The notes beneath the pieces were generated by a model. The model was not told the DNA's origin, searched no databases, and saw only the letters and a program-made list of their open reading frames with translations. A DNA stretch of 39,853 nucleotides from Akkermansia muciniphila (GTDB taxonomy: Bacteria; Verrucomicrobiota; Verrucomicrobiia; Verrucomicrobiales; Akkermansiaceae), in assembly GCA_945901795.1 (NCBI GenBank), contig CAMDLP010000027.1, positions 1 to 39,853 on the forward strand, read 5' to 3'. How positions within the stretch are numbered: the stretch's first letter is position 1; the number at the start of each line of letters is the position of its first letter. Positions 1 to 39,853 of the stretch are shown here, one piece after another. The position numbers and the translations under genes were made by a program.

Positions 1-588
1 TTGGAAGTCGGCGTCATCATCGTGGAAGCGGTGCTGCTCCTCGGCTTCGCGTTCCCACTCTGGGCCGAGCGCGTGGACAGCTGGAAGGACGTGCAAAACC
101 TCAACCCGGTGCGTGTCCGCGTCGTCGGCTGGCAGTTCGGCTGGACCTATCACTACGCGGGAGCCGACAACAAGTTCGGCCGGGTGGATCCGAACCTCAT
201 CTCGGGCTCCAACGATCTCGGCATCGACTACACCGATCCCAACGCACTGGACGATTTCACCAGCCCGATCCTCAAGCTCCCCGTCAACCAGCCTGCCGTG
301 CTCAACATCGGCACCAAGGACGTGATTCACAACTATTCCATCATTCCGATGCGCATCCAGCAGGACGCCATTCCGGGGCGGGAAATCCCGATGTGGTTTA
401 CGCCGATCAAGCATCTAGAAACCTTCGTCGTCTGCGGCCAGCTCTGCGGCGAAGGCCATGGCAACATGGTTGGTTCCATGGAAGTAATTCCCAAGGACCA
501 ATATGATACTTGGTATAAGAGCCAGACCGAGGCGGCCTTGAAGGCAAACAGCCCCAAGCCGGCCGCTCCGGCGACCGCGCGGAACTGA
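1..588 (+). CDS. coxB: cytochrome c oxidase subunit II (5' end outside window)
   Basis: This subunit carries the dinuclear CuA centre that accepts electrons from cytochrome c and passes them to subunit I of the membrane oxidase. The frame is open from the first base, so the N-terminus and first membrane helix lie upstream; the TTG at base 1 is probably internal. Visible parts in order: the end of a membrane helix (about residues 3-22), the aromatic stretch VGWQFGWTYHY (about 42-52), and the cupredoxin domain. The CuA ligand set is complete: His110 in VIHNYS, then Cys145, Cys149, His153 and Met156 in CGQLCGEGHGNM. The residue between the two cysteines is Gln where many family members have Glu. 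A short Ala/Pro-rich tail ends the protein. The remaining oxidase genes are expected just upstream. The family assignment is secure; only the true start is unknown. Confidence 0.93.
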   Translation: MEVGVIIVEAVLLLGFAFPLWAERVDSWKDVQNLNPVRVRVVGWQFGWTYHYAGADNKFGRVDPNLISGSNDLGIDYTDPNALDDFTSPILKLPVNQPAVLNIGTKDVIHNYSIIPMRIQQDAIPGREIPMWFTPIKHLETFVVCGQLCGEGHGNMVGSMEVIPKDQYDTWYKSQTEAALKANSPKPAAPATARN

Positions 589-598
589 CCATCCCCTC

Positions 599-916
599 GT
601 GGCTGACATCACCGAGATCGACCGCGAGGATTTCCGCAACCTCCTCATCGAGATCGGCAAGACGCGGATTCCTTTTGGTAAATTTGGGATCAAAGCCTAT
701 CCACCCGCCGGAGTTCCAATCATGGATCTGCCGCCGGAATACCTGAGCTGGTTTCAGGAACGCGGCTTCCCCAAGGGCCGCCTCGGCGAGCTGATGGCCC
801 AAGTCTGCGAGATCAAATCCGTCGGCATGGATTCTATCTTCGATCCGATCCGCCAGATGAACGGCGGTCGCTTCCGCCTCCAGCCCGCGCGGCGGAAGTC
901 GTTTGATTTTGAGTGA
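599..916 (+). CDS. DUF3820 family protein
   Basis: A 105-residue protein starting at GTG, 10 bases after the coxB stop. It matches the DUF3820 pattern: RIPFGKFG near residue 22, then DLPPEYLSWF (about 43-52) and FPKGRLGELMAQ (about 56-67). The usual family core reads PFGK-x-x-G followed directly by the DLP motif. Here about ten extra residues (IKAYPPAGVP) sit between them. No signal peptide or membrane segment is seen, so it is probably cytoplasmic. Members of this family have no firmly established biochemical role, and the link to coxB is only proximity. A later start is possible, but the conserved DREDF segment at residues 8-12 supports this one. Confidence 0.8.
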   Translation: MADITEIDREDFRNLLIEIGKTRIPFGKFGIKAYPPAGVPIMDLPPEYLSWFQERGFPKGRLGELMAQVCEIKSVGMDSIFDPIRQMNGGRFRLQPARRKSFDFE

Positions 917-950
917 GGCGAAGTTCCAGAAATCACATGGCTGATTTCTA

Positions 951-1288
951 ATTGAAGAGCATCTGCGGGATTTCCTCAAGGACAGGATCAACCGTCACTT
1001 CAAGGAGAAGAACATCGAGCTCAACCTCAAATACATCGACCCGAGCATATCATCCGCAGTGTGCCGGCCGCGCCCGAGGACCGGGTTTTCTGCCTGAATC
1101 TGGGTCGCCACGCCGTCCATGCCGGGATGGCGGGCAAGACCGGCATGGTGGTCGCCCGCTGGCACCAGCGCTTCGTCCATCTGCCGATGAGCCTCGTTAC
1201 CCGGGGTCGCCGGAAGGTCGATCCTAACGGCGATCTTTGGCGCTCGGTGGTGGAACTCACCGGCCAGCCCGCAAAAATGGGAGTCTGA
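951..1288 (+). pseudogene. 3' remnant of ATP/PPi-dependent 6-phosphofructokinase, frameshifted
   Basis: Two frames together spell the last ~110 residues of a PfkA-type phosphofructokinase. Frame 3 from base 951 gives IEEHLRDFLKDRIN and then INLKYIDPS-like residues. At about 1046-1050 the reading shifts to frame 2, giving IIRSVPAAPEDRVFCLNLG, HAVHAGMAGKTGMVVARW and RFVHLPMS up to TGA at 1286-1288. Family members read continuously through KYIDPSYIIRSVPA, so one base (the first of the Tyr codon) is missing. The glycine-rich ATP loop and catalytic Asp region, all in the N-terminal two thirds, are absent: only 34 bases separate this stub from the preceding gene. It cannot encode an active enzyme. 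A single frameshift might be a sequence error, but loss of the 5' two thirds cannot be. Confidence 0.85.
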
Positions 1289-1399
1289 ATTTTTGGGATC
1301 TGTTGCTACGTTTTTGAATCTTTACATCTCCACGTGGCTCGTGGAAACATTAGGTACTTTGCTGGAAATTCCTCCCACATCGATCAACCCCATACTGCC

Positions 1400-2317
1400 A
1401 TGATCAAGCCTAAGCTCATCAAACAATTCCTCGTCGAACCCGGGACCGAGGTGAATCTGAAAAATTACGTCACCGACTGGACGGAAACCGACGAGGCGAA
1501 GGAACTCGGCAAGGACGTCATCAAGGAGCGAGCCGCGCATATTCTCGAGGAAAACCGCGGGCATCTCGACTCCGCCCAGGAGCTGCTCTACGCCAGCGAC
1601 ACCCACTCCGTGCTGCTGATTTTCCAAGCGATGGACGCGGCGGGCAAGGACGGCACCATCCGCCACGTCATGTCCGGGGTGAACCCGCAGGGCTGCCAGG
1701 TTTTCAGTTTCAAGAAGCCGTCCGCCGAGGAATTGGATCACAATTTCCTCTGGCGCTACATGAAAGCACTGCCCGAGCGCGGTCGCATCGGCATCTTCAA
1801 TCGTTCGTATTACGAGGACGTGCTCGTCGTCAAAGTCCACCCGGAATGGCTCGGACCGGGCCAGCCCGCCAAGCCGGATGATAAGTTCTGGGAGAAGCGC
1901 TACGAGGACATCAATAGTTTTGAAAAACATCTGTCGCGCAACGGCACGCTGGTGCTCAAGTTCTTCCTCCACGTCTCGAAGGACGAGCAGAAGCGGCGCT
2001 TTCTCGAACGTCTGACCAACACCGAAAAGCACTGGAAATTCTCCGGGGCGGATCTGGAGGAGCGCGAGCACTGGAAGTCCTATCAAAAGGTGTTCGCGGA
2101 GGCCATTTCCGCCACCAGCACCAAGCGCGCGCCATGGTATGTCATCCCGGCGGACCGCAAATACGTGGCCCGCGCCTTGGTCGCTGACATCATCGCCACC
2201 GCCATCCAGGATCTCAAACTGGAGTTCCCCAAAGTGACGCCGGAAAAAATGGCCGTGCTCGAAGCCGCGCGGGAAAAGCTTGAGGGCAAGGATAAGGATC
2301 AGAAAGCCGAGTCGTGA
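1400..2317 (+). CDS. polyphosphate kinase 2 family (polyphosphate:nucleotide phosphotransferase)
   Basis: A 305-residue PPK2-family enzyme, which moves phosphate between inorganic polyphosphate and nucleoside mono- or diphosphates in the cytoplasm. The P-loop-like Walker A is AMDAAGKDG (about 77-85), followed by the family signature HVMSGVNPQGCQVFSF (89-104) and the Walker B/lid region GRIGIFNRSYYEDVL (128-142). The wording of these motifs resembles the single-domain PPK2 class III enzymes, which act on AMP and ADP; that class call is inference. ATG at 1400 is chosen because the conserved N-terminus starts there; an upstream in-frame start adds unconserved residues. Its stop overlaps the start of the SulP gene (GTGA), so the two are probably co-translated. 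Confidence 0.92.
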   Translation: MIKPKLIKQFLVEPGTEVNLKNYVTDWTETDEAKELGKDVIKERAAHILEENRGHLDSAQELLYASDTHSVLLIFQAMDAAGKDGTIRHVMSGVNPQGCQVFSFKKPSAEELDHNFLWRYMKALPERGRIGIFNRSYYEDVLVVKVHPEWLGPGQPAKPDDKFWEKRYEDINSFEKHLSRNGTLVLKFFLHVSKDEQKRRFLERLTNTEKHWKFSGADLEEREHWKSYQKVFAEAISATSTKRAPWYVIPADRKYVARALVADIIATAIQDLKLEFPKVTPEKMAVLEAAREKLEGKDKDQKAES

Positions 2318-4011
2318 CGGATTCTCCATCACCTGCGGCTGCCCTGGCGCGGCATATTCCCGCCATCGGCTGGCTGCGCAGCTATCAGTTCGCGTGGTTG
2401 CGCGGTGATGTCGTCGCCGGAATCACGCTGTGCGCCTACCTGATGCCAGCGGGAATCGGCGATGCATCGCTCGCCGGCCTGCCGCCCGAGTCCGGGCTTT
2501 ACGCGTGTATTTTCTCCGGCCTGGTGTTCTGGTTGTTCACCAGCTCCCGGCAGACTTCGGTCACGGTCACCTCGGCTATTTCGCTGCTGGTGGGTTCCTC
2601 GCTCGGTGCCATCACCGGTGGCGATCCCGCACGGTTTGGTGTGCTCGCGGCGGGCACTGCGGTGTTGGTGGCCGCGCTCGCGTTGGTTGCCCGCTTGGTT
2701 CGTGCGGGCGGCATCGTGAACTTCATTTCCGAGACCGCGCTTCTCGGATTCAAGACCGGCGTCGCGCTCTATCTGGCGAGCACTCAGCTGCCGAAACTCT
2801 GCGGTTTCAAAGGTTCCCACGGCGATTTCTGGGAGCGCTCCGACCATTTCATTCGCCATCTGCGCGATACCAATCTTGCCTCACTCGCGGTGGGCGGCGG
2901 CGCTCTCATCATTTTGCTTCTTGGAAAAAAATTCCTCAAGAACCGACCTGTCGGGCTGCTGGTGGTGGTCGGCAGCCTCGTCCTCGGAGCGACCGCCGAC
3001 CTCGGCGGACATGGCGTGAAGTTGCTAGGCGAGGTGCCGCAGGGGTTTCCCGCATTCGGGCTGCAAGGCCTGCATTGGAGTGACATCAACACCCTATTGC
3101 CGCTGGCGATGGCTTGCTTCCTCCTCGGCGCGGTGGAAACCGCGGCGATCGGCCGGATGTTCGCGCGCAAGCACGGCTATCGGCTCGATAGCGACCAGGA
3201 GTTTCTCGCCCTCGCCGGGGCGAATCTAGCAGCCGGCTTTGGTCAGGGATTTCCTACCAGCGGCGGCATGTCGCAGTCGCTGGTCAACGAGACGGGAGGC
3301 GCACGCACGCCGCTTTCCGGACTCATCGCGGCGGTGCTGATGCTGCTGGTCACCGTCTTTCTGTCAGGGATGTTGCGCTACCTGCCGCAGCCGGTGCTGG
3401 CCGCCATCGTGCTCGTCGCGGTCACCGGACTGTTCCAACTCACCGCCTTGAAACGCGTCTGGCACTTCAGCCACAGCGAGTTCGCGGTGGCGCTGACGGC
3501 GCTGCTAGGCGTGCTTGGATCAGGATTGCTCATGGGCGTGCTCTTCGGGGCGATCATCTCGGTGTTGCTGCTGCTCCGCCGTGGTGCGCGCCCGCACACC
3601 ACCGAGCTCGGCCGTGTCCCCGGCACCGAATATTTCGCCGACATGATCCGCCATCGGGCGAACGAACGCGTCCCGGAGACCTTCATTTTCCGTGCCGACG
3701 GGGCGCTGCTTTACTTCAATACGGAATACGTTAGCGACCAGTTCTTCGCCTTGCTCAACTCCCGCGGCAAGGATGTCAAACTGGTGGTTGTTTTCCTCGG
3801 CACCGTGCCTCAGCTGGATCTAGCAGGCGTCGAGTTGCTCACTGAAATCCGTGAGACGGTGATCGGGCGGGGGATGGACTTCCGCCTAGCCGAAGCCCAC
3901 AGCGGCGCCCGCGAAACCCTGCGCCGCGCCGGATTCGAGAAAGAATACGGTCCGGTCGAAGCCGATCAAACGGTGGCGACCGTCATCCGCCGCTGGGAGG
4001 AGGCGATGTGA
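2314..4011 (+). CDS. SulP family inorganic anion transporter with STAS domain
   Basis: A 565-residue SLC26/SulP transporter starting at GTG inside the end of the PPK2 gene. The N-terminal half holds the transmembrane core: GDVVAGITLCAYLMPAGI (about 30-47) is the typical first-helix signature, followed by about ten further hydrophobic segments and the NLAAGFGQGFPTSGGMSQS-type loop near residues 305-325. After about residue 430 a soluble STAS domain follows (FIFRADGALLYFNTEYV, then a segment ending TVPQLDLAGVELL). SulP proteins carry sulfate, bicarbonate or other anions across the inner membrane; the substrate cannot be read from sequence here. Pairing with PPK2 is by four-base overlap, which suggests joint expression rather than a known joint pathway. 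Confidence 0.92.
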   Translation: MTDSPSPAAALARHIPAIGWLRSYQFAWLRGDVVAGITLCAYLMPAGIGDASLAGLPPESGLYACIFSGLVFWLFTSSRQTSVTVTSAISLLVGSSLGAITGGDPARFGVLAAGTAVLVAALALVARLVRAGGIVNFISETALLGFKTGVALYLASTQLPKLCGFKGSHGDFWERSDHFIRHLRDTNLASLAVGGGALIILLLGKKFLKNRPVGLLVVVGSLVLGATADLGGHGVKLLGEVPQGFPAFGLQGLHWSDINTLLPLAMACFLLGAVETAAIGRMFARKHGYRLDSDQEFLALAGANLAAGFGQGFPTSGGMSQSLVNETGGARTPLSGLIAAVLMLLVTVFLSGMLRYLPQPVLAAIVLVAVTGLFQLTALKRVWHFSHSEFAVALTALLGVLGSGLLMGVLFGAIISVLLLLRRGARPHTTELGRVPGTEYFADMIRHRANERVPETFIFRADGALLYFNTEYVSDQFFALLNSRGKDVKLVVVFLGTVPQLDLAGVELLTEIRETVIGRGMDFRLAEAHSGARETLRRAGFEKEYGPVEADQTVATVIRRWEEAM

Positions 4012-4054
4012 TCCTCACAGCGCCGGGTGATGAATTCAATCCGCCGGGGGGCGA

Positions 4055-5077
4055 TCAGATCTTGATGTCGATGATCGCGCGTTTGCGCTTGGATTCGATC
4101 CAGCGCTCGTATTGCGCGGAGGTCTTTTTCTTATTGACCCGTTGTTCGATGATTTCGCGGACTTTGTCATCAAGAGGAGGTGCTGGGCCGAGATCGATTT
4201 TGATCGGTTTGACGAGGGTGAATCCCTGAGGGTCTAGCAGCGGGCCGGTGACTTTTCCAACAGGTGAGTCGAAAATGATGGCTGCGAACTCGGGCGACAA
4301 GTCAGTGCGAGGGACGTTTTCCTGGATGCCTCCAGTTTCCGCGAAAGCGTCTTTCGAGTAGGTCTTGGCAAGCTCAGTGAAGTCCTTGCCTTCCGCCGCT
4401 TGCCTGGCGACGTCTTCGCTCAGGGCCAACTGGGTTTCCGGAGTGGCCAGCGGATTCTGCGGGTCCGAGGCGGGGATGAAAATCTTCTGGAAGGTGATCA
4501 CGTCCTTGGTGACGTCGCGGAGCGATGCTTGGATCTCGCTGTATTCCTTTTCGATCTCGTTAGGAAGCGGAGGCGGGGCGTCTGAGAACTGCTGGGAGCG
4601 CATGGCTTGGACGACCATTTTTTCGCGGGTCATCTCGCGGTAGCCTTCCATGGTCAGGCGGCTGCGCTTGAGCTCCTCGCGGAATTTTACCTCGTCGCCG
4701 TTATAAAGTTCGCGCATTTGGCGCTTGATCTCCTCGTCGATCAAGTTGGGCCTGATCGACGCACCTAACTGTTTGAACTCGTCGAGGATGATCTGGCGAT
4801 CGACCAGTTCCTGGACGATGTTGGCTTTGGTCTCCTTGAACTTGGCCTCGAATTGCGGGCCTCTGCGCGGAAACTGGGTAGTCAGTTGGGCGTAAACCGG
4901 GGCCAGCATGAAGGAAACTTGGTTCTTGGTGACAACCCGACCGTTGACCTTGGCGGCGATGCCGTTGACCTCGATCGGGCCTGCCGGACGTTGGGGCGGC
5001 GCTTGCTGCGCGGAGGCTGCGGTGGCTGCAAAAATTGCGCCGGAAATGACCAGTGGCAGAGCGAGACGCGGATTCAT
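4055..5077 (-). CDS. SurA/PpiC-type peptidylprolyl isomerase, exported
   Basis: A 340-residue periplasmic chaperone/isomerase. The N-terminus (MNPRLALPLVISGAIFAA, then TAASA) is a clear signal peptide with a cleavage site near residue 23. Residues about 36-165 resemble the SurA N-terminal chaperone domain (VNGRVVTKNQV; VQELVDRQIILDEF), and about 193-295 form a PpiC-like rotamase domain (TFQKIFIPA; FTELAKTYSKD; GGIQENVPRTDLSPEF). Such proteins help outer-membrane proteins fold. ATG at 5077 is preferred over the TTG at 5098 that overlaps the mfd stop, because it puts the signal peptide at the N-terminus. It follows mfd by 17 bases and probably shares its transcript. Only one rotamase domain is seen, where E. 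coli SurA has two. Confidence 0.88.
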   Translation of the reverse strand: MNPRLALPLVISGAIFAATAASAQQAPPQRPAGPIEVNGIAAKVNGRVVTKNQVSFMLAPVYAQLTTQFPRRGPQFEAKFKETKANIVQELVDRQIILDEFKQLGASIRPNLIDEEIKRQMRELYNGDEVKFREELKRSRLTMEGYREMTREKMVVQAMRSQQFSDAPPPLPNEIEKEYSEIQASLRDVTKDVITFQKIFIPASDPQNPLATPETQLALSEDVARQAAEGKDFTELAKTYSKDAFAETGGIQENVPRTDLSPEFAAIIFDSPVGKVTGPLLDPQGFTLVKPIKIDLGPAPPLDDKVREIIEQRVNKKKTSAQYERWIESKRKRAIIDIKI

Positions 5078-5094
5078 GAGGATGTTGTGGGAAA

Positions 5095-8000
5095 TCAAAA
5101 GTTTTGCAGCAGGGTCACTGCTTCGGAGAGTTTTCCTTGGGGACTTGCCGATTGCAAGCGGGGAAACCGACGACCTTCGAGAAGGATGTAATCTCCATTC
5201 CGATGAAGCATCAGCCGTTGGCCGCTGATTTCCACCGAGGCGATTCCCTCGGCGGCGGCGAGTGCTTTGATGCGGGTGATTTCAAGCAGTCGGGCGGCTG
5301 CATCGGGAATCCGGCCGAAGCGGTCGCGCCACAAGGTTTCCAGCGCGTCGATGGCCTTCAGCGTGCCGGCTTCGGAAATTTCCCGGTATGCGGTGATGCG
5401 GACCTTGGTTTCCTCCAGCCACGCGGCGGGCAAAAACGCCGGCAGCACCAGCTTGGGATCTTCTCGTGCGTAAGCGGTCTCGCTGAACGCGATGAAGTCC
5501 GCCTTGAAACTCGTCTCGCCGCGCGGCGCGTCCTTGCGGCCCTTGAGCCGGTCCACCGACTGGCGGAGGAGTTGGCAATAGAGCTCGAAACCGATCTGTG
5601 AGATGTGGCCGGATTGTTTGGTGCCGAGCAGGTTTCCCGCGCCGCGGATTTCGAGGTCCTTCATCGCGATTTTGAAGCCGGAGCCGAGCGCGGTGTATTC
5701 CTTGATCGCGTTGATCCGCTTGCGCGCGTCGCCCACGGTCATCATGTCGCGCGGCAGCAGCAGGATGGCATAGGCTTTTTCGCCCGCCCGGCCGACGCGG
5801 CCGCGGAGTTGATAGAGATCGGCCAGGCCGAAGCGGTCGGCGCGGTCGATGAGGATGGTGTTGGCGTTGGGGATGTCGATGCCGGTCTCGATGATGGTGG
5901 TGGCTAACAGGACATCCGCCTCGCCCTTGACGAAGGCGTGCATGACCACTTCCAGATCGTCCTTGTCCATCTGGCCGTGGCCGATGAGCACCTTGGCCTC
6001 GGGCACCAGTTCGCGGATTTTCGACGCCATCATGTCGATGGTCTTCACCCGGTTGTGAAGGAAAAAAGTCTGCCCGCCCCGTTTCATCTCGCGGCGGATC
6101 GCGTCGCGGATGATGCGTTCGTCGTAGGCGCAAACCGTCGTGGAAACCGGCACCCGGTTCGGCGGCGGGGTGTCAATGGTGGACATGTCGCGCGCGCCCA
6201 TTAACGCCATGTAGAGTGTGCGAGGGATCGGTGTGGCGGAGAGGGTTAGCACATCCACCTGCCTGAAGAGCTGTTTGAACTTCTCCTTGTGCGCCACGCC
6301 GAAGCGCTGCTCTTCATCCACCACGACCAGCCCGAGATCCTTGAATTTCACGTCGCCGGAAACCAACCGGTGCGTGCCGATGACCAGGTCCACCGAGCCG
6401 TCTTCCAGGCCGGCGATGGTATCTCTCACTTCGGACGCCGTGCGGAAGCGGTTTAACAGATCGATGCGGATCGGATAGTCAGACATCCGTTCGCGGAAGG
6501 TCCGCCAGTGTTGTTCTGCCAGAACCGTGGTCGGCACCAGAATGGCGACTTGTTTGCCGCTGGTGATCGCCTTGAACGCGCCGCGGATGGCGACTTCGGT
6601 TTTCCCGAATCCGACGTCGCCGCAGATCAGCCGGTCCATCGGGCGCGGGGATTCGAGGTCGAGCTTCGTTTCATCGATCGCGCGGCGCTGGTCGGTCGTC
6701 TCGGTGTAGTGGAACGAGCGCTCGAACTCCCACATCCACCGCGAATCCGGCGGATGGGCGAAACCGACTTCACCCTGGCGTTCCGCCTGCACCCGCAGCA
6801 ACTGCGCGGCGTAGTCCATGATCGACTTCTCCGCCGCCTTGCGCGCGGTCTTCCAGGCGGCTCCGCCAAGTTTGTTAAGTTCCGGCGTCTTGCCGCCGAG
6901 GCCCACGTATTTCCCGACCAAGTGTGCCTGCTCCAGCGGCACGCCGAGCTGCACGCCGTCGCGGTATTCCAAAACCAGTTCGTCCCCCTCGTCTCCCTGT
7001 TGGATGCCCTTGAAGCGGCCGATGCCGTATTCGTAATGCACCACCAGATCCCCTTCCTCCATCTCGTCGATGGTCGCGCGGGCGCGTGCGGCGCGGGCTT
7101 TTTCCAACAGCGACCGCCGCGGTCCGCCGGGCGTCCGGTAGCGGCCGAACAGCTCGGACGAGGAAAGCACCGCGAGCTTGGAAACCGGCACGGTGAAACC
7201 GGCCAGCAATTCACCGCGGATTGGAATCAGCCCGAGATCGCGCTCCAGATCTTTTCCTGCCAGTTCGGCAAATCGTTCTTCCTCGCCCCGGTTGCCGAAG
7301 ACCATCGCGATGTCCCAGCCGTCGCGTTTCCAGTCGTTGAGCTGGCGGAAGAAATTCTCCCGCCGCGTTTCCTCCAGCACGAAATCCCCCGCCTCGAAGG
7401 TCCCCAGCGGACTGCCGTAACAGGCCAGCGTGTCATCTTCCGTGCTGTTAAATTCCGCCGCGCCTTCGAGGATGCGGACGTCGGGTTTCTCGATCTCCGC
7501 GCCGAACGAAATGATGAGATCCGTCTTCCGTCGATAATCAGCGACGGTCGCCTCCGACGACGGCTCGGCGAGTAACAGATTCGACTCCAACAGCTTTGCG
7601 GTCGAAGCCTGCGAATCGAGATCGAACTCGCGGATCGATTCGAGATCCGTGTCGAAAAACTCCAGCCGCAGTGGTTTCGCCGCCTGCCACGCGAACAGAT
7701 CGATAATTCCGCCGCGCACCGCGAATTGGCCGCGTCCGGTGACGGTGGGGACGCGCTCGTAACCATGTTCCGTGAGAGATTTTGCCAGCTCGGTGGGATC
7801 GAGCGCCGTGCCCGGTTTGAGCGGAGTGCGACTCGCACGGAGAGCTTCAGGGGAGGGGGCTTTGCCGGTAAACGCATCGCTGCCACAAATGACCGCGCAG
7901 CTTTCCGAGCGGGCGAGGATTTCCAAAACCGAAAACCACTCCGCCGCCGACTCCGGATCGGCGATCGTGCCATCGCCCGTTTCCACCGGTCCGTCCGGCA

Positions 8001-8271
8001 GCACCAGCCCGGTCACGCCCCACAGTTCCAGCTCGGAAGCCAGCCGCTCGCGGTGCCGCGGCATGTCGGAAATTAGCCACAGCCGGGTCTTTTTCCGGTC
8101 CTTCGCCGCGAGCGCCACGACCGCTGCTAGAAACGCGTGCGCCGCCTCGGCGGACTGGTCGAGCACGACCTCGCGATCACCTTTGGCGAGAGGGGCCAGG
8201 CGGGCGGCGAATTCGGGCTGAGTCACGGCGCGCCGGAGCCAGCCGTGAGTGGAATCGTCCGTGTGGGACAC
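5095..8271 (-). CDS. mfd: transcription-repair coupling factor
   Basis: A 1058-residue Mfd, which removes RNA polymerase stalled at DNA lesions and recruits UvrA. Order of domains: UvrB-like N-terminal part (about 1-390), RNA polymerase interaction (CarD-like) domain at about 398-460 (EGDLVVHYEYGIGRFKGI), superfamily 2 helicase core with Walker A GDVGFGKTE near 553 and the DEEQ box (VVDEEQRFGV) near 650, the translocase signature RGRVGRAGEKAYA, and a C-terminal TRCF domain. It is somewhat shorter than the E. coli protein (1148 residues). The start is GTG at 8271. The gene lies downstream of galK, separated by a 78-base inverted repeat, and upstream of the SurA-like gene. Confidence 0.97.
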   Translation of the reverse strand: MSHTDDSTHGWLRRAVTQPEFAARLAPLAKGDREVVLDQSAEAAHAFLAAVVALAAKDRKKTRLWLISDMPRHRERLASELELWGVTGLVLPDGPVETGDGTIADPESAAEWFSVLEILARSESCAVICGSDAFTGKAPSPEALRASRTPLKPGTALDPTELAKSLTEHGYERVPTVTGRGQFAVRGGIIDLFAWQAAKPLRLEFFDTDLESIREFDLDSQASTAKLLESNLLLAEPSSEATVADYRRKTDLIISFGAEIEKPDVRILEGAAEFNSTEDDTLACYGSPLGTFEAGDFVLEETRRENFFRQLNDWKRDGWDIAMVFGNRGEEERFAELAGKDLERDLGLIPIRGELLAGFTVPVSKLAVLSSSELFGRYRTPGGPRRSLLEKARAARARATIDEMEEGDLVVHYEYGIGRFKGIQQGDEGDELVLEYRDGVQLGVPLEQAHLVGKYVGLGGKTPELNKLGGAAWKTARKAAEKSIMDYAAQLLRVQAERQGEVGFAHPPDSRWMWEFERSFHYTETTDQRRAIDETKLDLESPRPMDRLICGDVGFGKTEVAIRGAFKAITSGKQVAILVPTTVLAEQHWRTFRERMSDYPIRIDLLNRFRTASEVRDTIAGLEDGSVDLVIGTHRLVSGDVKFKDLGLVVVDEEQRFGVAHKEKFKQLFRQVDVLTLSATPIPRTLYMALMGARDMSTIDTPPPNRVPVSTTVCAYDERIIRDAIRREMKRGGQTFFLHNRVKTIDMMASKIRELVPEAKVLIGHGQMDKDDLEVVMHAFVKGEADVLLATTIIETGIDIPNANTILIDRADRFGLADLYQLRGRVGRAGEKAYAILLLPRDMMTVGDARKRINAIKEYTALGSGFKIAMKDLEIRGAGNLLGTKQSGHISQIGFELYCQLLRQSVDRLKGRKDAPRGETSFKADFIAFSETAYAREDPKLVLPAFLPAAWLEETKVRITAYREISEAGTLKAIDALETLWRDRFGRIPDAAARLLEITRIKALAAAEGIASVEISGQRLMLHRNGDYILLEGRRFPRLQSASPQGKLSEAVTLLQNF

Positions 8272-8306
8272 GCCGGAGGCTTAAGGCGGTTTTCGCCCCA
8301 CCGCAA

Positions 8307-8384
8307 GGTGATACAGGCATTCCTGCCTGTTCTTCCAGCCGGGAAGGACGCCCCGGAAGATACAGGCAGGAATGCCGATATCAC
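8307..8384. repeat. long inverted repeat between galK and mfd (family A palindrome)
   Basis: Two arms of about 30 bases, 8307-8336 and 8355-8384, are inverted copies differing by about two mismatches and one base gap. Each arm contains the core GGCATTCCTGCCTGT or its complement, and the left arm is itself palindromic (ACAGGCA-ttcc-TGCCTGT). The spacer contains CCGGGAAGGACGCCCCGG, also partly self-complementary. The first 17 bases of the left arm recur in inverted orientation at 23868-23884, so it is a dispersed repeat rather than just a terminator, although the RNA could still fold and end the opgGH-galK transcript. Confidence 0.8.
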
Positions 8385-8391
8385 GTTGACA

Positions 8392-9570
8392 TCACCCGAC
8401 CAAATGCGCGCCTTGTGAGGGCCGGGAGGCGAAGATCTGCGGCGTGATGCCGGTGGCTTTTTCGTATTCCGCGCCGAGTGTGGCGGCGATTTCCGAGGCT
8501 TTGCGGGATTCGCAGAGGGTGACGGTAGAACCGCCGAAGCCGCCGCCGGTCATGCGGGTGCCGATGACTCCGCCGTTGCGGCCGATCTTGCGGGCGATCT
8601 CGACCATGATGTCGAGCTCCTTGCAGGAGACTTCAAAATCGTCGCGCAGCGAGTCGTGGCTGGCGGCCATCAGCGGGCCGAGCGTTTCGAAATCATTTCT
8701 GGCAAGCGCGGCGGCGGCGGCGATGGTGCGGGAAATCTCCCCGACAACGTGGCGGGAACGACGGTTGACCGGGTCGCCGAGCTTTTCCCAGTTCGCCTGC
8801 ACGTCGGCGGCGGTGACGTCGCGCCAGGAGGCCTTACCGAGAATGGCGAGGCCGTCTTCGGTGTGCTTGCGGCGGGCGGCGTAGCCTCCGTCGGATAGCT
8901 CGTGGTGCACCATCGTGTTCGAGATGAGCACGGTGAGGTCGGGGTTTTCGAAGGGGACAAGTTCGGGCTCGCCGGTCTGGCAGTCGATGAGGACGAGTCG
9001 GTTAGGTTTGCCGAAGGCGGAGGCGAACTGGTCCATGATGCCGCAGGGGACATGGGCGAAGTCGTGCTCAGCCTTCTGGCAGAGCAGGGCTTTTTCCTTG
9101 GTGTCGAGAACGGTGTCTAGCAGGCCTTCGAGGAAGGTGGCGGTGGCGCATTCGAGCGCGGCGGAGGACGATAAGCCCGCGCCGCCGGGGATGGAGGAGA
9201 GGATGTAGGCGTCGAAGCCGGGGACATGATGGCCGCGGTCCTGGAAACCGCGGATGACGCCGCGCAAGTAGTTCGCCCACTTGGGTTCACTGATTTCCTG
9301 GGGCTGGGTGAGGTCGAGCGTGACGACTTCCTCGCTGAGCGCGGAGGTGATCCGGGCGTTCGTCGTGCCGTTAGCACAGCCGGCGATGACGATGTAGCGG
9401 TCGATCGCGAACGGCATGACAAAGCCGTCGCAATAGTCGATGTGCTCGCCGATGAGGTTGACGCGTCCCGGCGCGGCGGCGGTGATGGTGGCCTTGGGTT
9501 GGAGACGGCCCGCGAGTCCTGCGGCGGCGTCGGTTACGAGGTCACTGAGGTTTGGATTGATCTGGAGCAT
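8392..9570 (-). CDS. galK: galactokinase
   Basis: A 392-residue galactokinase, phosphorylating alpha-D-galactose at C1 with ATP in the first committed step of the Leloir pathway. All three signatures are present: APGRVNLIGEH (33-43), the GHMP kinase ATP loop GGAGLSSSAAL (129-139), and GTRMTGGGFGGS (337-348). Asp180 in CGIMDQFAS matches the catalytic base of the family. The ATG at 9570 is 12 bases beyond the opgH stop, so it is probably the last gene of the opgG-opgH operon. No other Leloir gene is seen in the window. The length is normal. Confidence 0.96.
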   Translation of the reverse strand: MLQINPNLSDLVTDAAAGLAGRLQPKATITAAAPGRVNLIGEHIDYCDGFVMPFAIDRYIVIAGCANGTTNARITSALSEEVVTLDLTQPQEISEPKWANYLRGVIRGFQDRGHHVPGFDAYILSSIPGGAGLSSSAALECATATFLEGLLDTVLDTKEKALLCQKAEHDFAHVPCGIMDQFASAFGKPNRLVLIDCQTGEPELVPFENPDLTVLISNTMVHHELSDGGYAARRKHTEDGLAILGKASWRDVTAADVQANWEKLGDPVNRRSRHVVGEISRTIAAAAALARNDFETLGPLMAASHDSLRDDFEVSCKELDIMVEIARKIGRNGGVIGTRMTGGGFGGSTVTLCESRKASEIAATLGAEYEKATGITPQIFASRPSQGAHLVG

Positions 9571-9582
9571 GGGATTTGGAGG

Positions 9583-11763
9583 TTAGTTCGCCTCAGCGGC
9601 GGGTGATTGGTCTAGACGGCGGCGATAGCTTTCCAAGGCATGTGTCCAAGCGCTGTGGATTCCTTCCGCCGGGCGCAGCCAGACGGCGCGGTGCATCATG
9701 AGCATCGCGGGGGCGGCGTAAAGCAGTTCGGAAAGTTCGTTTTTGGAAAGTCCGGCCGGCCCCTCGCTGAGGCAGCGCTCGGCCAAGGCTTCTTCGGTCG
9801 GTGTCAGGTCGGATTGCTCCAGCAGGGCGACGTGGACTCCGTTGACGTAGGGATCGACGACGGCGGCGACGACTCCTCGACGGGCGTCGGTGGAGGCGTC
9901 GAGCGCGGGATCGACGGCGGCGGTGGCGTTGTCGGCGAGGCGGATGACGTCAGGCGGGTTGAGCTCTTCGGGGGTGGCGAGGATTTTTTTTCTCAACAGG
10001 GCGCGGCCGTAGCGGGACCGGCTGGTCCAGACGGAGACCGGCGCGGATAGCAGGAGCCCGAGTAAGATCGGGGTCATCCAGAGCGCGAAGGCATATCTTG
10101 AAGTGAAGTCGCCGGGGTTTTTCGAATGGAAGCCGATGTTGATCGCGACTGCGGTCCAGACCAGGCCGAGAATCGTCTGCGGCGCGTGGAAGCGGAAAGC
10201 GTCGGCCCACGAGGTGCCGTCGGTTTCGCGGTTTTGATTTCCCCAGCCGACCGCGCGGCCGAGGATGATGCTCAGCACCATCAGCGTGTGGGCAAGCATG
10301 ATACAGGGCGCGAGCAGCATGGAGACGATGGTTTCCAAGGTTGCTCCGATCATGATCCGGAAGGCGCCGCCGAACGAGCGGCGGATGCTTGGCGTTAGAA
10401 CCGCGCCGGTGACGGCGAGGATTTTCGGCAGGAATAACAGGGCGAAAATGAGCACGGTCAGGATGATGCTCTGTTGGATTCCGTCGATGTGGAACCAGCG
10501 GGCGGCATAGCTTTCGAAGGGCAGCTGGCTCAGGTCGCTGGAGTAGCGGTCCCAGGCGATCCAGGTGCCGAGGGCGAGGAACAGGAACCAAAGCGGGCTG
10601 CCGAGGTAGGCCATGATGCCCATGAAGAGGTGCATCCTAACGGAAAACGGCAGTTTGCGGGCGAAGATGAGCCACAGGTGCTGGAGGTTTCCCTGGCACC
10701 AGCGGCGGTCGCGGATGAGGTGGTCCACCAGCGTCGGAGGGGCTTCCTCGTAGGTGCCCTCGATGTCCCAGGCGAGCCAGACTTCCCAGCCTTGGCTGAC
10801 CATCAGCGCGGCCTCGACGAAGTCATGGCTGAGAATCCGCCCGCCGAACGGCTCGCGGCCGGGCAGGGCGGGGAGCTCGCAGAACTCGGAAAACGGCTTC
10901 ACGCGGATCAAGGCGTTGTGGCCCCAGTAGCTGCCGCCGCTGAGCTGCCAGTAGTTGAGCCCGCGGATGAAGAGCGGGCCGTAAAGCCGCATCGCGAACT
11001 GTTGAAGACGGGTGAATACCGAGACGCCGCGGATCAGTTTCGGCGGCGTCTGGAGAATCCCAAGCCGCGGATAGGCCTCCATGATGCGGGTCATCTTCAC
11101 GATGTCGGTGCCGTCCATCAGGCTGTCCGCGTCGAGCACGAGCATCGATTCGTAGTCGCCGCCCCAGGTGCGGACGAAGTCGCCGATGTTTCCCGCCTTG
11201 CGGTTCTCGTTGGTCTTGCGGCGGCGGTAATAGATGCGGCCGAACGCGTCGAGACGCCGGCAGAGGTTGGTCCACGAGGTTTCCTCCATCACCCAGAGGT
11301 CGAGGTCGCGGGTGTCGCTGAGGATGAAGAAATCGAAGGAGTCCAGATTTCCGGCGGCTTCGATGGACCGATAGATAGCCTCGATGCGGGCGCAGACGCG
11401 GACGCTGTCTTCGTTATAAACCGGGATGACCACGGCGTGACGCAGGAGCAGCGGGCCGGTCTTTCCGTCGGCGAGTTTGCTGATCCTGACTGAACGCTTG
11501 CGGCCTAGCAGCATATCGAACGCGCCGAAGATGGCATGGAACGATCCGAGTACGAGCAGGCCATTCAGGACCACGAAAATGGCCAGCAGGGGGAAGTGGG
11601 CCTTTTGAAACTGCATCCGATAGAACAGATCCGCCAGCCAGAGACTGGCCGCGATATTAACGATGACCACGCTGCCGAAAAACAGCGTGCGCCGCAGGAT
11701 CGTCCGGAAACGGCCGGAAAACGGCCTGGTGGAATCGCGGGATGTCAGGTCGGGGGTTTCCAT
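9583..11763 (-). CDS. opgH: glucans biosynthesis glucosyltransferase H
   Basis: A 726-residue inner-membrane family 2 glycosyltransferase that makes the linear beta-glucan backbone of osmoregulated periplasmic glucans from UDP-glucose. Two N-terminal membrane helices (about 25-85) precede the cytoplasmic catalytic domain, with VVIPVYNED, FILSDTRD, LVLDADSLMDG and the acceptor/product box RDRRWCQGNLQHL. Several hydrophobic segments follow, starting with HLFMGIMAYLGSPLWFLFL. The start at ATG 11763 overlaps the stop of the preceding gene by one base (TGATG), so translation is probably coupled; an earlier TTG is possible but unneeded. Known as mdoH in enterics. The C-terminal ~100 residues are soluble and Ala-rich. 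Confidence 0.95.
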   Translation of the reverse strand: METPDLTSRDSTRPFSGRFRTILRRTLFFGSVVIVNIAASLWLADLFYRMQFQKAHFPLLAIFVVLNGLLVLGSFHAIFGAFDMLLGRKRSVRISKLADGKTGPLLLRHAVVIPVYNEDSVRVCARIEAIYRSIEAAGNLDSFDFFILSDTRDLDLWVMEETSWTNLCRRLDAFGRIYYRRRKTNENRKAGNIGDFVRTWGGDYESMLVLDADSLMDGTDIVKMTRIMEAYPRLGILQTPPKLIRGVSVFTRLQQFAMRLYGPLFIRGLNYWQLSGGSYWGHNALIRVKPFSEFCELPALPGREPFGGRILSHDFVEAALMVSQGWEVWLAWDIEGTYEEAPPTLVDHLIRDRRWCQGNLQHLWLIFARKLPFSVRMHLFMGIMAYLGSPLWFLFLALGTWIAWDRYSSDLSQLPFESYAARWFHIDGIQQSIILTVLIFALLFLPKILAVTGAVLTPSIRRSFGGAFRIMIGATLETIVSMLLAPCIMLAHTLMVLSIILGRAVGWGNQNRETDGTSWADAFRFHAPQTILGLVWTAVAINIGFHSKNPGDFTSRYAFALWMTPILLGLLLSAPVSVWTSRSRYGRALLRKKILATPEELNPPDVIRLADNATAAVDPALDASTDARRGVVAAVVDPYVNGVHVALLEQSDLTPTEEALAERCLSEGPAGLSKNELSELLYAAPAMLMMHRAVWLRPAEGIHSAWTHALESYRRRLDQSPAAEAN

Positions 11764-12353
11764 CAGTCCAACAGGGTAAACCAAACGGTGACGACGATCA
11801 GCAGCAACAGCAGGCCGACGAACATGAGGCGCATAATCGGTCTACGGTCCATGGTTTCCCACCACTGGGCGGCACCGCTGCCGATGGCGTTGAATTCGAG
11901 GGGGCGGGGAAGCATGGTCAGCTGGGCGAAGCGCGGGCCAGCGGCGAGGTAGGATTTTTTCATGGCCTCGACGAATTCAGGCGGCCACGGCGCGGGTGTT
12001 AGGAAGACGCCTTGCCATTTGCCGGGCATCCCGGCGAGCAGCAGGGCGAGTCTGCCGCGAGCGGCGAGGCGGCGGTTCTCAAGCGGCACGTCGAGCACGT
12101 CTTGGGTCCAGTCGGCGACTTCGCTCAAGGCTTCTTCCATCGCGAGAAGGCGCGCGGGTTTTTCCGGTTCGGCAGCGCGCCGGGCGGAGGCGCGCCAGAG
12201 GATTCCGCGGACGAGTTCGGCGACGAGCAGTCTGTTCCTCAGGCGCAGTGCTTGCAGGTAGGCCTCGACGGCGGCGTAGGCTTCTTCCCACTCATTGAGC
12301 TCGCCCTCGCTGAGCGGGTGCAATGCATTCAAGGAGTGATGCGATGGACCCAT
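11763..12353 (-). CDS. tail-anchored protein of unknown function between opgG and opgH
   Basis: A 196-residue protein whose first 25 bases overlap the end of opgG in another frame and whose stop overlaps the opgH start by one base. ATG at 12353 is chosen; TTG at 12332 in the same frame is an alternative. Most of the protein is predicted helical and soluble (ELNEWEEAYAAVEAYLQALR; LAMEEALSEVADWTQDVLD), with a Trp/Pro-rich central stretch (PGKWQGVFLTPAPWPPEF) and one C-terminal membrane segment (about 173-193, MRLMFVGLLLLLIVVTVWF). This implies a cytoplasmic domain held at the inner membrane beside OpgH. I do not recognise the family. Tight coupling on both sides argues that it is a real gene and a partner or regulator of glucan synthesis, which is inference. 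Confidence 0.75.
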   Translation of the reverse strand: MGPSHHSLNALHPLSEGELNEWEEAYAAVEAYLQALRLRNRLLVAELVRGILWRASARRAAEPEKPARLLAMEEALSEVADWTQDVLDVPLENRRLAARGRLALLLAGMPGKWQGVFLTPAPWPPEFVEAMKKSYLAAGPRFAQLTMLPRPLEFNAIGSGAAQWWETMDRRPIMRLMFVGLLLLLIVVTVWFTLLD

Positions 12354-13879
12354 GTTTCGGTGAGGAAATTTTCTCCGCGTTTGAGGCAGCACCGCAGCTC
12401 GACCGGGCCGATGTCCGCGAGCTTGCCGCCGTCTGCGGCAGGGGCGATTTGGAAGGCGACGCGCCAGCGGGCGTCCGGGATGGATTGGACCGTGATGCCC
12501 TGGATTTTGACTTTCTCGGCACCGGCACCGGTCGCTTGGATGACGGGAGTGAGCGAGGTTTCGCTTTGCTGGTTGAGCGCGTTTCCGGCGAACTCGACGA
12601 CCATGGTGCGTTGCTCGGGCTGCCAATCGTGGACACCGGTGCGGGTCGCCACGACGATTCCGTCGGCCTGCGAGGGGTCCGTTTCCATCGTCCAATGCTG
12701 GCGGTAGGAAAACTCGACGCGATCCCCAGGTTGGGGGATGCGGGAGGGTTCCCACATTGCCACGGTGTTGTCGTCAGTTTCCTTGGAGGTCGGGATTTCC
12801 ATCAGCATCACGCGACCGGGTCCCCAGTCGGAGGTCGGCTCGATCCAGAGTGACGGCCGGAGCTGATAGTCCGCCTCGCCATCCTCGTAGGCGGCGAAAC
12901 GTCGGTCGCGCTGCAGCAGTCCGAAACCGTCGCATTTTTCCATGTCGAAGAAGCTGAATTCCAGTTTGCCGGTGTCGTTAGAAATTGGGCGCCACAAGCG
13001 TTCGCCGGTGCTCGTCCGGATTGCGAGGCCGTCCGAGTCGTGGACTTCCGGGCGGAAGTCATCGAAGCGGCGGCGCGAGTTTTCGCCGAACCAGAACATG
13101 CTCGACATCGGAGCGATGCCGAGGCGTTGGACGGTTTTGCGGGCGAAGAGGACGGCTTTCACGTCAACGAGCGTCTTGTTTCCTGGCGCGATTTTGAATT
13201 GGTAGGCGCCTGAGTAGGAAGGTCCGTCGAGCAGCGCGTAAACCGTGGCTTGGGTGCTGTTTTCATCCGGTTTGCGCAGCCAGAATTCCCTGAAATTGGG
13301 AAACTCCTCTGCCGTGCCATCGGCTCCGGTATCGACGGCGATGCCGCGCGAGGAGATGCCGTAGTGCTGGTTTTTCCCGAGCGCCCGCCAGTAGCTCGCT
13401 CCTTGGAAGGCGATGAGCTCGTCGAAAATGTCCGGGTTGTTGAGCGGCGAGTGGAGCCGGAATCCGGCGAAGCCACCCTCGGCGGGGAGGTCGCCGTGCT
13501 TGTTGATGAGCGGGCCGTAATTGAAAAACGCTTCCGCCAGACGGATTCGCTGTTGGTGGCTGCTGGTGAATTCATTGAGCGTCACGGGCTCCCGGTATTG
13601 ATAGCCGGGATGGAAAAACATCGCGCGGAACGGCAGTTTTTCGGTCGACCACAAGGCCTGGTTCGGGTTGAAGCGGATGTCGCGATATTGGTCGTAGGTC
13701 AGCTCGTTCATCCAGGCCGGAAGGCTGTCGCGGTTCGGGGCGATGTAGGGCTTGTTCGCGAGGTCGCGTGCCCGACTTTGGATGCTTTCGAAGCCGACAT
13801 CTTCGCGTTCCCACGTCTGACAAAAAGCAAATGACGTCAAAATTCCTAACGTCGCGAGCAGAATGAATTTCCTTGGCAC
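12329..13879 (-). CDS. opgG: periplasmic glucan biosynthesis protein G/D
   Basis: A 516-residue exported protein of the MdoG/MdoD family, needed in the periplasm for making or branching osmoregulated periplasmic glucans. GTG at 13879 is chosen because it begins a short signal peptide (PRKFILLATLGILTSFAF) directly before the mature start QTWEREDVGF. Family landmarks: LPFRAMFFHPGY (about 85-96), FFNYGPLINKHGDLP, AFQGASYWRALGKNQHYG, GISSRGIAVDTG, MFWFGENSRRRFDDFRPEVHD and WEPSRIPQPGDRVEFSYRQH. Length is close to E. coli OpgG (511). OpgG and the paralogue OpgD are hard to tell apart; opgG is used because it pairs with opgH. It heads the probable operon, 66 bases after a divergent-free methyltransferase stop. 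Confidence 0.93.
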   Translation of the reverse strand: MPRKFILLATLGILTSFAFCQTWEREDVGFESIQSRARDLANKPYIAPNRDSLPAWMNELTYDQYRDIRFNPNQALWSTEKLPFRAMFFHPGYQYREPVTLNEFTSSHQQRIRLAEAFFNYGPLINKHGDLPAEGGFAGFRLHSPLNNPDIFDELIAFQGASYWRALGKNQHYGISSRGIAVDTGADGTAEEFPNFREFWLRKPDENSTQATVYALLDGPSYSGAYQFKIAPGNKTLVDVKAVLFARKTVQRLGIAPMSSMFWFGENSRRRFDDFRPEVHDSDGLAIRTSTGERLWRPISNDTGKLEFSFFDMEKCDGFGLLQRDRRFAAYEDGEADYQLRPSLWIEPTSDWGPGRVMLMEIPTSKETDDNTVAMWEPSRIPQPGDRVEFSYRQHWTMETDPSQADGIVVATRTGVHDWQPEQRTMVVEFAGNALNQQSETSLTPVIQATGAGAEKVKIQGITVQSIPDARWRVAFQIAPAADGGKLADIGPVELRCCLKRGENFLTETWVHRITP

Positions 13880-13920
13880 AGCAGGGTCATAGGTCGGACA
13901 TGGCCCGCCCGTCAAGAATG

Positions 13921-13949
13921 GTGATTTGAAAATCTTTCACCCAAATCAC
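13921..13949. promoter_or_regulatory. inverted repeat upstream of opgG
   Basis: GTGATTTG at 13921-13928 and its exact complement CAAATCAC at 13942-13949 are separated by 13 bases. The right arm covers the methyltransferase stop codon and the whole repeat lies 42-70 bases upstream of the opgG start. It could be an operator for the opg operon or a weak transcription stop for the methyltransferase; no T-run follows on the minus strand, which makes a classical terminator less likely. Confidence 0.35.
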
Positions 13950-14728
13950 ACTTTCGCGGCCAGCCGGGTGGCGTGATAGGTCAGGATTCCGTCGAAATCG
14001 ATGACCTCCGGATCGGCCACCACCCGGTCCGGGTCGAAATCCACGAAAAACCGGTCCACCCGGAATCCGCAATCCGCCAGCAGCGAGAGCAGTTCCGGGT
14101 GCTCGATCCAGCGGATGGTTTGGCGGGAGTGGTAGTTCTGGGGAGGATTTCCGGTGAGGGAATAGCGGTGCTCGCGCTCGACGAGTTGGCGGCGGCGGTC
14201 GAGCTGATGGCGGGTTTCGAGCAGTCCCTCGCGGCCATCCGGCAAGGTGACGCGGTGGTCCTCATACCACTTGTTTTCCGGGAGGTCGCCCAGCAGCTCG
14301 GCGTAGGGCATGAAAACTGTCAGATAGAGGCCGCCGTGGCTTTCCAGAAGAGCGTGCCAGTGGCGGAGCGTCGCTTCCGGGTCGCTTGCCAGTTGGAGGG
14401 TGAAAGCGGGTGCCAGCAGGGCGGAAAATTTCCGGCCATCGTCCCAGACCGCCATGTCGCCTTCGTGGACCACCGGCTGGATTCCCAAGTCGCGCGCCCG
14501 GACATTTCCCAGTTCCAGCATGTCGCGGGAGAGTTCGAGGCCTTCCACGTCCAGTCCCATTTGGACGAGAGGAAACATCAGCCGCCCCGAGCCCGAGCCG
14601 ATTTCAAGCGCCGGACCCGGATGGCTTTTGAGAAACGCCGCCATCAACGCCACCTCGGAGCCGTCGTCCTCGGCCTCCCAGAAGGCGTCATGCAGTTCCG
14701 CTTCGAGTGAGAGGTAGGGCTGGTACAC
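13946..14728 (-). CDS. class I SAM-dependent methyltransferase
   Basis: A 260-residue methyltransferase of unknown substrate. Motif I is ALEIGSGSGRLMFPL (about 40-54), with an acidic residue ending strand 2 (DVEGLELS) and the motif II/III region FSALLAPAFTLQLASDPEATL. The C-terminal part contains LTGNPPQNYHSRQTIRWI and FRVDRFFVDFDPD. GTG at 14728 lies 7 bases after the terC stop and starts a protein with good family alignment from YQPYLSLEAELHDAFW; longer starts run into terC. It is the last gene of a sufE-terC-methyltransferase transcript. The methyl acceptor cannot be named. Confidence 0.82.
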   Translation of the reverse strand: MYQPYLSLEAELHDAFWEAEDDGSEVALMAAFLKSHPGPALEIGSGSGRLMFPLVQMGLDVEGLELSRDMLELGNVRARDLGIQPVVHEGDMAVWDDGRKFSALLAPAFTLQLASDPEATLRHWHALLESHGGLYLTVFMPYAELLGDLPENKWYEDHRVTLPDGREGLLETRHQLDRRRQLVEREHRYSLTGNPPQNYHSRQTIRWIEHPELLSLLADCGFRVDRFFVDFDPDRVVADPEVIDFDGILTYHATRLAAKV

Positions 14729-14735
14729 GTTAGGC

Positions 14736-15551
14736 TTAAATTTCCGCCGCTGCCGGCGGTTGCGATTTCCCGCGCAGCTTGAGATTGAGCAACTCGACAA
14801 GCAGCGAGAACGCCATCGAGAAGTAGATGTAGCCCTTCGGAATGTGGAAGTGCATCGCCTCCGCCATCAGCGCGGTGCCGATGAGAATCAGGAAGGAAAG
14901 AGCGAGCATTTTTACCGACGGGTGACGCGAGACGAAGCTGCTGATCGCGCCCGAGGCGAGCATCATCACGCCGATAGAAATCATTACTGCGACCATCATC
15001 AGCGAGACGCGGGACGGGTCGTTGACCATACCCACGGCGGTGATCACCGAGTCGAGCGAGAAGATGATGTCGATCATCGCGATCTGCACCAGCACCGCGC
15101 CGAAGCTGGCTTTCGCCTTGCTGGTGAGCGTCTCTTCCTCGTGGCCTTCGAGGTTGTGGTGGATTTCCTTGGTGGACTTCCAGATCAGGAAAAACCCGCC
15201 GCCTAGCAGGATGAGATCCTTCCAAGAGAAACCGAGCATGCCGCCGTGCTCCGCGGCTTTCGGCATCATGTCCCACAGCGTCGGGTGGATCGGGATTTCG
15301 AAAATCGCGGTTTGCAGGCTCATGATCCAGGTGATCGAAAGCAGCAGGACCATCCGTGCGCCCATCGCCAAGCTCAGGCCGATGAGGCGGCCTTTTTTCC
15401 GCTGCTCTTCGGGCAGACGGTCCACGAGGATCGAGATGAAGACGATGTTGTCGATGCCGAGGACGATTTCCAACAGCGTCAGTGTTAGCAGCGCGCCCCA
15501 AGCTTGGGGATCGGCGAGCCAGTTGAATTCAAGGAGAGAGGCGATGATCAT
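14736..15551 (-). CDS. TerC family integral membrane protein
   Basis: A 271-residue protein with about seven hydrophobic segments. The two charged membrane motifs of the TerC/Alx family are present: EIVLGIDNIVFISIL (about 28-42) and IDIIFSLDSVITAVGMV (about 138-154). An acidic/histidine cytoplasmic loop lies between them (KSTKEIHHNLEGHEEETL). TerC proteins are linked to tellurite resistance and metal-ion export; Alx exports manganese in E. coli. Which ion is handled here is unknown. The ATG overlaps the sufE stop (ATGA), implying coupled translation. Confidence 0.9.
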   Translation of the reverse strand: MIIASLLEFNWLADPQAWGALLTLTLLEIVLGIDNIVFISILVDRLPEEQRKKGRLIGLSLAMGARMVLLLSITWIMSLQTAIFEIPIHPTLWDMMPKAAEHGGMLGFSWKDLILLGGGFFLIWKSTKEIHHNLEGHEEETLTSKAKASFGAVLVQIAMIDIIFSLDSVITAVGMVNDPSRVSLMMVAVMISIGVMMLASGAISSFVSRHPSVKMLALSFLILIGTALMAEAMHFHIPKGYIYFSMAFSLLVELLNLKLRGKSQPPAAAEI

Positions 15552-15964
15552 AGGGAGGCGAATTCGAGTGCGCGTTGTTTCATCTGGTTGGCCATCAGAG
15601 TCAAGGCATTGGCGCGGGTCGGCGCGAGATGCTCCTTCAGGCCGGTGCGGTCGATGAAACTCATGTCCGCGGTGAGAATGTCATCCGGCGTCTCGCCACT
15701 CAAGACCCGCACGAACAGTGCGATCATGCCCTTGGTGATGAGCGAATCCGAATCCGCCGTGAAAAGGACTTTCCCGCCCTCGAATGCGGCGTCGATCCAG
15801 ACCTGCGACTGGCAGCCCTTGATCAAATGCGCCGGGGTCTTCGAGGTCTCGGCCATCGGCGCGAGTTTTTTCCCGAGGCCGATGACGTATTCATAGCGCT
15901 CCGTCCAATCTTGGAAAAGGGCGAGCTCCTCCAAAAGGTTCTCCTGCTTGTCTGCGATGCTCAT
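15548..15964 (-). CDS. sufE: SufE family sulfur acceptor protein
   Basis: A 138-residue SufE, a cytoplasmic partner of the cysteine desulfurase SufS in iron-sulfur cluster assembly. The persulfide-accepting cysteine is Cys51 in LIKGCQSQVW. Other family features are FQDWTERYEYVIGLGKKL (17-34) and the segment around FIDRTGLKEHLAPTRANAL. Length is typical. No sufS, sufB or sufC is visible, so the desulfurase must lie elsewhere. It is the first gene of the sufE-terC-methyltransferase group and starts 43 bases downstream of the UbiA-like gene's stop. Confidence 0.94.
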   Translation of the reverse strand: MSIADKQENLLEELALFQDWTERYEYVIGLGKKLAPMAETSKTPAHLIKGCQSQVWIDAAFEGGKVLFTADSDSLITKGMIALFVRVLSGETPDDILTADMSFIDRTGLKEHLAPTRANALTLMANQMKQRALEFASL

Positions 15965-16007
15965 ACGGCGGAAGTCATACGCGGGATGAAATTACGGGCA
16001 AGCTCGA

Positions 16008-17033
16008 TCAAGTCGCCGGCGCGAGTCTTTGCAGCAGCAGCGCGGAAATGAAGGCGAGGGGAGGGATGGTGAAACAGGCGATGCTCAGGGGATCCATCCA
16101 ATTTTCAGCCGTAAACATCGCGAGTGACTGGGGAAGTAAGAATATCCAGTCCACCAGCGGAATCCCCGCGAGCAGGGATGACACGTAAACCGGAATCGGC
16201 CTTCGATAAATCGTTCTGCAACAGCTCAGCCAAGCAATGTATGGGATGAGTCCGACGAGCGACTCCCACGAAATCCGCCCCCACAAAAAATAGGGCAGTA
16301 TCAGAAAAAGTGGTGAAAGGAGGAGCGGGATCATTGCGAAATTTCCACCGTCCAGAGATTCATTCATTTTTGATTCGCGCCGAGCGCTCAATGAAAGGCC
16401 GACGATATAACAGAATAACCCGCAGGCTCCGATCCCTGCCAAGATGGCGGTTTCGGGGAGCTGGTTAAACCATATCGACATCCGCAGCGTTCCCGCCGCT
16501 CCGAGAAGCGGGAGAAATGCCCTGCAAAGTCCCATTGGAATGACCGCCCATGCTCCACGCTTGTGCCAGACCGTGTAGATGACGATGCACACGGCAATCG
16601 ATGCCGCTACCACCCCCGCCGGCCATTTGACCGATGTCGCGATGGCGATTCCGGCTAAAGCAAGAATGACGGCACAATTTCGATATGATCTCTGCGTGAA
16701 AAGTCCGCGAGGAAGGGCGCGTTCAGGCCGGTTTCGCGCATCCCAGTCCCGGTCCATCCAGTCGTTGAGAAAATTTCCGGCCACGTAGAGGCAAATGGCT
16801 GCAAGCGAGAGGCGGGTTGTAATCCACCACGGCGTGGTCGGTATTTGGAGAGAGTAACAGCCGATGTTAAGGATAGTGCCCATCACCACGCCCAGCCACA
16901 CATTGCTCACCACGCTCGGGATGTTCGCCACGCGGGCGGTGGAGAGCAGGGCGTGGATCTTTCCGGAGCGGTTCATCGGCCCGCAGCATGCGGGAAAGCT
17001 GCGGAACCGCCAAAAGGAAATCTCCGGGCGCAT
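16008..17033 (-). CDS. UbiA-like prenyltransferase family membrane protein
   Basis: A 341-residue, strongly hydrophobic protein with about eight to nine membrane segments. The first Asp-rich motif of the UbiA family is intact: N90, D91, D94 and D98 in FLNDWMDRDWDARNRPERAL, which in true members binds Mg-diphosphate. The second Asp motif, expected about 120 residues later, is not seen; the matching place reads LSLSARRESKMNESL. This resembles the EboC-like branch of the superfamily rather than menaquinone or heme O synthases, so the substrate is unknown. ATG at 17033 is chosen because GAGGAAAA lies about eight bases upstream; ATG at 16976 is an alternative. No other ebo-type gene is beside it. 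Confidence 0.8.
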   Translation of the reverse strand: MRPEISFWRFRSFPACCGPMNRSGKIHALLSTARVANIPSVVSNVWLGVVMGTILNIGCYSLQIPTTPWWITTRLSLAAICLYVAGNFLNDWMDRDWDARNRPERALPRGLFTQRSYRNCAVILALAGIAIATSVKWPAGVVAASIAVCIVIYTVWHKRGAWAVIPMGLCRAFLPLLGAAGTLRMSIWFNQLPETAILAGIGACGLFCYIVGLSLSARRESKMNESLDGGNFAMIPLLLSPLFLILPYFLWGRISWESLVGLIPYIAWLSCCRTIYRRPIPVYVSSLLAGIPLVDWIFLLPQSLAMFTAENWMDPLSIACFTIPPLAFISALLLQRLAPAT

Positions 17034-17244
17034 CGTTTTTTCCTCATAGGCAATATATGCGGAGTGCCTAGCGCTTGGCGGGTAGTTCCTCCTACCGGTG
17101 GAATGGTAGGGCTGGACGGCCACGGCCTGAACGGCTACACAACCGCGGGTTGGGACGTATGGCAAAGCAAGTCGCTGGAGTGGCTTGCCCCAGAAACCGC
17201 CCGACGTGATGCCAAAACCCTGGTTTTCCGATCCCATTGATACC

Positions 17245-18444
17245 ATGAAATATTACCTGATCCTCCTGGCTCTCACTCTTCCGCTCCCGGCGGCTGTTAC
17301 GTTTAAAAAACAGACCCTCACCACGGATTTCGTGGCCGAGGGCTGCGCCGTGGCCGACTTCGACCACGATGGCCACGCCGACATCACCGCCGGATGGTTC
17401 ATCTGGCATGGCCCGGATTTTACCCGTCGCGCCGCCTTCCGTCAGCCGAACGTGAATCCGAGTGGCCCCGCCAAGACACCTTACCATCCGGCGACCGGTT
17501 ATTCGGACTATTTCCTGCAGTTTGCATACGATTTCAACGGCGACCGATGGGACGACATTTTGGTTTACGGTCTGCCCGGTGAACCGGCGTATCTCTACCT
17601 CAACCCGCAAAACAAAGGCGGGGATTGGGCCCAACATGCCATCTTCGACATGGCCGACAACGAATCGCCCGATCTCAAGGACATCAACGGCGACGGAAAA
17701 CCCGAGCTCCTCCTGCACACCCGCGGACAGCTGGGATACGCCGAGATCGCTTGGGCGAATCCCACCGCCCAAGCGCGCTTCCGTCCCATCTCGCCGAAGT
17801 CCCCGGAAAACGCCAAGAAGTATTTCCGTTACACCCACGGCTACGGCGCTGGCGACGTGAACGCCGACGGACGTGTGGACATCCTAACGAAAGATGGCTG
17901 GTTCGAACAGCCGCCCGATACCAGGGAAGACAAGGATTGGGCGTTTCATGCCGGTCCGTTTGGCTGCGGAGGGGCGCAGATGTATGTTTACGACGTAAAC
18001 GGCGACGGCAGGAAAGACGTGATTACCAGTTTTGATGCGCATGGTTTTGGCTTCGGCTGGTTCGAGCAAAAAGCGGATGGCTCCTTCGCCGAACAAAAAG
18101 TGATGGGTGGCACGCCCGAGGAAAACCCACAAGGCGTCAAGTTCAGTCAACTCCATGGCCTGAGCATGACCGATATGGACGGTGATGGCGTGCAGGATAT
18201 CGTCACTGGCAAGCGCCGGTGGGCGCATGGTCCCAAAGGCGATGTCGAACCCGGCGCCGACCCCGTGCTTTACTGGTTCCAAATCAAGCGCGACGGCAAG
18301 GGCGGTGCCCATTTCACTCCCCACCTCGTTGACAACGCCAGCGGCGTCGGCACTCAAGTTACCACCGCCGACCTCAACAAAGACGGCAAGCCGGACATCA
18401 TTGTGGCTAACAAGATGGGCGTTTTCGCATTCACCCGGCAATGA
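17245..18444 (+). CDS. exported FG-GAP/VCBS repeat protein
   Basis: A 399-residue secreted protein. The N-terminus KYYLILLALTLPLPAA is a signal peptide. Seven calcium-binding-like repeats of the D-x-D-x-D-G type follow: DFDHDGHADI, DFNGDRWDDI, DINGDGKPEL, DVNADGRVDI, DVNGDGRKDV, DMDGDGVQDI and DLNKDGKPDI. This spacing predicts a seven-bladed beta-propeller like integrin alpha FG-GAP domains. Such proteins are common in Verrucomicrobiota and Planctomycetota and are usually extracellular or surface-bound; a binding role is likely but no ligand is known. ATG at 17245 places the signal peptide at the start. It is divergent from the UbiA-like gene. Confidence 0.85.
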   Translation: MKYYLILLALTLPLPAAVTFKKQTLTTDFVAEGCAVADFDHDGHADITAGWFIWHGPDFTRRAAFRQPNVNPSGPAKTPYHPATGYSDYFLQFAYDFNGDRWDDILVYGLPGEPAYLYLNPQNKGGDWAQHAIFDMADNESPDLKDINGDGKPELLLHTRGQLGYAEIAWANPTAQARFRPISPKSPENAKKYFRYTHGYGAGDVNADGRVDILTKDGWFEQPPDTREDKDWAFHAGPFGCGGAQMYVYDVNGDGRKDVITSFDAHGFGFGWFEQKADGSFAEQKVMGGTPEENPQGVKFSQLHGLSMTDMDGDGVQDIVTGKRRWAHGPKGDVEPGADPVLYWFQIKRDGKGGAHFTPHLVDNASGVGTQVTTADLNKDGKPDIIVANKMGVFAFTRQ

Positions 18445-18581
18445 GCTGATGGCCTGCCGACTGGTCCGCCCGCATCGGCGGGGTGGAGGGTGAAGTGAGC
18501 GCGCCGCGGCGGGCGGGCCCTACCGGGTTTAGGCACGGAGCGGGACGCCCGCAGCCACTTGGCGGTGGGCGTGGATCGTCG

Positions 18582-19211
18582 TTAGGGGTGTTGATTGAGA
18601 CCTTGGAAGGCTTGCCAGGCGAACATGCCGAGGAAGATGGGGAAGATGATAGAGCCGGTCTGGGTGAACATCAGCACGCCGACGACGACGGCGACGATGA
18701 TGGTGACCCAGAGGGTGATCTTGATGTGCGAGGGGCCGAGGAGGGCGTTGAGCATTTGCCCGCCATCGAGCGGGACGACGGGGAGGAGGTTGAGAATGGC
18801 CCAGAAGAAGCTAATGAGGATGAGGGTGTGGAGGAAATGATCGCCGTTGTCACTCAGCTCGGGGAGGGCGCGCAGCAGGAAGAAGACGGCGACGCCGAGA
18901 AGGATCTGGATGCCGGGCCCGGCGGCGGTGACGAGGAAGCTTTGCCAGCGGTTGAGGAGGCCGCCGGAATAGGCGGCGTAACCGCCGAAGGCCTGGAGGG
19001 TGATGGCGCTGTGAGCTCCGAAGGCGCGGGCGGCGAGGGCGTGGCCGAGTTCGTGAACGAGGATGGAAATGAATCCGGCGAGGACGAAAAGCCCGATGTT
19101 AAGGATGGCGGCGGCGGAGTCCGCGGAGGACGCGCCGCCGAGGATGATGAGGGAAATCCAAAAGAAGGGCTGGATTTCAACGGGGATGCCGAAGATGGAA
19201 AAACGAATCAT
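18582..19211 (-). CDS. site-2 protease family (M50) membrane metallopeptidase
   Basis: A 209-residue intramembrane metalloprotease. Zinc ligands and catalytic Glu are in LVHELGHALA (His53, Glu54, His57) and the third ligand, Asp149, is in NLLPVVPLDGGQ. About five membrane segments are seen. There is no PDZ domain, and the short form resembles the Rip3/SpoIVFB-like group without CBS domains. Its substrate is unknown; S2P enzymes cut membrane-bound regulators or leftover signal peptides. ATG at 19211 is chosen because the conserved N-terminal IRFSIFGIPVEIQPFFW starts there. It is transcribed divergently from the L,D-transpeptidase. Confidence 0.88.
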   Translation of the reverse strand: MIRFSIFGIPVEIQPFFWISLIILGGASSADSAAAILNIGLFVLAGFISILVHELGHALAARAFGAHSAITLQAFGGYAAYSGGLLNRWQSFLVTAAGPGIQILLGVAVFFLLRALPELSDNGDHFLHTLILISFFWAILNLLPVVPLDGGQMLNALLGPSHIKITLWVTIIVAVVVGVLMFTQTGSIIFPIFLGMFAWQAFQGLNQHP

Positions 19212-19316
19212 GTGCGCCGTGATTAAGCGAAGATGGCGGGCGGTGCAAGGCCGGGACGCGATGAAGTAACTGGGAGCGGGATGGGTAGGGTAGAGTAAGA
19301 CCCCATTCGCTAAGCC

Positions 19317-19345
19317 TTGACCCATGGGGATTCCAAGCCTATTAC
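19317..19345 (+). promoter_or_regulatory. sigma70-type promoter of the L,D-transpeptidase gene, with overlapping operator-like repeat
   Basis: TTGACC at 19317-19322 and TATTAC at 19340-19345 are 17 bases apart, a good match to a housekeeping -35/-10 pair. The start codon at 19405 is 60 bases past the -10. An exact 8-base inverted repeat, GACCCATG at 19319-19326 and CATGGGTC at 19345-19352, overlaps the -35 box and the start of transcription. That arrangement is typical of a repressor site. Confidence 0.55.
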
Positions 19346-19404
19346 ATGGGTCTGGCGGCAAAAATCCACGGTGTTTTCCCCGCCCCGTTATTTTTGAAAT
19401 CCCG

Positions 19405-20139
19405 ATGTCTCCGCGCCTTCTGACTATTTCCTTGGCCGCCTTGTCGAGTGTCGCGCTCGCGCTGCTGTCGGTATCGTGTGGAGTTTCCGGTGCTCCGGTG
19501 ACGCATCGGAAGCCGGACCGGGTGTTGCACCAGTGGCACGACGACGGCGGGGAGGGCAAGGTTTCGATCCGCATCAGCCTGACCGACCAAATCGCGGAGA
19601 TCAACCGCGGCGACCGGGAGATCGGCTGGTGCTACGTGGCGACGGGTAAGGAGGGGCACGGCACGGCTCCTGGGAGCTATCGAATCACGGAGAAGATCGA
19701 GGACAAGTATTCAAATTTATACGGCTGTTTTGAGGACGAGTTTGGAAACGTGACGGACGGCGATGCGCGTTCCCGCGACCCGGTGCCGGAGGGGATGGTT
19801 TATGTGCCGGCACCGATGCCGCACTGGATGCGGCTCACGTCGTATGGCGTGGGGATGCACGGCGGGTTGATCCCGGAGCCGGGAAAGCCGGCTTCTCACG
19901 GTTGTATCCGTTTGCCGAAGGAGTTCGTGCCGCTGCTGTTCGATGCCGTGGTGGTGGGGACTCCGGTGACCATCACCAACGCGCCGAGGCACAGGAGCCG
20001 CTTGGAGATCGAGAGTCATCCGCCGGATCAACCGATGGATCCTTCGAGTGTTAGATCTCGAAATCCTGATGGGCTCAGGGCGGACGGGAGCGCGGATGCG
20101 GTGACCTATCGGAATGGGCTGCCGGCTCGCTTCTATTGA
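19405..20139 (+). CDS. L,D-transpeptidase (YkuD domain)
   Basis: A 244-residue exported enzyme that forms 3-3 peptidoglycan cross-links or attaches proteins to the wall. The N-terminus is a hydrophobic signal ending LALLSVSCG, which may be a lipoprotein site (Cys25), although the -3 residue is Ser rather than Leu. The YkuD active site is complete: His152 in GMHGG and SHGCIRL with His165, Cys167 and Arg169. The domain runs from about residue 52 to 187; a polar C-terminal tail follows. ATG at 19405 lies 60 bases beyond the -10 box of a good promoter. It converges on the LysM protein gene, which may also bind peptidoglycan. Confidence 0.92.
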   Translation: MSPRLLTISLAALSSVALALLSVSCGVSGAPVTHRKPDRVLHQWHDDGGEGKVSIRISLTDQIAEINRGDREIGWCYVATGKEGHGTAPGSYRITEKIEDKYSNLYGCFEDEFGNVTDGDARSRDPVPEGMVYVPAPMPHWMRLTSYGVGMHGGLIPEPGKPASHGCIRLPKEFVPLLFDAVVVGTPVTITNAPRHRSRLEIESHPPDQPMDPSSVRSRNPDGLRADGSADAVTYRNGLPARFY

Positions 20140-20163
20140 TGACGGATCACCCGCAAAGCCCGC

Positions 20164-21066
20164 TTACGGCTGGGCGGGAACGTAGAGTTCGGAGCCTTTG
20201 GCCAGAATGGTGGCTTCGGTGAGATCGAGTCCGTTGAGGGCGTTGAGCCGATCGGTGTTGGTGCCATGCAGGGCGGCGAAGGCACCATAGGTCATTTCGA
20301 TTTCGATCATGACGGGATGGAGTTTTTTGTCAGCGGGCTCGGCGGCGGGAGTTGGCGCTGCGGCGGGTGGCTCCGTCGCCGCCGTAGTGGCGGGAGCGGG
20401 TGTCGGAACGCTTGGCTGCGCGGCGGGCGATTTCTCCACCGGCTCGGGAGTTTTGGTCTGGGCGACCGGCGAGGCGTCGGCGCGGAGTTGGATGACCTGG
20501 CCCGGGCGGAGTGCGGTGGCCTTGACGGTGGGATTTGCCGCGGCCAGGGCTTCGGCGCTGATTTTGTATTTCCTCGAAATGCTGGAATACGTCTCGCCGG
20601 CCTTCACCGTGTGGGTTTTGTCGTTGGTCTGGGAGGATGGAACTGCCGCGGCGGTGGTGGCCGGGGAACTCGTACCAGGAACCTTGAGCTTTTGGCCGGG
20701 CTGGATGATGGCAGTGGTTTTCAGGCCGTTGAACTTGGCGAGCTTATCCGGGCTGGTGCTGAGCTTGCGGGCGATCTTTTCGAGGCTGTCGCCGGCCTTG
20801 ACCGTGTAAGTCGAGGCTGCGGCCGGCGTGGGATTGACGATGGTTTGCGTGCCGGTGGCGGACGATAAGATCGAGGCTGCCGGGGCCGGCCGGTAGCGCG
20901 GGCCGCCGCTGTCGGAGCGCAGTCGGGTGTTTTCATCCTCCAACTGGCGGATCTGCCGTTCCTGTTCTAGGCAAAGCGATCGAAGCGTTTCCAACTCCGA
21001 TTTTGCAAATGCGGCGGGGGCGGCAAGAACCATGGACAGCGTGGCGAACAGCAGGGTTGGTTTCAT
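20164..21066 (-). CDS. exported LysM-repeat protein
   Basis: A 300-residue peptidoglycan-binding protein. KPTLLFATLSMVLAAPAAFA is a signal peptide, followed by a short coiled coil (ETLRSLCLEQERQIRQLEDE). Two clear LysM domains follow: about 86-130 (YTVKAGDSLEKIARKL; IIQPGQKLKVP) and about 153-197 (HTVKAGETYSSISRKYKI; LRPGQVIQL). A Pro/Ala/Thr-rich linker leads to a third, degenerate LysM at the C-terminus (GAFAALHGTNTDRLNALNGL; ILAKGSELYVP). ATG at 21066 is preferred over the start six codons earlier because it opens the signal peptide. No catalytic domain is present. It ends convergently with the L,D-transpeptidase. Confidence 0.88.
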   Translation of the reverse strand: MKPTLLFATLSMVLAAPAAFAKSELETLRSLCLEQERQIRQLEDENTRLRSDSGGPRYRPAPAASILSSATGTQTIVNPTPAAASTYTVKAGDSLEKIARKLSTSPDKLAKFNGLKTTAIIQPGQKLKVPGTSSPATTAAAVPSSQTNDKTHTVKAGETYSSISRKYKISAEALAAANPTVKATALRPGQVIQLRADASPVAQTKTPEPVEKSPAAQPSVPTPAPATTAATEPPAAAPTPAAEPADKKLHPVMIEIEMTYGAFAALHGTNTDRLNALNGLDLTEATILAKGSELYVPAQP

Positions 21067-21159
21067 GGCGGGTAGCATTTCCAAATTCCTTGGTTTGAAT
21101 CAAGCGAAATTACGGCTTTCTTAACTAATTAGGCTGTTTCCGTTCTAGCGAGAGGGGCC

Positions 21160-21191
21160 GAAAAAACGGGTGCCCCCGAAGGACCACCCGT
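21160..21191 (-). terminator. intrinsic terminator of efp
   Basis: On the minus strand ACGGGTG pairs exactly with CACCCGT around a 12-base loop (stem positions 21185-21191 and 21166-21172), followed by a run of six T (21161-21166 on the plus strand as A). It begins about 30 bases after the efp stop and separates efp from the LysM gene. Confidence 0.85.
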
Positions 21192-21221
21192 TGGGATGAA
21201 GTTTGAAGAGCCGGCTCCGGC

Positions 21222-21788
21222 TCAGTTGGAGCGACCGGTGTAGGAGTTGTCCTCGGTCTTGACATTGATTTTCTCGCCGACGTTGATGAACAGCGGAACC
21301 TGCACGATCAGGCCGGTTTGCATCACGGCGGGCTTGTAAACGTTGTTGGCGGAGTCGCCTTTGACGCCTTCCGAGGACTCGGCCACGGTCATCACCATCG
21401 AGAGCGGCAGGTCCACGGCGACGACGATGCCGTCGGCGACGAGCAGGTTGTAGAGCTGGCCTTCGATGAGATAGTTTTTCACGCCTTCGATGAGGTCTTC
21501 ATAGACGACGGCGTCCTCGTAGGTGCTTGGGTCGAGGAAGTGGTAGCCGCTGCTGTCCTTGTAGGAATATTCGTGCGGGGTGCGCTCGAGCACGACGCCT
21601 TCGACGCTGTCGTTGGAGGTCATGCGAAGGTTGAAAACCTTCTTGGTGGCGACGCTGCGGATCGACATCTGGACGTAGGAAGCCATCCGCGGAGGCGTCT
21701 TGAGCTCGTGGTCGATGACGAGGCAGACTTCGTTGTTGTGGCGGACGGCGTGTCCTTTGCGGAGGTTGATGATAGGTGTGCTAGCCAT
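21222..21788 (-). CDS. efp: elongation factor P
   Basis: A 188-residue EF-P, which enters the ribosomal E site and helps peptide bond formation at proline stretches. All three beta-barrel domains are covered: KOW-like domain I, the OB domain (IVVAVDLPLSMVMTVAES) and the C-terminal domain with KGDSANNVYKPAVMQTGL and VPLFINVGEKI. The tip loop that normally reads PGKG reads LKTPPRMASY, so position 34, modified as lysine in E. coli, is arginine here. Arg34 occurs in EarP-dependent EF-Ps, but those have a PGR-type loop and usually an adjacent earP, which is not seen. ATG at 21788 is clear. The gene ends in its own terminator. Confidence 0.96.
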   Translation of the reverse strand: MASTPIINLRKGHAVRHNNEVCLVIDHELKTPPRMASYVQMSIRSVATKKVFNLRMTSNDSVEGVVLERTPHEYSYKDSSGYHFLDPSTYEDAVVYEDLIEGVKNYLIEGQLYNLLVADGIVVAVDLPLSMVMTVAESSEGVKGDSANNVYKPAVMQTGLIVQVPLFINVGEKINVKTEDNSYTGRSN

Positions 21789-21854
21789 GATTTGTGCGTG
21801 GAGATAGGGCGGGTTTCGCGCTGAGGCAAGCCCGGATTGGGGGAAAAGGGCGGC

Positions 21855-22370
21855 TTAATCGCGCTGTTGTTGGATCCAGGTGGCGAGCTTCAAGTCGTCG
21901 TCGCCGGCGGCCCAGAGCTGGCGGAGGAAATCGGCGAGGTGGATGTCGCCGTGGTTTTTCAAGAATTTCCGGTCGCCGCCGCAGCCGAACATCATGTCCG
22001 GATCGAGCTCGCCACGGAGTTTCGCCCGGCCCTTGGCGATGAGCCGGGGCAGGTAGGGCATGCCTTCGAGCTCGTCGCCGAAGGTCGGTATGTCGTCGCG
22101 GGTGAGGACCTTGTCGCTGGGAACGCGTTTCTGGACGGCGGTGAAATAATCGCGGCGGACCGCGGCGACGAGTAGCGCGGTCGAGATGGAGGGAACGCCT
22201 TCGCCGCAGAAATCCTCGACGAAGTCGAAAAACTCGCGCGGCTGGCAGCCGATGCCAGCGAGGAACGCGAGGTCATCGCGGCTGTAATACTTTTCGAAAT
22301 CCAAGTCGCCAGAATGGAAGGCGGCGGCACAGCGGTCGAAGAGGGTTAGAAAAGTGTCGTTCCAGATCAT
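21855..22370 (-). CDS. DUF5069 domain protein
   Basis: A 171-residue cytoplasmic protein that fits DUF5069, with its typical phrase MPYLPRLIAKGRAKLRGEL (about 101-119) followed by MMFGCGGDRKFL. The N-terminal half (YSRDDLAFLAGIGCQPREF; DFVEDFCGEG) looks alpha-helical. No enzymatic motif, signal peptide or membrane helix is seen, and the family has no known function that I can state. It starts 21 bases before the aldo/keto reductase gene ends on the coding strand, so the two are probably in one transcript, and it lies 66 bases upstream of efp. Confidence 0.75.
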   Translation of the reverse strand: MIWNDTFLTLFDRCAAAFHSGDLDFEKYYSRDDLAFLAGIGCQPREFFDFVEDFCGEGVPSISTALLVAAVRRDYFTAVQKRVPSDKVLTRDDIPTFGDELEGMPYLPRLIAKGRAKLRGELDPDMMFGCGGDRKFLKNHGDIHLADFLRQLWAAGDDDLKLATWIQQQRD

Positions 22371-22391
22371 GGGTGGCAGTAGAGCGGAAAA

Positions 22392-23402
22392 TCAGCCCTC
22401 CGCATGCTTTTTCTTTTCGCCGGGGGCGATCGCATCGATCGCGGCGAGCAATCCTTCGTCCGGCATCGGCGACTGGAGCGCGTCGAGCGAATCGTCTAAC
22501 TGCGCCACCGTGCGGGCTCCGATGATGGACGAGGTGACGGCGGGGGAGCGCAGCGACCACTGGATGGCGAGGTGGTGGAGCGACATGCCGTGGGCGGCGG
22601 CGAGGTCGCCGAGCGCGCGGATTTTTTCCTGCTGGGCGGCGACTTGTTCGACTTGGAGAAATCCCTCGGCGCGGGCGGCGCGGGAACCGTCCGGGATGCC
22701 GTCCAAGTATTTCGGGGTGAGCATGCCCTGGGCCAGCGGGCTGAAGACCACGCAGCCGATGCCCTCATCCAACAGATAGTCGAAGATGCCTTCGGTTTCC
22801 GGCCAGCGGTTGAGGATCGAGTAGGGAGGTTGATAGACCAGGCAGTGGACGCCCATGTCCTTGAGAATTTTCACGGCTTTTTTCAGCCGCTTGAGCGGGT
22901 ATTTCGAAAGGCCGACGTAGAGCGCCTTGCCGCTGCTAACGGAGGTGGCCAGCGCCGACATCGTTTCCTCCAGCCGGGTGTCCGGGTCCGGGCAGTGCGA
23001 GTAGAAGACGTCCACGTAATTCTGGCGGAGCCGCTTGAGCGACTGGTCGAGCGAGGCGAGCAAATGCTTGCGCGATCCCTTCTGTCCGTGGGGGCCGCCC
23101 CACATCTCGTGGCCGGCCTTGGTGGTGATGACGAGTTCGTCGCGATGGCAGGCGAAGTCCTCCACCAGGATGCGGCCGACGTTTTCCTCGGCGGAACCCG
23201 GAGGCGGGCCGTAGTTGTTAGCCAGGTCGAAGTGAGTCACTCCGCGGTCGAAGGCGCGGCGCATGATGCGGCGGGCTTCCTGGAAATCATCGACGTGGCC
23301 GAAGTTGTGCCAGAAGCCCAGTGAAACGGCCGGGAGCAAAAGTCCGGAATCGCCGCAACGCCGGTAAGGCATGCGGCCGTCATAGCGCGCTGAATCAAAC
23401 AT
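22392..23402 (-). CDS. aldo/keto reductase, L-glyceraldehyde 3-phosphate reductase-like
   Basis: A 336-residue NADPH-dependent aldo/keto reductase. The catalytic tetrad is Asp59, Tyr64, Lys95 and His136 (HFDLANNYG; ITTKAGHEMW; VFYSHCPDP). The N-terminus YRRCGDSGLLLPAVSLGFWH and the segment NNYGPPPGSAEENVG strongly resemble E. coli YghZ/Gpr, which reduces L-glyceraldehyde 3-phosphate, a toxic triose phosphate. The nucleotide-binding end is around SIIGARTVAQLDDSLDAL. Substrate assignment by similarity is likely but not certain. It lies 21 bases before the DUF5069 gene and directly downstream of a truncated cupin. Confidence 0.88.
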   Translation of the reverse strand: MFDSARYDGRMPYRRCGDSGLLLPAVSLGFWHNFGHVDDFQEARRIMRRAFDRGVTHFDLANNYGPPPGSAEENVGRILVEDFACHRDELVITTKAGHEMWGGPHGQKGSRKHLLASLDQSLKRLRQNYVDVFYSHCPDPDTRLEETMSALATSVSSGKALYVGLSKYPLKRLKKAVKILKDMGVHCLVYQPPYSILNRWPETEGIFDYLLDEGIGCVVFSPLAQGMLTPKYLDGIPDGSRAARAEGFLQVEQVAAQQEKIRALGDLAAAHGMSLHHLAIQWSLRSPAVTSSIIGARTVAQLDDSLDALQSPMPDEGLLAAIDAIAPGEKKKHAEG

Positions 23403-23414
23403 GAAGTGAAATTG

Positions 23415-23615
23415 TCAGCCGGGCGACTTCTTGCCAAGCGCAACCATGTGCCAGTGTGGCGGCGGACCGGCACCGGACGGCGTGGTCTCGACCCATTGCG
23501 TGAACGCGCCGCCGGTCTGCGCACCCGTAAGATGGAAAACGGCTTCCTCACCGAACGCATGGATGGCCGGGTTTTGGGCGGAGGGGACAAGAACGGGCGC
23601 GGAGTTCATCGGCAC
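23415..23615 (-). pseudogene. truncated cupin-domain fragment
   Basis: A 66-residue reading frame whose middle is the N-terminal half of a cupin: FGEEAVFHLTGAQTGGAF, then WVETTPSGAGPPPHWH. The HWH pair is the first metal-binding motif of cupins, but the sequence stops ten residues later (MVALGKKSPG), so the Glu and second His motif and the rest of the barrel are missing. The remnant ends 13 bases before the start of the aldo/keto reductase gene. It may be the leftover of a deletion joining two genes. Translation is possible from ATG at 23615, but a folded cupin is not. Confidence 0.55.
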
Positions 23616-23759
23616 GGCGGGCGTGGAGGCTTGTGATGTGTTGAGGGTCTGGCTTTATTCACTCATTGAAGACCAATGGCGGAAGCGCACGGACTCGCAC
23701 ACACCGATCCCGAGGAGCTCCTTGGCTGCTAGAAGGATCAAAGTCCGCGCCAGTCCCCC

Positions 23760-23781
23760 CAATGTGTTCCGGCTGTCTCAG
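23760..23781. repeat. half copy of family B palindrome
   Basis: The 22 bases starting CAATGTGTTCCGGCTGTC match 25341-25362 with a single difference (CCGGCTG here, CCGACTG there). The second half of the hairpin is missing; the following bases read CGAGCACAC. Confidence 0.7.
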
Positions 23782-23867
23782 CGAGCACACAATTCCAGCG
23801 AGACGCCTTCCAATTCCACTGCAAGCCCCTGTTTTTCCCCGAATTGCTCAAAAAATAAGACTTCAAA

Positions 23868-23884
23868 GGAATGCCTGTATCACC
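23868..23884. repeat. half copy of family A palindrome
   Basis: GGAATGCCTGTATCACC is the exact reverse complement of the first 17 bases of the family A element at 8307-8323. It lies immediately after the argG stop codon on the minus strand. Only one half-arm is present. Confidence 0.7.
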
Positions 23885-23885
23885 C

Positions 23886-25169
23886 TTATTGGCCTTGGCG
23901 GGCGGTGGCCTTGAGGCGGAGGGCGTTGAGAGCGATGAAGCCGGTGGCGTCGTCCTGATTATAGGCTTCTTCCTGGCCGCCTTCCATGGTGGCGACGGCT
24001 TCGGAATACATGCTGAACGGCGAGCGGCGACCGGCTTGCATGACGTTACCTTTGTAGAGCTTCATGCGGACTTCGCCGGTCACCGTTTTCTGCGTCTCGG
24101 TGACGAGGGCTTGGATGGCGACACGCTCGGGGGCGAACCAGAATCCGTTATAAACGAGCTGCGCGTATTTCGGGATGAGGCTATCGCGGATGTGCATGGA
24201 CTCGCGATCGACGACGAGGGTCTCCAAATCGCGGTGGGCAGCTAGAAGGATGGTGCCGCCGGGGGTTTCGTAGATGCCGCGCGATTTCATGCCGACGAAA
24301 CGGTTTTCCACGATGTCCACGCGGCCGATGCCGTTGCGGCCGCCGAGCAGGTTGAGAACGCGCATGATGCCGTAGGGCGTGAAGAGCGAGTAGCCGTCTT
24401 GCTCGCCGGTGGATTTTACGTCGCCTAACTCACCGAGGATGGCGCAGAGGTTGATATGCTTGAGGCCGATGGCGTTGCCTTTTTCAAAGAGGATCTCGAT
24501 GTATTCGGCTTGGTCGGGCGCGTCTTCCGGGGAGACGGAGAGGACATACATATCGGTATCCGCCGGGGTGGTGGCGTCATACCACGGGTCTTCCATAGCT
24601 CCGGCTTCGAAGGAGATGTGGAGGAGGTTGCGGTCCATCGAGTAGGGCTTCTTCATGGAGGCCTTGATCGGAATGTTGTTCGCATCCGCATAGGCGATCA
24701 TTTCGGCGCGGCCGGGGAACTCCTTGCGGAACTCGGCGTCTCGCCACGGGGCGATGCACTTGACGTTAGGCGCGAGGGCGGCGGCGGAGAGCTCGAAACG
24801 GACCTGGTCGTTGCCCTTTCCGGTCGCGCCGTGGGCAATGGCGTCGGCCCCTTCGGCGAGGGCGACCTTGATCATGTCGTGAGTGATGCAGGGGCGGGCG
24901 ATGGAGGTGCCGAGCAGGTAGCGGCCTTCATAAATCGCGCCGGCTTGGATCATCGGGAAAATGTAATTGGCGGCGAAGTCTTCCTTGAGGTCGCCGATGA
25001 AGCACTTGGAAGCGCCGGTGGAGAGCGCCTTGGCTTCGAGGCCGTCGAGTTCGTCGCCTTGGCCGACGTCGGCGCAATAGGCGATGATTTCGGCGTTGTA
25101 TTTAGCCTTGAGCCAGAGAAGGAGGACGGAGGTGTCAAGACCACCGGAATAAGCGACGACGATTTTCAT
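23886..25169 (-). CDS. argG: argininosuccinate synthase
   Basis: A 427-residue enzyme joining citrulline and aspartate with ATP, the next-to-last step of arginine synthesis. The PP-loop is [12 protein letters not shown] (6-17). Further landmarks are [19 protein letters not shown], the citrulline-binding [13 protein letters not shown], and [21 protein letters not shown] at 25169 is chosen since the conserved [10 protein letters not shown] begins there; upstream sequence in frame is spacer. argH is not in the window. It is separated from uppS by a 245-base gap containing a double hairpin. Confidence 0.96.
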
Positions 25170-25343
25170 GAGGGCGGGAGGCAAGCATGAAGCGGCGTGG
25201 CGGGCAAGGGGCAATCCGTCCGCCGATGCCCATGAAACAAGGTAAGCCGCTTCCCCACGGCCGATCATGGGCAAGGCGACCGGGTATCGCCACTCCCTCG
25301 CGCGGTGTGGACAGCAGGGCGGTCTCACGGAAAGCGGCAGCAA

Positions 25344-25405
25344 TGTGTTCCGACTGTCTCAGTCGGAAGCGGAGCCTCGGCACCCGGCTGAGACAGCCGG
25401 GACAC
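25344..25405. repeat. REP-like double hairpin (family B) between uppS and argG
   Basis: Two adjacent perfect hairpins: TTCCGACTG-tct-CAGTCGGAA (25348-25368) and CCCGGCTG-aga-CAGCCGGG (25383-25401), facing each other so that the whole element is also an inverted repeat bounded by TGTG and ACAC. Half of it recurs at 23760-23781. The arrangement is that of bacterial REP/BIME elements. It starts nine bases after the uppS stop and may also end that transcript. Confidence 0.8.
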
Positions 25406-25414
25406 TTTAATTTC

Positions 25415-26125
25415 TCATAGCGCGCCGAAGCGGCGGTGGCGGCGTTGGTATTCCTGGACCGCTTCGCCCAAGTCGCCTTGGCGGAAGTCCGGCCAGAATT
25501 TTTTAACGATGACGATCTCGGCGTAGCTGATCTGCCAGAGCAGGAAATTTGACACGCGCATCTCGCCGGAGGTGCGGACTAGCAGGTCGGGATCCGGGAT
25601 GCCGGCGGTTTGCAGGCGGGAGGCGAAAAGTTCGGCGTCGATGTCAGCGGGCGAGATTTTTCCGGCGACGGCGTCGGTCGCGAGCGAGCGGGCGGCGGCG
25701 ACGATTTCCTCGCGGCCGCCGTAGGACAGGGCGAGGACGAGGGTCATCGTCGTGTGGTTCGCGGTGCGCGCCTGGATGCGCTCGATCAGCGCGCGGGTTT
25801 TCGCGGGCAGTCGGTCGAGCTGGCCGATGGCGAGCAGGCGGACGTTCTGGCGGTCGAGGTCTTTGGCTTTCTCATTGAGGAAGCGGTCTAGCAGGGTCAT
25901 CAGCGCGCTGACTTCGGTGGCGGGGCGGCTCCAGTTTTCCGAGGAAAACGCGTAGAGCGTTAGGTATTCCACACCGAGCTCGATGCAGGCTTCCATGACC
26001 TCGCGCACGGATTCCGCGCCGGCGCGGTGGCCTTCCAGGCGGGGCAGGCCGCGCTCCTTGGCCCAGCGGCCGTTGCCATCCATGATGATGGCGATGTGGC
26101 GGGGGATTTCCGGGTGCGAAGGCAT
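25415..26125 (-). CDS. uppS: isoprenyl transferase (undecaprenyl diphosphate synthase)
   Basis: A 236-residue cis-prenyltransferase that extends farnesyl diphosphate to the long lipid carrier used for peptidoglycan. The diphosphate-binding loop is IIMDGNGRWAKERGL (13-27), with Asp16 as the Mg ligand. Other motifs are LTLYAFSSENWSRP, LSYGGREEI, and the dimer/IPP site DLLVRTSGEMRVSNFLLWQ. ATG at 26125 fits the family N-terminus and length. It follows purA by 35 bases that form a nearly perfect palindrome. Confidence 0.95.
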   Translation of the reverse strand: MPSHPEIPRHIAIIMDGNGRWAKERGLPRLEGHRAGAESVREVMEACIELGVEYLTLYAFSSENWSRPATEVSALMTLLDRFLNEKAKDLDRQNVRLLAIGQLDRLPAKTRALIERIQARTANHTTMTLVLALSYGGREEIVAAARSLATDAVAGKISPADIDAELFASRLQTAGIPDPDLLVRTSGEMRVSNFLLWQISYAEIVIVKKFWPDFRQGDLGEAVQEYQRRHRRFGAL

Positions 26126-26131
26126 GGGGAA

Positions 26132-26162
26132 AATAGGTCCTATAAGACTTATAAGACCTATT
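26132..26162. repeat. 31-base near-perfect palindrome between purA and uppS
   Basis: The arms AATAGGTC (26132-26139) and GACCTATT (26155-26162) are exact complements, and inside them TATAAG and CTTATA pair around one base. Only one mismatched pair and the centre break the symmetry. The right arm includes the purA stop codon. It is also built from three short direct units of the type CTATAAGA. It is AT-rich, unlike its surroundings. Confidence 0.75.
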
Positions 26163-27429
26163 ACACAACCAGTGTCTGCACCCGATCCGGGCCCACTCCG
26201 ACGAACGCGATGGGCGCGCCGCAAAGCTCGGACAAGCGCGCCAGATAGGCTTTCGCCTGCGCGGGAAGCTGTGAGAACTCCGTGCAAGCGGTGGTGTCTG
26301 ACTTCCAACCGGGGAGCGTTTCATACACCGGCACCGCGCGGTCCCACGCCTTGCGGTCGGCGGGAGGGAGCGTGTGGATCGTGCCGTCGATGTCGTAGCT
26401 GGTGCAAATTTGCAGGGTCTCGTATTCGTCGAGGCCATCGACGTTAGTCACGGCCAGACCGGTCACGCCGTTGACCATGCAGGCGAAACGGAGCAACACG
26501 GTATCCAGCCAACCGCAGCCGCGCGGGCGGCCGGAGACGACGCCGAATTCGCGGCCGAGGCCGTGGAGGTATTCGGAGAGTCCTTCATCAACCGTGGGGA
26601 ATGGGCCGGAGCCGACACGGGTGGTGTAGGCCTTGCAAACGCCGATCACCCGGCCGATAGCGTTAGGTGGAAGTCCGGAGCCGGTGCAGGAGCCGCCGGA
26701 GGTGGTGTTGGACGAGGTGACAAACGGATAGGTGCCGTAGTCGATGTCGAGCAAAGTTCCCTGGGCGCCTTCAAATAGAATGGATTTCCCCGCTTTCCAC
26801 GCGGCGTAGAGCACGGGAATCGTGTTGGTGACGTGCGGGCGGAGGCGGGCGAAGGCAGTGTAAATTTCCTTGAGTACCGCGTCGGCGGTGAACTGCGGGA
26901 GGTCGTATTTTGCCAGGATTTCGTTCACTTCGACGAGACGCCGGGTGACTTGTTCGCGGGTGAACTCCTCGTCCAACAGGTCGGCGATACGGATGCCACA
27001 ACGGTTCACCTTGTCGGAATAAGTCGGGCCGATGCCGCGCTTGGTGGTGCCGATTTTCTGGTCGCCGAGGGCGATTTCGCGGGCGGCGTCGAGTTCCTTG
27101 TGGAAGGGGAAAACGACGTGGGCGCGGTCCGAGATGAGGAGTTTGTGGGGAGTGACAGAGACGCCGAGCGCTTCGTTGCGCTCGATTTCCGCAACGAGGC
27201 CGGAGGGATCGACGACGACACCGTTGCCGATGATGTTGATTTTCCCGTCCCAGATGATGCCGGAGGGAAGCAGGTTTAAAATATAACGGACGCCCTTGGC
27301 GATGACCGTGTGGCCCGCGTTGTTGCCGCCTTGGCCGCGCACGACGATGTCCGCGCCTTCCGTGAGGTAATCGACGATTTTGCCTTTGCCTTCATCGCCC
27401 CATTGGAGGCCAACAATAATGGTATTCAT
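26161..27429 (-). CDS. purA: adenylosuccinate synthetase
   Basis: A 422-residue GTP-dependent enzyme converting IMP and aspartate to adenylosuccinate, the first committed step to AMP. The P-loop-like motif GLQWGDEGKGKIVDYL is at residues 7-22, GQGGNNAGHTV at 33-43, and the signature KRGIGPTYSDKVNR follows near 130-143. The GTP-binding end near residue 410 reads PIAFVGVGPDR. Length is typical. ATG at 27429 is unambiguous. No other purine gene is nearby; it may be co-transcribed with uppS. Confidence 0.97.
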   Translation of the reverse strand: MNTIIVGLQWGDEGKGKIVDYLTEGADIVVRGQGGNNAGHTVIAKGVRYILNLLPSGIIWDGKINIIGNGVVVDPSGLVAEIERNEALGVSVTPHKLLISDRAHVVFPFHKELDAAREIALGDQKIGTTKRGIGPTYSDKVNRCGIRIADLLDEEFTREQVTRRLVEVNEILAKYDLPQFTADAVLKEIYTAFARLRPHVTNTIPVLYAAWKAGKSILFEGAQGTLLDIDYGTYPFVTSSNTTSGGSCTGSGLPPNAIGRVIGVCKAYTTRVGSGPFPTVDEGLSEYLHGLGREFGVVSGRPRGCGWLDTVLLRFACMVNGVTGLAVTNVDGLDEYETLQICTSYDIDGTIHTLPPADRKAWDRAVPVYETLPGWKSDTTACTEFSQLPAQAKAYLARLSELCGAPIAFVGVGPDRVQTLVV

Positions 27430-27440
27430 TTTAGAAATAA

Positions 27441-27480
27441 GATTTTTTAACCGCGAATGAACGCGAATGGACGCGAATGG
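27441..27480. repeat. left terminal inverted repeat of the GxxExxY cassette
   Basis: A 40-base segment starting GATTTTTTAACCGCGAATG and containing three units of CGCGAATGRA. It is the inverted partner of 27855-27891, with a three-base length difference in the T-run and about three mismatches. It lies between the purA start and the GxxExxY gene. Confidence 0.75.
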
Positions 27481-27489
27481 AAGAGGGAT

Positions 27490-27878
27490 TTAGGAGCTTA
27501 AGACGATGCGCTCCCATTCGAGTTTTGGTTTTTTGAAGTTGATGATGAGGCCGACGGAAAGTCGAGTAATGCGCAGATAGTTGAGCATTTGACCGCGCTC
27601 GATGTTGGTGATTTTGTCGATGGTTTTGGTATCAACGATGATTTTTCGTAGGCGATGAGGTCCGGGATGAACTCCCCGACCAAAACCTCTCTCCACACGA
27701 CCGGGAATTTCGGTTGTTGGAGGAACGGGATACCCCGGTATCTGAACTCAACGGCCAGCGAGTTTTCGTAAGGCTTCTCATGGAGCCCGTGTCCGACTCC
27801 ATTGATAATTTCAAGGGCGCACGAAATGATGGCGTAAACCTCATCTCTGAATATCAATTCGCGTCCATTGGCGTCCAT
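27490..27878 (-). pseudogene. GxxExxY family protein, frameshifted
   Basis: Two frames give one GxxExxY-type protein of about 128 residues. The first, from ATG at 27878, contains the name motif GLHEKPYENSLAVEF (about 31-45) and VVWREVLVGEFIPDLIA. Near 27642-27646 a run of A is one base short, and the second frame continues KIIVDTKTIDKITNIERGQM, NYLRITRLSVGLIINF and KLEWERIVL to TAA at 27490. Intact relatives read D-KIIVDTKTID directly, with residues of a PD-(D/E)xK nuclease fold (E, D, and D-x-K). A frame change at a homopolymer could be mutation or sequence error. The start codon lies inside the right inverted repeat. The family's role is not established. Confidence 0.8.
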
Positions 27879-27891
27879 TCGCGGTTAAATC
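27855..27891. repeat. right terminal inverted repeat of the GxxExxY cassette
   Basis: A 37-base segment ending CGCGGTTAAATC, the inverted partner of 27441-27480. It contains the start codon of the GxxExxY gene and also the stop codon of carA (TTAA read on the plus strand), so the cassette abuts carA with no spare bases. Confidence 0.75.
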
Positions 27892-29036
27892 TTTTTTGCT
27901 TTTGAGATCAAATCGGCGAACTCCTCGAAAAAATAACTCGCATCATTCGGCCCCGGCGCAGCTTCCGGGTGGTATTGGACGCTGAAGACCGGGTGCTCGC
28001 GGTGGCGCATGCCTTCGACGGTGTTGTCGTTGAGGTTGATGTGGGTCACTTCGACTTCCGGTGGCAGCGAATCCGGATCGACGGCGAATCCGTGGTTCTG
28101 GGAGGTGATCGAGATTTTTCCGGTGCGCAGGTCCTTGACCGGTTGGTTGCCGCCGCGGTGGCCGAATTTCAGCTTGAAGGTCGTGCCGCCGAAGGCGTGG
28201 GCGAGGATCTGGTTGCCGAGGCAGATACCGAAAATCGGGAGCTTGCCGATGAGCGTGCGGATTTCCTCGTGGATGTAGCCAAGCGCCGCTGGATCGCCGG
28301 GTCCGTTAGAGAGAAAGAGCCCGTCGGGTTTTTTCGCGAGGACTTCGGCGGCGGTGGTGCGGGAATTGACGACCTCGACCTCGAAGCCAACCTGGCGGAG
28401 GCGGCGGAGGATGTTGTATTTCAGGCCGAAATCATAGGCGACGATGCGGTGGCGCACGGGCGGAAGCTCGATGTGATAGCCTTCCTTTTTGCACATCACG
28501 TTCGGCAGCGTCCATTCGCGGGATTCCTCGGCCCAGACGTAGGAGGCGGGGGTGGAAACTTCCTTCACGTAGTCCATGCCTTCCATCGAGGGCGAGGCTT
28601 TGGCCGCAGCGACGGCGGCTTCGGCGTCGAGCTCGGTGGTGACGCAGGCGCGCATGGCACCGAGCGAACGGAGGTGTTTGGTGAGGGCGCGGGTGTCGAT
28701 GCCTTCGATTCCGAAAATCTTGTTTTCCGCCAGATACTCGGAAAGCGGCTGCGTGGAGCGCCAGTTCGACGGGACCTCGCAGAGCTCGCCGATGACAAAC
28801 GCCCGGATGTGCGGCGCGGCGGACTCGGAATCTTCCGGGTTGACCCCGTAATTCCCGATCTGCGGGTAGGTCATCGCGACGATTTGACCGCGGTAGGAGG
28901 GATCGGTGATCACCTCCTGGTAGCCTGTCATCGAGGTGTTGAAACAAATTTCTCCGGTGGTGGTTCCGGTGGCTCCGAAGGCTGTTCCTTCGAAACAGCG
29001 TCCATCTTCAAGGGCTAGAATGGCAGTAATCGGCAC
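27885..29036 (-). CDS. carA: carbamoyl phosphate synthase small subunit
   Basis: A 383-residue glutaminase subunit, feeding ammonia from glutamine to CarB for arginine and pyrimidine synthesis. The N-terminal domain has DGRCFEGTAFG, GEICFNTSMTGYQEVITDPS and IEGIDTRALTKHLR. The class I amidotransferase domain has the catalytic cysteine in PIFGICLGNQILAHAFGG (around residue 271) and the His/Glu pair in VQYHPEAAPGP near the end. Length is normal. The last four codons and stop sit in the cassette's inverted repeat, so the C-terminus may have been altered by its arrival. carB is not in the window. Confidence 0.97.
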   Translation of the reverse strand: MPITAILALEDGRCFEGTAFGATGTTTGEICFNTSMTGYQEVITDPSYRGQIVAMTYPQIGNYGVNPEDSESAAPHIRAFVIGELCEVPSNWRSTQPLSEYLAENKIFGIEGIDTRALTKHLRSLGAMRACVTTELDAEAAVAAAKASPSMEGMDYVKEVSTPASYVWAEESREWTLPNVMCKKEGYHIELPPVRHRIVAYDFGLKYNILRRLRQVGFEVEVVNSRTTAAEVLAKKPDGLFLSNGPGDPAALGYIHEEIRTLIGKLPIFGICLGNQILAHAFGGTTFKLKFGHRGGNQPVKDLRTGKISITSQNHGFAVDPDSLPPEVEVTHINLNDNTVEGMRHREHPVFSVQYHPEAAPGPNDASYFFEEFADLISKAKKI

Positions 29037-29082
29037 GGCGGCGCCAAACTAGGCAGCCGATCCGGGCGATGCAAGCGAATGC

Positions 29083-29535
29083 TCATTCTCTTGCGCGGCT
29101 ATCGATGAGAATCGTGACCGGGCCGTCGTTGACGAGCGCGACTTTCATGTCCGCGCCGAAGATTCCGCGGCCGACGGGCTTGCCGGTTTCGCGCTCTAAG
29201 GCGGCGCAGAATTGTTCGTAAAGCGGCTCGGAAACCGCGGGGGCGGCGGATTTCAGGAACGACGGGCGGTTGCCCTTTTTCGTCGAGGCATGCAGCGTGA
29301 ACTGGCTGACCACGATGATTTCGCCGTCGGTATCGGTCACGGATTGGTTCATTTTTCCCTCCGGATCGGCGAAAATCCTGAGTTTAGCGACCTTGCCGCT
29401 GAGCCATGACACGTCTTCGAACGTGTCGCCGTCCTCCACGCCGAGGAGGACGAGCAGCCCGCAGCCGATCCGGGAAACGGTCCGGCCTTCGATTTCCACC
29501 GAGGCTTCAAGCACCCGCTGGATCACCGCGCGCAT
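29083..29535 (-). CDS. dtd: D-aminoacyl-tRNA deacylase
   Basis: A 150-residue DTD that removes D-amino acids wrongly attached to tRNA. The start [15 protein letters not shown], the SQFTLHAST motif (about 78-86) and the Gly-cisPro-like signature [10 protein letters not shown] near the C-terminus are those of the family; the two motifs come together in the dimer to form the substrate pocket. Length is normal. It is transcribed divergently from the macroglobulin gene and sits 46 bases upstream of carA on the same strand, so co-transcription with carA is possible. Confidence 0.95.
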
Positions 29536-29618
29536 GGTGGTTCTTGGAGAGGATTCGTCGTTTTCACGAGGTCGGGATTCATGCGGGAAAAATAGTCACG
29601 GCGGGCGGAAGTGGAAAT

Positions 29619-29634
29619 ATTTCTTCTAAGAAAT
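29619..29634. promoter_or_regulatory. short palindrome in the dtd/macroglobulin divergent gap
   Basis: ATTTCTT and AAGAAAT are exact complements separated by CT (16 bases in total). It is centred 36 bases before the macroglobulin ATG, in the only AT-rich part of the gap, which fits an operator. No clear -35/-10 pair could be assigned. Confidence 0.3.
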
Positions 29635-29662
29635 GATCGTTTGCCGTGTCATAGTCGTCGTT

Positions 29663-32600
29663 ATGAAAATTTTGCCATGGATCTGTCTCGTCGCATTTTT
29701 CGCCCCCCTCCAACTGGTGGCCCAAGATCCGGACGCCCTCCGCAAGGAGCGCGACAAACTCGCGGAACGCGGGATGTGGCGGGAAGCCTTGGACTTCTTC
29801 CAGGAAAAGCTGATGCCGATCTCGGACGGGAAATCCGATCTGGATCTGCGGATGGCCGTCGAGGAGATCAGGGGGCAAAACGTGTGGGGCGAGTTTGACG
29901 GACTCGTCGAGCGGGTGATTTCCACGCATCCGGCGAATGCGATGCTGCTGGTTCAGGCGGCGGCATCCTATCAGTCGGCATCGCATTCCGGCCGGCTTGT
30001 CGCCGGGGAGTTCGAACGCGGCGGAGGGCCGCGTTACGGGAGGCGCTCGATGGGGCCGGATGACGTTCCTGACACTTCCGCCGGTGGATGGGTGAATACA
30101 TTTTATCGCGATCAGGTTCGCTCGTTCCAGCTTTTCCGCGATGCCGTCGGCAAATCCAAAAACGACGCCGAGCGTTACCGGGCGTGGGAGGTGTTCTCGG
30201 GGATTCGAAACGAGGAGGCACGCGGAGAGGCGTGGAAACTCCAGACTCTCACGCCCCTCGAAAATCTACCCGAATGGGGTGAGCCGGGACCGCAAGGCGG
30301 TACCGAAGGTGCGCCCTGGGCGAAGGACGGGCCGGTGCTCTACGAGGTTCCCGCATCCTGGGAAGCCGCGAAAAACGATGGCGAGCGCTGGCGTTTCGCT
30401 CTAGCGGAACGGGTCCGGCTCAAGCCTGAAACGGCGGCGAGCGTCGCGCTCGATCTCGCGGATTTCTCGAATTCCCAATTCGGCACGGAAACACTCTCGT
30501 CGTTTGGATGGTGGCGTATGCAGGATCCGGACAGCGCGAAGGGGATTCTCGAAATGGACACTCTCGCCGAGGACGAATGCCTCGCGAAAACCTCGGATGG
30601 TGTCCGCCGTTTCAAGCTGCCTGCCAGCCATCATTTCATCGCGCTCTATCGCTCGATCATGAACGAAAACGAGCAGGCCGGAGACCGACTCGTTCAAGTG
30701 TTCCTCAACCGCCGCCAATACGACAAGGCGCGCGAGGTGCTCGAGCTAACCATCGCCAAACACGGCCCCGGCAATGATGACCAGCGCAAGAAACTGCTCA
30801 AACAGATCACCGGCAACTGGGGGCGCTTCGAGCCCTCCGAGACCGTGCCCGCCGGAGTGAAACCGAAGCTGCCGCTGGTGTTCCGCAACGCCTCCGCCAT
30901 CCAGCTAACCGCCGCGCCCGTGGACATGGAGGCGGTGCTCAAGGACACGCTCGACTATCTGAAAAGCAACCCGCGCGAGCTGGACTGGCAGCGCGTCAAT
31001 CCCTCGCAGATCGCCAGCCGTCTCATTCAGGAAAACCAGTCGAAGTTCATCGGCAAAACCGCCGCGAGCTGGGAGGTGCAACTCACTCCGCGCGATAAAC
31101 ACCGCGACACCCGCGCCGACCTGGAAGTGCCGCACGACAAGGCAGGTGCCTGGTGGATCACCGGAAAAATGGACGGTGGCAACGAGTTTCACACGCTCGT
31201 CTGGATCGTGGATTCAGTGCTCGTCCAGAACGACGTGGGCGGCAAGAAGCAGTGGTGGGTCGCCGATGCCGCGGGCGGTGCGCCGGTGGCGGGCGCTGAC
31301 ATCGAGTTTTTCGGTTACCGGACGATTCATCTCGAACGGAAAAATCCGCTGGAGCGGCGGATGAATATCGGCACCAAGACATTCAATCGCACGACCGATG
31401 ACGATGGCAAAACGCTGCTCAAGCCCGGCGATTATGAAGATGATTTCCAATGGCTCGCCATCGCCCGCAAGGAGGGCCGCGCCGCCGCGTTCTTCGGATT
31501 CCAGCCCTATCATGTCGAAGTCCCGCAGCTTGAAAACGGCAACCGCGACATTACCTACGGCATCTCGGACCGCCCGCTCTACAAACCCGGCGACACCGCG
31601 CATTTGAAATTCTATCTGCGCAATGTCGGCTACTTCGAGCCGGATGAATCACGCTGGGCGAATCAAACCGGCACGCTCGTTCTTTTCAACGGTCGCGGCG
31701 AGGAGGCGATGAAACTCCAGAATCTCAAGACCGACGCGCTCGGCGCGGTGGAGAGCGAAGTCATCATTCCCAAGGACGCGGTGCTCGGAAACTGGAGCGC
31801 AGTTTTCCAGATCGCCGACCGGATTTCCGCCTCCGTTAGCCTGCGGGTGGAGGAATATCGCAAGCCGGAATACGAGGTGAAGGTCGAGGCTCCGGACGCG
31901 CCGGTGAAGCTCGGTGATAAATTCACGGCGACCGTCAAAGCGACTTATTTTCACGGCGCTCCGGTGCGGAATGCCAACGTCGAGATCATCGTGAAACGCG
32001 GTTCTATCGGCGAGCGCTGGTTCCCGGTCTGGCGCTGGGATTGGCTCTACGGCCCCGGCGCGTGGTGGAATGGCAGCGAGGCATCCTGGCATCCGGGTTG
32101 GAAAAGCTGGGGCTGCATTCCGCCGCATCCGCCGTGGTGGCAGGGGGATCGCTGGACGCCGGATGAGTTAGTCACCAAACGTAATGTGCCGATCGGTCCA
32201 GACGGCACCGCCAAGATCGAAATCGACACCGCGCCTGCCAAGCTGGTGCAGGGCGACATGGATGCGAAATACACCGTCGAGGCCCGCGTGGTGGATGCCT
32301 CGCGCCGCGAGGAGCGCGGCACCGGATCGGTGATCGCCGCCCGCAAGCCGTTCGAGGTCGTGGTGTGGACGGACCGGGGATATGCCCGTGCCGGAGAACA
32401 GGTGGAGGCAGCGATTTCCGTCGCGACGCTGGCAGGAAAACCAGTCGTCGGAGCGAAGGGAAGGCTGATCGTTTTCAAACTAACCAGTGGCGGTGACGGC
32501 CGCATCGAAGAGGAGGAAATCCAGTCCTTTCCGGTGGAGACCGATGCGCAAGGCGAAGTGAAACAACGCTTCGCCGCGCCCGCCACCGGTCAGTATCGTT

Positions 32601-35600
32601 TGGCGGCGAGCTTGTCGTTCAAGGACGGCGATCCGGCGGAAGGCGCGACGATTCTCAACGTCCATGGCCCCGGCCGCGTCGATCCCGCGGACTGGCATTT
32701 CGGCCCGCTGGAAATCATCGCCGACAAGCCGTCCCACGCTCCCGGCGAGACGGCGAAACTCCGAGTGAACAGCGACAAGGACAACGCCAACGTCTGGCTC
32801 TTCCTCCACATCGCAGGCTCCGCCGGACGCGAGGCCCGCCGCATCCAGCTCGATGGCAAGAGCCTTGAAGTCGATGTCCCGCTCGATCTGCGCGACATGC
32901 CGAACATGTTCATCGAGGGCGTCAGCGTCCACGGCGCGAAGGTTCATACCGCGGTCCGGCAGATCCTGCTGCCGCCGGTTAGCAAGGTTATCGAAGTCAC
33001 GCTCGAACCCGCCAAGAGCCGGGTGAAACCGCGCGAAACTTCCGCCCTGCGTGTCACCTTGCGCGATGCCGAGGGCAAGCCGGTCACCGGCACCGCCGTG
33101 CTGACGGTGTATGACAAATCGCTCGAAGCGATCACCGGCGGCTCTAACGTCGGGAAGATCCACGAGAATTTCTGGACGTGGAAGAACAGCTATTACCCGG
33201 CACAGAGTGCCGATTCGATTCCCCATTCACCGGGAAATCTGCTGCGTCCGAAAACCGTCGGGATGCAGTCGCTCGGTCGTTTTGGCGACGAGGGACGCTA
33301 TGCGGCGAAGGGCATGGGAGGCGGTGGTTTCGGCGCGAGGTCCAGGATGATGGAGAGTGATCCATTTAACGATTCTTCTGGTGGTGCTCCGATGATGGCG
33401 ATGGCCGCGTCCGCAGCTCCGGAACAAAAAATGGATCGAGAAGGTGATCCCTTTGCAGGCACCGCCGCACCCGCCGCCAATCCCATCCTCGTCCGCAAGG
33501 ACTTCGCCGACCTCTTGAAATGGTCCGGCGCGATCCAGACGGACGCCGATGGCCGCGCCGAGATTCCGTTGGAATTCCCGGACAATCTCACCACCTGGAA
33601 AGCCCGCGTCTGGGTGCTTGGCAAAGGCACGCAGGTCGGCGAGGGCAGCGCGGAAATCATCACTTCCAAGGAGCTGCTAGTCCGGTTGCAAGCGCCGCGC
33701 TTTCTGGTAGAACGCGACGAGTCGGTCTTCAGCGCGGTCGTCCAGAACGACCACGACGCGCCGAAGACGGTGAAGGTTTCCCTCGAACTGGATGGCAAAA
33801 ACCTCGAAGCCATCGACGGCGCGCCGCAGACCGTGGAAATCGCCGCGAAGTCGGAAGCCCGCGTCGACTGGCGGGTGAAGGCGCTGCGCGAAGGCGAGGC
33901 GACGTTCCGCATGCGCGCGGATTCGGGCGACGATGGCGATGCGGTCGAGCGCAAGCTGCCGGTGCTCGTGCACGGGATGTCGCGCCATGACGCGTGGAGC
34001 CGCGCGGTCGAACCGGGTGCGGATTCCGCGAAGATCCAAATCGAAGTGCCGGAACAACGGCGGCCGGACCAATCGAAACTCACCGTCCGCTTTTCACCCA
34101 CCATCGCCGGCGCGGTGGTGGATGCGATTCCCTATCTGGCGAGCTATCCGCACGGCTGCACCGAGCAGACCTTGAACCGCTTCGTGCCCGCCGTGATCGC
34201 CCAACAGATGCTGCGCGATCTCAAGATCAATCTCGCGGAAGTGAAAGCGAAGCGCACCAACCTCAACCCGCAGGAACTCGGCAATGCCGCCGACCGCGCC
34301 GCGCAGTGGAAGCAATGGCAAACGAACCCGGTTTTCGACGAGGTCGAGATGGAGAAAATGGTCGCGAAAGGCTTCGGGAAACTCATGTCCATGCAGAACT
34401 CCGATGGCGGCTGGGGCTGGTTTTCCGGCTACCGCGAGGTTTCCGGACCGCACACCACGGCGGTGGTGGTCCATGGATTGTTAGTTGCGAAGGCGAACGG
34501 CGCGAAGATTCCTGAGCAAATGCTGAATTCCGGTATCGCCTGGCTGATGGCATACGAGCGCAAGCAAACCGCCGCCCTGCAACTCCACGTCGAGCGCGAG
34601 GCGTTGCGCAAGGAAGGCAAGAAGATCAAGGACTCGAACAAGTATGTGAAATCCAAGTGCGATGCCATGGATGCGTTTGTTCGAATGGTTCTCGGCGAGG
34701 CCAAGCGCGATTCGGAGCCGATGCTCGCGTTTCTCTATCGGGACCGCGTCGATCTACCGGTGTATGCGAAATGCTTGTTAGGTCTGGAGCATCACCGCAA
34801 GGGTGACGAGGCCCGCCGGGACGAGGTGATGAAGATGATTTCCCAATACCTCAAGCGCGATGCCGAGAACCAGACGGCTTATCTGGATCTGCAGAACACG
34901 AATTACTGGTGGAACTGGTATGGCAGCGCGGTCGAGGCGCACGCGTGGTATCTCAAACTGCTCGCCGCCGTGAAGCCGAAGGACGCGGATACGCGCGGCC
35001 TCGTGAAGTATCTGGTGAACAACCGCAAACACGCGAGTTACTGGGAATCCACGCGCGACACGGCGTTCGCGATCGAGGCCATCGCCAGCTATTTCAAAGC
35101 CAGCGGCGAGGACGCGCCGGAGATGGAAGTGGATGTCCTGCTCGACGGGAAATCGCTGCGCAAGGTTTCCATCAACCGGGAAAACCTCTTCACCTTCGAT
35201 GGCACAGTCACGCTGACAGGCGACGCGGTGACCACGGGGAAACACGATATTGAACTCCGGCGGACGGGGAAGGGGACTCTTTACGCCAACGCCTATCTGG
35301 AAGTCTTCACCCTCGAAGACAAGCTCCGCGCCGCCGGGCTGGAGGTGAAAGTCACTCGCCGCATTTCCAAACTCATCGCCCTGAAAAATGAAACTGAAGT
35401 TCCCGATGCCACAGGATTGGTGGTGAAGCAACAGGTCGAGCGGTTCCGCCGCGAGCCGTTGGCGGACGGCGCAAAGCTTGCATCAGGCGACCGCGTGGAA
35501 GTGGAGCTGATCCTTGAAAGCAAGAACGACTACGAGTATCTGATTTTCTCCGATGCCAAGGCCGCGGGCTTCGAGGCGCTCGACGCGCTGAGCGGCTACG

Positions 35601-35818
35601 TCGGCGGCGGTGACGGATTGAGCGCGTACATGGAGCCGCGCGACCGGACGGTGGACTTCTTCATCCGCGCGCTGCCACGGGGAACGCACACCTTGCGCTA
35701 TCAGCTCCGCGCCGAGGCACCGGGGATTTACAAGGCTCTTCCGGCCACGGCGGAGGCGATGTATGCCCCCGAGCTGAGAGGGAACTCGGAGGATCTGAAA
35801 TTGGAGATTTCCAAATAA
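29663..35818 (+). CDS. large alpha-2-macroglobulin family protein with thioester motif
   Basis: A 2051-residue exported protein. KILPWICLVAFFAPLQLVAQ is a signal peptide. Residues about 25-440 are helical and TPR-like, followed by MG-type beta domains with ISDRPLYKPGDTAHLKFYL near 633. The macroglobulin core LLKWSGAIQTDADGRAEIPL is near 1285, and the thioester helical domain follows, with Cys1499 in YPHGCTEQTLNRFVP, which provides C-x-E-Q for the internal thioester bond. Bacterial members are thought to trap attacking proteases in the periplasm. Unusual parts are a Trp-rich stretch at 786-831 (12 Trp in 46 residues) and a Gly/Met/Ala-rich linker at about 1208-1270. It is longer than E. coli YfhM (about 1650), and no pbpC is adjacent. 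ATG at 29663 opens the signal peptide. The last segment (about 1850-2051) is a receptor-binding-like beta domain. Confidence 0.92.
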   Translation: MKILPWICLVAFFAPLQLVAQDPDALRKERDKLAERGMWREALDFFQEKLMPISDGKSDLDLRMAVEEIRGQNVWGEFDGLVERVISTHPANAMLLVQAAASYQSASHSGRLVAGEFERGGGPRYGRRSMGPDDVPDTSAGGWVNTFYRDQVRSFQLFRDAVGKSKNDAERYRAWEVFSGIRNEEARGEAWKLQTLTPLENLPEWGEPGPQGGTEGAPWAKDGPVLYEVPASWEAAKNDGERWRFALAERVRLKPETAASVALDLADFSNSQFGTETLSSFGWWRMQDPDSAKGILEMDTLAEDECLAKTSDGVRRFKLPASHHFIALYRSIMNENEQAGDRLVQVFLNRRQYDKAREVLELTIAKHGPGNDDQRKKLLKQITGNWGRFEPSETVPAGVKPKLPLVFRNASAIQLTAAPVDMEAVLKDTLDYLKSNPRELDWQRVNPSQIASRLIQENQSKFIGKTAASWEVQLTPRDKHRDTRADLEVPHDKAGAWWITGKMDGGNEFHTLVWIVDSVLVQNDVGGKKQWWVADAAGGAPVAGADIEFFGYRTIHLERKNPLERRMNIGTKTFNRTTDDDGKTLLKPGDYEDDFQWLAIARKEGRAAAFFGFQPYHVEVPQLENGNRDITYGISDRPLYKPGDTAHLKFYLRNVGYFEPDESRWANQTGTLVLFNGRGEEAMKLQNLKTDALGAVESEVIIPKDAVLGNWSAVFQIADRISASVSLRVEEYRKPEYEVKVEAPDAPVKLGDKFTATVKATYFHGAPVRNANVEIIVKRGSIGERWFPVWRWDWLYGPGAWWNGSEASWHPGWKSWGCIPPHPPWWQGDRWTPDELVTKRNVPIGPDGTAKIEIDTAPAKLVQGDMDAKYTVEARVVDASRREERGTGSVIAARKPFEVVVWTDRGYARAGEQVEAAISVATLAGKPVVGAKGRLIVFKLTSGGDGRIEEEEIQSFPVETDAQGEVKQRFAAPATGQYRLAASLSFKDGDPAEGATILNVHGPGRVDPADWHFGPLEIIADKPSHAPGETAKLRVNSDKDNANVWLFLHIAGSAGREARRIQLDGKSLEVDVPLDLRDMPNMFIEGVSVHGAKVHTAVRQILLPPVSKVIEVTLEPAKSRVKPRETSALRVTLRDAEGKPVTGTAVLTVYDKSLEAITGGSNVGKIHENFWTWKNSYYPAQSADSIPHSPGNLLRPKTVGMQSLGRFGDEGRYAAKGMGGGGFGARSRMMESDPFNDSSGGAPMMAMAASAAPEQKMDREGDPFAGTAAPAANPILVRKDFADLLKWSGAIQTDADGRAEIPLEFPDNLTTWKARVWVLGKGTQVGEGSAEIITSKELLVRLQAPRFLVERDESVFSAVVQNDHDAPKTVKVSLELDGKNLEAIDGAPQTVEIAAKSEARVDWRVKALREGEATFRMRADSGDDGDAVERKLPVLVHGMSRHDAWSRAVEPGADSAKIQIEVPEQRRPDQSKLTVRFSPTIAGAVVDAIPYLASYPHGCTEQTLNRFVPAVIAQQMLRDLKINLAEVKAKRTNLNPQELGNAADRAAQWKQWQTNPVFDEVEMEKMVAKGFGKLMSMQNSDGGWGWFSGYREVSGPHTTAVVVHGLLVAKANGAKIPEQMLNSGIAWLMAYERKQTAALQLHVEREALRKEGKKIKDSNKYVKSKCDAMDAFVRMVLGEAKRDSEPMLAFLYRDRVDLPVYAKCLLGLEHHRKGDEARRDEVMKMISQYLKRDAENQTAYLDLQNTNYWWNWYGSAVEAHAWYLKLLAAVKPKDADTRGLVKYLVNNRKHASYWESTRDTAFAIEAIASYFKASGEDAPEMEVDVLLDGKSLRKVSINRENLFTFDGTVTLTGDAVTTGKHDIELRRTGKGTLYANAYLEVFTLEDKLRAAGLEVKVTRRISKLIALKNETEVPDATGLVVKQQVERFRREPLADGAKLASGDRVEVELILESKNDYEYLIFSDAKAAGFEALDALSGYVGGGDGLSAYMEPRDRTVDFFIRALPRGTHTLRYQLRAEAPGIYKALPATAEAMYAPELRGNSEDLKLEISK

Positions 35819-36056
35819 GTGCCCGTGACCTGTCTCCAACGTGGCTGCGACGTCTACGCGTGCAATCACCGCGCAAGTCATGAGAGGCGGAATCTGAGGC
35901 GGGGTCTAGCGGAATCGCCGGGAGGATGGCACGCATCGGGCACACCCAGGATTTCCCGAAAAAGTGGAGGTGATGATTTCTGCTTTGAAAGCCATATTTC
36001 AGGCACTCGCCACAGGATCGGGCGCACATTGGGAACAAACAGAAAACCCCTAACGC
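35819..36056. other. spacer after the macroglobulin gene
   Basis: About 240 bases with no supportable gene, no long repeat and no clear terminator for the macroglobulin transcript. It ends at the terminator of the tRNA-Leu remnant read from the opposite strand. Confidence 0.5.
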
Positions 36057-36080
36057 AAAAAAGGAAGCCTTCCGGCTCCC
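36057..36080 (-). terminator. intrinsic terminator downstream of the tRNA-Leu remnant
   Basis: On the minus strand GGGAGCC-ggaa-GGCTTCC forms a seven-pair stem (one G-T pair) followed by six T. It lies 26 bases past the 3' end of the tRNA-Leu fragment, as expected for the original tRNA terminator. Confidence 0.8.
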
Positions 36081-36105
36081 TAAGTTGTTCATCCTAAAAG
36101 GAAAG

Positions 36106-36150
36106 TGCTCGAAAGAGGACTCGAACCTCCACAGGTTACCCCACTAGATC
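36106..36150 (-). tRNA. 3' half of a tRNA-Leu gene (att-like remnant, not functional)
   Basis: Read on the minus strand, the 45 bases give the 3' anticodon stem (TCTAG), the long class II variable arm (TGGGGTAACCTG), the T arm GGAGG-TTCGAGT-CCTCT, the acceptor 3' strand TTCGAGC and discriminator A. This closely matches bacterial tRNA-Leu. The matching 5' half (acceptor strand starting GCTCGAA, D arm, 5' anticodon stem) is not upstream: the sequence there reads GCACCACTAAAGA and is AT-rich. No CCA is encoded. The break at the anticodon loop is where tyrosine recombinases commonly cross over in tRNA genes. I infer that this is the displaced end left by an integrated element, the intact tRNA-Leu being at the other end of the element beyond the window. 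Confidence 0.75.
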
Positions 36151-36462
36151 TTTAGTGGTGCAACTCGTTGATTATCATTCATTTATGTTCCTTTCAGTGC
36201 GTTAAATTGCCCATTTTTTCCAAATGAGGCAGCTTAGATTGGAGCAAGTTAGAGCACTGACGGGAAGGTATTTTGTCGCCATTTGTCGCCTATTATCAAT
36301 GCTTTATGGAACATTTAAGCACCCGCAGGAATGGCTTTTTCCTGCCGTGAAACCGAAGTGTCCCTCCTCGATTTTTCGGTCTAGTCGCCCTCCCACACGT
36401 TGACATGGAAACACCGGGCATGGACACGCAATTTACTTCGCTGCGCATCGAACTCGACCTGA
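36151..36462. other. AT-rich non-coding stretch beside the tRNA remnant
   Basis: About 310 bases with visibly lower GC than the core genes and no supportable gene. It contains the TTTGTCGCC direct repeat (36271-36290) and a hairpin GCAGGAA-tggcttt-TTCCTGC (36325-36345). A short frame starting at ATG 36420 reads DTQFTSLRIELDLITDC and stops; it is too short to call. Confidence 0.5.
36271..36290. repeat. direct repeat TTTGTCGCC, two copies, period 10
   Basis: TTTGTCGCC occurs at 36272-36280 and 36282-36290, so the copies are one DNA helical turn apart on the same face. They lie about 120 bases inside the putative element from the tRNA-Leu junction, a plausible place for recombinase or excisionase arm sites. 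Confidence 0.55.
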
Positions 36463-37347
36463 TCACCGATTGCCGAGCTTGATGCGCTTGCCGCCGCCGG
36501 CTGGCGCGGAGCGGTCTTTTTCGTGGATGATAACTTCATCGGCAACAAACGCAGGCTGCGGCAGGAACTGCTGCCGGCGCTCATCGCCTGGCAAAAGCAA
36601 CACCGCCACCCCTTCACATTTTATACCGAGGCGTGGATCAATCTGGCGGACGACGAGGCGCTCACCCGTGACATCGTGGCGGCGGGATTCGACTCGGTGT
36701 TCATCGGGATCGAAACGCCCGACGAAGCCGGATTGGCGGAGTGCAACAAACGGCAGAACCGCAGTCGTAATTTGCTGGCCGATATCAAGCGCTTGCAGCG
36801 CGCCGGACTGGAAGTGCAGGGAGGATTCATCGTCTGTTTCGATTCCGACACCTTGTCGATTTTCCATCGACAGATCGAATTCATCCGGAACAGCGGGATC
36901 ACCACGGCGATGGTTGGAATGCTCAATGCCCTGCCCGGCACCCGGGAACGTTTGCGCGGCGAGGGGCGGCTGTTGGGAAACTCGAGCGGCAACAATGTCG
37001 ATGGTACGACAAGCTTCGTGCCGAAAATGGACATGACCGATCTGCGAGAGGGGTATCGCCACCTCATGGAGGAGACGATCTATGCGCCCGGCCCTTATTA
37101 CCGGCGAGTGAGAACTTTCCTGCGCGAGTTCCAACCTGCGAAAATCCCATCACGGATGGACTTGCGGAAACTTGCCGCATTCATGCGCGCCATGGTGAGT
37201 CTCGGAATGATCGGTCGCGAGCGGTTCCAATACTGGAGGCTATTGGTTTGGACGACCTGCCGCCGGCCATTCCTGCTCCCGGTGGCCGTGAAACTGGCAA
37301 TCTTCGGCCGCCACTTCCGGCATTGCGCCCATGCGCTCGCGCGATAA
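36463..37347 (+). pseudogene. 5'-truncated B12-binding-type radical SAM protein (DUF4070-like)
   Basis: The frame encodes about 290 residues of the C-terminal part of a radical SAM protein with DUF4070-like tail: IAELDALAAAGWRGAVFFVD, DDNFIGNKRRLRQELLPALI, FTFYTEAWINLADDEAL, FDSVFIGIETPDEAGLAE, and DGTTSFVPKMDMTDLREGY. A stop at 36460-36462 precedes it and no proper start codon exists before GTG at 36523. The N-terminal cobalamin domain and the C-x3-C-x2-C cluster motif are absent, so it cannot be active. Also, a normally conserved Gly in VGFDSDT is Cys (VCFDSDT) and residues after PGTR are lost, which fits decay. It lies inside the putative island. Confidence 0.75.
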
Positions 37348-37376
37348 CTGGAAATCAAATCCAGTCCCCGCGAAAG

Positions 37377-37405
37377 AACCCCTCGAACAAATGTTTCGAG
37401 GGGTT
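37377..37405. terminator. strong hairpin, probably two-way terminator
   Basis: An exact 11-base stem AACCCCTCGAA / TTCGAGGGGTT with a seven-base loop. It lies between the convergent radical SAM remnant (+) and the Tyr-rich lipoprotein gene (-) and has T-rich sequence on both sides (TTTC on plus, TTCTTTC on minus). Confidence 0.7.
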
Positions 37406-37426
37406 TCACCGGCTCGTGTCTTGTTT

Positions 37427-38023
37427 TCAGTAAGGACTGCTGACAATGACGTAGGTGTCGTTCTGGCGGCGGTAATACCGATCCCCGACTTGATAGTATT
37501 CATTCCCACGGTGTTTTACCACGCGGTATCCGTCCGGAAGACGGGTCATGACTTCGCCGCGATCATATCGTTGGTCATGACGGTTGGATGACTCCCTATA
37601 ATCCCGGCTCGGCTGGTAGGTCTGCTGGCGGCGACTGTAGTCGTCATAGTAACGACTGGTGCGGGGCGCATCGACAACCACATAGCCACCGGAACCCGGC
37701 CGATAGTAATAGCCATCGTGGTAATAGTAGGTGCTGCCCGAGATGTTTTCACTGCGGTAGCCACCTGGAAGGGAATTGACCCTGTATCCCGGGCTATATC
37801 TGGTGACGGAGACCGATCCGCCGCCTTGTGAATCATAGGGGACAACGCAGGAAACCAGTCCCATGCAAAGAGCAACGCCGGTGATGACGAACATCGGCCT
37901 GACGAATGTATTCGGTTTTTCGGAGCTCTCTGGCCGGGCCGCATCGTCGCGTTTACCGCTGGCCGGTTGCTGTTGGTGATTGTTTGTCTTCATATCACGC
38001 GTGGATTTGATTTCGATTTTCAT
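37427..38023 (-). CDS. Tyr-rich putative lipoprotein with two internal repeats
   Basis: A 198-residue protein with a hydrophilic 40-residue N-terminal stretch, then a hydrophobic segment ending in a lipobox (CMGLVSC, Cys59). The mature part has two related units: LPGGYRSENISGSTYYYHDG continuing to YVVVDAP, and LPDGYRVVKHRGNEYYQVGD continuing to YVIVSSPY. A Tyr/Arg/Asp-rich linker (DDYSRRQQTYQPSRDYRE) separates them. Similar YYY...VVV units occur in DUF6515-like envelope proteins. The function is unknown. ATG at 38023 is chosen because AAAGGA lies about 11 bases upstream; ATG at 37993 is an alternative. A long N-terminus before a lipoprotein signal is odd and may mean it is membrane-anchored instead. 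Confidence 0.7.
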   Translation of the reverse strand: MKIEIKSTRDMKTNNHQQQPASGKRDDAARPESSEKPNTFVRPMFVITGVALCMGLVSCVVPYDSQGGGSVSVTRYSPGYRVNSLPGGYRSENISGSTYYYHDGYYYRPGSGGYVVVDAPRTSRYYDDYSRRQQTYQPSRDYRESSNRHDQRYDRGEVMTRLPDGYRVVKHRGNEYYQVGDRYYRRQNDTYVIVSSPY

Positions 38024-38325
38024 GGCTGTATTTTTCCTTTCAGTTGATTTTCATTCGCAGTGAATTTGACCTCGAATGGATCTCCACCTTGGCGGATACG
38101 GTGATCATGGCTCATGATGATGGCTTCTTCCATGGGGTGAAACCCTAAGGTCGATCATGCGGACGGTTGCCGGAGCCTGTGCGTGGATTTCCCATAATCC
38201 GTCATTCACGCCAAAATTTTGGTTGCGACCAGGTTTCCTGTCGAACACGTTACAGTTTAAGACGCGGGATGGGATGTGGCTTTGCTTGCATCAATGCCGC
38301 TTTGAAGATCAGGTTGATAAATCGC

Positions 38326-39774
38326 ATGAAAAAACCATCACCGGCCAGGAGGATAAGGAAGCCTGTTCCTGCGGTTCAGCAGAAAGGACCCGCATCACAA
38401 GCGGCGGCTTCGTTTCCGATTGTTGGCATCGGCGCGTCTGCTGGCGGATTCGAGGCGCTGGAACAGTTCCTGGCGCATGTCCCGGCGGAATGCGGGATGG
38501 CTTTTGGAATCATCCAGCATCTGGACCCTACCCGCAAGGGACTGATGCCGGAACTTCTCCAACGCGGCACCCTGATGAAAGTGGTGCAGGTGAAGGGCAG
38601 GACGCTGGTCCGCCCGGACTGCGTGTATGTCATTCCGCCGAACAAGGACATGTCCATCCTGCACGGAGTCCTTCATTTGTTCGAACCCTTGGAGAAACGC
38701 GGGCAGCGTCTGCCGGTCGATTTTTTCCTGCGCTCACTCGCCTTCGATCAGCAGCAGAAAGCCATCGGTGTGGTTCTATCAGGCGTGGGTTCCGATGGCA
38801 CTCCGGGGCTTCGTGAAATCAAGGAGAAAAGCGGCCTGGTGGTCGCGCAGGAACCGTCCACAGCGAAGTTCGACAGCATGCCGCGCAGCGTGATCGATGC
38901 CGGCCTGGCGGACATCGTGGCTCCGGCGGATGAATTGCCCGGACGGATCATGGCTTATCTGCAACGCGTGCCCTATGAAGCGATTCCGGAAACATCGGTC
39001 GATTCCGTCACACGCGGCGCCCTTGAAAAGATCCTGATCCTCCTGCGCCAGCGGACGTGCCACGATTTCTCCTTCTATAAGAAAAGCACTCTTTATCGCC
39101 GGATCGAGCGCCGCATGGGCATCCACCAGATCGACAGGATCGCGTCCTATGTTCGTTTCCTGAACGAGAGTCCGCAGGAACTGGACCTGCTCTTCATGGA
39201 ATTCCTCATCGGCGTGACGGGATTTTTCCGTGATCCTCAGGTATGGCAGGTGTTGCGCGATAAAACCCTGCCCGCGCTGCTTGCCAGCCACCCCACGCGA
39301 CTGCTGCGCGCATGGGTCGCCGGGTGTTCCACCGGAGAGGAAGCCTATTCACTGGCCATCGTGTTCAGGGAGGCAATTGAGAAACTTCCTCCCGGGAAAA
39401 ATTTCAAACTCCAGATCTTCGCCACGGATCTCAACCGCGATGCGATCGACAAGGCGCGCCGGTGCGTTTATCCGGAAAAAATCCGCGCGGATGTCACTCC
39501 GGAGCAATTGCGCCGTTACTTCACCAAGGAGGAAGGCGGCTACCGGGTACGCGCCGAGATCCGCGAAATGGTGATCTTCTCGCCTCACAGCCTGATCATG
39601 GACCCTCCTTTCACCAAGCTGGACATCGTGAGCTGCCGCAACCTGCTGATCTATCTACTGCCTGAGATGCAGAAGAAACTTTTTCCACGGTTTCATTACA
39701 GCCTGAGGCTCTTGATGGAATTCGGTGGAAATTCTTGCGGCAAGTGTCCGGGGTCGGCAAGACTTTCCTGGTGA
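38326..39774 (+). CDS. CheB-CheR fusion (methylesterase/methyltransferase), 3' end cut off by an ISL3-family insertion
   Basis: Homology runs from ATG 38326 to about 39706 (460 residues); the last 22 residues come from IS DNA. Residues 31-215 are a CheB methylesterase domain with the catalytic triad Ser38 (GIGASAGG), His65 (IIQHLDP) and Asp157 (GVGSDGTPG). Residues about 228-460 are CheR: helical N-domain (HDFSFYKKSTLYRRIERRM), FLIGVTGFFRDP, the SAM loop VAGCSTGEEAYSLAI and FATDLNRDAID. Related proteins continue with PGGILFLG and then PAS and kinase domains. Here the frame meets the IS left end directly after FHYSL, so the CheR domain lacks its last strands and all sensor parts. No receiver domain precedes CheB. 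The gene is probably inactive or makes a fragment. Confidence 0.85.
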   Translation: MKKPSPARRIRKPVPAVQQKGPASQAAASFPIVGIGASAGGFEALEQFLAHVPAECGMAFGIIQHLDPTRKGLMPELLQRGTLMKVVQVKGRTLVRPDCVYVIPPNKDMSILHGVLHLFEPLEKRGQRLPVDFFLRSLAFDQQQKAIGVVLSGVGSDGTPGLREIKEKSGLVVAQEPSTAKFDSMPRSVIDAGLADIVAPADELPGRIMAYLQRVPYEAIPETSVDSVTRGALEKILILLRQRTCHDFSFYKKSTLYRRIERRMGIHQIDRIASYVRFLNESPQELDLLFMEFLIGVTGFFRDPQVWQVLRDKTLPALLASHPTRLLRAWVAGCSTGEEAYSLAIVFREAIEKLPPGKNFKLQIFATDLNRDAIDKARRCVYPEKIRADVTPEQLRRYFTKEEGGYRVRAEIREMVIFSPHSLIMDPPFTKLDIVSCRNLLIYLLPEMQKKLFPRFHYSLRLLMEFGGNSCGKCPGSARLSW

Positions 39775-39853
39775 AAAGCACCGATTTTTACCGTCAGATT
39801 CTTGGGATCTCCGCTCCGTGGAAGATCGTGAACGTGGAACTCGACATGGAGGC
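39707..39853 (+). mobile_element. left end of an ISL3-family insertion sequence (runs off window)
   Basis: The boundary GGCTCTTGATGGAATTC at 39707 has the GGCTCTT start typical of ISL3-family terminal inverted repeats. It falls exactly where CheR homology stops, and a transposase reading frame begins 64 bases later. ISL3 elements duplicate 8 bases; the expected target copy here is CAGCCTGA (39699-39706). Confidence 0.7.
39771..39853 (+). CDS. ISL3-family transposase (3' end outside window)
   Basis: GTG at 39771 opens a frame reading VKSTDFYRQILGISAPWKIV and then NVELDMEA to the window edge. This is the usual beginning of ISL3 transposases (a D-x-YRQ-x-LG-x-x-PW pattern followed by a V-x-LD strand), just before their zinc-finger region. 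Its start overlaps the stop of the interrupted CheB-CheR frame (GTGA), by chance of insertion. Only 27 codons are visible, so completeness is unknown. Confidence 0.7.
   Translation, partial: MKSTDFYRQILGISAPWKIVNVELDME

Follow-up and report, generated by a model that had tools for sequence, protein, structure and literature searches.

A displaced tRNA-Leu half marks the probable edge of inserted DNA in a verrucomicrobial draft genome

Results

The DNA analyzed here, referred to as the window, is a stretch of 39,853 nucleotides that makes up the whole of contig C27 of one draft genome (G000; 3.28 Mb in 120 contigs). The best relatives retrieved with a flanking protein carry the names Akkermansia, Akkermansiaceae or Verrucomicrobia, and most of these genomes, with few exceptions, are metagenome-derived. 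For comparison within the genus we used a set of 73 genomes (G numbers), in which individual loci received L numbers. The right-hand part of the window contains the following features, in which the plus strand is the strand as given.

29633 to 35818, plus: bacterial alpha-2-macroglobulin gene (Pfam), the flank beyond the far side of the displaced tRNA half
36031 to 36038, minus: TTGTTCCC at +117, a possible arm-type site on the far side of the displaced half (one match expected by chance in the window)
36034 to 36156, minus: probable attachment-site copy comprising the tRNA-Leu 3′ part, a spacer, a terminator and 28 further bases (121 of 123 bases identical to C62:9504-9626)
36062 to 36081, minus: stem-loop of an intrinsic terminator, carried with the displaced half (fold z of −2.1)
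36105 to 36156, minus: displaced 3′ part of tRNA-Leu(AAG), 52 of 83 bases (alignment to C62:9504-9555)
36272 to 36290, minus: GGCGACAAATGGCGACAAA, a probable pair of arm-type sites of the IntA kind on the island side, at about −135 and −125 (shuffle mean 0.04; at most 3 mismatches)
36405 to 36469, plus: 5′ part (21 codons) of an excisionase-like HTH_17 gene that breaks off at 36469 (homology to G090:C61)
36463 to 37347, plus: radical SAM/DUF4070 gene without its 5′ end, joined at about 36470 (Pfam)
37427 to 38023, minus: gene for a DUF6515 protein (Pfam)
38167 to 39706, plus: CheB-CheR portion of a CheB-CheR-PAS gene, broken at 39706 and continued on C62 from 16245 downward on the minus strand (Pfam)
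39699 to 39706, plus: 8-base target-site duplication CAGCCTGA, with its second copy at C62:16238-16245, minus
39707 to 39853, plus: terminal stretch of an insertion sequence, where the contig stops (the same 147 bases end C23 and C15)

The stretch at 36034-36156 is one copy of a direct repeat whose other copy lies on contig C62 (9504-9626). Both mismatches between the two copies lie toward the island, within the first 15 bases, and the last 108 bases are identical. The C62 copy includes the 3′ part of an intact tRNA-Leu(AAG) gene at 9473-9555, and the window copy of this gene breaks off in the anticodon loop. The first-pass annotation of this DNA had described a tRNA-Leu 3′ half of 45 bases followed by a terminator in the same direction. 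The half is real but longer, because the shared tRNA part spans 52 bases, and the terminator stem is shared with the C62 copy. A genome-wide search with 36057-36200 recovered the near-identical 3′ half that the annotation had proposed to look for, at C62:9504-9603 (98% identity; E value of 7.9 × 10−44). The only other match was a 32-base terminator-like stretch beside a tRNA-Tyr gene on C23, and no third copy of the half was found in the whole genome. ARAGORN detected no tRNA in the window. The acceptor of the intact tRNA begins with GCTCGGA, not with the predicted GCTCGAA. To the right of the half, the G+C content is 47.0% (36157-36469) compared with 61.1% for positions 1-35818, in agreement with the AT-rich DNA described there earlier. 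An A at position 34 is rare among bacterial leucine tRNAs; ARAGORN placed tRNA-Leu with the anticodon AAG at 62 loci of the genus sample.

The other ends of the two contigs suggest how they are connected. Both terminate in foreign sequence, 147 bases on C27 and 149 bases on C62, and 21 of the 30 outermost bases of the two ends agree as terminal inverted repeats. Since the 147-base end recurs as exact copies at the ends of C23 and C15 and as a partial match on C116, it belongs to a multi-copy insertion sequence, possibly of the ISL3 type; its ends (38 to 49 residues) match no Pfam or NCBIfam model. Among the three contig ends bearing the 147 bases, only that of C27 is flanked by CAGCCTGA, which is absent at C23 and C15. 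The C62 end carries the PAS part of such a CheB-CheR-PAS gene (Pfam). In G062 this gene is unbroken (L169, G062:C109), with 94% and 92% DNA identity to either side of the interruption; G024 has the CheB-CheR, PAS and histidine kinase genes one after another, the arrangement that the join would give. From these data we infer that C27 and C62 are joined through one insertion sequence, which is itself unassembled and spanned by no contig.

In this arrangement, the displaced half and the intact tRNA gene would face each other. The segment between them would consist of window 36157-39706, the insertion sequence, and C62 from 16245 down to about 9556, that is, some 10.2 kb plus the insertion sequence. 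The locus would then have what is expected of an island in a tRNA gene, namely, an intact target and a near-identical 3′ fragment, correctly oriented by virtue of the proposed join. Two expectations of the first-pass annotation were borne out: the intact tRNA-Leu would lie farther right on the minus strand, albeit on another contig, and the DNA rightward of about 36156 (the annotation gave 36150) is best read as inserted DNA. The identical insertion-sequence ends at three contig ends also account for several assembly breaks.

The annotation had further expected an integrase near one end. This was not borne out: a search of the G000 genome with PF00589 gave seven matches (E value up to 0.001), none of them on C27 or C62, and the segment contains no integrase gene. 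C62 carries a relic of such a gene at 9841-9945, whose 35 residues, including an in-frame stop, are 80% identical over their length to part (residues 437-471) of a tyrosine recombinase of G004 that is 473 residues long and is here called IntA. In G004 the reading frame of IntA starts within the 3′ half of the same tRNA, and in G017 within a displaced half; stretches within the 385 bases that follow the C62 relic are also conserved after IntA in G017 and G004. On the window side, 36091-36469 is 84% identical to G090:C61, where a small excisionase-like HTH_17 gene is complete (its match to an NCBIfam excisionase model is below the cut-off). The homology stops at 36469, and the truncated gene adjoins the probable arm-type sites of the window. 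In the gene fragment joined to it, DUF4070 scored above the Pfam cut-off and radical SAM below. The two relics show that both mobility genes were cut, and the segment no longer looks like a working element, as the integrase body and most of the excisionase-like gene are lost. More relics of the IntA gene end, with some of the bases conserved after it, occur at L051 (14759-15269) and L184 (1092-1726), about 5 and 8 kb downstream of the tRNA, as expected of older insertion layers.

The DUF6515-CheB-CheR-PAS cluster occupies different places in G000 and G062. In G062 it neighbors helicase and PEP-utilising-enzyme genes, whose 92% identical counterparts in G000 (C3:83515, L229) adjoin not the cluster but a gene that, from its translation alone, we take to be dnaE-like. 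As it sits elsewhere in G062, the cluster may not be original cargo.

Comparison across the genus showed that the tRNA-Leu gene is an insertion hotspot. The displaced halves in G005, G017 and G027 have a tyrosine-recombinase gene 95 to 133 bases away on the island side; two of these three recombinases fall below the Pfam cut-off, yet match a PHROG integrase family at about 10−18 or better. G090 and G077 also hold displaced halves, and no recombinase was found on the island side of either. On a single 680-kb contig of G073, the intact gene lies at 332 kb. Displaced halves stand at 273, 214 and 129 kb, and a recombinase match begins 99 to 213 bases from each of them, which makes three tandem islands of about 59, 59 and 85 kb. 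The tRNA-Leu(CAG) gene of G073 has a displaced half too. In the window and eight other displaced tRNA-Leu(AAG) halves, the copied part starts within six bases of one point (equivalent to C62 9500-9505), and recombinase genes or matches stand beside six of the eight others. A 77% match to window 36105-36224 in G088:C10 (L171) aligned poorly and was left out.

The surroundings of the intact gene fit this pattern. When open reading frames of at least 110 residues were compared at 20 intact loci, an upstream gene family (ABC transporter ATPase) was common to 12 of them; downstream, within 4 kb, a single pair of loci (L044 and L045) shared a family, IntA excepted. On the other flank of the segment, none of 94 alpha-2-macroglobulin loci (80 plus 14, on contigs that are partly the same) matched the tRNA half, and in the 73 genomes the flank was joined to the half in G000 only, in a search that would miss a diverged flank. 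The gene order beside this flank differs between the relatives looked at. The comparison with related genomes that the annotation had suggested thus gave a divided answer: the same truncated half without an island was seen in none of them, but the same flanks lacking the island were not found either.

Downstream of the intact gene, we searched for exact repeats of at least 8 bases between +100 and +165 at the 59 of 62 intact AAG loci that were long enough. Repeat pairs were present at 19 of the 59; the period was always 11, and the start fell between +117 and +129. Over 200 shuffles, an average of 0.04 loci had a pair with period 11, and 0.37 had one when any period from 8 to 14 was allowed. 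In five control intervals lying farther downstream, the counts were 2, 2, 1, 0 and 0 loci, none with period 11. The motif TGGCGACA accounts for 10 of the 19 repeat-bearing loci, where it lies at the beginning of the IntA gene; different motifs are found at the remaining nine. Like pairs occur on the island sides of several displaced halves. The view that the repeats are simply coding sequence was rejected in part, given these nine loci and the fact that the island-side copies of the window, of G090 and of G077 lie away from an IntA start. It should be noted that the intact-side TGGCGACA repeat overlaps the IntA start, which renders its 13/13 association with IntA partly circular; pieces of IntA without the motif occur at four loci (L193, L178, L172 and L211). 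The attachment site of phage lambda has a core flanked by arms that bear repeated arm-type sites, and the layout here is alike, with the core in a tRNA gene. Judged by position, spacing and the matching of ends described below, arm-type integrase sites would be the most economical reading of the paired repeats. The same kind of pairs (TTCGGCCA, CTGCCCGAATA) was seen at the tRNA-Leu(CAG) loci L047, L050, L221 and L222.

For nine displaced halves, the same genome holds a partner, either an intact gene or a neighboring half. The end motifs match in seven of these nine pairs of island ends, namely, three AAG pairs and one CAG pair of G073 and those of G027, G077 and G017, a count to be read knowing that the matches were noticed by eye before scoring and that the loci are mutually non-independent. 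A first score placed true pairs low (32 of 74 for L041-L040 in G017 and 13 of 74 for L175-L174 in G073). With a wider search window these pairs ranked 1 and 2, with a margin of at most 1 point over other loci, and the matches of G017 and of the second G073 island consist of one word of 11 to 15 bases. L172-L180 ranked 2 to 3 and L176-L175 ranked 6 because other elements with the same motif tie or score higher. The two pairs without a match are those of G090 and G000. In G090 (L170-L178; ranks 73 and 70 of 74) the mismatch is explained by deletion of the arm beside its intact gene, for which reason it was set aside. The intact partner of the G005 half was not identified.

The ends of the G000 segment differ in kind. 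The GGCGACAAATGGCGACAAA pair on the island side of the window half has counterparts beside the displaced halves of G077 and, with one base changed, of G090. Across the half, on its far side, TTGTTCCC stands at the end of the copied stretch, and the second copy known from C62 is not intact here. The intact side on C62 has TTGTTCCC at +117 and +128; altogether, five copies were found on C62 compared with 0.6 expected, and two of them, at 9787-9803, may be the far arm of a later element. A single intact element of the lambda type should bear the same motif at both ends, but the window end has GGCGACAAA and the C62 end TTGTTCCC; in the end matching, the G000 partner ranked 18 of 74, with no shared motif. 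The presence of different probable arm-type sites at its two ends suggests that the segment is probably what remains of at least two insertions, and the single element assumed by the first-pass annotation was not upheld.

Discussion

We conclude, with a probability of roughly 85%, that window 36034-36156 is a junction of DNA inserted by a tyrosine recombinase into tRNA-Leu(AAG). In the proposed history, the incoming DNA would have supplied a new 3′ half through recombination in the tRNA gene, now at C62:9473-9555, and the old 3′ half with its terminator would have been displaced to the far end of the insert. Several points speak against this reading: no empty site was found among the loci searched, the 123-base repeat, terminator included, exceeds many attachment-site cores in length, and the integrase relic is a short stretch interrupted by a stop. 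On balance, we favor the view that the segment is what is left of at least two insertions at this gene, now merged. One would be an IntA-type element, with its island-side arm in the window and its integrase relic on C62; the other, a TTGTTCCC-type element, would have left the arm that is now beside the intact tRNA. As to the order of events, the IntA-type insertion presumably occurred at a gene that already bore a TTGTTCCC-type arm, a second TTGTTCCC-type arm would later have come to sit next to the tRNA, and deletions would then have taken out the bodies of the elements. The 108-base identity despite the unlike ends speaks against this history and would need either a second insertion, by a near-identical element, or gene conversion.

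Gene conversion is also at the heart of the strongest alternative, in which one IntA-type element inserted once and decayed, and the terminator with the TTGTTCCC stretch was later copied from the displaced to the intact copy by homologous recombination or gene conversion. This would account for the identity of the two copies over their last 108 bases and for the fact that the C62 relic and the window-side arm are both of the IntA type. Nevertheless, the window copy in its present state cannot have been the sole donor, because C62 has a second complete TTGTTCCC that is missing from the window copy, as well as two others at 9787-9803. We regard this course of events as unlikely, though a serious competitor.

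An ordinary segmental duplication or rearrangement, with no recombinase involved, would agree with the fact that neither an empty site nor a working integrase was found, but it is very improbable: nine displaced halves start within six bases of one point rather than at scattered breakpoints, recombinase genes or matches accompany six of the eight other halves, and the segment itself holds integrase and excisionase-like relics. It is equally improbable that the half sits in a chimeric contig produced by assembly or binning, even in a draft of 120 contigs with an estimated contamination of 2.57%, because G090 has the half and 313 island-side bases in the same arrangement at 84% identity, and the C27-C62 join is backed by the target duplication and two relatives.

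A wider rule can be put forward tentatively, and we would not give it even odds. Many different integrases of this Akkermansiaceae genus may share a target, the anticodon loop of tRNA-Leu, and an attachment-site geometry, in which paired sites stand 11 bp apart and begin +117 to +129 from the core. The arm motif of each kind could act as an identity tag that blocks cross-excision of stacked islands and allows their ends to be paired by sequence, and the G000 segment would have been stranded once its tags no longer matched.

The G000 segment is a known kind of feature. According to the Islander study (PMC4383910), tRNA-targeted islands have the same ends, an intact tRNA gene and a correctly oriented displaced fragment of the cognate 3′ end, and the tandem arrays described there have one fragment and one integrase per member, like those of G073. 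Unlike those islands, the G000 segment has no integrase gene and its ends lie on two contigs; lacking this gene, it would be rejected by the integrase filter of Islander.

A study of Oenococcus oeni prophages (PMC8074189) describes arm-type direct-repeat sites. There, likewise, tyrosine recombinases act at tRNA-Leu 3′ ends, direct repeats lie on both arms, and the repeat sequences vary with the integrase. Phylum and motifs differ from ours, and the G000 segment is broken. In our data, by comparison, the spacing of the repeats from the core is similar from one element to another, and the repeats connect the ends of islands that are stacked. In a marine-phage study (PMC3861242), an attachment site connects one group of phages with a Verrucomicrobia genome; the portion available describes no tRNA-Leu hotspot of this kind. 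Among the matches listed in a search of the openly licensed literature, we found no description of such a hotspot in Verrucomicrobia, Akkermansiaceae or Luteolibacter.

Collectively, our data fix the boundary of the inserted DNA in G000, account for the ends of two contigs and bring to light a hotspot of insertion among environmental Verrucomicrobiota. Where genomes are fragmented, island ends might be paired simply by their matching repeats, which also offer a testable guess as to which integrase uses which site.

Two further observations were made near displaced halves. About 7 kb from the displaced tRNA-Leu half of G017:C45, 11 tRNA genes, including four tRNA-Leu genes with different anticodons, lie within 1.4 kb (L041, 1663-3047), perhaps as a phage tRNA array. 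Beside the displaced half in G090:C61 (L170, 1401-8183) there are genes for an MmeI-like restriction-modification protein, DarT and a macro-domain protein, and islands of this kind may thus carry defence genes.
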